Assembly (NCBI RefSeq): GCF_040008265.1
Contig: NZ_CP155620.1
Span: forward strand, 1,789,380-1,853,379
Source: Campylobacter sp. CCS1377
GTDB taxonomy: Bacteria; Campylobacterota; Campylobacteria; Campylobacterales; Campylobacteraceae
Reading direction: 5' to 3'
DNA length: 64,000 bases
Positions within the stretch are counted from its first letter, which is position 1; each line of letters starts with the position of its first letter. Below the pieces are notes generated by a model, which saw only the letters and a list, made by a program, of their open reading frames with translations, ran no database searches and was not told the DNA's origin. The position numbers were made by a program, and so were the translations under genes. This document shows positions 1 to 64,000 of the stretch, piece by piece.

Positions 1-1434
1 ATTGGTAATCACACTTGGGAAAGATATAGTTTTTACTACCGCTTCTTTAGCTACATCAATTACCGCAATCACATTGTGATTTTTGCTAAGTGCATAAATT
101 TTACCATCTTTATAAGTCATAGAAGTTACATAAAGATCACCTAAAGTTTTACCTTCCTTTAAGTCCGCTTTTGGAGTAAATTCTGCTGAAAGAACGCGGT
201 CTTTTAGAGAAACTTTAGAGATTACAAAAGTTTTTGCATCTTTATTATTTGGCACGGTTGCAAGATAAAGATAATTATCATCTGTAGTCATACTTGCTAC
301 ATGGTTAAATTTGGCTCTAACAGTATCAAGTCTTCCACGACCCAAGTCTTTTCCTTGACCTTCAAATTTACCATTTCCTTTTATAAAATCTGCATATTGT
401 AAAGCTTCATCGGCATTTGGATTTTTTGCAAATCTTAAGAAAGATTTATTTGATCCCATAAGAATGAATTTATCTCCCATATAAGGGATAATACCTATAA
501 TTGGATCAATAGTTGCTGAAAAATAAGGATCAAGCACAAAGCTTTCTTTTACCTTAAATTCATCATTTAAAAATACCACATCCCATTTTGAACTCGCTAC
601 AAATTCATCATTGATATAATCAAGCGTATTGATAGCTTTATCAAAATTAATGGTTTGCTCACTAACAATTTCTAGCTCATCATTAATTTTTGCAAATGGA
701 GCATTGTTTATATCATTATCAAAACTAATGCCTAATTTTTCACTTGCAGGCGCAAAAGCATAATCAGGAGCTTTAACATCGCGTTTTCCTAAGAAAGAAA
801 TTTCTTGCCAGCTTTTACTCCAGCCAGAATCTGACCAAATGATATATTTTGGATTTAAGCTAAATCTTACCGGATCGCCTTGTCCGCTATAAGGAGGAAT
901 ACCTGTACTTACAAAAGCTTGAAAAACATTTGAAGCTACAATGAAAGCAACAATAACCATGGCAGATAAACTCAATTTATTAAATTTTCTAAATTTTTCT
1001 CCATTTAATTCTTTATCAAAGCAAGCAAATTTAGGAGCAAAAGCAAAAATTACGCCTAAAAGTAATATTACAGCCCAAAATACTACTTCAGCCCAGAAAT
1101 AAGTATGAAGCCCAAAAACCGCCATGCCAAAACCTTGATCTAAGTCCCTATGTGCATGAGAGCTTATGTGATTAAAAGACTGCCACAAACCAAAAGCAGT
1201 AGCGATTAGTAAAAACGCTAAAAATTTACCTTTTAAACCATAGCGAACAATAAACAGAGCAGCCACACCTATAAAAATCATAGATTCTCTTTGTCCCCAA
1301 CAAGAAGTACAAGGACTATCGCCCATCATATAACCAAAAACTAAATTTGCAATTCCAACAGGCAACAAAATAATCAAAAGTCCTGCCATACACATTAAAA
1401 AATAAAAAATTCTAGTTTTATTAACATCACACAT
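1..1434 (-). CDS. dsbI: DsbI, DsbB-family disulfide oxidoreductase with periplasmic C-terminal domain (partial)
   Basis: The reading frame is open from an ATG at 1434 to the left edge, 478 codons, so the C-terminus is missing. The N-terminal part has several hydrophobic segments and a CTSC redox motif at residues 42-45, in the periplasmic loop after the first membrane span, as in DsbB-type quinone-linked oxidases. From about residue 190 a long hydrophilic part follows, matching the extended periplasmic (propeller-like) domain of Campylobacter DsbI. It follows dba directly on the same strand, the known dba-dsbI pair, in which Dba is needed for DsbI. Its role would be disulfide formation in exported proteins. 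Family assignment is firm; the partner substrate is not visible. Confidence 0.93.
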   Translation of the reverse strand, partial: MCDVNKTRIFYFLMCMAGLLIILLPVGIANLVFGYMMGDSPCTSCWGQRESMIFIGVAALFIVRYGLKGKFLAFLLIATAFGLWQSFNHISSHAHRDLDQGFGMAVFGLHTYFWAEVVFWAVILLLGVIFAFAPKFACFDKELNGEKFRKFNKLSLSAMVIVAFIVASNVFQAFVSTGIPPYSGQGDPVRFSLNPKYIIWSDSGWSKSWQEISFLGKRDVKAPDYAFAPASEKLGISFDNDINNAPFAKINDELEIVSEQTINFDKAINTLDYINDEFVASSKWDVVFLNDEFKVKESFVLDPYFSATIDPIIGIIPYMGDKFILMGSNKSFLRFAKNPNADEALQYADFIKGNGKFEGQGKDLGRGRLDTVRAKFNHVASMTTDDNYLYLATVPNNKDAKTFVISKVSLKDRVLSAEFTPKADLKEGKTLGDLYVTSMTYKDGKIYALSKNHNVIAVIDVAKEAVVKTISFPSVITN

Positions 1435-1443
1435 AGTCTATCC

Positions 1444-1611
1444 TTATAAATTCATTAAACCTAAAATTGCACCCGATTTTCGACCCAAATAATCAAAAAC
1501 CATAATACACCAAGCAATTACTATCAAAGAAAAAGCAAATTTTTCTTTTTCAGGTTTTGCTATCATAAGAATAATAGCGATTAAGATTAATAAAAGCTCT
1601 AAAAATTCCAT
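1444..1611 (-). CDS. dba: Dba, small membrane protein preceding DsbI
   Basis: A 55-codon ORF starting at the ATG at 1611, eight bases after a strong AAGGAGG-type ribosome binding site. The first ~18 residues are almost all L, I, M and A (a membrane segment), followed by a charged KPEKEK stretch and a second hydrophobic segment ending MNL. It lies 9 bases before dsbI and is surely co-transcribed with it. In C. jejuni, Dba (disulfide bond accessory) is a short membrane protein required for DsbI function. Size, topology and position fit; no biochemical role can be read from the sequence. Confidence 0.87.
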   Translation of the reverse strand: MEFLELLLILIAIILMIAKPEKEKFAFSLIVIAWCIMVFDYLGRKSGAILGLMNL

Positions 1612-1694
1612 TTTTTCCTCCTTTTTTAAAGGCGTAAGTGTAACTAAAAAACTATAATTTAAGCTTAAGGATTTCTAAATCATAAATCAGAATT

Positions 1695-2330
1695 TTATAA
1701 AGTTCCACCGCCAACAAAATATCTTTCAACATCATTAAGTAGTTTTTCACATATTTTAGAATCTGTGTTTTTTTCAACGATAAGATTGATATAAGTTTTT
1801 GTATCCCTAAAACTTCCGGCAGATTTGACATTATCTCTTTCAAGTTTTTGACCTTCTTTGGTGTATTTGATATTAATATTAAATTTAAATGCCGAAGTGG
1901 CCTCTCCTAAATTTGTTTCAACCACAACATTCATTTGAGATGCTTTAGACAGAGTTGCTTGGGTTTTTGAGATGATTTCTTTAAATCTTTGATAAAGTCT
2001 AATAAGATCACGAATAAATCGATCTTCGAAGTTTTCATAGGCAATTTTTAACTTGGTTTTAATCTCCTCACTGCTGCCTTTTTCCGGTGCAACAAAAACC
2101 ATGTAAAAACCATTTTTTATATCAACTTTATCGCTTTTTGCATCTCTTCCACCAGACATAACTTTAACATAAATGGCATTATCAAGATAAATTCTATCAA
2201 TCATAGGACCATAAATTTCATACTCTCTGCGTCTAATTATAACTTCTCTTGCCATAACATTAAGCTTTACATTTGCCTCATGTATGATAGGCTCCATTTC
2301 CTTTTTAATCTCAAGCATTTCTTTTAGCAT
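1695..2330 (-). CDS. Conserved hypothetical cytoplasmic protein, 211 aa
   Basis: A 211-residue protein with no signal peptide or membrane segment. A good AAGGAAAG site precedes the ATG at 2330. It begins with a charged helical stretch, has an alternating beta-like middle (around IYVKVMSGGRDAKSDK and FYMVFVAPEKG) and a basic C-terminal half, ending ERYFVGGGTL. I do not recognise a family. It sits between dba-dsbI and metA on the same strand, with an 83-base gap before dba and a 74-base gap to metA, so it may be its own unit. No function is assigned. Confidence 0.7.
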   Translation of the reverse strand: MLKEMLEIKKEMEPIIHEANVKLNVMAREVIIRRREYEIYGPMIDRIYLDNAIYVKVMSGGRDAKSDKVDIKNGFYMVFVAPEKGSSEEIKTKLKIAYENFEDRFIRDLIRLYQRFKEIISKTQATLSKASQMNVVVETNLGEATSAFKFNINIKYTKEGQKLERDNVKSAGSFRDTKTYINLIVEKNTDSKICEKLLNDVERYFVGGGTL

Positions 2331-2404
2331 AATCTTTCCTTGACTAAAATCTTAAACATTATAACAATTCATTTCTTAAATTTATTTGCCAAAAATTCAA
2401 AATC

Positions 2405-3277
2405 TTACAAGACATAGGGTGTGCTTTGATAAACATCGTAATTAAGCCAATTTTGAAAAATTGTATTAGCACAAGAACGCCATTTAAAAACAATTTCTCC
2501 TTTAGTATCATAATAATTTTTTGGTTTTTGTTTCTTTCCATCTCGTTTAAATTCAAAATCCAAAGTATCTTTGCTGTATTCAGGATGCCCTAAAATGAAA
2601 ATATCTTTTTTATCCCTTGCTATACCCACGCCAACTTCATCACTTCTAAGCAAAATTTTTAAATCTTTACAAGATTTAATTTGTTTCTCATCCATTATAG
2701 AATGCCTAGAATGCGGAAATTCTACTCTTTCATCTAAATTTGTTAAAATTAAATCCTTATCCACAATATTATGTTCAAAAACACCAAAACATTTTTGTTT
2801 CAAAGGCTTTTTTTCTATACCATAAAAATAATAAAGCCCACTCATTGCACCCCAGCAAAGATACATTGTGCTTGTTACATTGTACTTTAGAAAATTAAAA
2901 ATTTCCACCAATTCATCCCAATACTTCACCTCTTCAAAGCTCATCTGTTCTACAGGAGCACCCGTTACGATGGCCCCATCAAATCTTCTAGTTTTAATTT
3001 TGTCTAAACCTAGATAAAATTTTTCAAGATGAGATAAAGGGGTATTCTTACCCACATAACTTTGGGTTGAAATAAAAGTGATATTAATTTGCAAAGGCGA
3101 ATTTGCCAGCAAAGATAAAAGTTGATTTTCGGTTTGAATTTTTGTTGGCATCAAATTTAAAATCAAAATTTCTAAAGGTCTGATATCTTGCGAATTTGCT
3201 CTTTGTGTGTCCATCACAAAAATACTGTTTTTAAGTACTTCAAAAGCAGGCATTTCTTTTGGGATGATTAATGGCAT
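2405..3277 (-). CDS. metA: Homoserine O-acetyltransferase, MetA/HTS family
   Basis: Acylates homoserine, the first committed step of methionine synthesis. The 290 residues match the MetA (not MetX) fold. The catalytic cysteine is C141 in LCWGA, followed by HSRHS and the GHPEYS motif holding the catalytic His and Glu. At the acyl-CoA specificity position E. coli has Gly (GAPLG), whereas this protein has Glu110 (GAPVE), the residue linked to acetyl-CoA rather than succinyl-CoA use. That agrees with the neighbouring O-acetylhomoserine sulfhydrylase MetY, 36 bases upstream on the same strand. The two probably form one transcript behind the Cys leader peptide. Function is secure; substrate choice is inferred from one residue plus context. 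Confidence 0.93.
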
Positions 3278-3312
3278 CGTAACTCCTTTTATAAAAAATT
3301 GATTTGTTAAAT

Positions 3313-4599
3313 TTAACCCTCAATGGCTTGTTTTAAATCACCAATAAGATCCTTTACATCTTCAAGACCTATGCTTAGGCGAATGGTTGATTTTGTGATA
3401 CCTGCGGCTTTTAATTCCTCTTCGTTAAGCTGAGAATGCGTAGTACTAGCAGGGTGGATAAGCAAAGATTTAGAATCGCCCAAATTAGCGACAATTTTAA
3501 AAATTTTTGTGCTATTGCAAATTTTTTTAGCATGTTCGAAATCTCTTGCTTCAAAGCTTAAAAGCCCACTAGCATAAGAATTTGTAAAATATTTTTTAAG
3601 CAAAGAATGATAAATATTTGTTTCTAAAGCGGGATAACTCACGCTTTTAACCTCACTGTGCGAATTTAAAAATTGAGCGATTTCTAAGGCATTTTGGCTG
3701 TGTTTAATGATCCTTAAATTCAAAGTTTCAAGTCCTTGTAAAATTAGCCATGCATTTTGTGGAGACAAGGTCGCACCGATATTTCTTAGCCATTCAGTAA
3801 GAATGCGTATGCTAAAATTTGGCAAGTTTAAATTCGCATAAATTAAACCATGATAGCTAGGATCTGGTGTGTTAAAAGCGGGATATCTTGGATTATTTTT
3901 AAGCAAAGCATTTAAATTTTTTCTCTCAATCACCACACCACCTAAAGCATTGCCTTGGCCGTTAATGTATTTGCTTAAACTATGGACAATCACATCAACT
4001 CCAAATTCAAAAGGTTTATGCAAAAATGGAGTTGCGACTGTATTATCACAAATAGTAATGATATTATATTTTTTAGCAATGGCAACAATTTTTTCCACAT
4101 CAGCAACAGCAATCTGCGGATTTGAAAGGCTTTCAAAAAATATAGCTTTGGTGTTTTGATTTATTTTTTCCTCTAGCGTGTTTAAATTATCAATATCAAA
4201 TTCTCTCGCTTCAATGCCAAAACGCTTAAGTGTATATTGTATCAAAGTTTGAGAGCCTCCATAAATTTTATTTGAATACAAAATATTATCCCCATTTTGC
4301 GCACAATTAACCAAAGAATAAAATACCGCAGCTGTTCCACTTGCCGTACAAACCCCAAATTCTCCACCTTCAACCGCAGCTAGACGATTTTGCAAAATAT
4401 CGACAGTAGGACTACTGACTCTTGCATAAATATTGCCTAATTCTTGCAAAGAAAATCTTGCCGCGGCCTGCTCGGAGCTTTCAAAACTAAAAGCTGTGTT
4501 TTGATAAATAGGCACGCTAATAGTTCTTTGAGTATCAAACTCGTATCCTGCGTGCAATGCTAAAGTATTTTGTGAGTAATTTTGTGTATGATTTGACAT
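3313..4599 (-). CDS. metY: O-acetylhomoserine (thiol)-lyase, PLP-dependent
   Basis: Converts O-acetylhomoserine and sulfide (or methanethiol) to homocysteine/methionine. At 428 aa it has the length usual for MetY, longer than cystathionine gamma-synthases. Cys/Met metabolism PLP-fold signatures are present: DNT with Asp185 for the pyridine nitrogen and [11 protein letters not shown] with the Schiff-base Lys210. The ATG at 4599 follows a GAAGGAAAA site. It lies upstream of metA and about 94 bases downstream of a 25-codon Cys-containing leader, which suggests regulation by sulfur amino acid supply. Often annotated metB or Cj1727-like in Campylobacter. Confidence 0.93.
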
Positions 4600-4629
4600 T
4601 ATTTTTCCTTCTATGAAAATTAATACAGC

Positions 4630-4646
4630 TTGAGGCTTAAGCCCAA
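4630..4646 (-). promoter_or_regulatory. Hairpin between Cys leader peptide and metY
   Basis: Inverted repeat (minus strand TTG-GGC-TTAA-GCC-T-CAA) able to form a six-pair stem with a TTAA loop and one bulged base. It lies between the leader stop codon and the metY ribosome binding site. No T-run follows, so it is not an obvious terminator by itself. It may be part of an alternative RNA structure coupled to leader translation. Confidence 0.4.
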
Positions 4647-4693
4647 CAAAAGACGAAAACAGTTATCAAAATGTGATAGAAATAAATGTAGAA

Positions 4694-4771
4694 TCAAGCG
4701 CACAAGGCGCACATCATAGAAGATAGATTAGAAACGAAGCAAACAATAGTTTTTAAAATTGATAAACTCAT
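4694..4771 (-). CDS. Cysteine-containing leader peptide upstream of metY-metA
   Basis: A 25-codon ORF with a near-perfect ribosome binding site (AAGGAG) six bases before its ATG at 4771. The peptide begins MSLSILKTIVCF, has two adjacent Met residues and ends CALCA, so three of its 25 residues are Cys (all TGC), two of them within the last five. It starts about 28 bases after a predicted transcription start and stops about 94 bases before metY. That is the layout of an amino-acid-sensing leader peptide: slow Cys-codon decoding would change folding or access of the downstream RNA. Translation and regulation are inferred; the ORF and its SD are seen directly. Confidence 0.62.
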   Translation of the reverse strand: MSLSILKTIVCFVSNLSSMMCALCA

Positions 4772-4805
4772 TTTTTCTCCTTTTCTAAAATTAAACTTAA
4801 ATCAG

Positions 4806-4811
4806 ATTATA
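4806..4811 (-). promoter_or_regulatory. Promoter -10 box of the leader-metY-metA transcript
   Basis: A perfect TATAAT on the minus strand in an AT-rich region. Campylobacter sigma70 promoters rely on an extended -10 without a clear -35. The expected start near 4799 leaves a short 5' leader before the peptide ORF. Confidence 0.55.
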
Positions 4812-4927
4812 CTTGTGTAAATATTAATTTAATCTTAAAAAATAAAGAAAAATTCAGGCATTATTTTTCGTGTGAAAATTTGAAAAACAAATCATACTTT
4901 TTTTATCTTAATTAAACAAAGTTATGA

Positions 4928-4933
4928 TATTAT
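4928..4933 (+). promoter_or_regulatory. Candidate -10 box for the DAACS symporter gene
   Basis: TATTAT (context ATGATATTATCC) about 72 bases upstream of the symporter start codon, preceded by spaced T-rich stretches typical of Campylobacter promoters. It faces away from the metY promoter. The assignment is by motif only. Confidence 0.35.
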
Positions 4934-5005
4934 CCTAATTTTTAAGCTTAAAGAAAATATTTGAAATATTTTTTGCTTAATTTATAGTTTCTTGAAAGGA
5001 CTTTT

Positions 5006-6385
5006 ATGAATGAATCATTCTTCGGACATTTTTTAATGATTTCTAAGCCCCAAACTTTAGTCGTTTTAGCTATTATTTTTGTTATCTTTTATTTTCTTAA
5101 AAAAATGAGAGATTATAAAATAAATTTTTCATTAAGAATGCTTATAGCTCTTATTATAGGTATTGGTCTTGGTTTTATTTTACAATTTTTAGCTGATTTT
5201 CCGCAAAAAAACACAGATATCATTTGGTATAATGAAGTCAAACATTGGCTTTCATTTTTTAGTGCTGTGTTTGTAGCCTTTATCAAAATGCTTGTGATTC
5301 CACTGGTAAGTGTGTGTATTGTGAAGGTTATTATAGAAATTGATAAAAATATTAAAATTTCATCTCTGCTTAGCATTAGTCTTTTTTGGATACTTTTTAG
5401 CACCGCCATTGCTGCAGCTTTGGGAGTTGCTTTGGCTTTTTATTTTGATTTAGGAAGTGCTTTTACTCACAGTGAAAATACAAGCAAAATCAGAGAAATT
5501 CAAAGCTTTTCAAGCATTATTTTAGGATTAATCCCTAGCAATATCATTACTGCAATGAATAAAGAAAATATCATTGCCATCGTGATTTTTGCTTTTTTTA
5601 TCGGAATTTGCGCGAAAAAAATTTCCAAAAAAGAAGAATACGAACAAGTATTTAAAAGCTTTGAGAATTTTATCCTAGCTTTTTATGGTTTGATGATGAG
5701 TATGACAGCCATTGTTATACGCTTTATGCCTTATGCGGTAGTTTGTATGATGAGTAATGTTTTACTAAGTAATGGCTTTGAAGCGATTAAAACAGCAGGA
5801 ATTTTCATCATACTCATTTATACAGCAATGTTGATCATGTTTGGGGTGCATTTTTTACTTCTTCTTTCACAAGGTTTAAACCCTATAATTTACGCACGAA
5901 AAGCCTTTAGCGTTTGGCTTTTTGCCTTTAGCTCAAGATCTTCTTTAGGCACTTTGCCTTTAACGGTTTCAACCTTGCAAAATAAATTCGGCGTAAATTC
6001 CGCAGTTGCGAATTTTGTCGCTTCTATAGGTACTACAACAGGACTTAATGGTTGTGCGGGGTATTTTCCTGCTATGGCTGCTGTATTTGTGGCTTTAGGG
6101 CTTGGAGTGGAAATTGATCTTAGTTTTGCCTTGATGGTTGTACTAGTAGCGATTTTAGGCTCTTTGGGAATTGCCGGAGTGCCTGGAAGTGCCACTATGG
6201 CTGCTTCTATTATGCTAAGTGGGATTGGTTTTGGGGATCATTTTGTGATGCTAAGTCTTATTTTAGCTATCGACCCTATCATTGATATGGCACGCACCGC
6301 AAGCAATGTTTCAGGAGCTATGACTTCAGCCCTTTGCACTGCTAAAAATTTAAAAACCTTAGATATGAGTATTTATAAGTCTTAA
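5006..6385 (+). CDS. DAACS-family sodium symporter, TcyP-like L-cystine (or dicarboxylate) uptake
   Basis: A 459-residue inner membrane protein with about nine hydrophobic segments and the DAACS re-entrant-loop region. The S-rich stretch SSRSSLGTLPLT is near residue 310, and the second conserved region is GVPGSATMAASI and DPIIDMARTASNVSG. The DPxxDMxRTxxNV motif belongs to the glutamate/dicarboxylate/cystine symporters. The protein resembles C. jejuni Cj0025 (TcyP-like). It diverges from the Cys-leader/metY/metA transcript, which makes cystine the more likely substrate; this part is inference. AAAGGAC precedes the ATG. The 3' end lies inside a perfect palindrome shared with the next, convergent gene. 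Confidence 0.85.
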   Translation: MNESFFGHFLMISKPQTLVVLAIIFVIFYFLKKMRDYKINFSLRMLIALIIGIGLGFILQFLADFPQKNTDIIWYNEVKHWLSFFSAVFVAFIKMLVIPLVSVCIVKVIIEIDKNIKISSLLSISLFWILFSTAIAAALGVALAFYFDLGSAFTHSENTSKIREIQSFSSIILGLIPSNIITAMNKENIIAIVIFAFFIGICAKKISKKEEYEQVFKSFENFILAFYGLMMSMTAIVIRFMPYAVVCMMSNVLLSNGFEAIKTAGIFIILIYTAMLIMFGVHFLLLLSQGLNPIIYARKAFSVWLFAFSSRSSLGTLPLTVSTLQNKFGVNSAVANFVASIGTTTGLNGCAGYFPAMAAVFVALGLGVEIDLSFALMVVLVAILGSLGIAGVPGSATMAASIMLSGIGFGDHFVMLSLILAIDPIIDMARTASNVSGAMTSALCTAKNLKTLDMSIYKS

Positions 6386-6401
6386 ATTTAAGACTTATAA
6401 A
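6372..6401. terminator. Bidirectional terminator palindrome between convergent transporter genes
   Basis: A perfect 30-base palindrome (15 bases each arm) that contains the stop codons of both the plus-strand symporter and the minus-strand YuiF-type gene. It can form a long AT-rich hairpin in either transcript and most likely ends both. Confidence 0.65.
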
Positions 6402-7702
6402 AACAGCGCAATCAATGAGCCCACAAAGAGTAAAGAACCATTGTAAAAAATAAAAGTAGGAATACAAGTATCCTTAATATGATCGTGGTTATTATCAGCA
6501 TTTAAACCCACACTAACACCTAAAGTGGTTTCGCTTGCTGGGCTTCCTGCATCTCCTAAAGCTCCTGCAACGCCTAAAATAAAAATGATTAAAGCTGGAT
6601 TAAAACCAAGTTGTAAGCAAATAGGGCAAAAAAGTGTTGCAATGATAGGAATTGTCCCAAAAGAAGTTCCTATACCCATAGTAATGATAAGACCTATAAT
6701 AAGCATAAAAAAGATAGCTAAAAATTTAGAATACTCCATCCAAGGCACAACAGAGTTTACCAAAACATCCATAGCTTTGCTTTGATTTAAAACCTCGCCA
6801 TAACCCGCAGCCACAAGCATTACAAAGGCTATAAAGCCCATCATTTTAATGCCATCATCAAAAACAAAATTAACTTTTTTATACTCGACTCCACCCAAAA
6901 TTACCATCAGCAAAAAACCCAAAAGTCCAGAAAGTGGTAAATTTAAAGTGATGATTTGACACACTAAGGTTAAAACAAGCCCAGCTAAAACAGCCCATTC
7001 TTTGTGCGTCATAGCCAGTTTATCAAAATCCATATTTGCAATTTGTGTTTCTTTGTATTCTCTTGGTTTTCTATAAAAAACAAAAACCGCCAAAAAAAGC
7101 CCCACAAGCATACAAATAACAGCAAAATACATGGTATTAGTAACATCTTTAAGCTCAACTAAAACGCCATTTTTTACCAAATTTTCAACAAGTAAATTTT
7201 GAAAAATCAAACCATAACCCAAAGGTAAAATCATATAAGGCGTTGTAAGCCCAAAAGTCAAAGCACAAGCTACAGCTCTACGATCGATTTTAAGCTTGTT
7301 AAACAAAGCAAGCAAAGGTGGAATTAAAATCGGCACAAAAGCCACATGGATAGGCACTAAATTCTGAGAAAAACAAGAAAGTAAAGCCAAAGATAAAATA
7401 AGTAAATATTTTTTATGTGAAATGAGATGACTTACAAGCTTGATTAAATAAGCAGTTAAATGCGTTTTTGAAATCGCAGCAGCTATTGCACCAAGTAAGA
7501 TATAACTTAAGGCTGTTTTTAAATTCCCCTTCATACCCTCAATCAAAACATCCATAGTATGAAGCATGGTAAAATCAGACAAAAATCCAGCAACTAAAGC
7601 TGCAACCAAAAGGCTTAAAAGCACATTAAAACGGAACAAGCAAAGTAAAGTCATCACCACAACACTAATGATGATGGGATTAGTTAGTAAAGTCATTTGC
7701 AT
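6395..7702 (-). CDS. YuiF/NhaC-like Na+/H+ antiporter-family permease
   Basis: A 435-residue polytopic membrane protein with 10-12 hydrophobic segments. It resembles the YuiF group (COG2056, NhaC superfamily; sometimes predicted as a histidine or amino-acid permease). Visible marks are the SQNLVPIHVAFVPILIPPLL stretch near residue 110, the GFIAFVMLVAAGYGEV segment and the C-terminal GALGDAGSPASETTLGVS motif typical of this family. It converges on the cystine-type symporter and shares its terminator. The substrate cannot be read from sequence; an amino acid or Na+/H+ exchange are both possible. Confidence 0.78.
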   Translation of the reverse strand: MQMTLLTNPIIISVVVMTLLCLFRFNVLLSLLVAALVAGFLSDFTMLHTMDVLIEGMKGNLKTALSYILLGAIAAAISKTHLTAYLIKLVSHLISHKKYLLILSLALLSCFSQNLVPIHVAFVPILIPPLLALFNKLKIDRRAVACALTFGLTTPYMILPLGYGLIFQNLLVENLVKNGVLVELKDVTNTMYFAVICMLVGLFLAVFVFYRKPREYKETQIANMDFDKLAMTHKEWAVLAGLVLTLVCQIITLNLPLSGLLGFLLMVILGGVEYKKVNFVFDDGIKMMGFIAFVMLVAAGYGEVLNQSKAMDVLVNSVVPWMEYSKFLAIFFMLIIGLIITMGIGTSFGTIPIIATLFCPICLQLGFNPALIIFILGVAGALGDAGSPASETTLGVSVGLNADNNHDHIKDTCIPTFIFYNGSLLFVGSLIALFL

Positions 7703-8049
7703 CCTTTAAAATTCAAAAATTTTAATTTTAAAAAAAACTTGATTAAATGGGGCTAAAATAAATAAAATTTGTGTTTTGTATTGATTAAAATTAACATTTG
7801 AACTTACTGCTTGCTATGTATGCAAAATATTAAAGTATATACCTACACTTAGAGGTTTTTAGAAATTTTAGCGGTTTATTCATAAAGCTCCTTTAGTCTC
7901 TTCATTTTTTAAGGATAATACAATCACCCGCACGCACATTGACTTTATAAATTTTGTATATTATTAAAATGCTTTAATAATATATTATTTACTTTTATTT
8001 AATATTTTGATAAAATCACGATTTAAAATTTTTAATAAAAGGTTAATGT
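7703..8049. other. Intergenic region upstream of the autotransporter relic
   Basis: 347 bases of AT-rich DNA without a convincing ORF. It contains a perfect 10-base inverted repeat with a 4-base loop at 7959-7982 (arms TATTATTAAA and TTTAATAATA). The sequence then runs through AT-rich DNA and an AAAAGG site to the ATG at 8050. It likely holds the minus-strand promoter of the YuiF-type gene and the old plus-strand promoter of the autotransporter. Confidence 0.5.
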
Positions 8050-10359
8050 ATGGACACAAATATAAATAAAATCAAAAAATGGTGGTGGGATATAGGCTTT
8101 TAGCTAAAAAATATTTTATCTCTTTAAGTTGTGCTTCGTTTTTATTTTCAAGTTCTTTACATGCTGGATTTTTGAATTGAGGAAATTCTCCTTTTAATGG
8201 AAATAAATGGAGTGATACAATTAACGAGTATTATAAGAATTATAACACTGGAGTAGTCTTCGAAAAGCCAAATCGTGAGAAATTTATCTTAAAATCTTAT
8301 AATTCAAATCAATTTTGTAGTAAAAAATCATGGCAAAATTCTAGGTTTATCTAAAGACTCAGAAGCTTTTATATTTCACAACTCTAGTGGAAACTTTACA
8401 AATACTGGTTTATATGATGCTAACTTTAGCTTATGTGATAACTCGAATTTTAACATCATAAATTCAGGAACTATTACGGTAAAATACTTAATCAAAATAG
8501 CACCATAGGAAATTTAGAAAACTCTGGAAGTATTGATGAGATAAATAATGACCAAGGTAGCATTAGTATTTTAAAAAATACAAATGAAATCATTGCAATC
8601 AACAACACAAGAACCGTCAATGAAGGTTATATGAAAAACTTTAATAATAAAGGACTTGGTAATAAGTTAATTAATACAAAAAGTATTTCAAATCTCAATA
8701 ATCATACTAATGCTAATATCAAAATCTTGCATAATCAAGGAAATATTGATACCCTTGCTAACACAGGTACTATAGATACTTTTAACAATGAAGGAAATAT
8801 TAAAAATACTTTTACTAACCAAGGTATTATCGCAAACACTATCACTAATAAAGGTACTTTAAATATAGATAACACTAAGGGAAAAATTCAAAAAGGTATA
8901 ATTAATGATGGTGGAATTTTAATTATTGATAACCACGATGAAATTACTAATACAAAAGTTAAAAATATTTTTGGAAAAACTGCTAATGGTGTGCATATAG
9001 AGAATAAAAATAATGGAAAAGTAAATATCAAAGGTTGGTATTTTAATGATGAAGAATCTAAAAGCAAAGAAGAAAGATTAAATAATTCTATTTTAGTAGG
9101 TGGAGACAATATTAAAGATATTAAAATAGATAAAATTATAGTTAATGTCAAAGATGATAAAAAAGTTTATGATTCTAATACTTTTTTTGCGGATAAAGAT
9201 GGCAATATTATAGGAGATCAGGTTAATAATGGAGAAAATTTTATTGATAAAATAGCCAATATTAATGATATTTATAAATTATATAAAATCGATAGTGGTA
9301 TTGGTGGATGTTTTTCAAGTGGGTGCTATTCTGCTACACTTCAAACTAATGAGCTAAGCGGTAAAACTTTGGCTAAATCTATTATATATTCTTCTAGATT
9401 AAGATATATTAATATATCTAATATCTTAAGAGATATTAATGGTAAAACCTTTAAAACAGATTTTACCCAAGTAGATGAAATGGATAAAAGCAAAAAAGGT
9501 GAGCCTTACGGTAATGATGCAGATTTATTAAGCGAATTAGATGATATTTTCGTAAAACACACAAGTTTAGATGATAGTCATCTCGGCTTTTTAATGCCTT
9601 ATTATAATTATAGTTCTGTAAATTTAGGAGAAGGACTTGGAAGATTAAAAGGAAATACCAGTGGTATTATAGGTGGAGTTCAAAAGAATTTAGCTAATGA
9701 TAATGGAATTTTTGGCTTTTATGTAGGCTACGAACAAGCTAATAAAGAACAAAATATTCAAAGATTAGAATTTGATGATAAGACTTATTATGGTGGTTTA
9801 ACTTATTATAATGTCTTTGCAAGAAGTGGCATTAATGAGTATTTTATTAGTGCAAGTACAAGATTTGATTATACGAACACTGATATTACTAAAACTTATA
9901 CAAACCGTATCACTAAGATTAATTCCGATGCTAAAATATATGGTTATGGTGCAGATGTTAAAATCGGAATGAATTATTTTAATACTTTAAACATAGCGAT
10001 GTTTTCTCCTGAAATTGGACTTTCTTATCAAGGTATGAGTTCTAAAAATTTTACACTAAGGCACTTAGGGGATTTAAATGAGCATTATAACGCTACTCAA
10101 GTAAATTTTTTTAGATGCAACACTAGTTTTAAATACCAAACACCTTGATGCAAGCGGGGATTTGATATTAAGAAGTGCTGAAGGTAATACTAGATTAAGC
10201 GAAGATATACAAAATTCCAAATGGTATGCTTTTACTCAATTAGGACTTTCTTATGTTTTAAAAGAAAATATAGATCTTTCTTTTAATTATGGTGCTACTT
10301 TGGGAGATAATAATACCCATTCGCATAATGTGTTTTTAAAACTTGGGATTTGGTGGTAA
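8050..10359 (+). pseudogene. Autotransporter (CapA-like) adhesin gene, multiply disrupted
   Basis: Remains of one autotransporter gene spread over all three plus frames. It starts at the ATG at 8050 behind AAAAGG and meets TAG after 17 codons. A signal-peptide-like stretch (KKYFISLSCASFLFSSSLHAG) then reads in a second frame with an in-frame TGA (expected Trp) near 8178. Frame changes follow near 8318 and 8485. From 8631 to 10148 a long frame encodes N- and G-rich short repeats (passenger beta-helix type) and most of a C-terminal beta-barrel. The last frame change is in a seven-T run at 10106-10112. With six T, the frame joins 10114-10359, which ends in GIWW, an aromatic terminus proper to outer membrane barrels. 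Family by architecture; certainly non-functional as written. Confidence 0.85.
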
Positions 10360-10385
10360 ACAAAAAAGCACAAGTTATGAACAGC

Positions 10386-10404
10386 AAGGGAATTTAAATC
10401 CCTT
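10386..10404 (+). terminator. Rho-independent terminator after the autotransporter relic
   Basis: Arms AAGGGA and TCCCTT with an AT loop, followed by a T-run (TATTTTTTAA) at 10408-10414. It is oriented for the plus strand and lies just before the convergent ansA stop codon. Confidence 0.6.
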
Positions 10405-10412
10405 ACTATTTT

Positions 10413-11459
10413 TTAATATTTCAAAAAATATTCTTGAATTTTTTTAGTGTCTTTTGTTTTGGTGAGTGCTAACATTAAAAGAATTCTAGCTTTTTGTGGA
10501 TTTAAGTCCTCAGCTGAGATAAAACCAAGCTTTTGATCTGCTTCACTCACTGCCACACGACCTGCTACTACACGAGAACTCACAGCAACGCTAAGTCCTT
10601 GCTTTAAAAGCTCTTTTAAAACATTTTTTTGATCTTCATGTATGCTTCCTGCGCCACTTCCAGCCACTACTATGCCTTTAGTTCCATTTTCGAACAAAGC
10701 TTTAGCAGCCACGCCATTACCATCATTTGAATAAGTATAAAGAATATCAACTTTTGGTAATTTATCTAATTTACTTACATCAAAAGGAGTGTTTTTAGTA
10801 TGAACTTTGGCTACATTATTATAGAAAAAGACTTTACCATCTACAATATAACCCAAATCCCCAAAATCAGGCGAAGAAAAAGCATCGACATTTAAACTAT
10901 GAGTTTTAACAACACCTCTTGCGCCTAAAATTTTATCATTCATAGCAACCATAACGCCTTTACCCTTTGCATTTTTATCTGCTGCTAGAGCAACTGCATT
11001 ATAAAGATTTTTAGGGCCATCTGCGCTCATAGCAGTTGAAGGACGCATTGCACCCACCAAAACCACAGGTTTATCGCTTTTAACGGTTAAATTTAGAAAA
11101 TACGCAGTCTCTTCCATAGTATCAGTACCGTGAGTGATCACCACTCCATCAACCCCACTTGCAAAAAGCTTGTTAATCTCTTTTGCGAGTTTGAGCTGAA
11201 TTTCATCACGCATATTGGAACTATCGATATTTGCGATTTGTTGTCCGCTAATATCAGCTAGATCTTTAATTTGTGGCACTGCTTTGATTAAAACATCAAC
11301 GCCCACTACTCCTGCTGTATATCCAGTCGTTGCAACCGCACTATCAATCGATCCTGCAATTGTCCCACCTGTCGCTAAAATAGCCACTTTTGGCTTAGCC
11401 TCTGCCATGCTCGCTCCTACAAACAAAAACACCATTATACAAAGCAATAATTTCTTCAT
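10413..11459 (-). CDS. ansA: L-asparaginase, type II, periplasmic
   Basis: Hydrolyses asparagine to aspartate and ammonia, a nutrient source for Campylobacter. At 348 aa it has an N-terminal signal peptide (KK then a hydrophobic run to about AEA at residues 19-21). Both catalytic signatures are present: LATGGTIAG near residue 30 with the nucleophilic Thr, and ITHGTDTMEETAYF near residue 110. The signal peptide and size point to the exported, high-affinity type. The start at 11459 follows AGGAGT. It is the last minus-strand gene after pyrG-recJ-radical SAM, separated by 134 bases, so it may have its own promoter. Confidence 0.93.
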   Translation of the reverse strand: MKKLLLCIMVFLFVGASMAEAKPKVAILATGGTIAGSIDSAVATTGYTAGVVGVDVLIKAVPQIKDLADISGQQIANIDSSNMRDEIQLKLAKEINKLFASGVDGVVITHGTDTMEETAYFLNLTVKSDKPVVLVGAMRPSTAMSADGPKNLYNAVALAADKNAKGKGVMVAMNDKILGARGVVKTHSLNVDAFSSPDFGDLGYIVDGKVFFYNNVAKVHTKNTPFDVSKLDKLPKVDILYTYSNDGNGVAAKALFENGTKGIVVAGSGAGSIHEDQKNVLKELLKQGLSVAVSSRVVAGRVAVSEADQKLGFISAEDLNPQKARILLMLALTKTKDTKKIQEYFLKY

Positions 11460-11593
11460 ATAATACTCCTTTTTTCAAATTTGTTTCGCAATGAAACCTA
11501 AAAACATTATACTCCAAAAATTCTCCTTAAATTCATTAAAATAATTGATAAAAAAATCAGTGTGAAGTATGGTAAATTAGTAGTTTTTTTGTC

Positions 11594-12415
11594 CTAAATT
11601 AAATATTCATTAATGCTTTTTTCAGATCTTTTCCACTTGCCAATACTCTTCCAATTTTTAACATCACAATACGCACAAAAAGGGATTGGCTTGGCCAAAA
11701 ATTCCAAAATTTCCTCATAATTTTTTGCCTTATAAATATCGATACAATCCTCATCACTTGGCATTAAAGTAGTTTTAAATTTAGCATTAAAATGCTCAAT
11801 ATTAGCGCAAATATTACAAGTATAGATTTTACCCTCTTTTAACTGCACACAAAAATTCGACATAAAACACTGAGTAAAGCTTTCATAGATATCATTTTGT
11901 TTTTCTAAATTCAAAACAAATTTCATAGAATTTTTTTCTATTTTGGCATTATTGTAAAATTTCAAAGTTACTTTATATCGCTTACAAAGCTCATCAACCC
12001 TTTGCCAATCAATCTCGATGGGATATTTTGTGGGATGAAGTTCTATATTTAGCTTAGAACAAGTTTGAAAAAAACTCTCATCTTGCTTTAGCAATAAAAT
12101 ACCATTAGTAATCAACCAAATATGAGAATGGGTAAAATTTTCTCTAAGCAAAGCAAAATATTTTAAAACATCAGGATTTAACAAAGGCTCACCGCCTAGC
12201 AAATGAAAGCGCTCTATGTTGCCTTTTGTTAAAACTTTTAATCTTTTGATATCTTGCTCAAATTCTTTTAAATCATAATAAGCTTCTTTTGCAAGCTGTG
12301 AAAAATGCGAACAAGAAAAACAGTATAAGTTACAATGCTCAGCCAAGTGAATTTCAAGCACTTTTAGAAATTTTTGCGGGGTCGTTTTTTTAAGCACAAA
12401 ATCTTGCTTTGACAT
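11594..12415 (-). CDS. Radical SAM protein with extra C-terminal cysteines
   Basis: A 273-residue protein with the radical SAM cluster motif C28-x3-C32-x2-C35 (CNLYCFSC) and the SAM-contacting GGEP at residues 74-77. Further Cys at 183, 189, 200, 203, 247 and 250 are spaced like a SPASM/twitch auxiliary iron-sulfur domain (CNIC, CAYC). The CSHF sequence directly after the cluster is shared with a group of radical SAM proteins often found near capsule or glycan genes. The start codon is the base next to the recJ stop, so it is translated from the recJ transcript. No substrate peptide or sugar gene is adjacent. The reaction is unknown. Confidence 0.8.
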   Translation of the reverse strand: MSKQDFVLKKTTPQKFLKVLEIHLAEHCNLYCFSCSHFSQLAKEAYYDLKEFEQDIKRLKVLTKGNIERFHLLGGEPLLNPDVLKYFALLRENFTHSHIWLITNGILLLKQDESFFQTCSKLNIELHPTKYPIEIDWQRVDELCKRYKVTLKFYNNAKIEKNSMKFVLNLEKQNDIYESFTQCFMSNFCVQLKEGKIYTCNICANIEHFNAKFKTTLMPSDEDCIDIYKAKNYEEILEFLAKPIPFCAYCDVKNWKSIGKWKRSEKSINEYLI

Positions 12416-15623
<3,208 letters not shown>

Positions 15624-15714
15624 TTAAATTTTTTTCGAAATTATAGCCAATATAAAATTTTATTTTTATAAACATTGGTGTAAAATTTCGATTATTTTTG
15701 CAAGGAAAAATTAA

Positions 15715-16335
15715 ATGAAAATCACACTATTAAACCACACTCCACTTTCTGTATGCTCACACGCGACAAGAACTTGTTGGCAAAGTTTTGATAAAGGCGA
15801 TTGCGGCGGAGAAAAAGACAAAGAATTAATTGACCGTGTTGGGAATAAATTCAAACACGCTTCAACCTTAGAACATCTAAATTATACTTTTTATATACAA
15901 GGAATTTCAAGAGCTTGCTTACAAGAAGTAGCAAGACACCGCCATACAAGTCCAAGTGTAAAAAGTACAAGATATACTTTAAAAGAATTACGCAATGAAA
16001 GCGAATTTAGAGAAAATGACTTTGAAAATGCCAAAAGGTATTTAGTTTTAACCGGAAATGAAAAAGTAGATAATGCAAGCATTAAAGCCTTAGAAAATTT
16101 ACGCCTTATTTTACAAGATAGCATAAGTTTAGATATAGCAAAATACTGCTTACCAGAAAGCTATAAAACAGAACTCACACTAACGATTAATGCCAGAAGT
16201 TTGCAAAATTTCATTTCTCTAAGAAGTTCAAAATCAGCCCTTTGGGAGATTAGAAATTTAGCCAATGCTTTATTTAATGCTTTACCGCAAGATCATCAGT
16301 TTATTTTTGAGCATTGTTTGTATAAAGGAGAATAA
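15715..16335 (+). CDS. thyX: Flavin-dependent thymidylate synthase ThyX
   Basis: Methylates dUMP to dTMP using FAD and methylenetetrahydrofolate. The 206 aa contain the ThyX motif RHRHTSPSVKSTRY (RHRx7S) at about residues 78-91 and the conserved C-terminal RSLQNFISLRSS stretch. Typical Campylobacter use ThyX and lack ThyA. AAGGAAAA precedes the ATG. It is divergent from pyrG with a 100-base spacer and ends in a terminator shared with the next convergent gene. Confidence 0.95.
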   Translation: MKITLLNHTPLSVCSHATRTCWQSFDKGDCGGEKDKELIDRVGNKFKHASTLEHLNYTFYIQGISRACLQEVARHRHTSPSVKSTRYTLKELRNESEFRENDFENAKRYLVLTGNEKVDNASIKALENLRLILQDSISLDIAKYCLPESYKTELTLTINARSLQNFISLRSSKSALWEIRNLANALFNALPQDHQFIFEHCLYKGE

Positions 16336-16356
16336 AGCAAGATTTACTCTTGCTTT
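16334..16356. terminator. Bidirectional terminator after thyX
   Basis: A nine-pair hairpin (AAAGCAAGA and TCTTGCTTT, five-base loop) spanning the thyX stop region and followed by AATTT. It serves thyX and the convergent flavoprotein gene. Confidence 0.6.
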
Positions 16357-16359
16357 AAT

Positions 16360-16959
16360 TTAAGATCTTGTGCTTGGAGTATCATGATACACGCTTAGCG
16401 TGCCTTTTATATCACTTAAAATCGCACAAGCAGCTTCATTAGCACTTCCCATAGCGCAAGCAACCATAGTTGTCACGCCAGAAACAAGCCCTGCAGCATA
16501 AATTCCCTCTTTAACCATTTGTCTTTCGCCACATCTTAAGCAAATTTTATTTGGTTTTGGCATTAAAGTATGAGGTATAACAAAATTTTCAAGCCCTTTA
16601 ATATTACATTGACTCGCACCTGTTGCAACGATGATATAATCTGATTTCACACCCAAACCCTGCTCATCAGTTGTAGTAAAATCTCCTTTTTCTCCATTAA
16701 TGCTTACCACAGTTGAGTCTATATACTTAACCTCTAGCATAGAAGCGATTTGCTCTTTGATATGCGCATAAATTTCGCTTGCTTGAGCGCCTTTTGGGAA
16801 AAATGGCACATTATAAATTGCAGCCGCTTTCAAATCAGCTTTGCCATCATCAAAAATAGTGATATCAAAATCAAGCTCATTATTTTTAGCCGAAGCAAAA
16901 AATAAAGCCGCACTAAGTCCTGCGATACTGCCGCCTATGATTGTAATTGATTTTTTCAT
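16360..16959 (-). CDS. Short FAD/NAD(P)-binding oxidoreductase, thioredoxin-reductase-like fold
   Basis: A 199-residue protein beginning with a dinucleotide-binding motif (IIGGSIAGLSAALFFA, GxGxxG variant GGSIAG) and later YIIVATGAS, as in the pyridine nucleotide-disulfide oxidoreductase superfamily. A late Cys pair (CLRCGE) and GIYAAGLVSGVTTMVACAMGSA with the FAD-contact pattern follow. At about 200 residues it lacks the separate NAD(P)H domain of TrxB (about 310 aa) and has no CxxC in the TrxB position. It may be a single-domain flavoprotein. No partner gene is adjacent. Confidence 0.7.
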   Translation of the reverse strand: MKKSITIIGGSIAGLSAALFFASAKNNELDFDITIFDDGKADLKAAAIYNVPFFPKGAQASEIYAHIKEQIASMLEVKYIDSTVVSINGEKGDFTTTDEQGLGVKSDYIIVATGASQCNIKGLENFVIPHTLMPKPNKICLRCGERQMVKEGIYAAGLVSGVTTMVACAMGSANEAACAILSDIKGTLSVYHDTPSTRS

Positions 16960-17074
16960 ATGAAACCTTTTTAAAAATTTTGTATATTCTATGAGAATAT
17001 ATTTTAAAAAAGTTTGATTAAAAAAAATATTATATAATTTCGCTTTTTAATGTTTCAAATAGTAAAGGAAAATA

Positions 17075-17458
17075 ATGCGTTACGGTGAAAAAGAAATCAA
17101 AGAATTTGATGTAGAAAATATGGAAATTTGGCCAAATGATGCGAAAAATGACTATATCATTAAAATCACTTTGCCTGAATTTATGTGTTGTTGTCCGCGT
17201 TCTGGTTATCCTGATTTTGCAACAATTTATCTTGAGTATATGCCTGATAAATTTGTGGTTGAGCTTAAGGCGATAAAACTTTATATCAATACTTTTATGT
17301 ACAGAAATGTTTCGCATGAAGCAAGTATCAATGAAATTTATAATACCTTAAAAGATAAATTAAAACCAAAATGGATAAAAGTCGTAGGGGATTTTAACCC
17401 ACGCGGAAATGTACATACAGTGATAGAATGCCGTAGTGATATGGTTGTGCCAAAATAA
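17075..17458 (+). CDS. queF: NADPH-dependent 7-cyano-7-deazaguanine reductase QueF
   Basis: Reduces preQ0 to preQ1 in queuosine tRNA modification. The 127 aa match the short, single-domain (YkvM-type) QueF. Near residue 45 are the nucleophilic Cys and surrounding CPRSGYPDFA motif, then EYMPDKFVVELKAIKLY and the HEASINEIYNTL segment that carries the substrate-binding Glu/His region. It ends with VGDFNPRGNVHT. Its ATG follows AAGGAAAAT. It is separated from the next gene by 15 bases and probably co-transcribed with it. Confidence 0.93.
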   Translation: MRYGEKEIKEFDVENMEIWPNDAKNDYIIKITLPEFMCCCPRSGYPDFATIYLEYMPDKFVVELKAIKLYINTFMYRNVSHEASINEIYNTLKDKLKPKWIKVVGDFNPRGNVHTVIECRSDMVVPK

Positions 17459-17473
17459 ATTCAAGGCTACAAT

Positions 17474-18655
17474 TTGCGAATTTTACTAATACTACGCGGA
17501 AATTACCACGCCGGACAAGAAGAATTTGTGCATCATAATCATCTTAAAAATTTCACTTTAGATATTAATGATTTGCGTTCTTTAACCGGCTGTGCTAATC
17601 CCTTGCCTAATCATCAAAAAAGCCTTAATTATAAGTACGATAATGAGCTTTATAAGCTTATGTTAGATTTTTTACAAATGCGTATGAAAAGAGGGGAATT
17701 CTGCGTTATTAATGCTTACAATGAACACCTAAAAACTTATAAAGATTTAGCAAATTTATATCGCTATAAAATGTTTGTGATTGAATTTAATGCCAATTTA
17801 GAGCAATGCATGGCAAACAATCTCAAACAAGCCTCATCTACTGGCTATCTTACCCCTTTTTATTTGCTTGAAAATACGGCCAATTCTTTAAAGAAAATAC
17901 CTAAAAAATATGAAGTATTAAGTCCAAATAATTGGCAACAAATTCTTTATGAAATGCCAAATTTAAGTACTTATAAAAAAATTCATCACATAGGGGATAT
18001 TCAAGGTTGCTATAGTGTGCTTAAAAAATACCTTAAGTCTATGAAAGATGATGAGTATTATATATTTTTGGGTGATTATATCAATAGAGGCATAGAAAAT
18101 GGCAAAGTTTTAAAATTCTTACTTAAAATTTGCGAGAAAGAAAATGTTTGCTTGCTTGAAGGAAATCACGAAAGACATTTGATAAAATGGGCAAATGGCG
18201 AAGTAAGCACTTCCAAAGAGTTCAATGAAAATACCCTAAAAGATTTTTACAAAGAAAAATTAAATCCAAAAGATGCAAAAAAGCTCTATCCTTTTTTTAA
18301 AGAATGTCTTTTTTACAAATATGGCAGAAAAAAAATTCTTTGCTCGCACGCGGGTTTAAATTTTGCTCCCAAGAAATATCAAGACTTAAGTTTTGTTTCT
18401 AGTTATCATCTTATTAACGGTATAGATGGCTACGAGGATTCTCAAGCTATTGCGGAAGAATTCTGTAAAAATAGTGCGGAAAATGTTTTTGAAGTTTTTG
18501 GTCATAGAAATAAAGCAAAACTTCCTATGCAAATTGCTTCGCGTGTGTTTTTGTGCGAAGGCAAAGTCGATGCTGGGGGATATTTGCGCGTATTAACTCT
18601 TAATAAAGATGGTTTTAAATGCATTGAAGTAAAAAATGAAGTTTATAGAAAATAG
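17474..18655 (+). CDS. Metallophosphatase with degenerate polynucleotide-kinase-like N-terminal domain
   Basis: A 393-residue protein starting at TTG (17474) fifteen bases after queF. The C-terminal part (from about residue 172) is a PPP-type calcineurin-like phosphatase: GDIQGC, GDYINRG and GNHERH motifs and a later SHAG, all metal-binding residues present. The N-terminal 150 residues resemble an AAA-type polynucleotide kinase, as in bacterial Pnkp kinase-phosphatase fusions. The expected P-loop is RGNYHAGQEEF, with Gln and Glu where Lys and Ser/Thr are needed, so kinase activity is unlikely. It is similar in kind to C. jejuni Cj0184, annotated as a Ser/Thr phosphatase. The substrate is unknown. 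Confidence 0.8.
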   Translation: MRILLILRGNYHAGQEEFVHHNHLKNFTLDINDLRSLTGCANPLPNHQKSLNYKYDNELYKLMLDFLQMRMKRGEFCVINAYNEHLKTYKDLANLYRYKMFVIEFNANLEQCMANNLKQASSTGYLTPFYLLENTANSLKKIPKKYEVLSPNNWQQILYEMPNLSTYKKIHHIGDIQGCYSVLKKYLKSMKDDEYYIFLGDYINRGIENGKVLKFLLKICEKENVCLLEGNHERHLIKWANGEVSTSKEFNENTLKDFYKEKLNPKDAKKLYPFFKECLFYKYGRKKILCSHAGLNFAPKKYQDLSFVSSYHLINGIDGYEDSQAIAEEFCKNSAENVFEVFGHRNKAKLPMQIASRVFLCEGKVDAGGYLRVLTLNKDGFKCIEVKNEVYRK

Positions 18656-18706
18656 TTTAACTTAAATTTATGCTACAATTTTCCTTTAATTTAATTAAGG
18701 AAAAAA

Positions 18707-19972
18707 ATGATAAATATAAAATTAATAGAACATATTTTTAAAGCCGCATCAATCAGCCGTTGGAATGATTATCCAAGAATGGCAAATTTAGTCGAGCTTG
18801 ACAAACAAGCACATAAATTCATCATTGCTTATTTTATCGCTAAAATGGAAAAAGATATCAATATGCGTGTGATTATCGAAGGGGGAATTTTTGAATTTTT
18901 AAGTCGCGTTGTTGTTACCGATATCCGTCCTGATGTGTATCATGAAATCGTGCGTCAAAAGAAAAATGAAGTCAATTCTTGGGTTTTAAGTAAAATTGAA
19001 CCTATGATAGAAAATATCGATGAAGGCAAGTTTTTAAAGCGTTTTGAAGAGTATTTAAAAAGCAATTCTTACGCAAAAGAAAGACTTATTTTAAAAGCTG
19101 CATCGTATTTTGCTACAAGATGGGAATTTAACATAGTTTATCAAACCTCAGCTTTTTTAAATAACATTGATGAAATCAAAAATAAAGTCGAAGAAGAGCT
19201 TGAAGATTATTACGAATTAATAGGTGCTAGAAAAATCGCGCTTAATCAAAAAATCGCTAAAATCATCGATCTAAGCGGCAGACTTCGCTTTCAAAAGCGT
19301 TGGGCGCAAACTCCAAGAATTCCAGAAACTGCAGTTTTAGGACATATGCTTGTGGTTGCGATTTTGGGCTATTTTCATTCTTTGAAAATCAAAGCTTGTG
19401 ATAAAAGATTGGAAAATAATTTTTATTGTGCTTTATTCCATGATTTACCAGAGTCTTTAACAAGAGACATTATAAGTCCAGTAAAATATGGCATTGAAGG
19501 ACTTCACGACATAATCAGTGATTATGAAATGAAACTCATAAACGATAGAATTTTACCTTTTGTGCCTGAAAATTTGCGTGATGAATTTTCTTATATTTTG
19601 GGCATTAGAGAAGGTAGAAACGATGAAGCTAATTTTGTAAAAAATGAATTTGAAAATCGCACTTATAAAAATGGCAAAATAGAGCTTTGTAGTGGAAGTT
19701 TGAGTTCTTTTAATGAAAATGAATTTGGGGCGATTGATGGCAAGGCTTTAAAATACTGCGATAAAATCGCAGCATTTATAGAAGCAGGGCTTAGCATTAG
19801 TTATGGCGTAAAATCAAAAGAGCTTGAAAGCGGCTTTAAAGATATGTTAAATTTCTTTAAACAAAATAAAACGATTGACGGAGTAAATTATTTTGCAATC
19901 TGCGAAGAGTTGATAAAATATTTTGATATAAAATTACAAAACCCTTTCCCAGATGACTGCGGCACACACTAA
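18707..19972 (+). CDS. HD-domain phosphohydrolase, YfbR-like, with long N-terminal extension
   Basis: A 421-residue cytosolic protein. The HD metal site is visible in LGHMLVVAILGYF and ALFHDLPESLTRDIISPVK (H, HD and a later D in the CDKIAAFIEAG segment), the pattern of YfbR-type 5'-deoxynucleotidases. The roughly 200 residues before the HD domain are charged and helical and also begin with HIFKAASISRWND, resembling a YfbR-style first helix. A house-cleaning nucleotidase role is plausible but not shown. AAGGAAAAA precedes the ATG. The last codons overlap the SRP RNA gene on the opposite strand. Confidence 0.72.
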   Translation: MINIKLIEHIFKAASISRWNDYPRMANLVELDKQAHKFIIAYFIAKMEKDINMRVIIEGGIFEFLSRVVVTDIRPDVYHEIVRQKKNEVNSWVLSKIEPMIENIDEGKFLKRFEEYLKSNSYAKERLILKAASYFATRWEFNIVYQTSAFLNNIDEIKNKVEEELEDYYELIGARKIALNQKIAKIIDLSGRLRFQKRWAQTPRIPETAVLGHMLVVAILGYFHSLKIKACDKRLENNFYCALFHDLPESLTRDIISPVKYGIEGLHDIISDYEMKLINDRILPFVPENLRDEFSYILGIREGRNDEANFVKNEFENRTYKNGKIELCSGSLSSFNENEFGAIDGKALKYCDKIAAFIEAGLSISYGVKSKELESGFKDMLNFFKQNKTIDGVNYFAICEELIKYFDIKLQNPFPDDCGTH

Positions 19973-20042
19973 AATTAAGTGCTCTGCTGTGTTCCCACCC
20001 TGAAGCGATGCCTAAAAATAGCATTGCACAGGTCTGAGAAAA
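19948..20042 (-). ncRNA. ffs: Signal recognition particle RNA, small bacterial type (4.5S-like)
   Basis: On the minus strand, the domain IV hairpin core is at 19984-20002: CAGG, GUG stem, GGAA tetraloop, CAC stem, AGCAG. This is the universally conserved asymmetric loop and tetraloop bound by Ffh. The flanking strands pair (CUCAGA at the 5' end with UCUGGG at the 3' end, and AGGCAUCGCUUCAGG against the following arm), giving about 95 nt, the usual size. GUGUGCCG near the 3' end also matches other bacterial SRP RNAs. A TATTAT box lies just upstream. The ends are approximate. The 3' end overlaps the HD-domain gene antisense. Confidence 0.85.
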
Positions 20043-20052
20043 GGCAAATAAA

Positions 20053-20058
20053 ATAATA
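20053..20058 (-). promoter_or_regulatory. -10 box of the SRP RNA gene
   Basis: TATTAT on the minus strand about ten bases upstream of the inferred 5' end of the SRP RNA. It agrees with the RNA start near 20042-20046. Confidence 0.5.
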
Positions 20059-20097
20059 CCCAAAAAATCTTAAATTTTATTAAGAAGGTGCAAATAA

Positions 20098-21882
20098 ATG
20101 ATAAAACAATCGCAAAGTCCACTTTTATTTAGAATAAGCTTAAGTATTATCTTAGCTCTAATTTTACTTTTTATTCTTATTAAAAATATCAACTTTTTAA
20201 CTCTTTGCACCGGAATTTGCATTTTTTTATTTGCCATGATGCTTTTGCAAGAAAGTTTTAAAATACTTTCTGGAAGTTTTTTGGATATTTTTGTAAGCAA
20301 AATGACGGATAAAAATTACAAATCTTTCCTTTTTGGACTAACTTTAAGCACTTTAGTGCAATCAAGCGGCCTTGTAAGTATCATTGCCATTTCATTTTTA
20401 AGTGCTAAACTCATCACACTAGCAGCAGGTATAGCAATGATTTATGGGGTTAATTTATCAACTGCAGGAAGTGCTTGGATAGTTGGATATTTGGGTGTTA
20501 AAAGCCAAATATCTCTTTTTGCTATGCCTTTAATTGTCTTTGGAGTGATTTTTTTCTTAAACAAGCATAAAAAAATCAAAGGCTTTGGTTTATTTTTACT
20601 CTCGCTAGGATTTTTATTTTTGGGAATTTCTTATATGAAAGAAGGGTTTGGAAATTTCAAAGATAGCATAGATATTTCAAAATACCAAATGCAAGGCTTT
20701 CTAGGCTTAATCACTTATGTTTTTATAGGACTTATAATTACAGTCATCACCCAATCTTCCCACGCTACGCTAACTTTAGCCATAACCGCACTAAGCGTAG
20801 GACAAATTTCTTATGAAAACTCCATTGCACTAGCAATTGGCGCAAATGTAGGTAGCACGATGATGACGATTATTGGCTCATTAAATTCGAATATAGAAGG
20901 CAAAAAACTCACTGTTACACATGTGCTTTTTAATCTTATCGCTGCTGTTTTATCCATTATTTTTATCAAATACTACCTAGAATTTACAGATATTTTGTCT
21001 TTATGGCTTGGAATATTAGATAATGATTATGTTTTAAAACTTGCCGTTTTTACAACAATTTTTAATGTCATAGGGGTTATTTTACTCTATCCTTTTATCT
21101 CGCAAATGTGTGCTTTTTTAAATTATATTGTTAAAGAAAATCCTAAAAAAAGCTCTGGCGATAAAACCAAATATCTTAATAATAGCGCTTTAGAATTTAG
21201 CGACAGTGCCTTGGAGGTTTTGTATTTAGAGTCCAAGCATTTATTAAATAACGCTTTTAGCATTGTCGCAAAAATGATCAGCTTAGAACCGGCAGACATT
21301 TATAGTAAAGATGAAGTTAAGGCTATTATAGAGCAAAGAAATAAGCCCTTAGAAGAGTCTTTTGAAACGCTTTATCATAATCGTTTTAAAAATATTTACT
21401 CTGAAATTATCGACTTTGCAGTCAGAGCCACCAACGAAGGCGAGAATTCAAAACATACTACCCAATTTATGGATATTAGAAGAGCGAATTTATTTATGGC
21501 AACAGCAGTAAAAGATGCGAAAGATCTACAAGAAAACATACTCAAATTTGCATTTTCAAACAATGAAATCATCAAAAATGAATATTCGCATTTAAGACGC
21601 AATCTTTTAAGAATGCTAAGACTTTTAAAGGATATGATAGAAAGCTCTGACATTGATCATTTAAATCAAATCAATAGTGATTTAGAACTCAATGTCAAAA
21701 AATATGATGCCATTTCTTCGCATTCTTTAGACAGTCTTATCCGCTATAAAAGAATTACAGACTCTATGGCTACATCAATTATGAATGATACGGCTCTTGC
21801 AAGAAGTATAGCTAAAGATTTAATGCATGCAAGTAAAATTTTAACGCGGTTTAAAAATAAAAATTTTGAAAAAAATACATAA
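20098..21882 (+). CDS. Na+/phosphate symporter, NptA/PhoU-fused family
   Basis: A 594-residue inner membrane protein with two repeated Na/Pi-cotransporter halves, each with the conserved QSS core (LSTLVQSSGLVSI near residue 81 and TVITQSSHATLTLA near 219). A cytosolic C-terminal helical PhoU-like domain follows from about residue 350. The length fits NptA/YjbB-type proteins that import or export phosphate. An AAGGTG site precedes the ATG at 20098. No pho box is evident in the short gap, which also holds the divergent SRP RNA promoter. Confidence 0.88.
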   Translation: MIKQSQSPLLFRISLSIILALILLFILIKNINFLTLCTGICIFLFAMMLLQESFKILSGSFLDIFVSKMTDKNYKSFLFGLTLSTLVQSSGLVSIIAISFLSAKLITLAAGIAMIYGVNLSTAGSAWIVGYLGVKSQISLFAMPLIVFGVIFFLNKHKKIKGFGLFLLSLGFLFLGISYMKEGFGNFKDSIDISKYQMQGFLGLITYVFIGLIITVITQSSHATLTLAITALSVGQISYENSIALAIGANVGSTMMTIIGSLNSNIEGKKLTVTHVLFNLIAAVLSIIFIKYYLEFTDILSLWLGILDNDYVLKLAVFTTIFNVIGVILLYPFISQMCAFLNYIVKENPKKSSGDKTKYLNNSALEFSDSALEVLYLESKHLLNNAFSIVAKMISLEPADIYSKDEVKAIIEQRNKPLEESFETLYHNRFKNIYSEIIDFAVRATNEGENSKHTTQFMDIRRANLFMATAVKDAKDLQENILKFAFSNNEIIKNEYSHLRRNLLRMLRLLKDMIESSDIDHLNQINSDLELNVKKYDAISSHSLDSLIRYKRITDSMATSIMNDTALARSIAKDLMHASKILTRFKNKNFEKNT

Positions 21883-21887
21883 AAACG

Positions 21888-21907
21888 AGTATCCAAAACT
21901 GGATACT
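21888..21907. terminator. Hairpin between the phosphate symporter and PepSY genes
   Basis: A seven-pair inverted repeat (AGTATCC and GGATACT, loop AAAACT) just after the symporter stop codon and before the convergent PepSY gene's stop. The T-run is weak in both directions. Likely terminator for one or both. Confidence 0.45.
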
Positions 21908-21911
21908 ACGA

Positions 21912-22331
21912 TTAATCATCAAATTGTTGGCCCAAAACATTGCCATTAAAATCAGTATAAACTTCCATCATATTATTAAATTTAAATTTATACCCATTGA
22001 TTTTTTTATCAACTTCAAAAATTTGTGCATTAGGTTGAGCAGCTTGAGCTTTGCTTACAACTGCAGCAGGTAAGAAATTAGTTGGTATAGCTTTGTATTT
22101 TCCATCAACATCTTTCCACTCTCCAGTGATAATAAAGTCAATTTCAGTTCCATCACTTAAAGTCACATCATAAGAATCGAGATCTTTTTTAACTAGACCA
22201 ATTTGTGTACCTTTAAAATAAGTACTGATAAAACTTTTTGCATTTTGTGGTAATTGATCCACACCTACTATCATATCTGCTGACATAACGCTTGCACAAA
22301 ACAATCCTGCTAAAGCTAATTTAATTTTCAT
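21912..22331 (-). CDS. Periplasmic PepSY-like (DUF2874-type) protein
   Basis: A 139-residue exported protein. It has a signal peptide MKIKLALAGLFCASVMSA with cleavage near Ser-Ala, then two PepSY-like beta-alpha units: FISTYFKGTQIGLVKKDLDSYDV and the later FEVDKKINGYKFKFNN. The phrases WKDVDGKYKAIPTNFLP and GNVLGQQFDD are typical of small secreted PepSY_like proteins of unknown function. It is divergent from exbB-exbD-tonB. AAAGGAGAAAA precedes the ATG. Binding or inhibition roles known for other PepSY proteins are not evident here. Confidence 0.78.
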   Translation of the reverse strand: MKIKLALAGLFCASVMSADMIVGVDQLPQNAKSFISTYFKGTQIGLVKKDLDSYDVTLSDGTEIDFIITGEWKDVDGKYKAIPTNFLPAAVVSKAQAAQPNAQIFEVDKKINGYKFKFNNMMEVYTDFNGNVLGQQFDD

Positions 22332-22484
22332 TTTTTCTCCTTTAATAAATTATCGAGTGAAATAGTATTTAACAAATGTGAAGTGAAAGTGAAATAAAAA
22401 TTAAATTCAATTTCCAAAAATAAATCTAAATTTCCGCAACATATAATATTTTGATAATTAATATTAATTTTAGTTTTTATCAAA

Positions 22485-22490
22485 TATAAT
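22485..22490 (+). promoter_or_regulatory. -10 box of exbB-exbD-tonB with a possible Fur site upstream
   Basis: A perfect TATAAT 24 bases before the exbB start codon. The AT-rich stretch TTGATAATTAATATTAATTT at 22451-22470 lies over the -45 to -27 region and resembles Fur-box half-sites, as expected for an iron-uptake energising operon. The Fur match is weak and by eye only. Confidence 0.45.
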
Positions 22491-22513
22491 ACGAAAAAAT
22501 TGAAAGGCAAAAT

Positions 22514-22945
22514 TTGGAATTTTTAAAAGAATATATTGATTGTATTATATTTATTATACTTGGATTGATGGCTTTTATTGCTCTTTGGTGTATTATAGAA
22601 AGAATATTATTTTTAAGAAAAATTAAAATAGATGATTTTCAAAATCAAGAAGAATTAGACAATGTTTTAAGTGAAAATTTAACCACACTTTATATCATTT
22701 ACTCAAATGCTCCTTATGTGGGATTATTAGGCACAGTAATAGGCATTATGATTACTTTTTATGATATGGGTATAAACGGAAATATCGATGTAAAATCCAT
22801 AGTTATAGGCTTATCCTTAGCTTTAAAAGCAACTGCACTAGGCTTAGTCGTAGCCATACCAAGCTTAATGGCCTATAATGCATTATTAAGAAAAATCAAC
22901 CTTTTAAGCTCAAATTTCAAAGTCAAAAAAGAAAAACAATGCTAA
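22514..22945 (+). CDS. exbB: ExbB, energy-transducing membrane protein of the TonB system
   Basis: A 143-residue ExbB/MotA/TolQ proton-channel protein that powers TonB. It has a hydrophobic N-terminal segment (residues 10-30) and two further membrane spans. The conserved region NAPYVGLLGTVIGIMITF and IGLSLALKATALGLVVAIPSLMAYN carries the family's channel residues. It starts at TTG (22514) with a GAAAGGC site. exbD overlaps its end by 7 bases. It is short compared with E. coli ExbB, as is usual in Campylobacter. Confidence 0.93.
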   Translation: MEFLKEYIDCIIFIILGLMAFIALWCIIERILFLRKIKIDDFQNQEELDNVLSENLTTLYIIYSNAPYVGLLGTVIGIMITFYDMGINGNIDVKSIVIGLSLALKATALGLVVAIPSLMAYNALLRKINLLSSNFKVKKEKQC

Positions 22946-23328
22946 AACTACCAAAAAATGAGGGTTTAAATATCATTCCCTTCATTGATATTGTTTTGGT
23001 TTTACTGGCCATTGTTTTAAGCATTTCAACTTTTATTGCACACGGTCAAATTAAAATCAACCTACCCAAAACCGACTCAGCGCTAACGCTTTCTGAAAAG
23101 CAAGATAAATTTCTTATTGTCATTGATGAAAACAATGTTTTTTACGCTCAAGATAAAATAACAAATTTTGAAGATCTTAAAACCCAAATCAACACCCTAA
23201 GCAAAGACACACTCATAGAACTTAAAAGCGACAAAAATGCTAAATTTGAAAGCTTCATACAAGTCATTGATATATTAAAAAGCAAAAACCACGAAAATTT
23301 TCAGATTATCACGGAGCAACAACGATGA
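22939..23328 (+). CDS. exbD: ExbD, TonB-system proton channel subunit
   Basis: A 129-residue protein with one N-terminal membrane span. The functional Asp is in NIIPFIDIVLVLLAIVL (about residue 17), the proton-path residue of ExbD/TolR. The rest is a periplasmic domain ending in the KSKNHENFQIITEQ stretch. It overlaps exbB upstream and tonB downstream (4 bases), so the three are translationally coupled. Confidence 0.93.
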   Translation: MLKLPKNEGLNIIPFIDIVLVLLAIVLSISTFIAHGQIKINLPKTDSALTLSEKQDKFLIVIDENNVFYAQDKITNFEDLKTQINTLSKDTLIELKSDKNAKFESFIQVIDILKSKNHENFQIITEQQR

Positions 23329-23990
23329 AAAACTATTTTAACCACAAATATCAAGCATTTTATCTGACCTTTATATGCTTTACGCCTTTGTTTTTGCTTT
23401 TCATTATCGCGCCAAATTGGCTAAAAGTAGAGTTAAAAAGCGAAAGTCAATTCACCTTAGCAATAAAACAATTTGCTATGCAAAGCTCCAGTGCAGCACC
23501 TTTAGCACAAGAAGAAACAAAAAAGATCAAAAAACGCGTCGAAGAAAATCATCAAGCAAAAGCCGATAAAAAAATTCAAAAAGAAAATCCAAATAAAAAA
23601 ACAACAACTCAAAGCCTTCAAAAAAGCGAGCAAACCCAACCACTCCAAGCAATGCAAAACGCACAATCAAACCCAAATCAAGCCCCGCAAACTGAAATCA
23701 TAAGCTTTGGTCAAAGCGACAATCCGCTCTTAAAAGCCATAAAAAAAGCCATTGATAATGCAAGAATTTATCCTCGTCAGGCACAAAGAATGAGAATGCA
23801 AGGAGAGGTTTTGCTTGAATTTTTATGGAATACTAACTCCACTCTTGAAGAGATTAAAATCATCAAAAGCTCAGGCCATCAAATTTTAGACAAAAATGCC
23901 ATTGAAACCATCCACCTAGCGTCCTCAAATTTCCCAAAACACCACAAAAATATCAGACTACAAATCCCCATTGCCTATCATTTAAGATAA
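23325..23990 (+). CDS. tonB: TonB, periplasm-spanning energy transducer
   Basis: A 221-residue protein with an N-terminal membrane anchor (residues 15-35) and a Lys/Gln/Pro-rich linker (about residues 70-125). The C-terminal TonB domain has YPRQAQRMRMQGEVLLEFLW and the closing IRLQIPIAYHLR. It acts with ExbB/ExbD to energise outer membrane receptors for iron or haem. No TonB-dependent receptor gene lies in this window, unlike the C. jejuni exbB1-exbD1-tonB1 locus. Confidence 0.9.
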   Translation: MKNYFNHKYQAFYLTFICFTPLFLLFIIAPNWLKVELKSESQFTLAIKQFAMQSSSAAPLAQEETKKIKKRVEENHQAKADKKIQKENPNKKTTTQSLQKSEQTQPLQAMQNAQSNPNQAPQTEIISFGQSDNPLLKAIKKAIDNARIYPRQAQRMRMQGEVLLEFLWNTNSTLEEIKIIKSSGHQILDKNAIETIHLASSNFPKHHKNIRLQIPIAYHLR

Positions 23991-24021
23991 CTTAGTTATA
24001 ATCAAAACAAAAAGGATTTTT

Positions 24022-25041
24022 ATGTCTTTACTGCTAAGCCCTTTGAAAATCGCAAATTTTACAGTCAAAAACCGTATCGTAATGCCCCCTATGGACACTT
24101 ACCAAGCTCAAGATGGTATGCCAAATGTTTTTCATCTAAATCATTATGGCGCTAGAGCTATGGGCGGAGTTGGGCTTATCATTGTTGAAGCAAATGCCAT
24201 TTGTGCTGAAGGTAAAATTTCAGATCAAGACTTGGGAATTTACAGCGATGAGCATATTATAAAGCATAAAAGCATCACTGATATATGCCATCATTTTGGT
24301 GCAAAAATTGCTTTGCAGCTTAATCACAGCGGTAGAAAAAATGGTTGTAAAAACGCCACACAGCTTGCACCTAGCGATATAAAATACAGTGATAATTTTG
24401 CAAATTTAAAGGTTTTGGACAAAAAAGATATAGAAAAAATTTGCCAAGATTTTTGCGAAGCGGCTAAAAGAGCGAAGTTGGCAAACTACGACGCGGTTGA
24501 AATTCACGCAGCGCATGGCTATCTTATCTCATCTTTTTTATCCCCACTTTCTAATCAAAGAACTGATGAGTTTGGTGGAAGTTTTGAAAACAGAATTCGC
24601 CTTTTATGCGATATAGTAAAAGGCATCAAAGAGCGAGTTGATATCCCTATTTTTGTGCGAATTTCTGCAAGCGAGTGGGAAGAGAAGGGCTGGGACTTAG
24701 AACAGAGTAAAAAACTTGCTCTTGTGCTTGAAAATTTAGGAATTTATATGCTTGATATCTCAGCGGGTGGAAATATCAACAAACCATCCTTAGTGCCTAA
24801 TGTCGTACCTTTGTATCAAGCAAATTACGCAAAAGAATTAAAACGCATTCTTAAAATTCCTGTCTCTTGCGTGGGACTCATCACAAGCGCTAGCGAAGGT
24901 GAAGCCTTGCTTTTAGGCGAGGTTTGTGATTTGGTTTGCTATGGCAGAGAGCTACTTAGAAATCCAAATTTTGCTTACCAAGCGGCCAAAATTTTAGGCG
25001 AGAAAGATAAAATTCACCCAAGTTATATAAGGGCTTATTGA
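24022..25041 (+). CDS. Old yellow enzyme-family NADH:flavin oxidoreductase
   Basis: A 339-residue FMN-dependent TIM-barrel enzyme of the NamA/YqjM type. Motifs are the opening LLSPLKIANFTVKNRIVMPPM, the HLNHYGARAMGGVGLIIVEA region, QLNHSGRK, and EIHAAHGYLISSFLSPLSNQRTDEFGGS, with the active His/Asn pair near residue 165. The C-terminal phosphate-binding part is LLGEVCDLVCYGRELLRNP. It would reduce activated alkenes such as enones; the physiological substrate is unknown. AAAAGGA precedes the ATG, 31 bases after tonB. Confidence 0.88.
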   Translation: MSLLLSPLKIANFTVKNRIVMPPMDTYQAQDGMPNVFHLNHYGARAMGGVGLIIVEANAICAEGKISDQDLGIYSDEHIIKHKSITDICHHFGAKIALQLNHSGRKNGCKNATQLAPSDIKYSDNFANLKVLDKKDIEKICQDFCEAAKRAKLANYDAVEIHAAHGYLISSFLSPLSNQRTDEFGGSFENRIRLLCDIVKGIKERVDIPIFVRISASEWEEKGWDLEQSKKLALVLENLGIYMLDISAGGNINKPSLVPNVVPLYQANYAKELKRILKIPVSCVGLITSASEGEALLLGEVCDLVCYGRELLRNPNFAYQAAKILGEKDKIHPSYIRAY

Positions 25042-25046
25042 TCCAC

Positions 25047-26033
25047 TTAGCCTAACCTTTCAATCTCATCAAATTTAGGTTCAATGACAAAATTTCCACT
25101 TTTGTCTATAAAACCCCATTTGTCATTTATTTTTACTGCAGCAAGACCTTCGCTAAAACCATCAACATCATCAAATTTAGCTTCGATGATGATTTTTCCA
25201 TTTTTGTCTATAAAACCATATTTGCCATTTATTTCTACTACAGCAAGACCTTTGCTAAAACCACCAACCCAATCAAATTTAGGCTCGATGATGATTTTTC
25301 CATTTTTGTCTATAAAACCCCATTTGTCATTTATTTCTACCTTAGCAAGACCTTTGCTGAAACTCCAAACCCGATCAAATTTAGCTTCGATGATGATTTT
25401 TCCATTTTTGTCTATAAAACCATATTTGCCATTTATTTTTACTCTAGCAAGACCTTCGCTAAAACCAAAAGCCTCATCAAATTTAGATTTAGTTATAAGT
25501 TCTCCATTTTTGCCTATAAAGCTCCATTTGCCATTTAGTTGTACTTTTATTAAATTATCAGACATAAACATGCTAGCAAGACAAGCTTTTCCATCACCCT
25601 CATCGCATTTTTCTTTGTAAATATTTTGAAGTATTTTACAACTTGCTTCATCTTCACGGCATTTTTTCTCAAGCTTGCTTATATAAACCCTGCTGTATTT
25701 TCCACCATAATAATAATCATACACAAAGCCCACAAAAAATATAAAAATCACTACAGCCATACTTGATAAAGCAAGGATAAATTTCTTTTTATGCTTTTTA
25801 ATGAATTCTTTTCTTTCTTTAGCTCTTTTTTCTCTTTCTTCTTGGGCTATTTTTCTCTCTTCTTCTATTTGTCTTTTTCTTTCTTCTTCCCACTTTTTTA
25901 ACTCTTCTTGTATTTTTCTTTCTTTTTCTAGCTTTTCTTGGGCTTGTGGATCGTATAAATCGCTACTTCCGCATTCCTTACAAAATTTGGCTATATCTAA
26001 ATTTTCTTGATTGCAACGCTTACATATAAGCAT
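25047..26033 (-). CDS. Zinc-ribbon, membrane-anchored WG-repeat protein
   Basis: A 328-residue protein. Its N-terminus is a zinc ribbon (CKRCNQ at residues 4-9 and CKECGSSD at 17-24). A very basic/acidic coiled stretch (EKERKIQEELKKWEEERK) and one membrane span (about residues 90-113) follow, then a Cys-containing segment and five WG (KWG) repeats of about 34 residues (pattern NGKYGFIDKNGKIIIEAKFD). The repeats occupy about 25060-25550 as near-identical 102-base units and would lie on the far side of the membrane. It overlaps the next gene's start by one base. The function of WG repeats is unknown. Confidence 0.8.
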   Translation of the reverse strand: MLICKRCNQENLDIAKFCKECGSSDLYDPQAQEKLEKERKIQEELKKWEEERKRQIEEERKIAQEEREKRAKERKEFIKKHKKKFILALSSMAVVIFIFFVGFVYDYYYGGKYSRVYISKLEKKCREDEASCKILQNIYKEKCDEGDGKACLASMFMSDNLIKVQLNGKWSFIGKNGELITKSKFDEAFGFSEGLARVKINGKYGFIDKNGKIIIEAKFDRVWSFSKGLAKVEINDKWGFIDKNGKIIIEPKFDWVGGFSKGLAVVEINGKYGFIDKNGKIIIEAKFDDVDGFSEGLAAVKINDKWGFIDKSGNFVIEPKFDEIERLG

Positions 26034-26848
26034 TATATCCCCCTTGCTTCTTTGATGATTTCATAGGCTAGATTGATCTTTTTCATCATTTCTTGAGCGA
26101 TTTTTAAAAGCTCAGGCGGAAGATCTTTAGAATGAAGACTATCATAATGATACTCCTTAGCCAACCTTCTGTAATTTTTCTTTATGCTCTCAAAACTATC
26201 ATTTTCCTTGCTTTGCAAAATTTCATAAGCTTGCTCTAAACTGATATCAAATTCTTGTCTTCTTTGCTCTTGATAGTTTTCTCGCTCGTTTTCTTGATTA
26301 AAACGCGAAATTTGCTCGTATCGAAGTTTGATTTCTCTAAAGGCTATGAGATTAAGTCCAAGAGCTATGATGATATTTTCCATTAAGGCATTTTGCGCTG
26401 GAGTTATTTTTTTATCATAATAAATAAGATCAAGCAACAAACAAATCAAAAAATCCGCCTCCTCTTTTCTATAAATACGCATACTAGAGCAAAGCTCATT
26501 AATACTTCTGCTGTTATTTTTTTCGATGATGAAAATTTTCGCATAAGTTTCTCTAAAACCCTCATAATCTTTAGTATAAAAAATATCGATTTTATCGAGT
26601 AAAGAAGAGATAAATTTGGATAAATCTTTTGTGATGACTTTGCCTTCAACTTTTGATATTTTTGCCAAGAGTGCAACGACAATGGCGGGATTTTTATCGT
26701 AGATATAGTCCAATCTTTGCTTAGCAGGGTGGTTTAACTCCCTTCCACAATATATGCAAAATTTAGCATCATTTTCTAGATTGAGATTATTACAAAATTT
26801 GCAAGTTAAATAATCCTTTTGAAATTTAAAATTTACGAAAGAAAACAC
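26033..26848 (-). CDS. Zinc-ribbon, TerB-like and J-domain protein
   Basis: A 271-residue protein. An N-terminal zinc ribbon (CKFCNN and CIYCGREL) is followed by an all-alpha TerB/DjlA-like central domain (residues 50-165: VVALLAKISKVEG, ICLLLDLIYYDKKITPAQ). A C-terminal J domain (residues 206-270) has helix II KKNYRRLAKEY. The diagnostic HPD tripeptide reads HYD (His-Tyr-Asp), so DnaK stimulation may be lost or altered. It overlaps the WG-repeat gene by one base, so the two probably act together. Both share zinc ribbons. Confidence 0.8.
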   Translation of the reverse strand: MFSFVNFKFQKDYLTCKFCNNLNLENDAKFCIYCGRELNHPAKQRLDYIYDKNPAIVVALLAKISKVEGKVITKDLSKFISSLLDKIDIFYTKDYEGFRETYAKIFIIEKNNSRSINELCSSMRIYRKEEADFLICLLLDLIYYDKKITPAQNALMENIIIALGLNLIAFREIKLRYEQISRFNQENERENYQEQRRQEFDISLEQAYEILQSKENDSFESIKKNYRRLAKEYHYDSLHSKDLPPELLKIAQEMMKKINLAYEIIKEARGI

Positions 26849-26995
26849 AATGAAACCTTATTTTTAATATAACAAAAAGTAATTTTACAAAAACTAACTT
26901 AAAGCATAGTGAGATTTTGTATTTTTAAAGAGGGTAAAAGTTTTGTGATAAACTTTAAATATTCTTAAATTAAGTATTAATTAAGCTAAAATAAC

Positions 26996-27001
26996 TATAA
27001 T
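26996..27001 (+). promoter_or_regulatory. -10 box of rplM-rpsI
   Basis: A perfect TATAAT (context AACTATAATCAC) 37 bases upstream of the rplM start codon, with AT-rich periodic sequence before it. Confidence 0.6.
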
Positions 27002-27038
27002 CACATTTTTAAAAATTTTTTGGCAAAGGTAAAATATT

Positions 27039-27464
27039 ATGACAAAGATAACAAAGCCAAACGAAGTAAAACGAGAATGGATCGTTTTAGACGCGGAAGG
27101 CAAACGCTTCGGCCGTCTTTTAACTGAAGTAGCGACAATTTTAAGAGGCAAAAACAAGCCTTGCTTTACTCCTAATGTTGATTGCGGTGATTATGTAGTG
27201 ATTATCAATGCTTCAAAAGCAGTATTTACAGGCGCTAATAAAGCTGAAGATAAACTTTATCACAGACATTCAGGATATTTTGGAAGTGTAAAAAGTGAAA
27301 AATTCGGAGATTTGCTCGAAAAAAATCCTGCTAAATTATATAAATTAGCAGTTAGAGGTATGCTTCCTAAAACAAATTTAGGTAGAGCAATGCTTAAAAA
27401 ACTCAAAATTTATGCAGGTAGCGAGCATCCACACACTGCGCAAATTGCTAAAGAAGGAAAATAA
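27039..27464 (+). CDS. rplM: 50S ribosomal protein L13
   Basis: A 141-residue large-subunit protein with the L13 hallmarks: [43 protein letters not shown] and [11 protein letters not shown], and the [22 protein letters not shown] signature. AAAGGTAAAAT precedes the ATG. It forms the usual L13-S9 operon with rpsI two bases downstream. Confidence 0.98.
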
Positions 27465-27466
27465 TC

Positions 27467-27856
27467 ATGGCAACAACATATGCAACAGGTAAAAGAAAAA
27501 CCGCTATTGCAAAGGTTTGGATCAAATCAGGTAGCGGAAAAATAAGCGTTAATGGCGTTGATCTAAATACTTGGCTTGGTGGACACGAAGCGATAAAACT
27601 TAAAGTAGTTCAACCATTACTTGTAACAAAACAAGAAACTTCAATGGATATCACAGCTACAACTCTAGGTGGTGGTTATAGCGCTCAAGCAGAAGCTTTA
27701 AGACATGGAATTTCAAGAGCTTTAGCCGCTATGGACGCTGACTTTAGAGCATTGCTAAAACCAAAAGGACTTCTTACTAGAGATAGTAGAACAGTTGAGC
27801 GTAAAAAATACGGACGCCGTAAAGCAAGAAGAAGCCCACAATTCTCTAAACGCTAA
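27467..27856 (+). CDS. rpsI: 30S ribosomal protein S9
   Basis: A 129-residue small-subunit protein. It has [22 protein letters not shown] at the N-terminus, the [19 protein letters not shown] signature and the basic tail ending SPQFSKR, which reaches the P-site tRNA. A GAAGGAAAA site lies across the rplM stop. It is followed by a strong terminator. Confidence 0.98.
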
Positions 27857-27862
27857 TGTATC

Positions 27863-27889
27863 ATTAAACCTAGTTTTTCTAGGTTTAAT
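27863..27889 (+). terminator. Terminator after rpsI
   Basis: A perfect 11-pair inverted repeat (ATTAAACCTAG and CTAGGTTTAAT) with a five-T loop, seven bases after the rpsI stop codon, followed by CTTATCTTT. Confidence 0.75.
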
Positions 27890-27951
27890 CTTATCTTTAA
27901 ATCTCTCTAAAATAATTTTTGTTTTTATAATACAAATATGTTATAATTTAC

Positions 27952-27957
27952 ACTCGA
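27952..27957 (+). promoter_or_regulatory. -10 box of cadF
   Basis: A perfect TATAAT in ATGTTATAATTTACAC, 21 bases before the cadF ATG, with the AT-rich upstream repeat pattern of Campylobacter promoters. Confidence 0.6.
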
Positions 27958-27978
27958 TTTTAAAATAAAGGCTTGATA

Positions 27979-28998
27979 ATGAAAAAACTACTCCTTGGAA
28001 TAAGCTTGGCTACAGCTTTATTTGCTGCTGATTCTAATGTAAAATTTGAAATCACTCCGACTTTTAACTACAATGTTTTTGAAGGAAATTTAGATCTTAA
28101 TGATCGTGGTGCTCCTGGCATTAAATTTGGATATCATTTTGATTATTTTATCGACCAAGTGGAGCTTGGATTGGAACATTACAGCGGAGTAAAATATGAT
28201 TTAGGCGGAAATACCAATATCACCAGAACTTACTTAAATGCGATAAAAGGTATTGACTTAAGCAAAACTTTTTATCTTTATGGTTTAGCTGGTGCTGGAT
28301 ATGAAGATTTTTCAAATGGTGCTTACGATAATAAAAGTGGAGGCTTTGGACAATACGGTGCAGGTTTAAAAATTCGCCTTAGTGATTCTGTAGCATTAAG
28401 ACTTGAAACCAGAGATCAAATTAATTTTAATAATGCCAATCACAATTGGATTTCAAGTGTAGGCATTAGTTTTGGTTTTGGTGCGCCAAAAGAACAGCCC
28501 GCGCAAATCACACAAACTCAAGTGGAAGAAAACATACAAGAACCAGAAATTAAACCAGAACCACAAGTTGAACCACAACCGACAAAACAAACTTCAAATT
28601 GTCCAACTCCACCAAGAGAAGGTGCATTATTGGATGAGCAAGGTTGCGAAAAAGTGATTCACCTAGAAGGTCACTTTGCTTTTGATAAAATCAATATTAA
28701 TCCAAATTTTGAAATGAAAATTCAAGAAGTAGCAGATATTCTAAAAGAAAATCCGAGTTATAACACTTTATTAGAAGGACATACTGATAGTATAGGTGAT
28801 GCAAATTATAATCAAAAATTATCAGAACGTCGCGCAAATGCCGTGGCTAAAGAGCTTAATAAACAAGGTATAGAAAAAAATCGTATTAAAACAAAAGGTT
28901 ATGGTGAAAGCAAACCAAGATCAAGCAATGCAACAAAAGAAGGTAGAGCTGATAATAGAAGAGTTGAAGCAAAATTCTTTCTTAAACAAAACAATTAA
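27979..28998 (+). CDS. cadF: CadF, fibronectin-binding outer membrane protein (OmpA family)
   Basis: A 339-residue protein counted from the ATG at 27979, which has an AAAGG site nine bases before it. The signal peptide [17 protein letters not shown] precedes an eight-stranded barrel opening [21 protein letters not shown], very close to C. jejuni CadF. A Pro/Gln/Glu linker ([16 protein letters not shown]) then leads to an OmpA peptidoglycan-binding domain (residues about 230-338) with [25 protein letters not shown]. It anchors to the wall and binds host fibronectin. The fibronectin-binding FRLS-type segment of C. jejuni lies in a part that differs here (IRLSDS), so host binding is inferred. 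Confidence 0.93.
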
Positions 28999-29024
28999 AT
29001 TATAAGGGTTTTCCTTATAATTTA
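28996..29024 (+). terminator. Terminator after cadF
   Basis: A perfect 12-pair inverted repeat (TAAATTATAAGG and CCTTATAATTTA), five-base loop, overlapping the cadF stop codon. The next gene begins 10 bases later, so read-through may occur. Confidence 0.6.
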
Positions 29025-29034
29025 AGGCAAAAAA

Positions 29035-29679
29035 ATGCAAAAAAAGACTATTTTATTTGACCTTGATGGAACGCTTATAGACTCAACTCCAGCCATTTTA
29101 AATTCCTGCAAAAACGCCTTTGAAAAACTTGATTTAACTCCTGCTTTGGATGAAGACATTAAAGCATTAATTGGATATCCTTTAGATGAAATGTTTATTA
29201 AACTTTATGGCAATAAAAAAGAACTAGCTCAAAATTTCATAGAATTTTACCGCGAGAAATATCATACAATTTATCTTGAACAAACCACCCTATTAGCCAG
29301 AGTAAAAGAAGCTCTAAATTTAGCTAGCAAATTTGCAGATTTAGGCATTGTTACAACAAAAGGAAGTCAATTTACTAAACCTTTATTGGATTTTTTAGGT
29401 ATAGGAAATTTCTTTCAAGTCATTATAGGGCGCAATGATGTAGTTTATCCAAAGCCACACAAAGAACCTATTGAAAAAGCTCTTTTGCAACTCAATAAAC
29501 CAAAAGATAATGCTTTTATGATAGGAGATACAAAACTTGATATTTTAGCGGCGAAAAATGCAAATATCAATGCCGTTGCAGTAAGCTGTGGTTATGAAAA
29601 AAAAGAAAGCTTACTTCTTGAAACTTCTTTTGTCAAGCAAGATGCTTACGATGCGGTTTTATTTATAAAGTCTTTATAA
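29035..29679 (+). CDS. HAD-superfamily phosphatase, phosphoglycolate phosphatase-like
   Basis: A 214-residue hydrolase. The HAD motif I is FDLDGTLIDST with both catalytic Asp, motif II is VTTKGS, motif III is the Lys in KPHKEP and motif IV is GDTKLDILAAKNA. An alpha-helical cap lies between motifs I and II. It resembles Gph, which removes 2-phosphoglycolate; the exact substrate is not determined. It lies between cadF and por in the same order as in C. jejuni. Confidence 0.85.
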   Translation: MQKKTILFDLDGTLIDSTPAILNSCKNAFEKLDLTPALDEDIKALIGYPLDEMFIKLYGNKKELAQNFIEFYREKYHTIYLEQTTLLARVKEALNLASKFADLGIVTTKGSQFTKPLLDFLGIGNFFQVIIGRNDVVYPKPHKEPIEKALLQLNKPKDNAFMIGDTKLDILAAKNANINAVAVSCGYEKKESLLLETSFVKQDAYDAVLFIKSL

Positions 29680-29759
29680 ATTTTTGCAATTAACTATCTT
29701 TTAAGAGAATTATGATATAGTTTAAAATTACAAAATAATTACTAATTAAGGAAATACTA

Positions 29760-32700
29760 ATGAAAAAAAATATGAAAACCATGGACGGTAACGAAGCTAC
29801 CGCTTATGCTTCGTATGCTTTCACTGAAGTTGCTGGAATTTATCCTATTACCCCAAGTTCTCCTATGGCTGATTATACCGATATATGGGCTGCAGCTGGT
29901 AAAAAAAATCTTTTTGGTATTCCTGTAAAAATTATCGAAATGCAAAGTGAGGCCGGAGCGGCTGGAACAGTGCATGGATCACTTCAAGCAGGCTCTTTAA
30001 CTACAACCTACACAGCCTCTCAAGGACTTTTACTTAAAATACCTAATATGTACAAAATCGCTGGACAACTCTTGCCAGGCGTTATCCATGTTGCTGCAAG
30101 ATCTCTAGCTTCTCAAGCATTGTCTATATTTGGAGATCATCAAGATATTTATGCTGCAAGACAGATTGGCTTTGCTATGTTATGCTCACACTCAGTTCAA
30201 GAGAGTATGGATTTGGCAGGAATAGCTCACTTAGCAGCTATTAAAGGTCGTGTGCCATTTTTACATTTTTTTGATGGCTTTAGAACAAGTCATGAAATTC
30301 AAAAAATCGAAGTGATGGATTATGAACACTTTGATCGTTTGCTTGATAGAAAAGCTCTTTTAGATTTTAGAAATTCCTGTCTTACTCCAGAAAATCCTAA
30401 AACACGAGGAACAGCACAAAATGATGATATTTATTTCCAAACTCGCGAAATTTCAAATAAATTCTATAACGCTATACCTGATATTGTCAATGAATACATG
30501 CAAGAAATTTCAAAAATCACCGGCAGAGAATACAAACCTTTTGTATATTACGGACATAAAGAACCTGAAAGAATTATCATTGCTATGGGTTCAGTGACTC
30601 AAACCCTTGAAGAAGTTGTCGACCATTTAAATTCCAAAGGTGAAAAAGTCGGAGTTTTTAAAGTTTATCTTTATCGTCCATTTAGTTTAAAATATTTCTT
30701 TGATGTAATGCCAAAATCTGTGAAAAAAATTGCTGTTTTAGACAGAACAAAAGAACCAGGAAGTCTTGGGGAACCGCTTTATCTTGATGTTAAAACAGCC
30801 TTTTATGGAAGAGAAAATTGTCCTATCATTGTAGGCGGTAGATATGGACTTTCTTCAAAAGATGTTGATCCGGCTCAAATGATAGCGGTGTTTGAAAATT
30901 TAAAACTTGATGAACCAAAAGATGGCTTTACAGTGGGCATTATCGATGATGTTACCCATACTTCTTTAAGCGTAGGTGAAAAAATTTCACTTGGTGATGA
31001 AAGCACGATAGAATGCTTATTTTATGGACTTGGTGCTGATGGAACTGTAGGAGCAAATAAAAATTCCATTAAAATCATCGGAGATAATACAGATTATTAC
31101 GCACAAGCTTATTTTGCTTATGATTCTAAAAAATCAGGTGGTTACACAAGAAGTCATTTGCGTTTTTCTAAAAAACCTATTCGCTCGACCTATCTTGTTT
31201 CTACTCCGCATTTTATTGCCTGTTCAGTAGCCGCTTATCTTGAAATTTATGATGTATTGGCAGGAATTCGCAAAGGTGGAACTTTCCTTTTAAATAGCAT
31301 TTGGAGTGCAGAAGAAACCATTAAACAAATTCCAAATGAAGTCAAAAAAGTTTTAGCTGAAAAAGAAGTAAATTTTTATATCATTAATGCGACTAAATTA
31401 GCCCGTGATATAGGACTTGGAAACCGCACAAATACCATCATGCAATCAGCATTTTTCAAACTTGCCAATATCATTCCTTACGAAGAAGCACAAAAATACA
31501 TGAAAGAGCTTGCTTATAAGTCCTATAGTAAAAAAGGTGATGCGATTGTAGAAATGAATTATAAAGCCATTGATGTGGGTGCAGATGGGCTTGTAAAAGT
31601 CGAAGTGGATCCAAATTGGAAAAATTTAGAACCAAGCAAAAAAGAACAAGTTAATGTTTATAAAGGCACTGAATTTGTTGAAAAAATTGTCAAACCTATG
31701 AATGCCGCAAAAGGCGATGATTTACCTGTTTCTGCGTTTTTGGGCTATGAAGATGGAAGTTTTGAACATGGCACAACAGAGTATGAAAAACGTGGTGTTG
31801 GAGTAATGGTTCCAAGATGGATAGAAGCAAATTGTATTCAGTGTAATCAATGTGCCTCTGTTTGTCCACATGCGGTAATCAGACCATTTTTAATTAATGA
31901 CGATGAAATGGCAAAAGCACCACGCGGAGTAAAAGATCACGCACTAGAGGCTAAAGGAACTAAAGGTGAAAAATTAAGCTTTAAAATTCAAATTTCTCCG
32001 CTTGATTGCACCGGTTGCGAGCTTTGTGTGCATGAGTGTCCAACTAAGGAAAAATCTTTAGTTATGGTTCCACTTCAAGAGGAGATGGACTTTGGGGAAC
32101 AAGAAAATGCAGATTATTTATTTAAACAAGTTAGCTACAAAGATGATATTTTAAATAAAGAAAGTGTCAAAGGTGCTCAATTTTCTCAACCGCTTTTTGA
32201 ATTCCACGGCGCATGCCCTGGATGTGGTGAAACTCCTTATATTACATTGGTTACAAGATTATTTGGTGAAAGAATGATTATCGCTAATGCTACAGGTTGT
32301 AGCTCAATTTATGGTGGTTCAGCTCCTTCAACTCCATACAGAAAAAGTGTGAAAAACGGACATGGACCTGCATGGGCAAATTCACTTTTTGAAGACAATG
32401 CAGAATTTGGACTTGGTATGAAAGTGGCTACTGAAAATACAAGACACAGAATAGAGCATATTATGAATGAAAATATGCAAAGCGTTCCAAATGCCTTATC
32501 TGCACTTTTTAAAGATTGGATAGCAAATAAAGACAATGGTGTAAAATCTATAGAAATCAGAGATAAAATGTTGCCTATTTTAGAGCAAAACTCTAACATT
32601 AAAGGCGTTAATGATATATTAAATTTAAAACACTTCTTAACCAAAAAATCTCATTGGATATTTGGTGGAGATGGCTGGGCTTATGATATCGGCTATGGCG

Positions 32701-33320
32701 GACTTGACCATGTTTTGGCAAGTGGGGAAAATGTTAATATTTTAGTGCTTGATACTGAGGTTTATTCAAACACTGGTGGTCAAAGCTCGAAATCTTCGCG
32801 CACAGGTGCAGTGGCTCAATTTGCCGCAGCAGGAAAACCTTTACAGAAAAAAGACTTAGGACAAATTGCAATGACTTATGGTTATATTTTTGTAGCACAA
32901 GTCAATTCTACAGCAAATTACAGCCATTTAATCAAAGCTATGATAGCTGCCGAAGCTTATGATGGCCCTTCTTTAATCATCTGTTACTCACCTTGTATTG
33001 CACACGGTATTAAAGGTGGACTTGGATACTCAGGAGAACAAGGAGAACTTGCGACAAAATGCGGTTATTGGCCACTTTACACTTTTGATCCAAGATTAGA
33101 AGAAGAAGGTAAAAATCCTCTAACTATGGTAGGAAAAGAGCCTGATTGGGATCTTTATGAAAGCTTTTTGATGAATGAGGTGCGTTATAATTCTTTGAAA
33201 AAATCAAATCCAGAGCACGCAAAAGAACTTTTTGAGCGCAACAAAAAAGACGCTCAACGCCGTTACAGACAACTTAAACGCATTGCTTTAGCTGATTTTA
33301 GCAATGAAAAAGAAGAATAA
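29760..33320 (+). CDS. por: Pyruvate:flavodoxin/ferredoxin oxidoreductase, single-chain
   Basis: Oxidatively decarboxylates pyruvate to acetyl-CoA and reduces flavodoxin. The 1186 aa is the full-length fused homodimeric form: an N-terminal pyrimidine-binding part (GNEATAYASYAFTEVAGIYPITPSSPM) and two [4Fe-4S] motifs at about residues 696-760 (CIQCNQCASVCPH and CTGCELCVHECP). The C-terminal TPP/cluster domain has ACPGCGETPYITL and GDGWAYDIGYGGLDHVL with the NTGGQSSK loop. Its ATG follows AAGGAAATA. It is immediately upstream of the cts genes, overlapping the next ORF by 17 bases. It is oxygen-sensitive, in keeping with microaerophily. Confidence 0.96.
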   Translation: MKKNMKTMDGNEATAYASYAFTEVAGIYPITPSSPMADYTDIWAAAGKKNLFGIPVKIIEMQSEAGAAGTVHGSLQAGSLTTTYTASQGLLLKIPNMYKIAGQLLPGVIHVAARSLASQALSIFGDHQDIYAARQIGFAMLCSHSVQESMDLAGIAHLAAIKGRVPFLHFFDGFRTSHEIQKIEVMDYEHFDRLLDRKALLDFRNSCLTPENPKTRGTAQNDDIYFQTREISNKFYNAIPDIVNEYMQEISKITGREYKPFVYYGHKEPERIIIAMGSVTQTLEEVVDHLNSKGEKVGVFKVYLYRPFSLKYFFDVMPKSVKKIAVLDRTKEPGSLGEPLYLDVKTAFYGRENCPIIVGGRYGLSSKDVDPAQMIAVFENLKLDEPKDGFTVGIIDDVTHTSLSVGEKISLGDESTIECLFYGLGADGTVGANKNSIKIIGDNTDYYAQAYFAYDSKKSGGYTRSHLRFSKKPIRSTYLVSTPHFIACSVAAYLEIYDVLAGIRKGGTFLLNSIWSAEETIKQIPNEVKKVLAEKEVNFYIINATKLARDIGLGNRTNTIMQSAFFKLANIIPYEEAQKYMKELAYKSYSKKGDAIVEMNYKAIDVGADGLVKVEVDPNWKNLEPSKKEQVNVYKGTEFVEKIVKPMNAAKGDDLPVSAFLGYEDGSFEHGTTEYEKRGVGVMVPRWIEANCIQCNQCASVCPHAVIRPFLINDDEMAKAPRGVKDHALEAKGTKGEKLSFKIQISPLDCTGCELCVHECPTKEKSLVMVPLQEEMDFGEQENADYLFKQVSYKDDILNKESVKGAQFSQPLFEFHGACPGCGETPYITLVTRLFGERMIIANATGCSSIYGGSAPSTPYRKSVKNGHGPAWANSLFEDNAEFGLGMKVATENTRHRIEHIMNENMQSVPNALSALFKDWIANKDNGVKSIEIRDKMLPILEQNSNIKGVNDILNLKHFLTKKSHWIFGGDGWAYDIGYGGLDHVLASGENVNILVLDTEVYSNTGGQSSKSSRTGAVAQFAAAGKPLQKKDLGQIAMTYGYIFVAQVNSTANYSHLIKAMIAAEAYDGPSLIICYSPCIAHGIKGGLGYSGEQGELATKCGYWPLYTFDPRLEEEGKNPLTMVGKEPDWDLYESFLMNEVRYNSLKKSNPEHAKELFERNKKDAQRRYRQLKRIALADFSNEKEE

Positions 33321-33654
33321 AAGTTTATTGATAATCATTTTGCTGATATGTGTCACTTCACTATCAGCAAACATCTTGCTTGATGTCAATTTTTTAGAGA
33401 GAAAAACCCATTATGATTTTTCTTCCCTGCAAAGTCCTTTTAAAAATAACGAAATTTCAGATCAAGGATTTAAACTGCAAGCTATTTTTGCCAATCAAGC
33501 TAAAATTAATAATATATGGTACAAAAAAGGTGATTTTTTAAAAAACTATAAAATTTTAGACATTTGCAAAGATTATGTACTTTTAGAGCATTATAATGGG
33601 GATCAGATGTATCTGAAATTTAAAAAAGAAAGCAAAATTAATGTTAATTTTTAG
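33304..33654 (+). CDS. Small exported protein at the head of the cts operon (Cj1475-like)
   Basis: A 116-residue protein with an N-terminal hydrophobic segment (residues 6-22, KSLLIIILLICVTSLSA) and then a short soluble part with a beta pattern (FKLQAIFANQAKINNIWYKKGDFL). The latter resembles the PilP/GspC-like small domain that recognises secretins. It overlaps por by 17 bases and the secretin gene by 14. An inner-membrane partner for the CtsD secretin is a reasonable inference; the family is not certain. Confidence 0.72.
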   Translation: MKKKNKSLLIIILLICVTSLSANILLDVNFLERKTHYDFSSLQSPFKNNEISDQGFKLQAIFANQAKINNIWYKKGDFLKNYKILDICKDYVLLEHYNGDQMYLKFKKESKINVNF

Positions 33655-35074
33655 AGTAGTTTTATTAATAATATTTTTTCTTAGTGCCTCAAAAGCCAAT
33701 GAATGCCAAAAAAAGCTTTTTGATATGCGTATAATGGAAGCAGTAAGCATAGAAGAGAGTTTGGAACATTTTTCGAATTTATGCTCCTTTAGCATAGTTG
33801 TAAAAGATGATTTGGCTAAAGATAAATTGCTAAAAATGCAAAAAAATATCAATGTTAGTCAAATGAGCTTGGATGAAATTTTTGACCTTTTAATTAAAGA
33901 AAATAACTTAAACTACGAATTTGATGGCAAAATTCTAAAAATTTCAGGACTAATTACTCAAAGCTTTAAAATCAACTATATTACTTCAGTCAGAGAAGGA
34001 CAAAGCATTACAAAAGCATCCGTAGATGCAAAACCAAAACAAGCAGAATACAGTATTAGAGATGGGGATTTAGAAGATAATATGATTAAAACCTCTGAAA
34101 AATTTGACTTTTGGATCACCATAGAAAAAGAACTACTTGCCCTACTTAACAATGGTCGCGAAGTTTATGAAGTAAAAAATCCCATCATAAACTCAAACGC
34201 AGGTATTATAACCATCACAGGTACAAATTCTCAAATTGCAAGAGCCAATGTCTATCTTAAAGAACTAGAGCAAAGACTTAAAAAGCAAGTTATTATCGAT
34301 GTAAGCATTATTGCTGTAAATTTGGATAATAAACACACAAGTGGAATTAACTGGCAAAATTTCAATCTCAATTTTGCTACAACAACTAGCGATGGAAAAA
34401 ATTCATCTATACAATTTGATTATAAAGACAAAGGGGTATTTGTTAAAAATTTAGGTTTTAGAGTAGATATGGACTTTAGTTCGGTTTTAAATTTCTTGTC
34501 CCAAAGCGGAAAAACACAAGTTTTATCAAATCCAAAATTAATGGCACTGAATAACCAACAGGCTATTATTTCGATAGGCGATACAATCAATTATCAAGTT
34601 AAAGAAAGTTCAAAAGGCACAGAAAATGGCACAACAGTGAGTGAAACTTATAATAATTATTCTATTTTTGTAGGCATTTTACTCAATATCTTACCTGAAA
34701 TTTCAGATGATGGAAAAATCATGCTGCGTATCAACCCAAGTCTTAGTAATTTTAAATACGCCCAAGATAATCGTCGTCAAAATACTCCGCGCACTATAGC
34801 GCCCGATACCATACAAAAAAAGTTATCTACCGTTGTGCAAGTTGAAAACAACCAAAGTCTAATTTTGGGTGGACTTATTAGCAGAAACAACCAATTTGAT
34901 GAGAGTTCTGTTAATTTTTTATCTAAAATTCCACTCCTAGGAGCTTTATTTCAAGGCGATCAAAGTGTCGATAATGCTACAGAAATTGTTTTCATCATAA
35001 CCCCAGTAATTGTTGATAATAAAAACACCCATCCTTCCTTAAAAGATCTAGGATTTAAGCACTATGAACTCTGA
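33641..35074 (+). CDS. ctsD: CtsD, secretin of the transformation/type II secretion-like system
   Basis: A 477-residue outer membrane secretin (PulD/PilQ family). It has a signal sequence, N-domains with the STN-like DLLIKENNLNYEFDGKILKISG, and a secretin domain from about residue 220. The domain includes GKTQVLSNPKLMALNNQQAIISIGDTINY and the C-terminal VENNQSLILGGLISR...PLLGALFQ signature. It forms the channel used for DNA uptake in C. jejuni. It overlaps its neighbours by 14 and 11 bases in one operon. Confidence 0.93.
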   Translation: MLIFRVVLLIIFFLSASKANECQKKLFDMRIMEAVSIEESLEHFSNLCSFSIVVKDDLAKDKLLKMQKNINVSQMSLDEIFDLLIKENNLNYEFDGKILKISGLITQSFKINYITSVREGQSITKASVDAKPKQAEYSIRDGDLEDNMIKTSEKFDFWITIEKELLALLNNGREVYEVKNPIINSNAGIITITGTNSQIARANVYLKELEQRLKKQVIIDVSIIAVNLDNKHTSGINWQNFNLNFATTTSDGKNSSIQFDYKDKGVFVKNLGFRVDMDFSSVLNFLSQSGKTQVLSNPKLMALNNQQAIISIGDTINYQVKESSKGTENGTTVSETYNNYSIFVGILLNILPEISDDGKIMLRINPSLSNFKYAQDNRRQNTPRTIAPDTIQKKLSTVVQVENNQSLILGGLISRNNQFDESSVNFLSKIPLLGALFQGDQSVDNATEIVFIITPVIVDNKNTHPSLKDLGFKHYEL

Positions 35075-35747
35075 TTTTGTTCCATTAAAACAGCATACTA
35101 ATGCCCTTGAAATAATACAAAATACATCAAATCAACAAATCATCATCTTGCTTGGGAAAAGTGGTAGTGGAAAAAGTTTTTTACTCAAGCAACTTACTAA
35201 AACATCAAGAACTTTTTTATTTTCAGAACCGTTTTTTGATGAAATAAATTTTTTAAATACTCTTGGAAGCGTAATTCTAAACAAACAAACCTCATCACTT
35301 CAAGATTTTATTTCTTTTGCAAAAAATAGCAAAGAGCATTATCTTATTTTACTTGATGAAGCAGGAATGTATGAAGAGGCTTTACTTGAAAAAATCAGAA
35401 TTTTAAGTGATTTCAAAAATTTCGTCTTTATTCTAAGTACACATAAAATTCACAAAATATTTGAAAAAGAGCATTTTAAAAGCCGCATTGGAAATATTAT
35501 CGTCTTAAATGAATTATCCAAAGAAGAATTATCATTTTACATTAACACAAAATTTCAACTAAAAAAGCCTTTTGTAGATAAAGAATTAAAATTACTACAA
35601 AAAATCAGTTTAAATAATTTAAGAACAATAGATCAAATTCTACATACTTTTATCGCACTTTACGCATATTACGAAAAACAAAAACTTGAAAAAAGCTCTA
35701 AATTTTTACTCGAACTTTGCGCATTACATCATAATCTAAGGTTGTAA
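35064..35747 (+). CDS. ctsP: CtsP, P-loop ATPase of the transformation system
   Basis: A 227-residue nucleotide-binding protein with Walker A LLGKSGSGKSFLL (residues 30-42) and Walker B HYLILLDEAGMYEE (about residue 100), related to ExeA-type AAA ATPases. In C. jejuni, CtsP is needed for natural transformation and interacts with CtsX. It overlaps ctsD and is followed by the next gene after one base. Confidence 0.9.
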   Translation: MNSDFVPLKQHTNALEIIQNTSNQQIIILLGKSGSGKSFLLKQLTKTSRTFLFSEPFFDEINFLNTLGSVILNKQTSSLQDFISFAKNSKEHYLILLDEAGMYEEALLEKIRILSDFKNFVFILSTHKIHKIFEKEHFKSRIGNIIVLNELSKEELSFYINTKFQLKKPFVDKELKLLQKISLNNLRTIDQILHTFIALYAYYEKQKLEKSSKFLLELCALHHNLRL

Positions 35748-35748
35748 A

Positions 35749-36366
35749 ATGAATAAAATTCAAATTCAAGAACTCGAACTCAAACATAAAAAATTTAAAC
35801 AAAAACGTTATATAAAATTCAGTCTTTTAGGTGTTTTAGTATTTTGTTTATGCTTTGCAAGTTTTATACTTTTCAAATATTTGCAAAATCAACAGCATAC
35901 TTTGAATTTAGCCCTAAAAGAAAAAAAGAATTTACAAAATAAACTTCAAGATGCAAAAATTATCCAAGAAAAAAATAAAATTTTACAAAACAAAACCACG
36001 CTTAATGCCCAAGAAACACCACATATTCAAACCATAAATTTAAGCACAACAAATGAGCTAAAAATCATAGTGCAAAGCTATGAAGCAAGCATTCCTGAGC
36101 TTAGAAGTGATTTTTATGCACATCCTAATTATAAAAGCGCTATTAAACTTTCAAAAATTTATTATCAAAATAAAGATTATAAAAAATCTATTTTTTGGTC
36201 CTTAAAAGCAAACGAACTTAATAAAAATAACCAAGAATCGTGGCTAATGTTTGCAAAAGCAAAAATTGCTCTAGGTCAAAAAGAAGAGGCTATAAAAGCA
36301 CTTTCTAATTATATGAGTTTTTATGATTCAAATAATATTGATCAATTCTTAAGTCAAATCAAATGA
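35749..36366 (+). CDS. Membrane-anchored TPR-containing protein of the cts operon
   Basis: A 205-residue protein. A basic N-terminus (residues 1-27) and one membrane span (about 28-48) are followed by a Lys/Gln-rich coiled-coil stretch. The last 80 residues hold TPR-like helices (YKSAIKLSKIYYQNKDYKKSIFWSLKANELNKNNQESW is the clearest unit). It sits between ctsP and ctsE, overlapping ctsE by 4 bases, like Cj1472. A structural role in the transformation apparatus is inferred from position. Confidence 0.78.
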   Translation: MNKIQIQELELKHKKFKQKRYIKFSLLGVLVFCLCFASFILFKYLQNQQHTLNLALKEKKNLQNKLQDAKIIQEKNKILQNKTTLNAQETPHIQTINLSTTNELKIIVQSYEASIPELRSDFYAHPNYKSAIKLSKIYYQNKDYKKSIFWSLKANELNKNNQESWLMFAKAKIALGQKEEAIKALSNYMSFYDSNNIDQFLSQIK

Positions 36367-38006
36367 AAAACATAGAAATTTTACACTCTAAACTCAAAGA
36401 ACAAGGCTTATTAAATCCCGAATGCGATTTTTCAAATTTAGATTTTTCTCTCATTAAAGAGTGTGTTTATAAACTTTATGAAAAAGATATTTTAGATATT
36501 TTTGAACTTTGTGCTTATTTTAAGCAAAATTTAGACAGTTTTTTGCAAGGTTTTGCTCTGTATAAAAAATTAAATTTCATACAAGAACCTTTAGCCAACC
36601 TTACACTTTTTAAATGCTTTAATAGCCAAATTTTACAAACGTATCAAATTTTACCCTTTAAAGAAGATGAAAATAATATTTACCTAGCTTGCACTAAACC
36701 TTGTTCTTTTGAACTTATAGATAAATTGCAAAATGGATCTAAAGACAAATTTATACAATTATGCATTGCAAATCCTTTAAAAATCAAAACTATCCTAGAA
36801 AGGCTTTCTTTGCAAGTTGAACTTGCCAAACTTGCAGAAAAACTTAAAACCGAATTGGGCGGGAAACTAGAAAACGAACAAAAAAGTGCCATTGCCAAAA
36901 TTCACGATCTTATCTTAAGCCAAGCCATCAAACAAAAAGCAAGCGATATACATATAGAACCAAGAAATGATGATGCTTTGGTGCGTTTTAGAAAAGATGG
37001 AATTTTAAGCGAATTTGTTATTTTAGAAAAAGAACTTTATCAGGCTTTAGTTTTTTACATCAAACTAAGTGCACATTTAAATGTTGCAGAACAAAGAAAA
37101 GCTCAAGACGGCAGTTTTAGTATGCAAATACAAAATTTAGAATTTGATTTTAGAATTTCATCTTTGCCTTTAATTTATGGGGAAAGCATTGTTATTAGAA
37201 TACTTGAAAGAAAAAAAGATTTTACGAGCCTTCAAAACTTACATTTTGGAAAAACAAATTTAAAACACCTTCAAAATAATATCAATCAACCTTATGGAAT
37301 GATTTTATTAACAGGTCCAACAGGAAGTGGGAAAAGTACTACTTTATACTCTATACTCAATGAAATAAAATCTATAGAAAAAAAGATCATTACTCTTGAA
37401 GATCCGATCGAATACAAAATTCCACTCGTGCAACAAACCATGCTAAATTCAAAAGCGGGACTTGATTTTAACAATGCTTTAAGAGCGATTTTAAGGCAAG
37501 ATCCTGATGTAATTATGGTAGGGGAAATTCGTGATGAAGAAAGTCTTGATATTGCTATAAAATCAGCACTTACAGGACATTTAATGCTAAGTACTCTACA
37601 CACCAATGATTCCATTTCTGCGATAGTTAGAATGCTAGATATGAAAGCCAAGCCTTATTTACTCTCATCGGCCCTAAATTTAATCATCGCACAAAGACTT
37701 GTAAGAAAACTTTGCACGCATTGTTGTTATGAAATTTCTTATGAAGATGAAAAAATTCAAGGCAAATTTTATGAAAGCAAGGGTTGTATTTATTGCTCTA
37801 ATACAGGTTTTTTAGGCAGAGAATTAATTTGCGAAGCGCTTAATATAGATGATGATATGCGGGAATTAATCAGACGCAATGCTAATAAAAGCGAAATTTT
37901 AGCCTATCTGCAAAACAACGGTTTTCAAACCATGTTTGAAATGGGCATAGAAAAAGCTAGAAAAGGCATTACAAGTCTTGGAGAAATTTTAAGGGTTACG
38001 CGGTGA
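36363..38006 (+). CDS. ctsE: CtsE, GspE/PilB-family assembly ATPase
   Basis: A 547-residue cytosolic secretion ATPase. The N-terminal domain leads into the nucleotide-binding core with Walker A LTGPTGSGKSTTLY, Asp box ITLEDPIEY, Walker B QDPDVIMVGEIRDEES and the His box LMLSTLHTND. A zinc-binding four-Cys element (CTHC and CIYC) follows near residue 460. It drives the type II-like apparatus for DNA uptake. It overlaps both neighbouring genes by 4 bases (ATGA and GTGA junctions). Confidence 0.94.
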   Translation: MKNIEILHSKLKEQGLLNPECDFSNLDFSLIKECVYKLYEKDILDIFELCAYFKQNLDSFLQGFALYKKLNFIQEPLANLTLFKCFNSQILQTYQILPFKEDENNIYLACTKPCSFELIDKLQNGSKDKFIQLCIANPLKIKTILERLSLQVELAKLAEKLKTELGGKLENEQKSAIAKIHDLILSQAIKQKASDIHIEPRNDDALVRFRKDGILSEFVILEKELYQALVFYIKLSAHLNVAEQRKAQDGSFSMQIQNLEFDFRISSLPLIYGESIVIRILERKKDFTSLQNLHFGKTNLKHLQNNINQPYGMILLTGPTGSGKSTTLYSILNEIKSIEKKIITLEDPIEYKIPLVQQTMLNSKAGLDFNNALRAILRQDPDVIMVGEIRDEESLDIAIKSALTGHLMLSTLHTNDSISAIVRMLDMKAKPYLLSSALNLIIAQRLVRKLCTHCCYEISYEDEKIQGKFYESKGCIYCSNTGFLGRELICEALNIDDDMRELIRRNANKSEILAYLQNNGFQTMFEMGIEKARKGITSLGEILRVTR

Positions 38007-39196
38007 AAAAATATGAATTTTTAATCTCAAAAAACAATCACACTAAAAAGCTGATTATCAAAGCCCATACGAGATTTGAAGCACAAAGCCGAATTCTAAA
38101 ACAAGGTTTTAAAATTCTTGAATTTAAAGAACTTAGCAAAACAAATTATTACAGCAGAAATTTAAATAAAGAAATCAGTCATATTTTTAAAGAATTATCT
38201 TTGCTTCTTGAAGTAGGGCTTAGCATAGAACAAGCTCTTAATGAGCTTTGCAAGCACAAATACAATAAAAACATCGATGCTTTTTTAAACAAAGTTCGTG
38301 GAAATATAGCCAGCGGTCAAAGTCTTCATAAGGCCTTAGAAAATTCTTCGGTGCATATCACGCAAAGTGATTTGGCTTTAATTAAAATGGGCGAAAATAT
38401 GGGCGATCTAGCCTTTGTATTTGCAAAAATTTCTGAAATTCACGAAAAAAAACTTATAACTAAAAAACGACTAAAAAAGGCGCTAAATTATCCTATAATC
38501 GTACTTGTGGCATTGTTTATAGCCTTTTTATCGCTCATGCTTTTTGTTGTGCCACAATTTAAAACCATATTTGATGATTTTAATGTCAATCTACCTTTAA
38601 TTACGCAAATTATTTTAGGTTTGTATGAATTTTTAGATTCTTATTATATGATTTTAATTCCAAGTCTTTTAAGCACTTTTATAGGATTTTTCACCATTTA
38701 TAAATACAATGCAAATTTTGCCTACAAAAGCGATCGTTTTATCCTTAAAATTCCCATCATCGGCAAAATCATTTTTTACACTCAAGCTTATTATTTTTTC
38801 CTTATTTTGGGGCTTTTGTTGCGTGTGGGTATCGATGCAAGTAAAGCTTTAAATTTAGCTTGTATGGGCGTTGAAAATAAATTTTTATCTCAAGAATATA
38901 AACAAATTGATGATCTTTGCAAACAAGGATTGGAATTTGATGAAGCTTTTAATAAGACAAAGCTTTTCGAAGGAATGATAGTGCAAATGTTAAGCGTTGC
39001 GATGAAAAGCTCTAAGCTTGATTTTATGTGTGAAAAAATCGCTTTATATTATCAGAATAAACAAGAAAATTTGGTAGAAAAATTTTTCATTTTCTTAGAG
39101 CCTGCACTCACTTTAATGGTCGCTATAATGGTACTTTTATTGGCTTTGGGGATTTTTTTACCTATGTGGGAACTTAGCACTTTTGCGAATTTTTAA
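38003..39196 (+). CDS. ctsF: CtsF, GspF/PilC-family inner membrane platform protein
   Basis: A 397-residue membrane protein beginning at GTG (38003). It has two GspF domains: the first around residues 57-180 (ELSLLLEVGLSIEQALNELCKH) and the second around 260-380 (LILGLLLRVGIDASKALNLA). Membrane spans follow each half and one closes the protein. It forms the inner membrane platform acted on by CtsE. It is the last gene of the cts operon; its 3' end overlaps a small minus-strand ORF by 23 bases. Confidence 0.92.
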   Translation: MKKYEFLISKNNHTKKLIIKAHTRFEAQSRILKQGFKILEFKELSKTNYYSRNLNKEISHIFKELSLLLEVGLSIEQALNELCKHKYNKNIDAFLNKVRGNIASGQSLHKALENSSVHITQSDLALIKMGENMGDLAFVFAKISEIHEKKLITKKRLKKALNYPIIVLVALFIAFLSLMLFVVPQFKTIFDDFNVNLPLITQIILGLYEFLDSYYMILIPSLLSTFIGFFTIYKYNANFAYKSDRFILKIPIIGKIIFYTQAYYFFLILGLLLRVGIDASKALNLACMGVENKFLSQEYKQIDDLCKQGLEFDEAFNKTKLFEGMIVQMLSVAMKSSKLDFMCEKIALYYQNKQENLVEKFFIFLEPALTLMVAIMVLLLALGIFLPMWELSTFANF

Positions 39197-39365
39197 CATC
39201 AAGTAAATTTTCTAAATCTTCACATTCTTTTTTAAGTTTATCTAATATCTCTTGTGCCTTTAAACCTAGCATCAAAAGCTCATAAACCTTTGGGCGATCT
39301 TTTTTCCATTTACGCAAAGTTTTGACATTGATATCTAATTTTCCTGCTATATCTCTTTGAGTCAT
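39174..39365 (-). CDS. Small helix-turn-helix protein, 63 aa
   Basis: The sequence MTQRDIAGKLDINVKTLRKWKKDRP reads as a helix-turn-helix of the Xre/transposase-like kind, followed by a charged helix (LDKLKKECEDLENLL). I chose the ATG at 39365 because the upstream extension to 39419 would begin with TTG without a ribosome binding site; the longer form has 81 residues. It overlaps the 3' end of ctsF antisense, as a similar small gene (Cj1469-like) does in C. jejuni. A DNA-binding role is possible but unproven. Confidence 0.6.
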   Translation of the reverse strand: MTQRDIAGKLDINVKTLRKWKKDRPKVYELLMLGLKAQEILDKLKKECEDLENLLDVKNSQKC

Positions 39366-39441
39366 TAAAAATCCAATTTTTTTTCTTAATTTAGCAATAA
39401 AGCCTTTAAAAGAAAACAAGTTTTTAAATTTAAGGTTAAGA

Positions 39442-40626
39442 ATGCTAAAAACTATAGACGAAAAAGGTAATATTATTTATGGGGATTTATCCTTGCAAAA
39501 GAATTTAAAACTCGAATTTAAAGGGAGTAATAATATAGTCTTTTTGCTGGAAGCAGTGCGAATGTAAATGCTGTTTTTAACGGAAACAATTCTTTGCTTT
39601 TTATTGGCAATGCAAGTAGAACTAATGGAAATTTTAATATTCATAGCAATGGACTTTGCTATATTGGTAAAAATTCTACTTCCAATGGAACTTCTTTTCG
39701 TGTTAGTGAAGGCAAAAATCTTATTTTGGGCAATGATTGTATGTTTTCTTGGGGAATTTGGCTCTCGCCCACTAATCATCATCTCATTTTTGATAGCAAT
39801 ACTTACAAATATTTTAAAAGGAGGTTTTGTAGCAAGTGGGAGTATTTTAGGTGCAAAAAGTGTAAATAGTGGAGTTAAATTTTCAAATTCAATTTATGCA
39901 GGAAACCCTAGTAGATTAATCAAAGAAAATCATTTTTGGAGTAGAGAAGATCCTACTGATGGAAGTTGAAGTAAAGAAAAAATTAAAGAGCTTTCAACCA
40001 TGCAAAAAGAAGATTTTAAATTTAGCTTTGAAAAAGATATTTTCTTAGATCCAAGCTTACTTAAAAATGAGCTTGAAAAGCTTGAGAGTGCAGGACAAAA
40101 GCTTGAGTTTGTGTATGATTATATTTATAATAACACGCACAAAAATCGCTTTGCATTGTTTAAAGATAGCGATAGAAGCGAATGTAAATTATATAAAGTG
40201 AAAATAAAATTCCTTTTTCAAAACTTAAATTTGAAGCCCCAAAACCAAAAGAAGAATCTAGACAAGAAATTCCAAAAGAAATCAAAGAAGTTAAAAAGCC
40301 CACAGGAGCTGTGAATTTAGTAAAAAACAAACTCTGCTATAAACTAGGTTTTGCGATGATAGATCATTCAAAAAGCTTTAAAGGGTATTTTAAAATGCCT
40401 TTCGCACTTATAAAAATTGCCAAAAATCATAAAAAATTTAGCTAAAAATAATGCAAATTTAGAGGATTTTAGTGATCATGAAAAAGCTTTAAAATACAAA
40501 AATCATCTTTCCTATAAACTAGGAAATGCCTTAATTAAGGCACATAAAACTTGGTATAAATGTGGATACTTGAAATTTTATTTTGATATTAAAAAAATCA
40601 AAAAAGAATTTAACTCAAGCCTCTAA
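39442..40626 (+). pseudogene. Remnant of a capsule-type acetyltransferase/sugar transferase gene
   Basis: Consecutive fragments in all frames read as one former protein. ATG at 39442 behind TAAGG gives MLKTIDEKGNIIYGD; the frame changes in a T-run near 39540. A left-handed beta-helix acetyltransferase part follows (NGNNSLLFIGNASRTNGNF, NLILGNDCMFSWGIWLSPTNHH). An apparent deletion near 39812 joins it to ILKGGFVASGSILGAKSVNSG, a further stop is at 39967, and shifts come near 40200 and 40430. The tail (YKLGNALIKAHKTWYKCGYLKFYFDIKKIKKE) resembles the C-terminal extension of Campylobacter capsule transferases. It lies where C. jejuni carries its capsule cluster, between the cts genes and acpS. 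Confidence 0.8.
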
Positions 40627-40974
40627 ATCCATCACAACAACGGCGATTGCAAAACCTCCATCATGCGAAATACTAAGTGAAGCAGAATTGATTTTAAAAG
40701 AATTTAAAAGTTTTGAAGAAAAATTAAAATAAGGAGCATTTTTAAAATCCTTTGAAATTTCAAGATCAAAAAAACCACACTCCTTGCTAATGCCAACACC
40801 CAAAGCCTTACTCGCAGCCTCTTTGGCAGCCCAAAATCCCGCTAAAGTGGCAGGATTTTTGATTAAAATTTGCTCTTTTGAATTTAGAAATTTATTTAAG
40901 AAATTTACATTGTGTTTTTGGTAAATTTTTTCCATCCTAGAAATGGCAACTATATCACAACCTATTTTTATCAA
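40615..40974 (-). CDS. acpS: Holo-[acyl-carrier-protein] synthase
   Basis: Transfers 4'-phosphopantetheine from CoA to acyl carrier protein. The 119 aa carry both AcpS signatures: IGCDIVAISRMEKI with the metal-binding Asp, and GFWAAKEAASKALG with the catalytic Glu-Ala-Lys region. The ATG at 40974 overlaps the fliL stop by 4 bases, so it is translated from the fliL transcript. Its 3' end overlaps the capsule-gene remnant by 12 bases. Confidence 0.93.
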   Translation of the reverse strand: MIKIGCDIVAISRMEKIYQKHNVNFLNKFLNSKEQILIKNPATLAGFWAAKEAASKALGVGISKECGFFDLEISKDFKNAPYFNFSSKLLNSFKINSASLSISHDGGFAIAVVVMDLEA

Positions 40975-41504
40975 GATACCACAAAGTCCATAAAATAAAT
41001 ATTTTTAATAAAACCATCAGTTAAAACTTCATTAATTTTTCCCACTAACTCATCTTTAAGTCTTTCTTTTCCTTTGGTAGTGCTAACTTCTTCAAAGGTT
41101 TTTGAAGTCAAGGTACGAATGATAATATCGCGAATTACAGGAATTTTTTTCTCAAGCTCTGGAGTGAGTAGCTCGGTATTTTGCTCAAGCTGGATGGTGC
41201 ATTTAACATATCTTGCCCCACTATCACTTAATAAATTTAAAGTAAATGGTGCCAAAGCAAACATTTGACCTATATTAGCAAAATCACTTCCCCTTTGACT
41301 TGGTACAACATTGGCTTTAGCGTTTTTACTTACTGGAGCAGCCTGAGTAGGTGCGTTAGCTTCATCACTTGGAGAAGACATAAATAAATAACCTATAATT
41401 CCAACAATCACAAGCAATAAAACCGCCAAAATTGCCACAATGATAATAATAAGAAAATTACCCTTTTTACTCGTTTTTTCTTGTTTTTCTACTTCTTCTT
41501 CCAT
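40971..41504 (-). CDS. fliL: Flagellar basal body-associated protein FliL
   Basis: A 177-residue protein with an acidic/basic cytosolic N-terminus, one membrane span (about residues 17-43) and a periplasmic stomatin-like domain (FTLNLLSDSGARYVKCTIQLEQNTELL, VIRDIIIRTLTSKTFEEV, KERLKDELVGKINEVL, FIKNIYFMDFVVS), the standard FliL pattern. It acts at the stator-rotor region of the flagellum. The ATG follows AAAGGAAAGAT. It is divergent from the phosphohexomutase gene. Confidence 0.93.
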   Translation of the reverse strand: MEEEVEKQEKTSKKGNFLIIIIVAILAVLLLVIVGIIGYLFMSSPSDEANAPTQAAPVSKNAKANVVPSQRGSDFANIGQMFALAPFTLNLLSDSGARYVKCTIQLEQNTELLTPELEKKIPVIRDIIIRTLTSKTFEEVSTTKGKERLKDELVGKINEVLTDGFIKNIYFMDFVVS

Positions 41505-41584
41505 AATCTTTCCTTTGTATTTAGATAAATGATTTACAATTTTAACAAATTTTTCTTATATTTTAATTTTATTAAGGATAAATC

Positions 41585-42958
41585 GTGCAACTTGAAGTGA
41601 TTTTTAGAGAATACGACATACGCGGAATTTACGAAAAAGAACTCAATGAAAAAAGTGTAAAGGCTATAGGATATTGCTTGGGTAAAAAAATGCTTGAAAA
41701 AAATTGCAAAAATGTTAGCGTAGGATATGATGCAAGATATAGCGCTAATGCTTTATTTCATTACTTATTAAGTGGGCTTAATAAAGCAGGAATTAAAATT
41801 TATAACATAGGTCTTGTGCCTACTCCGTTAGGGTATTTCAGTCTTTATGAGGGTTTGAAATTTGATGCAAATATTATGATTACAGGCTCGCACAATCCAA
41901 AAGATTATAATGGCTTTAAGATTACTATAGGTAAGGAAAGTTTTTTTGGACAAGATTTAAAAGAGCTTTGCAAAGAAGTTTATAAACACTTAGATGATGT
42001 GATTGAAGATGATGTAAGTTGCGAAAATTATGATATTTTAAGTCTTTATATTGCTTTCATGAGTGAGCAATTTAAGCATTTAAAGGATTGGAATTTTAAC
42101 TTTGCTATTGATTGTGCTAATGGGGCTGCTGGAGTTGTTATAGAGCCCTTAATGCAGGCTTTGAATTTAAAACCTAAAATACTTTTTGCAAATCCTGATG
42201 GAAATTTTCCAAATCATTCTCCAGATCCAACAGAAAGAGAAAATTTAAAAGATATACAAAGCATTCTTAATGAAGATCAAAATCTTAAAATTGGCTTTGC
42301 TTTTGATGGTGATGCTGATAGATTGGTTGCCTTAAACACTTCGCACGTTTTTTGCGGTGATGAGCTTTGCTATCTTTTCGCCAAAAATATCCCTAACCCT
42401 CGCGTTTTAGGAGAAGTTAAATGCTCTAAAAATCTCTTTGATGAGGTGGCAAAATTTGGGACTATTTTTATGGGAAAAACAGGACATTCAAACATTAAAA
42501 AGATGATGAAAGAGCAAAATATCGATCTGGCTGCTGAGGTAAGCGGACACATTTTTTTTAAACATCGTTATTTTGGATATGATGATGGAATTTATGCCTT
42601 TTTAAGAACGCTAGAACTCATTCACAAAGGCTTTGATCTTAGTGCTATGATAGAAGAACTTCCAAAACTTTACACCACAGAAGAAATTAAAATTCCAGCA
42701 AGTGAAGAAGAAAAATTTAAACTCGTTGATGCCTTTAAAAAAGCTGTGGAACAAGGAGGATTAAAAGATGTCAAAGCGCTGTGTGAAATAGATGGTGCAA
42801 GGATAGACTTTGGATATGGCTGGGCGCTTTTAAGGGCTTCTAATACCAGTCCTTATTTGATCACGCGTTTTGAAGCGACAAGTCTTGAAAAAGCTGGGGA
42901 AATTCAAAAAAATGTCATGGATTTATTCGAAAAAGTTAAAGGGAATTTGGTAAATTAG
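41585..42958 (+). CDS. Phosphomannomutase/phosphoglucomutase
   Basis: A 457-residue enzyme moving phosphate between C1 and C6 of hexoses for surface sugar synthesis. The active-site phosphoserine is in ITGSHNPKDYNGFKI (about residue 99), the metal loop is FDGDADR (about 243), the sugar-binding loop is EVSGHIFFK (about 319) and the phosphate-binding loop is in RASNTSPYLITRFE near the C-terminus. It starts at GTG (41585) after AAGGAT. It matches the Cj1407-type gene that lies next to fliL-acpS in C. jejuni. Confidence 0.92.
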   Translation: MQLEVIFREYDIRGIYEKELNEKSVKAIGYCLGKKMLEKNCKNVSVGYDARYSANALFHYLLSGLNKAGIKIYNIGLVPTPLGYFSLYEGLKFDANIMITGSHNPKDYNGFKITIGKESFFGQDLKELCKEVYKHLDDVIEDDVSCENYDILSLYIAFMSEQFKHLKDWNFNFAIDCANGAAGVVIEPLMQALNLKPKILFANPDGNFPNHSPDPTERENLKDIQSILNEDQNLKIGFAFDGDADRLVALNTSHVFCGDELCYLFAKNIPNPRVLGEVKCSKNLFDEVAKFGTIFMGKTGHSNIKKMMKEQNIDLAAEVSGHIFFKHRYFGYDDGIYAFLRTLELIHKGFDLSAMIEELPKLYTTEEIKIPASEEEKFKLVDAFKKAVEQGGLKDVKALCEIDGARIDFGYGWALLRASNTSPYLITRFEATSLEKAGEIQKNVMDLFEKVKGNLVN

Positions 42959-43100
42959 GTAAAATTATCTTTTATTAACTTAAAAATTAAGTCAATAAAA
43001 TTCATTTTAATAACATAAGATGACTATCAACTTAGAAAATAAAACCTTTGTTCGAATTTTGTTTAATAATAAATAAAATATAGAAGTCGAAGCATAAAAA

Positions 43101-43176
43101 TGGTGGTTAGAGGCAGAATCGAACTGCCGACACGCAGATTTTCAGTCTGCTGCTCTACCGACTGAGCTATCCAACC
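43101..43176 (-). tRNA. tRNA-Phe (GAA)
   Basis: A complete 76-nt cloverleaf on the minus strand. The acceptor GGTTGGA pairs with TCTAACC, the D arm is AGCTCAGTCGGTAGAGC, the anticodon loop CTGAAAA has anticodon GAA, the T arm is GGCAGTTCGATTCTGCC, and CCA is encoded. Confidence 0.96.
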
Positions 43177-43307
43177 ATTTTCAAAAACTAAAATTATACA
43201 TATATTTTTTTAAATTAAGTTTAAATTCAAAAAAATAAATTTATTTTTTTTGAAGTTTTTTAAGATACAATTTTCCATTAATCAAAATTTTTAATATTAG
43301 GATTAAT

Positions 43308-44651
43308 TTGAAACAAACACATTTTAATAGAAACACCTTAAGAATGTTATTTTTAGGGTATATTTTTATCGCACTTGCTGGAGCATTCATTTTAACTTTA
43401 AAAGGAATGCATAAAAATCCCATTAGTTTTATTGATGCTCTATTTACTAGTACTTCAGCTATTAGCATGACTGGACTTATCGTTAAAAATACCGCCAATG
43501 ATTTTACTTTTTGGGGTCAGTTTGTTATTTTGTGCCTTATAAAAATCGGTGGATTTGGGTATATGGGTTTAGGACTTTTTGTCTATCTTTTAATACGCAA
43601 AAAAATAGGCTTTAGTGGTAAAAATTTACTTAAAGAATCTATGATTTATCCAACTATGGATGGACTTTTAGGATTTTTAAAAAAAGTTTTTCTCTTTGTT
43701 TTTATAATAGAACTTTGCGGAGCAATACTGCTTAGCCTACGCTTTATGCTTGAAATGGATATTAAACATGCTGTTTGGAGTGGAATTTTTCATTCCATTT
43801 CAGCTTTTAACAATGCAGGTTTTAGTATTTTTGAAACAGGTCTAATGTCTTATAGACAAGATATTTGGATCAACTTAGTTATCACCTCTTTAATCATCAT
43901 TGGAGGAATTGGATATTTTGTCTTACTTGAAGTTTATTTTTTCCAAAAAAAACGCTTAGCAACTTTAAGTCTACACACTAAAATAGTTCTCACAATGACA
44001 TTTACTTTGATTATATTTGCAACATTAGTTATTTTCCTATTAGAGTATAATAATATTAAAAGCATAGGCTCTTTTTCTTTATTTGATAAAATTTTGAGCT
44101 CTTATTTTACTGCTGTAAATTATCGCACTGCTGGCTTTAACACATTAGATTTTAGTACTTTTAAGGATGCGAGTTTATTTTTTGGATCCTTATTTATGGT
44201 AATTGGAGGAAGTCCAGGAGGCACATCAGGGGGTATAAAAGTTACTACGGTGGCTATCTTGCTTATTTACGCATACTGGACTATTAGGGGCGGAAGAATA
44301 CGCATTTTTAAATATGAACTTTCTCAAGATGTTATTAGCAAAGCTTTTGTTATTAGCATAGGATCTAGTATTTACATGATACTATGCGTTATGCTTTTAT
44401 CTTTACTTGAATCCGATCATCCGTTTTTAACGCTTTTATTTGAGACTTCATCCGCATTTGCAACAGTAGGTGTTTCCGTTGGCGATGGAGGAACTCTATC
44501 TTTAAGTGCTTTATTTGGAAGCGAAAGTAAACTAATCATCATTATTATGATGATTAGTGGTAGGATAGGAATTTTTGCTTTTCTGCTTTCTATTTTTATC
44601 CAAGAAAAAGAAAAATATATAAGATATCCAGAAGGAAAGGTGTATTTATGA
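43308..44651 (+). CDS. ktrB: KtrB, K+ (Na+-dependent) uptake channel subunit
   Basis: A 447-residue membrane protein of the Trk/Ktr family with four M1-P-M2 repeats. Pore-loop glycines are seen in TSTSAISMTGL, SAFNNAGFSIF, VNYRTAGFNTL and SSAFATVGVSVGDGG. It begins at TTG (43308) with a TAGGAT-like site. It overlaps ktrA by 4 bases. Together they import potassium under nucleotide control. Confidence 0.93.
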   Translation: MKQTHFNRNTLRMLFLGYIFIALAGAFILTLKGMHKNPISFIDALFTSTSAISMTGLIVKNTANDFTFWGQFVILCLIKIGGFGYMGLGLFVYLLIRKKIGFSGKNLLKESMIYPTMDGLLGFLKKVFLFVFIIELCGAILLSLRFMLEMDIKHAVWSGIFHSISAFNNAGFSIFETGLMSYRQDIWINLVITSLIIIGGIGYFVLLEVYFFQKKRLATLSLHTKIVLTMTFTLIIFATLVIFLLEYNNIKSIGSFSLFDKILSSYFTAVNYRTAGFNTLDFSTFKDASLFFGSLFMVIGGSPGGTSGGIKVTTVAILLIYAYWTIRGGRIRIFKYELSQDVISKAFVISIGSSIYMILCVMLLSLLESDHPFLTLLFETSSAFATVGVSVGDGGTLSLSALFGSESKLIIIIMMISGRIGIFAFLLSIFIQEKEKYIRYPEGKVYL

Positions 44652-45292
44652 ACAAAAGTTATGGAATTATAGGACTTGGAAAATTTGGATCTGTTTTAGC
44701 GAACGAACTTTTAATGCAAGGAAAAACAGTTATCATTGCAGATAAAAATGAAGATTCTTTAAAAGGCTTGCAAGACTTGGCTTCAAGCGCATATATTTTA
44801 GACTCTACCAATACCATAGCCCTAAAAGAAGCAGGTTTTCACAATGTTGATATTGTAATTGTCAGCATAGGACAAAACGTTGAAAAAAGCATTTTAACTC
44901 TAATGGCACTAAAAGACATAGGTGTAAAAAACATCATAGCAAAAGCAAGCTCGTCAATACACGGACAAATTCTTTCAAAACTCGGTGCAACCAAAGTTAT
45001 TTCACCTGAAAGAGAAAGCGCAAAAAGACTTGCAAAGGAATTCTTATCTCATCCTGAATTTGAAGTATTTGATCTCTCGGCTAATACCATTAGAGCTGTA
45101 AAACTCACCATAAACGAAAAACTTGCTGGAAACAGCTTAAAGCACATAGCGCAAAATATGGGCATCATTGCATATAAAAAAGCTTCAGAAGATTGGACTT
45201 TGTTTCCAGATTTTGAAACCACAGTCGCTTATGTGGGAGATATGGTGATCTTACTTGGAACTACTAAAGATTTAGAAGAATTTGATTATTAA
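44648..45292 (+). CDS. ktrA: KtrA, RCK-domain regulator of the K+ channel
   Basis: A 214-residue soluble gating subunit. The RCK_N Rossmann motif is GIIGLGKFGSVLANELLMQG, Asp ends strand two (IIADKNEDSL), and DIVIVSIGQNVEKSI follows. An RCK_C (TrkA-C) domain occupies about residues 140-214. It binds nucleotides (ATP/NAD) to control KtrB. Its ATG overlaps the ktrB stop. A hairpin follows at once. Confidence 0.93.
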   Translation: MNKSYGIIGLGKFGSVLANELLMQGKTVIIADKNEDSLKGLQDLASSAYILDSTNTIALKEAGFHNVDIVIVSIGQNVEKSILTLMALKDIGVKNIIAKASSSIHGQILSKLGATKVISPERESAKRLAKEFLSHPEFEVFDLSANTIRAVKLTINEKLAGNSLKHIAQNMGIIAYKKASEDWTLFPDFETTVAYVGDMVILLGTTKDLEEFDY

Positions 45293-46170
45293 GCTTTTAA
45301 ATTCTTTAAAAGCTCATTTAAACCTTTGGCGCTAACACTAGGATGATGAATCCTTGTGCCTAAATTTAATAAAATTTCCTCGCCTATTTTAGAATGCAAT
45401 TTTTGTACAAAATTAAAATTATACCACTTGAAATGCCTTAAATTCATATTATGCAAAGTATAGATATGACAAGCTTTGTAAGGAATTTCTAGCTTTTTTG
45501 CTAAATTATAAATCCCAGGCGCTTGAAATGTATAAATGCTATCAATTTCTAAAGGATAATTTAAAGCAAACAATTGTGCTAAATGTCCGCCTAAAGAATG
45601 TCCTACTAAAGTGATTTTGCTAAATTTAAATCTTTGTTTAATTAAGCTATAAAATTTGCTTAAAGACTTAAATTGCCCTTCGGGTATTTTGCCATTTAAA
45701 AGCAAAAAATCGCTCCAAACATCGTAAAAATCAAATTTTAAAGGTCTTAAATCACTCCCCGCTATAGCTAAAATAAATTTTTTTGAATTCTTTTGTTGAA
45801 ACAAACTTGCCCTAAAACCCATTTTAGATTCATTGCAATTTTCATTGATATGAGCTTTCAAAATAAAATTTTTGACCAAAGAAAAAGCCAACATAGGCTT
45901 GATTTTACCAATGCTAACGCTTTCTTTTTTCAAAATATTATTACTAAGTGCTCTAAATAATCTTTTCTGATCTAAATCTTCAAACAAAATTTCCTTACAA
46001 TCTAAATTCAAATAAGCCGCATGAGAAAGCAAGGAGTATTTTCTAAGATCTTCCAAAAATTCTAAATTTTGAAAAAACACATTTTGTAAATTTTGCAAAA
46101 TCTTTACTTGAGCGTCGTTTAATATTTTTGTATTTTGTAGTTTTAAAAAAGTATGTATATCAAAAATCAT
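45289..46170 (-). CDS. Lipase-like alpha/beta hydrolase (class 3 / DUF2974 type)
   Basis: A 293-residue protein. The nucleophile elbow is VGHSLGGHLAQLFALNYP (Ser about residue 192), in a context like class 3 lipases and DUF2974 proteins, followed by YTFQAPGIYNLA and a C-terminal IHHPSVSAKG His region. No signal peptide is visible, so it would act inside the cell. The substrate is unknown. It converges on ktrA (stop codons overlap by 4 bases) and lies downstream of dps behind a hairpin. Confidence 0.75.
   Translation of the reverse strand: MIFDIHTFLKLQNTKILNDAQVKILQNLQNVFFQNLEFLEDLRKYSLLSHAAYLNLDCKEILFEDLDQKRLFRALSNNILKKESVSIGKIKPMLAFSLVKNFILKAHINENCNESKMGFRASLFQQKNSKKFILAIAGSDLRPLKFDFYDVWSDFLLLNGKIPEGQFKSLSKFYSLIKQRFKFSKITLVGHSLGGHLAQLFALNYPLEIDSIYTFQAPGIYNLAKKLEIPYKACHIYTLHNMNLRHFKWYNFNFVQKLHSKIGEEILLNLGTRIHHPSVSAKGLNELLKNLKA
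45292..45314. terminator. Bidirectional terminator after ktrA
   Basis: A perfect 10-pair inverted repeat (AGCTTTTAAA and TTTAAAAGCT, three-base loop) beginning at the ktrA stop codon. It also encodes the last codons of the convergent lipase-like gene. Confidence 0.6.
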
Positions 46171-46171
46171 A

Positions 46172-46190
46172 GCGGAGTTTGTAGCTCCGC
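46172..46190 (-). terminator. Hairpin after dps
   Basis: A six-pair GC-rich stem (GCGGAG and CTCCGC, seven-base loop) between the dps stop and the lipase-like gene's start on the same strand. The following sequence TATGATTTTTG is T-rich. Confidence 0.5.
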
Positions 46191-46194
46191 AAAT

Positions 46195-46650
46195 TTAAGC
46201 TTTGCAAGTATTTTGCAAAGTTGAACTAAGCATCCAAAGACTTTTTTCATACTTAGCAATTTTTTCTTGTGCAAAAGCTGCTGTTGTGGTATCGCTAGCT
46301 TTTTCGGCTTCGCTATTTAATTTTTTAAATTCAGCTAAAAGATATTCATAATCTTTTTTGATAAGCTCTATCACTTCAATAGGAGTAAAGCAATCTTTTT
46401 TATCCTCTAATTTTGGGCTTTTTGCAAGTTCCATTAAAGTTTTTTGACAAACTATAGCTTTCTCACCGAGTTGCAATGCTCTTTCGGCACAATCATCAAA
46501 AAGCTCAGCCATTTCTTCATAAGCTTTTTCAGTGTATTCATGGATAGAGAAAAATTGCAATCCTTTTACATTCCAATGATAATTATGAAATTTAACCCAT
46601 AAATGATGAGCATCCGCTTGCATTTGCAATAATTGTTTTGTTACTGACAT
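46195..46650 (-). CDS. dps: Dps/ferritin-like DNA-protecting protein
   Basis: A 151-residue dodecamer-forming ferritin-like protein that oxidises and stores iron. Ferroxidase residues are in [14 protein letters not shown] (His about residue 24), [28 protein letters not shown] (Asp/Glu) and a His near the start. The ATG follows AAAGGAGATAAA. A perfect palindrome sits over its promoter, fitting peroxide/iron control. Confidence 0.93.
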
Positions 46651-46676
46651 TTTATCTCCTTTTTTTGATTTTTAAA

Positions 46677-46682
46677 AGTATA
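46677..46682 (-). promoter_or_regulatory. -10 box of dps
   Basis: TATACT on the minus strand 27 bases upstream of the dps start codon, immediately downstream of a long palindrome. Confidence 0.45.
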
Positions 46683-46684
46683 GC

Positions 46685-46712
46685 ATAAAATTTATTAATT
46701 AATAAATTTTAT
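46685..46712. promoter_or_regulatory. Perfect 28-base palindrome over the dps promoter, probable operator
   Basis: Two 14-base arms without a loop (ATAAAATTTATTAA and its complement) lie directly upstream of the dps -10 box, covering about -14 to -41 from the inferred start. Dps genes in Campylobacter are iron and peroxide responsive; a Fur or PerR site would be in this position. The binding protein is inferred. Confidence 0.5.
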
Positions 46713-46890
46713 CAATTAATATTTCAATCCATACCTTTAATATGCTTTTATTATACTCCAAACTTTTATAATTTTATATTTGATTTTAATTTATTATCAA
46801 ATAAACTCAACTTTAATGCTTTTTTATCCAAAAATACACTAAATCCTATAATTTTGATTTATAATTAATAAAAATTTCTAAGGAATTTCG

Positions 46891-48177
46891 ATGGACAATC
46901 GCACTCTTAAAGAACTTGATCTTAAACACATCTGGCATCCTTGTACTCAAATGAAAGATCACGAAAATTTACCTCTTATTCCCATTAAAAAAGGCAAAGG
47001 GGTGTATTTGTATGATTTTAATTCTAACTCTTATATAGATTGCATTGGTTCATGGTGGGTAAATCTTTTTGGACATAGCAATGATTACATTAATGCAAAA
47101 CTTAAAGAACAACTAGAAAATTTAGAACATGTTATTTTAGCAGGCTTTACACACGAGCCTATCATTTCTTTATCTAAAAGACTTTGCGCGCTTTTGCCGA
47201 AGGAATTAAATAAATGTTTTTACGCAGACAATGGCTCATCGGCTATAGAGGTTGCTTTAAAAATGAGCTTTCATTGCCATCTTAATAAAAAAGACACTAA
47301 AAGAACGAAATTTCTTTCTTTAAGCAATTCTTATCATGGAGAAACTTTGGGTGCATTAAGCATTGGAGATGTGGAACTTTATAAAAAAACCTATACGCCT
47401 TTACTTTTAGAATGTCTTAGCACCCCTGTGCCAAAAAGTAGCGATTTTAGTGAAGAATTGCAAGCTCTTAAAAATTTGTTAAACACTCAAGGGGAACAAA
47501 TTTGCGCATTTATTCTTGAACCCTTAATTCAATGTGCAGGAAATATGCATATGTATGAAGCAGAGTTTATTAATGAAGCTTGTAAACTATGTAAAGAATT
47601 TGGAATTGATATTATTTTTGATGAAATTGCGGTTGGATTTGGGCGTAGTGGGACATTATTTGCTTTAGAGCAATGTGACATTGTACCAGATTTTTTATGC
47701 CTTTCAAAAGGAATTACGGGCGGCTATATGCCTTTATCTGTTGTAGTTACAAAGGATGAGATTTATAATGCTTTTTATGCGCCTTATGAAGAACAAAAAG
47801 CTTTTTTACATTCTCACAGTTATACGGGAAATACCCTAGCTTGCGCTGCTGCAAATGCTACGCTTGATATTTTTGAAAATGAAAATATTATAGAAAAAAA
47901 CAAAATTTTATCACTTTTTATCAAAAAAGAATTTTCAAGACTAAAACAGTTTGAATTTTTAGGAAATTTCAGACAAAAAGGAATGATCTACGCCTTTGAT
48001 ATTTTAAAAAGCAAACATTCAAGAGCAGGACTTTTTGTATTTCAAAAAGCTTTAGAAAAAGGGCTTTTGTTAAGACCTTTGGGAAATACCATTTATTTTA
48101 TGCCCCCTTATATTATCAAAGAAGAAGAAATTTGTTATGTTGTTAATGCTTTGGAAAATATTTTTAATGAATTTTAG
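46891..48177 (+). CDS. bioA: Adenosylmethionine-8-amino-7-oxononanoate aminotransferase
   Basis: A 428-residue class III PLP aminotransferase of biotin synthesis that makes 7,8-diaminopelargonate with SAM as amino donor. Marks: [13 protein letters not shown] at the N-terminus (BioA-specific substrate loop), [43 protein letters not shown] (PLP Asp) and [14 protein letters not shown] (Schiff-base Lys near residue 273). AAGGAATTT precedes the ATG. It stands alone here, without other bio genes in the window. Confidence 0.94.
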
Positions 48178-48308
48178 AATTTCAAAAACAGTAAAATAAC
48201 AAAAAAGTAACATTTTTTATTATTTTTATCATTATTCTTTTTTAGAAAGTGGGTATTAAGTTAAATTTATTCATAATGATATTTTAACTTTATTTTAAAG
48301 GAGAAGTG

Positions 48309-48548
48309 ATGAGAAAGATTTTCTTTTTATTATTTTGTATGGTAGGTTTTGTCTTTGCTGCTATTAATATCAATACAGCAACACTTGAAGAGTTAAAAAC
48401 CCTTAAAGGCATTGGAGATGCAAAAGCAAAAGCGATCTTAGAATACCGAAAAGATCAAAATTTCACTAGCATTGAAGATATCAAAAAAATCAATGGTATC
48501 GGAGATAAAATCTTCGAAGGCATTAAAAACGATATCGTTGTAGAATAA
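48309..48548 (+). CDS. ComEA-like helix-hairpin-helix DNA-binding protein, exported
   Basis: A 79-residue protein counted from the ATG at 48309 (AAGGAG six bases before it; the GTG three bases earlier is too close to that site). It has a signal peptide RKIFFLLFCMVGFVFAA and then the HhH pair ININTATLEELKTLKGIGDAKAKAILEYR ... IEDIKKINGIGDKIFEGI. Periplasmic ComEA proteins bind incoming DNA during transformation, linking it in function with the cts operon, although it is not adjacent. Confidence 0.87.
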   Translation: MRKIFFLLFCMVGFVFAAININTATLEELKTLKGIGDAKAKAILEYRKDQNFTSIEDIKKINGIGDKIFEGIKNDIVVE

Positions 48549-48568
48549 AGCAAGACTAAGATCTTGCT
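48549..48568. terminator. Bidirectional terminator between the ComEA-like gene and ribD
   Basis: A seven-pair stem (AGCAAGA and TCTTGCT, six-base loop) overlapping the ComEA-like gene's 3' edge and the ribD stop codon. Confidence 0.5.
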
Positions 48569-49545
48569 AAAGTATAAAATCCGCAAATATCCTCATCAAA
48601 AAAAGTTCTATGCAAAGGATTAAATTCTAAATCCATATTTAAATTTTTATCGCCTCTAAATTTAGAATTATGAAAAATCAAAAACATATCCATTTCATCT
48701 TTTAGTAATTTTAAGAAATTCTCCCCACCTTCATACATAATAAATTTGGCTTCTTTTGGAATTTGAGTAAAAATTTGACGATTTGGCACTTTAAAAAATG
48801 CTAAATTTTGATCAAAGCTTTCTAATTTCTTGCGTGTTAAAATACAAAGATTTGGCGCTTTTCCCTGAGAAAGTCTCGCATCTAAAATGGGTTTATCCTT
48901 TCTTATCGTTTCCCCACCCACCACAAGTAAATCAAGCACAGATCTTATCTTATGCGCATAAGTTCTGCTTGCTTCATTGCTGATAATTTTTCCAAAAGGT
49001 GAACCGTTCATACTCAAAGCAAGTTTAAAGAGTTTAAATTGTCCTTTTTGCCATTTTAAAAAAGGCATTAATAATTTTCTTCCCTCACTCTCTAACACAC
49101 CAACTTCAACTTCCACACCATTTTTTCGTAAAATTTCCACTCCGCCACTAGCGATTTTATTCTCATCTTTTATGCTAATATACACTTTTTTAAAACCAAG
49201 TTCAGTAAAAAGTTTCACACAAGGTGGGGTTTTACCTTGATGCGCACAAGGTTCTAGCGTTACAAAAGCTACTGCTCTGTTTAATAAATTTTGATGATTT
49301 TTTAAAATAAATTCATGCAAATCATTTGCATTAGTGGGTAAAGAAAATTCAGGTTTTAAGCTTTTTAAAGCTACGGCAATGGCGTTTAATTCAGCATGAG
49401 CACACCCAGCCTTCTCGTGGGCTTTTATACTTAGAATTTGTCCGTTTTTATCTAAAATAACACAGCCCACAGCAGGATTTGGATAAGTTAAAAACTGATA
49501 TTTCCACGCTTCATTTAAAGCTAAATTCATATAAAAATTTTTCAT
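48556..49545 (-). CDS. ribD: Bifunctional riboflavin biosynthesis deaminase/reductase RibD
   Basis: Carries out steps two and three of riboflavin synthesis. The 329 aa start with the zinc deaminase domain: HAELNAIAV and LEPCAHQGKTPPC hold the His and two Cys ligands. The reductase domain follows from about residue 165 (KLALSMNGSPFGKIISNEASR, DLLVVGGETIRKDKP). It is slightly shorter than E. coli RibD, with a reduced C-terminal part. It converges with the ComEA-like gene and diverges from the ABC exporter. Confidence 0.92.
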   Translation of the reverse strand: MKNFYMNLALNEAWKYQFLTYPNPAVGCVILDKNGQILSIKAHEKAGCAHAELNAIAVALKSLKPEFSLPTNANDLHEFILKNHQNLLNRAVAFVTLEPCAHQGKTPPCVKLFTELGFKKVYISIKDENKIASGGVEILRKNGVEVEVGVLESEGRKLLMPFLKWQKGQFKLFKLALSMNGSPFGKIISNEASRTYAHKIRSVLDLLVVGGETIRKDKPILDARLSQGKAPNLCILTRKKLESFDQNLAFFKVPNRQIFTQIPKEAKFIMYEGGENFLKLLKDEMDMFLIFHNSKFRGDKNLNMDLEFNPLHRTFFDEDICGFYTLARS

Positions 49546-49623
49546 TTTTTACCTTAAAATCATTGTAAATTTTGATAATAAATATTAAAATATAAATTTT
49601 ATTTTAAATTTTTAGGACTTTTT

Positions 49624-51261
49624 ATGAATTTTATATTAGAACTTTTAAAAAACAATAAACTCAAAATCTTTTTTTTCCTATCATTTAGCATATTTACAAG
49701 CATTTTAGGTGTGCTTGTTTTGGTATTTATCAACGAATACCTTTTAAAAGCTAATTCCAATGAAGGCATATTTATTTTTTATTTCTTAGCCTTGCTGATT
49801 GTATTTTTTCTAAGTTCCATTTTTGTAGAAATTTCTTTAAGTATATTTGGACAAAATTTCATTTTTTCTATGCAAAAACGCGTTGTAAAACAAATTTTAG
49901 ATACAAGTATGTCTAAAATTTCGCAAATTGGTAAAGCAAAGCTTCTAGCATCTTTAGGAAGTGATGTTAGAAATGTTTCTTTTGGGCTTTTAAGATTTCC
50001 TGAATTTATACAATCAAGCATTTTAATCCTTTGTACTTGCGTTTATCTTTGCTATCTTTCGCCTAAAATTTTTGCAATCTGCTTGGTTTGGATCATTTTT
50101 GTTTTTTTAAGCAATAATTTTTTAATGATGAAAGTCTATAAATACTTCAAAAATGCAAGGGAAAATGACGATGCTTTGCAAAATAACTATCAAAATATCC
50201 TTGATGGGCACAGAGAGCTCATTTTAAATCGCTTTAGGGCAAAGCATTATTATGAGTTTGAATTTGAAAAAAATGCGAAAAATAAAAAGCGAAATTCAAC
50301 CATTGCTAACATTTTACATAATTTATCAAACAATTGGACAAATATAGCTTTGCTAGCACTTGTAGGGCTTGAATTTTATTTTTCTTTGCATTTTTCTTGG
50401 ACGAGCATTGAAAATGCGACAACCATAGCTTTATCAATACTTTTTTTACGAACACCTTTGGTGGCGATGATAGGCTCTTTTCCTACTTTAATCCTAGCAA
50501 AAATAGCCCTAGATAAAATCGCAAAACTTGAATTAGAAAATTTCGAACAAAATTTTACACTCCATAGCAACAAAGAACACTGGCAAAGCATTCGTTTTGA
50601 TAAAGTTGCTTTTTCATATAATGAAAAATTCTCACTCAAACCCACAAGTTTAGAAATTCACAAAGGCGAACTCATTTTTTTAATCGGAAAAAATGGCAGT
50701 GGAAAATCCACTTTTTCCATGCTTTTAGCGGGGCTTATAAGTCCAAAAGAAGGCGAAATTTATTTAGATGATCAAAAAATTGATTCTTCAAATTTAGTCA
50801 AATATCAAAGTTTGATTACTGCGATTTTTAGTGATTTTCATCTCTTTACTCAAACCTTAGAAAATGATAATTTTGCAAGCGAAGAAGAGATAAAATATTG
50901 GCTTGAATTTTTAGAGCTTTATGAAAAAACAGATATCAAAGATCACAAAATCACCACTACAAAACTTTCCACAGGACAAAGAAAACGCTTGGCTATGTTT
51001 ATAGCTTTGTTAGAAAAACGAGATATATTGATTTTAGATGAATGGGCAGCTGATCAAGATCCGGTTTTTAGAAGATTTTTTTATAAAAAGCTTTTGCCTT
51101 TGTTAAAAGAGCAAGGTAAAACGATCTTTGCTATCACACATGATGATGCGTATTTTGATAGTGCGGATAGAATTTTCTTGGCACAAAATGGCGAGATTAG
51201 CGAGTTAAAAGGTGAAAATATCAAGGAGAAAGCTAGGAATTTGATTGCTCGGTTTGAGTGA
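49624..51261 (+). CDS. ABC exporter, fused membrane and ATPase domains (cyclic peptide/YojI-PvdE type)
   Basis: A 545-residue half-transporter. About six membrane spans lie in residues 1-290. The ATPase has Walker A IGKNGSGKSTFSMLLAG (near residue 358), signature TKLSTGQRKRLAM, Walker B ILILDEWAADQDP and a switch His in FAITHDD. The LSTGQ signature with DEWAADQDP is the YojI/PvdE-type pattern, exporters of siderophore-related or peptide substrates. It lies near cgb, as Cj1587 lies near cgb in C. jejuni. The cargo is unknown. Confidence 0.87.
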   Translation: MNFILELLKNNKLKIFFFLSFSIFTSILGVLVLVFINEYLLKANSNEGIFIFYFLALLIVFFLSSIFVEISLSIFGQNFIFSMQKRVVKQILDTSMSKISQIGKAKLLASLGSDVRNVSFGLLRFPEFIQSSILILCTCVYLCYLSPKIFAICLVWIIFVFLSNNFLMMKVYKYFKNARENDDALQNNYQNILDGHRELILNRFRAKHYYEFEFEKNAKNKKRNSTIANILHNLSNNWTNIALLALVGLEFYFSLHFSWTSIENATTIALSILFLRTPLVAMIGSFPTLILAKIALDKIAKLELENFEQNFTLHSNKEHWQSIRFDKVAFSYNEKFSLKPTSLEIHKGELIFLIGKNGSGKSTFSMLLAGLISPKEGEIYLDDQKIDSSNLVKYQSLITAIFSDFHLFTQTLENDNFASEEEIKYWLEFLELYEKTDIKDHKITTTKLSTGQRKRLAMFIALLEKRDILILDEWAADQDPVFRRFFYKKLLPLLKEQGKTIFAITHDDAYFDSADRIFLAQNGEISELKGENIKEKARNLIARFE

Positions 51262-51512
51262 TATTTCTTTCATATTCTACAAATCCTTTTTCTTTGTATT
51301 CAGCGATGATTTCATCGGCACTTAAACCATATACATTTCTTTTAACTAACATAATAATATCCAACTCATTAAGATAAATACTTTCCAATAGCGTGAGTTC
51401 CTATATTTGATTTAATATTCTCGTATTGCTCTTTAGTTAAATCATCTTTATATTTTTTAAGTATCACAAGGCTTTCTTCTAAACTATACACTTTGTGATA
51501 TTGTTTTTGCAT
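51233..51512 (-). pseudogene. Small frameshifted gene of unknown function
   Basis: Fills most of the gap between the ABC exporter and cgb. A strong AAGGAG site precedes ATG at 51512. The first frame gives 47 residues (MQKQYHKVYSLEESLVILKK...) and stops at 51369. One base shift near 51400 connects to a second frame, LTLLESIYLNELDIIMLVKR..., continuous through an internal Met at 51352 to a stop at 51233. The joined product would be about 90 residues, acidic and helical, without a recognised family. Its 3' end overlaps the exporter gene. It could be an old antitoxin-like or regulatory protein; that is speculation. Confidence 0.5.
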
Positions 51513-51593
51513 TTTTACTCCTTTTTTAATTAAAATATTATCTATTTTAAAGCAAAAAATGATAGAGTTTTTTAGTGGAAAATTCCACTAAAA

Positions 51594-52019
51594 TCATTTT
51601 TTCTCATAAAGATTTTTTTCTATATCTATATAAAATTTAGCGATTTTTTCATAAGCTATCTCCCAAGCTTTAAGCACTTCTTCGCTTGGATTTAAAAGAT
51701 TTTTAATTGCTTTTAAAAGGCAAATTCCAACTATAGGATAATGCTCTTCTTTTACGCCTAAATTTACATGAGTGATGGCAATTTTATCTACAAAATTTCT
51801 CATATTTTCTAAATTTTCTACATTTTTAGCCGCCATTAAAATCGCCATTGCTAAAGCCTTTGGTTGTTCTCCTGACGCTTGCTTTTCCATATTAAACATA
51901 GGTTTTACTTCGGGATAATCAGAAAATAAAATTTTATAAAATTCCTTAGTTAAATCTTCTCCGCTTTTTTGTAAAATCGGCACACAATCTTTGATGATTT
52001 TTATTTGTTCTTGAGTCAT
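51594..52019 (-). CDS. cgb: Single-domain haemoglobin Cgb
   Basis: A 141-residue globin that detoxifies nitric oxide in Campylobacter. Visible are the B-helix TyrPhe region (LTKEFYKILFSDYPEVKPMFN, Tyr at B10), the Gln in the E helix region (KQASGEQPKALAM) and the proximal F8 His in AITHVNLGVKEEHYPIVG. This is the Vgb/flavohaemoglobin-like class without a reductase domain. The promoter has a Crp/Fnr-type palindrome at -41.5, in line with NssR control. Confidence 0.93.
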   Translation of the reverse strand: MTQEQIKIIKDCVPILQKSGEDLTKEFYKILFSDYPEVKPMFNMEKQASGEQPKALAMAILMAAKNVENLENMRNFVDKIAITHVNLGVKEEHYPIVGICLLKAIKNLLNPSEEVLKAWEIAYEKIAKFYIDIEKNLYEKK

Positions 52020-52051
52020 ATTTTTCCTTTATTTTTGAAATTAGAATTTGC

Positions 52052-52057
52052 ATTTTA
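52052..52057 (-). promoter_or_regulatory. Candidate -10 box of cgb
   Basis: TAAAAT on the minus strand 33 bases before the cgb start. It puts the start of transcription near 52045, exactly 41.5 bases from the centre of the Crp/Fnr-type site. Confidence 0.45.
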
Positions 52058-52079
52058 GAAAAAAATAGAATTAAATTCA

Positions 52080-52093
52080 TTGACTTTAATCAA
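52080..52093. promoter_or_regulatory. Crp/Fnr-superfamily operator upstream of cgb (probable NssR site)
   Basis: TTGAC-TTTA-ATCAA, an imperfect dyad of the Crp/Fnr type. NssR, the NO-responsive Crp/Fnr-family activator of cgb in C. jejuni, binds TTAAC-N4-GTTAA-like sites; this one is closer to the Fnr form. Class II activator geometry is inferred from the spacing. Confidence 0.5.
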
Positions 52094-52254
52094 TAAAATA
52101 TCTTTTATGATATTATGTGTAAAAAATACTCACTATATATGATATGTTACTTTTTGTCCTATAAATTTTTAAATTATGAAAAATATTACATAAAAATTAT
52201 ATTATAAAGTCACTTTTTTGTTATATTTTTAACATCAAACTATAAGGAGAAATT

Positions 52255-52620
52255 ATGGAATTGAATCAAAATCAAAAACAATCTTTATCAAGATTTAGAA
52301 ATTTTGTTTCTTTTAGAAATAAAATTTCCTTGTTGCTATCTTTGGCTGTATTAATTTGTTATTACGCTTTTATCTTTAGTGTAGGTGCTTTTCCTGATAT
52401 TTTAGGCTATCGTTTAGGAAGCAGTTCTGTTACTTTAGGTATAGTGTGCGGTATATTTATTATCGCATTGTGTATAATAGTTACAGGATTTTATACTTTC
52501 ATTGCAAATCAATATTTAGACAAAAATCAAGAAGAGCTTTTAAAAGATTTAGAAAATAACAATCTTACAAAACATCTTCAAAATGGAGAATTAAGCTATA
52601 CTCAAAAGGAGACTCAATGA
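52255..52620 (+). CDS. DUF485 membrane protein paired with acetate symporter
   Basis: A 121-residue protein with two membrane segments (about residues 25-48 and 62-88) and the DUF485 pattern [20 protein letters not shown] followed by [29 protein letters not shown]. Such proteins (YjcH type) precede actP in many bacteria. AAGGAGAAATT precedes the ATG. It overlaps the symporter gene by 4 bases, so they are co-translated. Confidence 0.87.
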
Positions 52621-54266
52621 AAAAAATAGTAATTATTTTAGGCACTTTATTATCTTTTTGTCAAGCAGCATCTATTGATTTAAATGGGGTAAAAAAAGCC
52701 GAGCTTAATCCTATAGCCATTTCAATGTTTGTAGCTTTTGTATTATTTACACTTTTTATTACTTATTATTCTAACAAAAAAAGTCAATCTGCAAGCGGTT
52801 TTTACACAGCTGGAGGAAATATCACAGGCGCACAAAATGGCATAGCTATTGCGGGTGATTATATGAGTGCGGCAAGTTTTTTAGGTATCATTGCTCTTAT
52901 TTTTACCAATGGTTTTGATGGTTTAATTTATTCTATAGGTTTTTTAGTAGGCTGGCCTATCGTTTTATTTTTAATTGCTGAAAAGCTTAGAAATCTTGGA
53001 AAATTCACATTTGCTGATATTACCGCTTATAGACTTGATGCCAAACCTATAAGAATTTTATCTGCCGTCTCAGCTTTAAGTGTTATAGTATTTTATTTGA
53101 TCGCTCAAATGGTAGGGGCGGGACAACTTATACAAGTTCTTTTTGGACTTCCTTATACTTTTGCTGTTGTTTTGGTGGGAATTTTAATCATACTTTATGT
53201 TGTTTTTGGCGGTATGCATGCAACAACTTGGGTACAAATCATCAAAGCCATTTTACTTTTAAGCGGTGCAACTTTTATGGCTATAATGGTGCTTTACTTA
53301 ACTAAATTTGATTTAAAATACTATTTTGAGCTTGCCATATCACATCATGCAAAAGGTGCAAGCATTATGAAACCAGGGACTTTTTTACCTGATACAGTTT
53401 CGGCTGTATCTTTGGGACTTGCTTTAATGTTTGGCACAGCAGGTTTGCCTCATATTTTAATGAGATTTTTTACAGTAAAAAATGCTAAAGAAGCTAGAAA
53501 ATCAGCATTTTATGCAACAACTTTGATAGGATATTTTTATATTTTAACCTTTATTATAGGTTTTGGTGCTATTGCGCTTTTGTTAGGAAATCCGCAATTT
53601 ACTAACCCAGATGGAAGCTTTAATGGCATAACCAATATGGTTGCTGTATTACTAGCTGAAGTTTTAGGTGGTAGTGTATTTTTAGGCTTTATTTCAGCTG
53701 TGGCTTTTGCAACGATTTTAGCTGTTGTTGCAGGACTTACCATTTCAGGAGCTGGAGCGATAAGTCATGATTTATTTGTCAATGTTTGCAAAAATGGAGA
53801 ATGCGATCCTAAACAAGAACTTAGAGTAACTAAAATAGCTACCATTTGCATAGGAATTTTAGCCATACTTGTAGGGATTATTTTTGAAAATCAAAATGTT
53901 GCCTTTACAGTAGGACTTGCTTTTGCTATTGCTGCGAGCGTGAATTTTCCTATACTTTTGCTTTGTCTTTATTGGAAAAATCTTACAACTAAAGGAGCTT
54001 TTTGGGGTGGGCTTATTGGGCTTATTGTTGTTGTAGTGCTGGTGCTTTTAAGTCCTAGTATTTGGATAAAAAGTTTTGGCTTTAGCGAGGCAATTTTTCC
54101 TTATGATCATCCAGCTTTATTTTCTATGCCTTTAACCTTTATTTTGATTTATATCATTTCTAAATTGGATAAATCTAAGAGGGCTAAGATAGATAAAGAA
54201 GGCTTTGAAGCACAAAATTTCAGAGCACAAAGTGGGATTGGCATAAGTGAAGCTGTGGCGCATTAA
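52617..54266 (+). CDS. actP: ActP-like cation/acetate symporter
   Basis: A 549-residue sodium:solute symporter with an N-terminal signal-like segment ([18 protein letters not shown]) and about 13 further spans. Family signatures are [63 protein letters not shown] and [22 protein letters not shown]. It would import acetate, and possibly other short carboxylates, for use via acetyl-CoA. A strong terminator follows. Confidence 0.88.
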
Positions 54267-54268
54267 AC

Positions 54269-54296
54269 AAATAGCAAGATTTTCATCTTGCTATTT
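54269..54296 (+). terminator. Terminator after actP
   Basis: A perfect 12-pair inverted repeat (AAATAGCAAGAT and ATCTTGCTATTT) with a TTTC loop, three bases after the stop codon. Confidence 0.75.
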
Positions 54297-54418
54297 ATGC
54301 TTAATTCATATTTAAAAACAAAAATATAAATCACCAAATAAACTCTATATCTATAAAATAATTTTTGTTCTGTGCTATTAAATTCTTATTAAAATACTTG
54401 CTAGCAATAATTTATGAA

Positions 54419-54495
54419 TGGTGTCAAGGGGGAGACTTGAACTCCCGACCTCCGGCTTATGAGACCAGCGCTCTAACCAGCTGAGCTACCCTGAC
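54419..54495 (-). tRNA. tRNA-Met (CAU anticodon)
   Basis: A complete 77-nt cloverleaf on the minus strand. The acceptor GTCAGGG pairs with CCTTGAC, the anticodon loop CTCATAA has anticodon CAT, the T arm is GGGAGTTCAAGTCTCCC, and CCA is encoded. CAT could also mark tRNA-Ile2 (lysidine); the fully paired first acceptor base argues against initiator tRNA. Confidence 0.9.
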
Positions 54496-54610
54496 AAAAT
54501 TCTACATATACATAAAATGTAGAAATTTTAAAGGAGTAAAATCGAAATTATACTATTTTTTACTAAAATTTTTCTGATTTTAAAAAATTTTATTTAAAGC
54601 TTTTGTTGGA

Positions 54611-54616
54611 TATAAT
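54611..54616 (+). promoter_or_regulatory. -10 box of the tRNA-Ser-Ala-Val genes
   Basis: A perfect TATAAT (GGATATAATGCAG) 15 bases upstream of the mature tRNA-Ser 5' end. Another weaker CATAAT at 54781-54786 lies before tRNA-Ala. Confidence 0.55.
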
Positions 54617-54630
54617 GCAGATTTTATTTT

Positions 54631-54718
54631 AGACAGGTGTCCGAGCGGTTGAAGGAGCACGCCTGGAACGCGTGTAAAGTGCAAGCTTTCGAGGGTTCGA
54701 ATCCCTTCCTGTCTGCCA
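54631..54718 (+). tRNA. tRNA-Ser (GGA)
   Basis: An 88-nt class II tRNA with the long variable arm of Ser tRNAs. The acceptor AGACAGG pairs with CCTGTCT, the anticodon loop CTGGAAC has anticodon GGA, and the discriminator G is followed by encoded CCA. Confidence 0.95.
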
Positions 54719-54807
54719 TAGATCAAAAATTTTATTATTAAAGTTAATAGTTCTTTAAATTTTCTAAAAGAAAATTTAGGCATAATTACACTTTATTTAA
54801 ATTTAGT

Positions 54808-54883
54808 GGGGCATTAGCTCAGCTGGGAGAGCACAACGCTGGCAGCGTTGGGGTCAGCGGTTCGAACCCGCTATGCTCCACCA
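54808..54883 (+). tRNA. tRNA-Ala (GGC)
   Basis: A 76-nt cloverleaf with acceptor GGGGCAT paired to ATGCTCC and anticodon loop CTGGCAG (GGC). The T arm is GCGGTTCGAACCCGC, and CCA is encoded. Confidence 0.95.
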
Positions 54884-54894
54884 TTATCAACTTT

Positions 54895-54970
54895 GGTTCC
54901 GTAGCTCAGCTGGTAGAGCACCACCTTGACATGGTGGTGGTCGTTGGTTCAAGTCCAATCGGAGCCACCA
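54895..54970 (+). tRNA. tRNA-Val (GAC)
   Basis: A 76-nt cloverleaf with acceptor GGTTCCG paired to CGGAGCC and anticodon loop TTGACAT (GAC). CCA is encoded. It is the last tRNA before the type I restriction locus. Confidence 0.95.
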
Positions 54971-55046
54971 TTTTTTATTTCTTTCAATTTCTCTTATTCA
55001 AAGCACAGATTTAAAACTATTTATAAGATTTTTATTGATGATTTTA

Positions 55047-55052
55047 TATAAT
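55047..55052 (+). promoter_or_regulatory. Candidate -10 box of the hsd operon
   Basis: TATAAT in a strongly AT-rich stretch (TTATATAATATATTATAA), 32 bases before the hsdM start codon. Confidence 0.5.
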
Positions 55053-55083
55053 ATATTATAAATAAAAATAAAAGGAAAACATC

Positions 55084-56999
55084 ATGAATCAAAGTCAATT
55101 CCAACCCATTATCAACTTCATATGGAGTGTGGCAGATGATTTACTTCGTGATGTTTATGTAAAAGGCAAATACCGCGATATTATTTTACCTATGACGATT
55201 ATAAGAAGAGTAGATGCAGTTTTAGAACCTACAAAAGATAAAGTTCTCGAAACTTACGACACTTATAAAGATAAATTTGAAAATTTAGATTTTATACTAG
55301 GTGGAAAACAAGGAAATAACCTAGGCTTTTCTAATTATTCTAAATTTAGCCTACAAACCCTTCTAAATGATCCAAAAAATATCAGAATAAATTTTGAAAA
55401 TTATTTGGATTGTTTTAGTGAAAATATCAAAGATATCATCTCAAAATTCAAATTCAAAAACCAACTTGACACCCTAGAAGAATCAAACATACTTTTTGGA
55501 GTGATAGAGAGATTTTGCTCACCTAGGGTAAATTTTGGCATAGAAGATATCTTAGATGAAAAAGGAAATGTTATCCACAAAGGCTTAAGCAACCTTGGAA
55601 TGGGGTATGTTTTTGAAGAACTCATTCGTAAATTTAACGAAGAAAACAACGAAGAAGCCGGAGAGCATTTTACTCCAAGAGAGATCATAGAGCTTATGAC
55701 CCACCTTGTATTTTACCCGTAAAAGAACAGATCAAAAAAGGAACATGGCTTATTTATGATAATGCTTGCGGAAGCGGTGGAATGCTCACAGAGTCAAAAG
55801 AATTCATCACAGATCCCAATGGCCTTATACAATCAAAAGCAAACATCTATCTTTACGGACAAGAAATCAACCCAGAAACCTACGCCATATGCAAAGCAGA
55901 TATGCTGATAAAAGGCGAAGATCCAGATCATATAAAATTTGGCTCCACTTTAAGCAATGATCAGCAAGATAAAAAATTTGATTTCATGCTTAGCAATCCA
56001 CCTTATGGCAAGTCTTGGGAAAATGATCAAAAAATTCTAGGCGTAGAAAAGAAAGGCTCAAATTCAACTTGCAATGACCCAAGATTTAGCGTAGGTATCA
56101 CAAGCAAAAGCGATGGACAAATGATGTTTTTGCTCAATATGCTTAGCAAGATGAAATTTGATACTCCTTTAGGCTCTCGCATCGCAAGCGTACATAATGG
56201 CTCATCACTTTTTAACTCAGATAGTGGCATGGTAGCCATAAGAAAACACATCATAGAAAATGACTATCTTGAAGCCATAGTCGCACTTCCTACAAATATG
56301 TTTTACAATACAGGAATTCCTACTTTCATATGGATCATCACCAACAAAAAGCCAGAACATAAAAAAGGCAAAGTTCAGCTTATAAACGCTACAAGCGATA
56401 GGTATTTTTCCAAGATGAAAAAGTCTTTAGGCTCTAAACAAAATGAAATGACAAAAGAACATATAGAAAAAATCACTAAGTTATTTTTAGAAAATGTTTC
56501 TAACAAAGACTGCAAAATTTTTGACAATGAAGACTTTGGCTATACCAAAATCACTATAGAAAAACCAAAAAGCATAGAAGTTTTAAAAGATGATGAAAAA
56601 TTTGCAAAACTCAAAGACAAAGACAAAGACAAAATCTTAGAAAAATTACAAGAGTTAGAGCAAAACCCGCAAGATTTTGAAGATAGAAATGAATTCATAA
56701 GCTTTTTAGGTGTAAAACTCAAAAAAAGCGAAGAAAACCTCATCATCGATAGTGACAAAACCAACAACACCGAAAAAATCCCACTCAAAACAAACATACA
56801 AAGCTACTACGACACAGAAGTAAAACCCTATGTAGCAAACTCTTGGATAGCTTGGGAAAGTGCAAGTGTGGGTTATGAAATTTTGTTTAACAAATACTTT
56901 TATACTTACACACCACCAAGAAAACTAGAAGAGATAAATAGCGAATTAGAAAAGCTAGAAAAAGAAGTACAAGATCTTTTAAGAGAGATTATGCAATGA
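55084..56999 (+). pseudogene. hsdM: HsdM, type I DNA methyltransferase subunit, frameshifted
   Basis: One N6-adenine methylase gene in two frames. The first 212 codons (55084-55722) hold the N-terminal helical HsdM domain, ending GEHFTPREIIELMTHLVF. The frame then changes at a four-T run (55711-55714): five T would give HLVFLPVKEQIKKGTW and run on into NACGSGGML (SAM motif I) and NPPYG (catalytic motif IV) in the second frame, open to 56999. With one added base the product is about 638 aa, a normal HsdM with an acidic C-terminal half. As written, the methylase core is not translated in frame. This may be a mutation, a phase-variable state or a sequencing error. Confidence 0.9.
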
Positions 57000-58192
57000 G
57001 AGTTTTCAAAGATAGTGGCATAGAATGGCTTGGGGAGATCCCAGAGCATTGGGAAGTGGTGAAAATAAAGCATATTTTTAATATTGGAAGAGGCCGTGTA
57101 ATTTCTCAAGAAGAATTGGATGAAAATGGAAATTTTCCAGTTTATTCTTCTCAAACAACTAACAATGGAATATTAGGATATATAAAAACTTATGATTTTG
57201 ATTGCGAACAAATAACTTGGACAACTGATGGTGTTAATGCAGGCACAATTTTTCTTAGAAATGGAAAATATAATTGCACAAATGTATGTGGAATATTAAA
57301 ACCACGAAATAATGAAAATATGTCTTTTTTGACTTATGCTCTTCAAAATGTTGCTCCTTGTTATAAGCGTCCTGACACTAATGGAGCAAAAATTATGAAT
57401 AATGAAATGGCCAATATACAAATAGTTTATCCACCACTAAAAGAGCAAGAACAAATCGCAAATTTTTTAGATGAAAAATGCGAGCAGATAGCAAATTTCA
57501 TAGAGAAAAAAGAAAAACTTATCAGTCTTTTAAAAGAACAAAAGCAAGTTTTGATAAATGAAACCATCACAAAAGGACTTGATAAAAATGTAAATTTCAA
57601 AGATAGTGGCATAGAATGGCTTGGCGAAATTCCACAGCATTGGAATATTTTAAAACTTAAGCATATTGCTTCTTTGCGAAATCAAAAAAGTAATAATATT
57701 GATTTTAGAATTGGACTTGAAAACATAGAAAGCAAAACGGGTAAATTTATTCCATCAAGCGAGGTAGTGTTTGAAGAAGATGGAATAGGGTTTAAAAAGG
57801 GAGATATTTTATTTGGAAAGTTGCGACCATATCTTGCAAAGGTATTTTTAACCGATAGGGATGGAATTTGTGTTAGTGAATTTTTAGTTTTAAAGATAAA
57901 ATCAGAAAGTAATAAATTTATAAAATTTTTAATGCTTTCATCTTTATTTATAGATATTGTAGATAGTTCAACTTATGGAACAAAAATGCCACGAGCAAAT
58001 TGGGAATTTATAGGAAATCTTAAAATTCCACTTCCGCCACTAAAAGAGCAAGAGCAAATCGCACAATTTTTAGATTCTGAAATTTCTAAAATAGATCAAA
58101 TCATAGAAAAAACCAAAAAGCAAATAGAACTTATCAAAGAATACAAAACCACACTTATAAACCAAGCTGTATGTGGTAGGATTGATTTATAA
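56996..58192 (+). CDS. hsdS: HsdS, type I specificity subunit
   Basis: A 398-residue protein with two target-recognition domains. Each opens with DSGIEWLGEIP(E/Q)HW (residues 6 and 202) and each is followed by a conserved helical spacer opening PPLKEQEQIA(N/Q)FLD. The two openings are encoded by identical 30-base direct repeats (57004-57033 and 57595-57624), and the spacers by near-identical repeats. The start overlaps hsdM by 4 bases. It determines the bipartite DNA target; the recognised bases cannot be read from sequence. Confidence 0.93.
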   Translation: MRVFKDSGIEWLGEIPEHWEVVKIKHIFNIGRGRVISQEELDENGNFPVYSSQTTNNGILGYIKTYDFDCEQITWTTDGVNAGTIFLRNGKYNCTNVCGILKPRNNENMSFLTYALQNVAPCYKRPDTNGAKIMNNEMANIQIVYPPLKEQEQIANFLDEKCEQIANFIEKKEKLISLLKEQKQVLINETITKGLDKNVNFKDSGIEWLGEIPQHWNILKLKHIASLRNQKSNNIDFRIGLENIESKTGKFIPSSEVVFEEDGIGFKKGDILFGKLRPYLAKVFLTDRDGICVSEFLVLKIKSESNKFIKFLMLSSLFIDIVDSSTYGTKMPRANWEFIGNLKIPLPPLKEQEQIAQFLDSEISKIDQIIEKTKKQIELIKEYKTTLINQAVCGRIDL

Positions 58193-58203
58193 AAGGATAG
58201 AAG

Positions 58204-60408
58204 ATGATTACTAAAATTTCTATGAAAAATGTAGCGAGTTATAAAGATGAGACAATGCTAGAAACAGATAAACGCATTAATTTGATTTATGGTTTAAATG
58301 GAACAGGAAAAACGCAAATTTCTAAATTTTTAGCAAATCAAGAAGATGAAAACTTTAAAGATTGTAATATAGAAGGTTTAAGCAATGAAGAAATTTTGGT
58401 TTATAATCAAGATTTTATTGAAAAAAACTTTTATAATACAGACAAACAGCAGGGAATTTTTACACTCTCTGAAGAAAATATAACTATAAAACAAGAAATT
58501 GAAAAATTACAAGAAGAATTAATAGGATTAAAGTCTAACCAAGATGAAAATGAAAGAAAATTAAAAGAAAATCAAGAAGATATAATAAAAATAGAAAATG
58601 GTTTTAAAGATGATATTTGGAAAATCAAGCAAAATCACAGTGATAATTTTAAAGATTTTTTTGAAGGAAAAATGGGAAGTAAAGAAAGTTTTTTTAAATT
58701 TATAAATCCAAAAATAGAAGAAGTTTTACCTCTTGATACAATAAATCAAAATATAAATTTAGAAGAATTAAAGAAACAATATAGCATTCTTACTGACACA
58801 ACACAAATTAAATTAGAAAATATCAATGAAATTTCAAATATAGAATTTAAAAATATAGAAAATAACTCAATATTTAATGCAATAATTGTAGGTAACCAAA
58901 ATAGTGTTATTGCAGATTTAATTAATAAGCTAGGAAATGAAGATTGGGTAAAAGATGGTTTTGATAAGTATGTTTTGCAGGATTCTCAAACTTGTCCTTT
59001 TTGTCAAAAAGATACAATCACTCAAGAATTTAAAAGCTATTTAGAGGATTATTTTGATAAAACATATGAAGAAAGAATAAAAGAATTGGAAAAATTAAAT
59101 GATGAATATCAAAATTTATTTTCAAATATACCAAGTATAGAAACTTTTTATAGAAGAGATATTTTAGATAATGAAGATTTGGAATTTGAAAAATTATATT
59201 TTCAAGTAAAATTAAAACTTGAAAAAAATATTAGAAAAATTCAAGAAAAGATTAAAGAACCTAGCAAAAAAATAGAATTAGAAAAAACCGAAGAACTATT
59301 TCAAAATTTAAATAATTATCTTAAACAAATACAGCAAAAAATCATAGAATTTAATAGCAAGTTAGAAAATCCAGAAGACGAACGAGAAAAACTAGAAAAA
59401 CAATTTTGGGAATTTGCGATTTTTGAAAAAAAAGAGATTATAGAAAAATACAACAAAAATAAAAAGGAACAGGAAATAAACAAAGGAGTTTTAGATAAAG
59501 AAAATCAAACTATCAAAGATAGCATACAACATATAGAAAATACCATAAAAGAAAAACAAAAAGAGGTAATTAATATCCAAGAAGCAGTTGATAGGATAAA
59601 CAATTATTTGAAAGATTTAGGAATTTTAAGTTTTTGTATCAAAATCCAAGATGATGAAAAGCAAGAATATATTATCATAAGAGAGGGTGAAGATAAACCT
59701 AGTTTTAAAACCTTAAGTGAAGGTGAAAAAACTTTAATTTCATTTTTGTATTTTTTACAACTTTGTCAAGGCAAAAAAGAAAAAGATGAAGCAATTTTAG
59801 ATAAAATTATCGTGATTGATGATCCTATTTCTAGCCTTTCTTTTAATTATGTTTATAATATAGCTCAACTCATTAAAGAAATATTTTTACGCAACAAAGA
59901 TAGCAACTATAAACAAATTTTTGTTTTAACACACCATTTGTATTTTTTTAAGGAATTAATAGGATTTAGAGAAGGATATAAAAAAGATATTTATACTTTT
60001 AGAATTAGAAGAAATGAAAGTTATATATCTCATATTGATACAATGAAAGAAGATGAAATTTTAAATGACTATCAGGCTTATTGGCAAATTTTGAAAGATT
60101 ATAAAGAAGGTAAAATTCATGTTATATTAATTCCTAATACTATGAGAAATATTTTAGAATATTTTCTAGGTTTTATTCAAAAAGACACAATTGATATAAT
60201 AAAAAAAATAGAGAATGAAGATAAAGAAAAGAGATTTGAACCTTTTTGTCTGTATATCAATAGAGAATCTCATTCTTTTATGGGTAATATGTCAGATGCA
60301 AAAGAAATTGATATCGATATGTTTTTTGAAGCATTTAAAAAAGTATTTGAATATTTGGGACATCTCGAACATTATAACATAATGATGACTAAAGGAAATC
60401 AACAATGA
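58204..60408 (+). CDS. rloC: RloC-like anticodon nuclease (zinc-hook ABC ATPase)
   Basis: A 734-residue protein between hsdS and hsdR. An SMC/Rad50-like ATPase is split over both ends: Walker A YGLNGTGKT (30-37), signature LSEGEKT (504-510), Walker B IIVIDDPISS (535-544) and THH (576-578). Long coiled coils are broken by a zinc-hook CPFC at 264-267. After the ATPase, a C-terminal region has Arg648-x3-Glu652 and His690 (MRNILEYF and RESHSF), the spacing of the PrrC/RloC catalytic triad that cuts tRNA anticodon loops. The gene fits RloC, a phage-exclusion nuclease. It starts 11 bases after hsdS and overlaps hsdR by 4. A general AAA_13 ATPase is the alternative. Confidence 0.82.
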   Translation: MITKISMKNVASYKDETMLETDKRINLIYGLNGTGKTQISKFLANQEDENFKDCNIEGLSNEEILVYNQDFIEKNFYNTDKQQGIFTLSEENITIKQEIEKLQEELIGLKSNQDENERKLKENQEDIIKIENGFKDDIWKIKQNHSDNFKDFFEGKMGSKESFFKFINPKIEEVLPLDTINQNINLEELKKQYSILTDTTQIKLENINEISNIEFKNIENNSIFNAIIVGNQNSVIADLINKLGNEDWVKDGFDKYVLQDSQTCPFCQKDTITQEFKSYLEDYFDKTYEERIKELEKLNDEYQNLFSNIPSIETFYRRDILDNEDLEFEKLYFQVKLKLEKNIRKIQEKIKEPSKKIELEKTEELFQNLNNYLKQIQQKIIEFNSKLENPEDEREKLEKQFWEFAIFEKKEIIEKYNKNKKEQEINKGVLDKENQTIKDSIQHIENTIKEKQKEVINIQEAVDRINNYLKDLGILSFCIKIQDDEKQEYIIIREGEDKPSFKTLSEGEKTLISFLYFLQLCQGKKEKDEAILDKIIVIDDPISSLSFNYVYNIAQLIKEIFLRNKDSNYKQIFVLTHHLYFFKELIGFREGYKKDIYTFRIRRNESYISHIDTMKEDEILNDYQAYWQILKDYKEGKIHVILIPNTMRNILEYFLGFIQKDTIDIIKKIENEDKEKRFEPFCLYINRESHSFMGNMSDAKEIDIDMFFEAFKKVFEYLGHLEHYNIMMTKGNQQ

Positions 60409-63341
60409 CTAACTACCAAGAAAAAGATTTAGAAAATTTCATAGAGTCTTACTTGTTAGAAAACCATGCCTATATCAAAAGAACAAATGAAAACTTTGAT
60501 AAAAATTTATGTATCGATACAGAATTTTTTGAGAATTTCTTACAAGCTACACAAAGTGTAGCATTAGAAGAGCTTAAAAAACGTTGTGGGCAAAACTATA
60601 AAAAAGAACTTTTTAATCGTATTTTCTCACAAATCAAAACCAAAGGCATAGTCAAAGTCTTACAAAGCTATGTGGAGATCAAAGGCATTAAAATTTACCT
60701 AGCCTTTTCAAAACCAAACACTAGTGCAAACGAAGAAAGCGTGAAAAAATACGAGCAAAACAACCTTTCTATCATACGCCAGCTTTACTACAGCACACAA
60801 AATAAAAACTCCCTTGATATGGTTATCTTTTTAAACGGCTTACCCCTTATCACCATAGAGCTTAAAAACCATTTTACAGGACAAAATGTCTTTCACGCTA
60901 TAGAGCAATACAAAAAAGACAGAAACCCAAAAGAAGCTATATTTAGCCTTACTATAGTGCATTTTGCACTAGATAATGATCTTTGCTATATGAGTACAAA
61001 ATTAGATCAAGATGCGACTACATTTTTGCCTTTTAATCTTGGTTTAAACAATGGTAGTGGCAAAATAGGCTTAGCAAATGGAGCAGGCAACCCACCAAGT
61101 GATGGTATAAAAACAGCTTATTTATGGGAGAAAATCTTTAAAAAAGATACTTTGCTAAATTTATTTTTTAATTTTGTGCAAGTTGTGAAAAAAGAAAACG
61201 AAGAAATCATCATCTTTCCTAGATACCATCAATTTGATGTAGTAGAAAAACTACTCGCCCATGCAAAAGAAAACGGCACAGGGCAACGCTACTTAATCCA
61301 GCATAGTGCAGGAAGTGGCAAGAGTAATTCTATATCTTGGCTTGCACATAATCTCGTAAGCTTACATAGACTTGAAAAAAACATCTTTGATTCTATCATC
61401 GTAGTAACCGATAGAAAAGTGCTTGATAGGCAAATAAGAGAAAATGTAAAATCTTTTTCACAGAAGACAAAAGACCTAGTCGAAGCCATCACTCATGGAA
61501 GCAAACAGCTTAAAAATGCTTTAGAAGAAGGTAAGAAAATCATCATCACAACCATACAAAAATTTCCTTTCATTTTAGATGAGATCAAAACCTTAAAAAG
61601 CAAAACTTTTGCTATCATCATCGATGAAGCACACTCTAGCCAAAGCGGAAGCAATGCTCAAAAAATGACTGAAGTCATAAGAAGTAAAAGCTATGATGAA
61701 AGTCAAAATTTAGATGATGAAATTTTAGAAATTATAAAAAATAAAAAACTCCAAAGCAATGCTTCTTATTTTGCATTTACCGCTACACCTAAGCCAAAAA
61801 CCTTAGAAATGTTTGGTATGCCTTGTGATGTTAATGGAGAGCAAATGTTTATCCCATTTCATCTTTACTCTATGAAACAAGCCATAGAAGAAGGTTTTAT
61901 ACTTGATGTATTAAAAGGCTATACAATGTATAAAAGTTACTATAAACTCATATCTTGCACAAATGACAATCCAAAATACGATAAAAAAAGAGCAAACGCA
62001 AAACTAAAAGCCTATGTCCAAAACAATATCAAAACAATCGAACAAAAATCACAAATCATGTGTGAGCATTTTTTCCAAAATAGTTTTAAAAAGATAAATG
62101 GCAAAGCAAAAGCTATGGTTGTAACAAGCTCAAGAGAAAATGCTGTGAAGTATTATCTTGTTTTTAGAGAGTATTTAAGAAAAAATTATCCACATTTTAA
62201 AGCTATAGTGGCTTTTTCAGGTGAAGTAAATTTAGAAGGTGAAATTTATAGCGAAAGTGGCTTGAATGGTTTTTCAGAAAATGCTTTAAAAGATGAGTTT
62301 AAAAAATATGAGTATCGTTTTTTAATCGTTGCGGAAAAATACCAAACTGGCTTTGATGAGCCATTATTACATACGATGTATGTAGATAAAGCATTAAGCG
62401 GAGTAAGTGCAGTGCAAACTCTATCAAGACTAAACCGAACTTGCAAAAACAAAGAAAATACTTTCGTGCTAGACTTTGCAAACACCCATGAAGATATAGC
62501 AAAATCTTTTAGTGTATTTTATGAGCAAACTTACTTAAGTGAAGCCACAGATGATAATAGAATTTTTGATTTAAAAGCAAATCTAAATGAATATGAAATT
62601 TACACCCAAGAAGAAATAAATGATTTTACAAATGCCATTTTAAAAAATGAAAAAGAAAATGTAATTCATTCAAAATTAGACACAATGTTAACTAGATTTG
62701 AACAAAAAAGCGATAATGAAAAATTAGATTTTTATAATAAAGCAAGGACTTATCTTAAAGAGTATTCTTTTTTAGCTCAAATATTACCCTATGAAGATAT
62801 AGAACTTGAAAAGCTTTATATACTTCTTAAAAAACTTACTAGTAAAATTATCTTACCTAAACCAGAGGACTTAGCTAAAGGAATTTTAGATAATGTGGAT
62901 TTTGATAGTTATCGCTTACAACTTGATAAAACACAAGATATCATTTTACAAGGAAATGGAGAGCTAAAACCTTCTTTTGCAGATGGTTCGAGCAAAAGTG
63001 CCGAAGCTGAATTAGAAGAGCTTTCAAACATCATCAAAGATTTTAACAACAAATACGCAAATATAGACTTTAACGAAAGCGACAAAATAGCTAAAATCTT
63101 ATATGATATAAAAGATGATATAGCAAAAAATGAAGAAATACGCGAAACTTTTAACAAATCAGGTATGCAAAATTCGCGCATTAGATTTGATGAAATTTTA
63201 GAAGACAAAATTCAAGATCTTTTAGATTTAAATTTGGAACTTTTTAAACAATTTACTCAAAACAATGATTTCAAAGACAAAATAGCAAATGTAATGTTTA
63301 ATATGATTTATAGTGATATAAAAAATAATTCTTTTATCTAA
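60405..63341 (+). CDS. hsdR: HsdR, type I restriction endonuclease/translocase
   Basis: A 978-residue restriction subunit. The N-terminal PD-(D/E)xK nuclease has DMVIFLNGLPLITIELKN (Glu-x-Lys near residue 155). The SF2 helicase motor has motif I HSAGSGKSNSISW, motif II IIDEAHSSQSG, motif III FAFTATPKP and motif VI VQTLSRLNRTCK. A C-terminal helical region contacts HsdM. Its ATG overlaps the nuclease gene. It is intact, but a working restriction complex also needs HsdM, which is frameshifted here. Confidence 0.93.
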   Translation: MTNYQEKDLENFIESYLLENHAYIKRTNENFDKNLCIDTEFFENFLQATQSVALEELKKRCGQNYKKELFNRIFSQIKTKGIVKVLQSYVEIKGIKIYLAFSKPNTSANEESVKKYEQNNLSIIRQLYYSTQNKNSLDMVIFLNGLPLITIELKNHFTGQNVFHAIEQYKKDRNPKEAIFSLTIVHFALDNDLCYMSTKLDQDATTFLPFNLGLNNGSGKIGLANGAGNPPSDGIKTAYLWEKIFKKDTLLNLFFNFVQVVKKENEEIIIFPRYHQFDVVEKLLAHAKENGTGQRYLIQHSAGSGKSNSISWLAHNLVSLHRLEKNIFDSIIVVTDRKVLDRQIRENVKSFSQKTKDLVEAITHGSKQLKNALEEGKKIIITTIQKFPFILDEIKTLKSKTFAIIIDEAHSSQSGSNAQKMTEVIRSKSYDESQNLDDEILEIIKNKKLQSNASYFAFTATPKPKTLEMFGMPCDVNGEQMFIPFHLYSMKQAIEEGFILDVLKGYTMYKSYYKLISCTNDNPKYDKKRANAKLKAYVQNNIKTIEQKSQIMCEHFFQNSFKKINGKAKAMVVTSSRENAVKYYLVFREYLRKNYPHFKAIVAFSGEVNLEGEIYSESGLNGFSENALKDEFKKYEYRFLIVAEKYQTGFDEPLLHTMYVDKALSGVSAVQTLSRLNRTCKNKENTFVLDFANTHEDIAKSFSVFYEQTYLSEATDDNRIFDLKANLNEYEIYTQEEINDFTNAILKNEKENVIHSKLDTMLTRFEQKSDNEKLDFYNKARTYLKEYSFLAQILPYEDIELEKLYILLKKLTSKIILPKPEDLAKGILDNVDFDSYRLQLDKTQDIILQGNGELKPSFADGSSKSAEAELEELSNIIKDFNNKYANIDFNESDKIAKILYDIKDDIAKNEEIRETFNKSGMQNSRIRFDEILEDKIQDLLDLNLELFKQFTQNNDFKDKIANVMFNMIYSDIKNNSFI

Positions 63342-63389
63342 AAAATTAATTTTGAAATATTATTTAAACTCAATCAGACCATTTTTTAC

Positions 63390-63866
63390 TTAACTTCTCA
63401 TTCTTACATTTGCTGCATGAGTTAAAGCTATAGCTATGGCGTCTGTAATATCTAAAGGCTTAATATCTTTACTAAGCCCTAAAAGTCTTTTTACCATAAA
63501 AGCTACTTGTTCTTTTGTTGCTTTTGCTTTTCCTGTAACGGCTTTTTTTACTTGCAAGGGAGTATATTCTGTAAAATCTCCATGAATTTGTAAGATTTTC
63601 AAACTCAAAGCTCCACGAAATTGTGCGAGTTTTAAAACGGTTTTTGGATTATAAGCAAAAAAGATATCTTCAATCGCTACCTCATCAAAAGAATGATTTT
63701 TAAAAATCAAGTCTAACCCCTCACAAAGTTCTGTGATTTGATACTGCAAAGTGCTAGGCTTTATCTTTATAAGTCCTGCTTCGATTAAAGTATTTTTACC
63801 TTTATTAGTTTCTATGATAGCATAACCGCAATTTCTTGAACCTGGATCTATACCTAAAATTTTCAA
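63390..63866 (-). CDS. ruvC: Holliday junction resolvase RuvC
   Basis: A 158-residue endonuclease that resolves four-way junctions. The catalytic acidic residues are at the expected places: Asp7 in [15 protein letters not shown], Glu in [25 protein letters not shown] and the C-terminal Asp pair in [15 protein letters not shown]. In C. jejuni, ruvC is the last gene before dnaA, and DnaA-box-like sequences follow here as well. Confidence 0.95.
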
Positions 63867-63875
63867 AATACACCC

Positions 63876-63917
63876 TTTTTCACAACTGTGAAATTCTTAA
63901 AATATAGCTGTGAATTT
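63876..63917. promoter_or_regulatory. Cluster of three DnaA-box-like sequences, possible origin region
   Basis: Three 9-mers with the TTCACA core: TTTTTCACA at 63876-63884 (plus), AATTTCACA at 63887-63895 (minus) and AAATTCACA at 63909-63917 (minus). The epsilonproteobacterial DnaA box is close to TTATTCACA. The first two form an inverted pair. They lie between ruvC and a plus-strand start codon, where C. jejuni has the ruvC-dnaA junction. Confidence 0.5.
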
Positions 63918-63985
63918 TAACCATTTTTTATAAAAATTAAGATAAAATCTAAATTTTAGTTTAAAATTATGGGAATAAGATAAAA

Positions 63986-64000
63986 ATGGATATTAATGAA
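63986..64000 (+). CDS. Start of a plus-strand gene cut by the window edge, possibly dnaA
   Basis: An ATG at 63986 after a GGGAATAAG-type site, followed by four codons (MDINE) and the end of the window. Position after ruvC and the DnaA-box cluster suggests dnaA, but five residues cannot prove it. Confidence 0.3.

What the first reader, a model, noticed from the sequence alone, without database searches (positions are those of the whole stretch)
58204..60408. RloC-type anticodon nuclease inside a type I locus, with complete catalytic triad
Seen in sequence: Walker A/B, LSEGEKT signature, CPFC zinc hook at 264-267, and Arg648-x3-Glu652...His690 after the ATPase. PrrC has R-x3-E...H with a similar gap (about 36 residues; 42 here). 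Known: PrrC and RloC cut or excise the wobble nucleotide of tRNA and act as phage exclusion systems that guard DNA restriction. Inference: this Campylobacter locus encodes a defence pair in which loss of restriction frees a tRNA nuclease.
Basis: partly seen in the sequence, partly recalled or inferred. Interest (0 to 1): 0.75.

Follow-up and report, generated by a model that had tools for sequence, protein, structure and literature searches.

The report
RloC tRNA-cutting enzyme in restriction operon
This Campylobacter gene encodes a protein with the sequence hallmarks of RloC, a known family of enzymes that disable protein synthesis by cutting tRNA, so it is predicted to be an anti-phage or DNA-damage response enzyme; it lies in a DNA-restriction operon whose methylase gene is split by a frameshift, and it is likely held in check by its own ATPase rather than by the restriction enzyme.

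Summary
ORF 58204-60408 (734 aa) has Walker A, CPFC, LSEGEKT, Walker B and R648-x3-E652-x37-H690. In 121 aligned rows (120 listed homologues plus the window), R648 is kept in 114 of 114 rows that reach it, E652 in 113 of 114, H690 in 114 of 114, and both hook cysteines in 120 of 120. A profile alignment puts R648, E652 and S689-H690 on the invariant R, E and S-H of PrrC (probability 98.3). The gene lies hsdM-hsdS-rloC-hsdR, the slot PrrC occupies in related genomes. RloC is well supported but ordinary: the family was named from Campylobacter jejuni type I loci. The inference that loss of restriction frees the nuclease is PrrC's mechanism and is not supported: in Acinetobacter baylyi hsd mutants left RloC activation unchanged, and here hsdM, the one HsdM_N gene found in this genome, is split by a frameshift while rloC is intact. 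What I add: 12 of 18 Campylobacterales loci examined have an R-M gene beside the RloC relative, of type I, MmeI-type, type ISP and type II, so linkage is common in this sample and not limited to type I; no background rate was measured.

The parts
55084..55722 (+). hsdM, first part (212 aa; HsdM_N and the start of N6_Mtase), ended by a frameshift
   Evidence: one open frame in same-species L040
55782..56999 (+). hsdM, second part (405 aa; N6_Mtase from profile position 61 on); the stretch NACGSGG (methyltransferase motif I, recalled) lies between the two ORFs
56996..58192 (+). hsdS specificity subunit (398 aa), start overlaps the hsdM stop
   Evidence: PF01420 2.9e-42
58204..60408 (+). rloC, predicted anticodon nuclease, 734 aa
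   Evidence: PF13166 8.6e-125
58291..58314 (+). Walker A (residues 30-37, GLNGTGKT)
58993..59004 (+). CPFC zinc-hook motif (residues 264-267)
   Evidence: both Cys in 120 of 120 rows that reach them
59713..59733 (+). ABC signature LSEGEKT (residues 504-510)
59806..59841 (+). Walker B and D-loop (residues 535-546)
60061..60405 (+). C-terminal helical domain (about residues 620-734), predicted anticodon nuclease
   Evidence: hhalign to PrrC; models
60145..60159 (+). R648-N-I-L-E652
60268..60273 (+). S689-H690
60405..63341 (+). hsdR (978 aa), start overlaps the rloC stop
   Evidence: HSDR_N 2.1e-13, SWI2_SNF2 3.9e-26

Best explanation
The ORF encodes a member of the RloC family, a Rad50-like ABC ATPase split by a coiled coil with a CPFC hook and followed by a PrrC-like C-terminal domain with R648, E652 and H690, and it is predicted to cut tRNA in the anticodon loop, likely when its own ATPase senses broken DNA. 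Shown here: the motifs, their conservation, the profile match of the C-terminal domain to PrrC, the Rad50/SMC-like head in the model, and the operon position between hsdS and hsdR with a start-stop overlap with hsdR. Inferred from published RloC work: the triad would cleave and excise the wobble nucleotide; the zinc hook and the DNA-dependent ATPase would keep it off until double-strand breaks appear, as when a phage degrades DNA; stopped translation would then abort infection. Inferred from this locus: the switch is likely internal. The operon would co-express RloC with HsdR as a second line behind restriction, but silencing by an intact type I complex is unlikely in this strain because hsdM is split.
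Confidence: 0.65

Rival explanations
1. PrrC-like guard: the HsdMSR complex holds this RloC silent, and inhibition or loss of restriction by a phage factor would free it.
For: Same slot as PrrC: hsdS-prrC-hsdR in the 3 loci where both neighbours were scanned and are hsdS and hsdR (L042, L043, L045). Start-stop overlap with hsdR. 12 of 18 examined Campylobacterales loci have an R-M gene beside the RloC relative.
Against: A. baylyi hsd mutants neither release nor block RloC. hsdM is split here and hsdR is split in L039, with rloC intact in both. RloC relatives also sit with type II genes, where no HsdMSR was seen beside them.
Confidence: 0.2
2. The C-terminal domain is an RNase of other specificity, or a different nuclease, and the protein is a Rad50-like DNA-end sensor with a non-tRNA target.
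For: No substrate is tested; the protein also resembles Lamassu LmuB (PADLOC 1.2e-11; Foldseek 9hqx_B E 1.5e-05). Some HEPN RNases cut mRNA (PMC3710099, passages).
Against: The triad aligns with PrrC and matches the published RloC motif.
Confidence: 0.05
3. Idle passenger: rloC came in with an exchanged hsdS block and is silent or decaying, along with the broken hsdM.
For: Against the same-species relative hsdS is 41% identical (protein) and rloC 90-97% (DNA bins), while hsdM is 92-100% and hsdR mostly 94-100%. Short copies exist in C. jejuni, C. coli and C. upsaliensis, some labelled partial and so perhaps cut by contig ends. PrrC orthologues linked to a cryptic R-M system are the inactive ones (PMC3874168, passage).
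Against: The frame is open, every motif is intact, and dN/dS is 0.285.
Confidence: 0.1

Closest known systems
RloC (Geobacillus kaustophilus, Acinetobacter baylyi; rloC/rloE/rloG of Campylobacter jejuni type I loci)
   Same: Split ABC head, CXXC in a coiled-coil insert, R-x3-E-x36-52-H, size within 658-897 aa, insertion in a type I locus
   Different: Nothing tested excludes it. It is linked to R-M, as a minority of the published set (8 of 72), and its hsdM is split by a frameshift
PrrC (Escherichia coli EcoprrI locus; Campylobacterales proteins L042-L048, L050)
   Same: ABC ATPase plus C-terminal triad, same hsdS-X-hsdR slot
   Different: PrrC is 341-416 aa with no coiled-coil/zinc-hook insert; silencing by the linked type I enzyme is reported for PrrC and was not seen for A. 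baylyi RloC
Rad50/SbcC
   Same: ABC head with coiled coil and CXXC hook
   Different: Rad50 and SbcC lack the C-terminal nuclease region (PMC2610378)
PADLOC PDC-S06
   Same: Best PADLOC hit (2.5e-241)
   Different: A candidate-defence label without a described mechanism in the library

Membership tests
RloC | ABC ATPase motifs split by an insert | tested here: met
   motifs; PF13166 8.6e-125; Rad50/SMC head
RloC | CXXC hook inside a long helical insert | tested here: met
   C264, C267 in 120/120 rows that reach them; long helices on both sides in the model
RloC | C-terminal R-x3-E-x36-52-H, Ser often before His | tested here: met
   R648-x3-E652-x37-H690 with S689 before it
RloC | 658-897 aa | tested here: met
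   734 aa
RloC | C-terminal domain homologous to PrrC's | tested here: met
   hhalign probability 98.3, E 2e-14
[quoted passage not shown]
   needs a biochemical assay
RloC | Activated by DNA ends through its ATPase, restrained by zinc | not testable with these tools
   needs a biochemical assay
PrrC | 341-416 aa, uninterrupted ATPase without zinc hook | tested here: not met
   734 aa with CPFC insert
PrrC | Gene inside a type I hsd locus between hsdS and hsdR | tested here: met
   slot compared
PrrC | Silenced by the linked type I enzyme | not testable with these tools
   hsdM is split here, which argues against it in this strain
HEPN superfamily | HEPN helical fold of the nuclease domain | tested here: inconclusive

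The most novel reading that the evidence does not exclude
In Campylobacterales RloC is not a rare, R-M-independent damage sensor but a general companion of restriction: a portable module slotted beside or between the modification and restriction genes of unrelated systems (type I, MmeI-type, type ISP, ordinary type II), which would read the DNA ends made by any restriction enzyme or by a phage, rather than the state of one protein partner, and stop translation when cutting fails to clear the invader.
Probability: 0.3. Interest if true: 0.6.

Novelty: new member of a known kind. Interest (0 to 1): 0.34.

Why it matters
How RloC relates to restriction was raised in 2008 (PMC2610378): linked in 8 of 72 genomes, and later found independent of R-M in A. 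baylyi, where the genes are unlinked (PMC3874168). A same-species pair, one genome with hsdM in one frame and one with split hsdM, both carrying a complete rloC in the same slot, makes the question testable with ordinary gene removals in a linked locus. The variety of R-M types beside RloC relatives hints that the shared signal is DNA ends rather than one R-M protein.

Tried and rejected
Sequence search of the PDB with the protein gave 3 hits at E 0.12-0.25, none convincing, and with its profile none at E <= 0.01. Foldseek with the isolated C-terminal model gave nothing at E <= 0.001 (best 3.1). Spatial convergence of the triad could not be measured: the H690 segment is under pLDDT 50 in both models and no coordinates are given. 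A search for short C-terminal homologues found 4 proteins, so the domain alignment is shallow (8 rows).

I considered phase variation of hsdM: the longest G or C run in hsdM is 4 and the longest run of any base is 7, so there is no classic tract. I considered assembly error. In the first block aligned to the same-species relative (48212-57055) there are 6 indels not divisible by three: the hsdM break, two between listed ORFs (51385, 51568), one between tRNA genes (54799), and a pair three bases apart inside hsdM. In the second block (58037-64000) there are 5, all at 58064-58087 in the diverged end of hsdS, none in rloC or hsdR. So the hsdM break stands alone in well-aligned coding sequence, but an error cannot be excluded without reads. 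I considered rescue in trans: HsdM_N and HSDR_N are each found once in the genome, though other methylase and specificity matches exist.

I considered the C. jejuni 559-aa record P0063 (cluster of 1728 sequences) as a mass truncation of the nuclease. I rejected it: the record is labelled partial, and its last residues resemble a read-through of a sequencing adapter (recalled, not tested).

Papers looked at by passages without RloC in them: PMC3874165, PMC8713573.

Full report
What is there. The window is the last 64 kb of a 1.85-Mb single-contig genome. The closest relative in genome contigs is Campylobacter sp. US33a (L002, 89% identical protein). A genome tagged 'same species' (G029) has a contig of exactly the same length as that US33a contig (158,352). 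Around it, on the same strand, are hsdM (in two pieces), hsdS and hsdR. hsdS starts inside the hsdM stop, rloC starts 11 bases after the hsdS stop, and hsdR starts inside the rloC stop, so this looks like one compact operon. Three tRNA genes (54631-54970, +) lie just upstream of hsdM.

Identity of the protein. Pfam AAA_13 (PF13166) covers residues 10-716 at 8.6e-125. That family is broad, so I tested the parts separately. The homologue search scored 7997 candidates (a capped set), found 333 at E <= 0.001 and listed the best 120. With the window (121 rows), R648 is R in 114 rows with 7 gaps, E652 is E in 113 and D in 1, H690 is H in 114, and C264 and C267 are C in 120 with 1 gap. In a second set of 29 rows (window, 17 locus copies, 11 of the 120 homologues), reaching down to a 28%-identical copy (L041), R648 is 29/29, E652 28/29, S689-H690 29/29 and the cysteines 29/29. 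R687, just before the ESH, varies (R, D, E, K), so not every charged residue there is fixed. PrrC proper was found with the PADLOC PrrC profile in 8 of 298 Campylobacterales genomes. A profile of 8 PrrC proteins from 7 of these genomes (the split matches of the eighth, G083, left out) aligns with a profile of the window's family (67 rows) at probability 98.3, E 2e-14, over columns 483-715. R648, E652 and S689-H690 fall on R297, E301 and S335-H336 of the first PrrC row, which are invariant in the 8.

Is it new? No. PMC2610378 (abstract, passages and section 15 seen) states that such genes were detected as inserts in type I loci of C. jejuni strains and named rloC, rloE or rloG (Miller et al. 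2005, not seen here), and gives the motif R-x3-E-x36-52-H. C. jejuni proteins 77-78% identical are in the database (P0038, P0039).

How it works. Published work (passages only) says that G. kaustophilus RloC loses activity when any triad residue is replaced and that zinc restrains it, and that A. baylyi RloC is turned on by a DNA-break inducer in hsdR, hsdM and hsdS mutants as in the wild type (PMC3874168). A 2025 review, in a passage, repeats that A. baylyi RloC answers to double-strand breaks (PMC12707154). The locus itself speaks against it in this strain. hsdM is broken in the middle. The stretch NACGSGG, recalled as methyltransferase motif I, lies between the stop of the first piece and the ATG of the second, so the pieces made separately would lack it. 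The same-species relative has hsdM in one frame (L040). HsdM_N is found once in the genome and HSDR_N once, although other N6_Mtase and Methylase_S matches exist elsewhere in it. A type I enzyme needs HsdM for both activities (established knowledge), so this strain would have no such complex to silence RloC. Yet rloC is open, with dN/dS 0.285 overall and 0.274 in the nuclease domain against the same-species copy. Against my reading: hsdM's second half still shows dN/dS 0.089, so the break may be recent; an assembly error is not excluded; and PMC3874168 says that PrrC orthologues looked at were active unless linked to a cryptic R-M system, so a nuclease beside a broken hsdM could be inactive.

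Mosaic locus. Against the same-species relative (200-base bins) the window is 99-100% identical over the first part of hsdM and 92-97% over the rest, 39-75% over hsdS, 90-97% over rloC and mostly 94-100% over hsdR. The protein is closer to copies labelled C. coli (94%; P0001, P0003) than to the same-species copy (89%), which suggests exchange between species.

Linkage to restriction. rloC relatives at E <= 1e-30 occur in 17 of 398 Campylobacterales genomes, the window's own included, and in 2 of 49 of the genus at E <= 1e-10. I read the surroundings of 18 loci: the window and 17 others, one of which (L041) is the weaker second copy in G029. The two fragments in G291 were not read. Twelve of 18 have an R-M gene (methylase, specificity or nuclease) as neighbour. 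Type I: window, L040, L041, L039, L026, L035 (the last is an HsdR C-terminal part). MmeI-type: L027, L028. Type ISP: L025. Type II: L030 (D12 methylase - rloC - AlwI nuclease), L033 (N6_N4 methylase - rloC - TdeIII nuclease), L038 (N6_N4 methylase, no nuclease seen). Six have none among the one or two neighbours scanned: L029, L031, L032, L034, L036, L037. No background rate was measured, and the window and L040 are the same species. The 2008 survey had 8 of 72 linked to type I or III. [quoted passage not shown] So linkage as such is known. I did not see the spread of R-M types in this order described in the passages read, after eight paper searches, but most subscription papers are not in that library. 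In the 8 PrrC loci, hsdS-prrC-hsdR is shown in 3 (L042, L043, L045); L046 has hsdR on the scanned side; L048 and L050 have hsdM beside prrC, and L050 also has RhuM; L044 and L047 were not scanned.

Verdict. The name RloC is well supported. The proposed regulation is not. This is an ordinary, well-formed member of a known family, in the genus and locus type that gave the family its name, with a useful natural test case in the broken hsdM.

Noticed in passing
window 55084-56999: hsdM is split by a frameshift with no long homopolymer in the gene; the same-species relative has it in one frame.
   Followed up: yes
L039 7305-10249: hsdR of the Helicobacter burdigaliensis locus (L003) is in two frames, with rloC and hsdM in one frame each.
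   Followed up: partly
window 59426 (codons 408-411 of rloC): An A8 run; three short relatives (P0070, P0074, P0075) leave the frame right after the same FEKK/FEKR codons, so this may be a recurrent slippage point.
   Followed up: partly
L030 1224-6218 and L033 6253-10868: RloC relatives sandwiched between the methylase and the nuclease of type II systems.
   Followed up: partly
L031, L036, L038: A DUF2130 (PF09903) gene is the direct neighbour of the RloC relative in three genomes.
   Followed up: no
L041 4988-12826: The same-species relative carries a second, 28%-identical RloC-like gene (776 aa) in another type I locus (EcoEI_R_C hsdR part - rloC-like - hsdS - one ORF - hsdM).
   Followed up: partly
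window 54631-54970: tRNA-Ser, tRNA-Ala and tRNA-Val genes just upstream of the hsd operon.
   Followed up: no
L026 6017-6904: An Abi_2 (PF07751) gene between hsdM and hsdS in a type I locus that also carries an RloC relative.
   Followed up: no
L050 1-3602: A RhuM-family gene directly upstream of prrC and hsdM.
   Followed up: no
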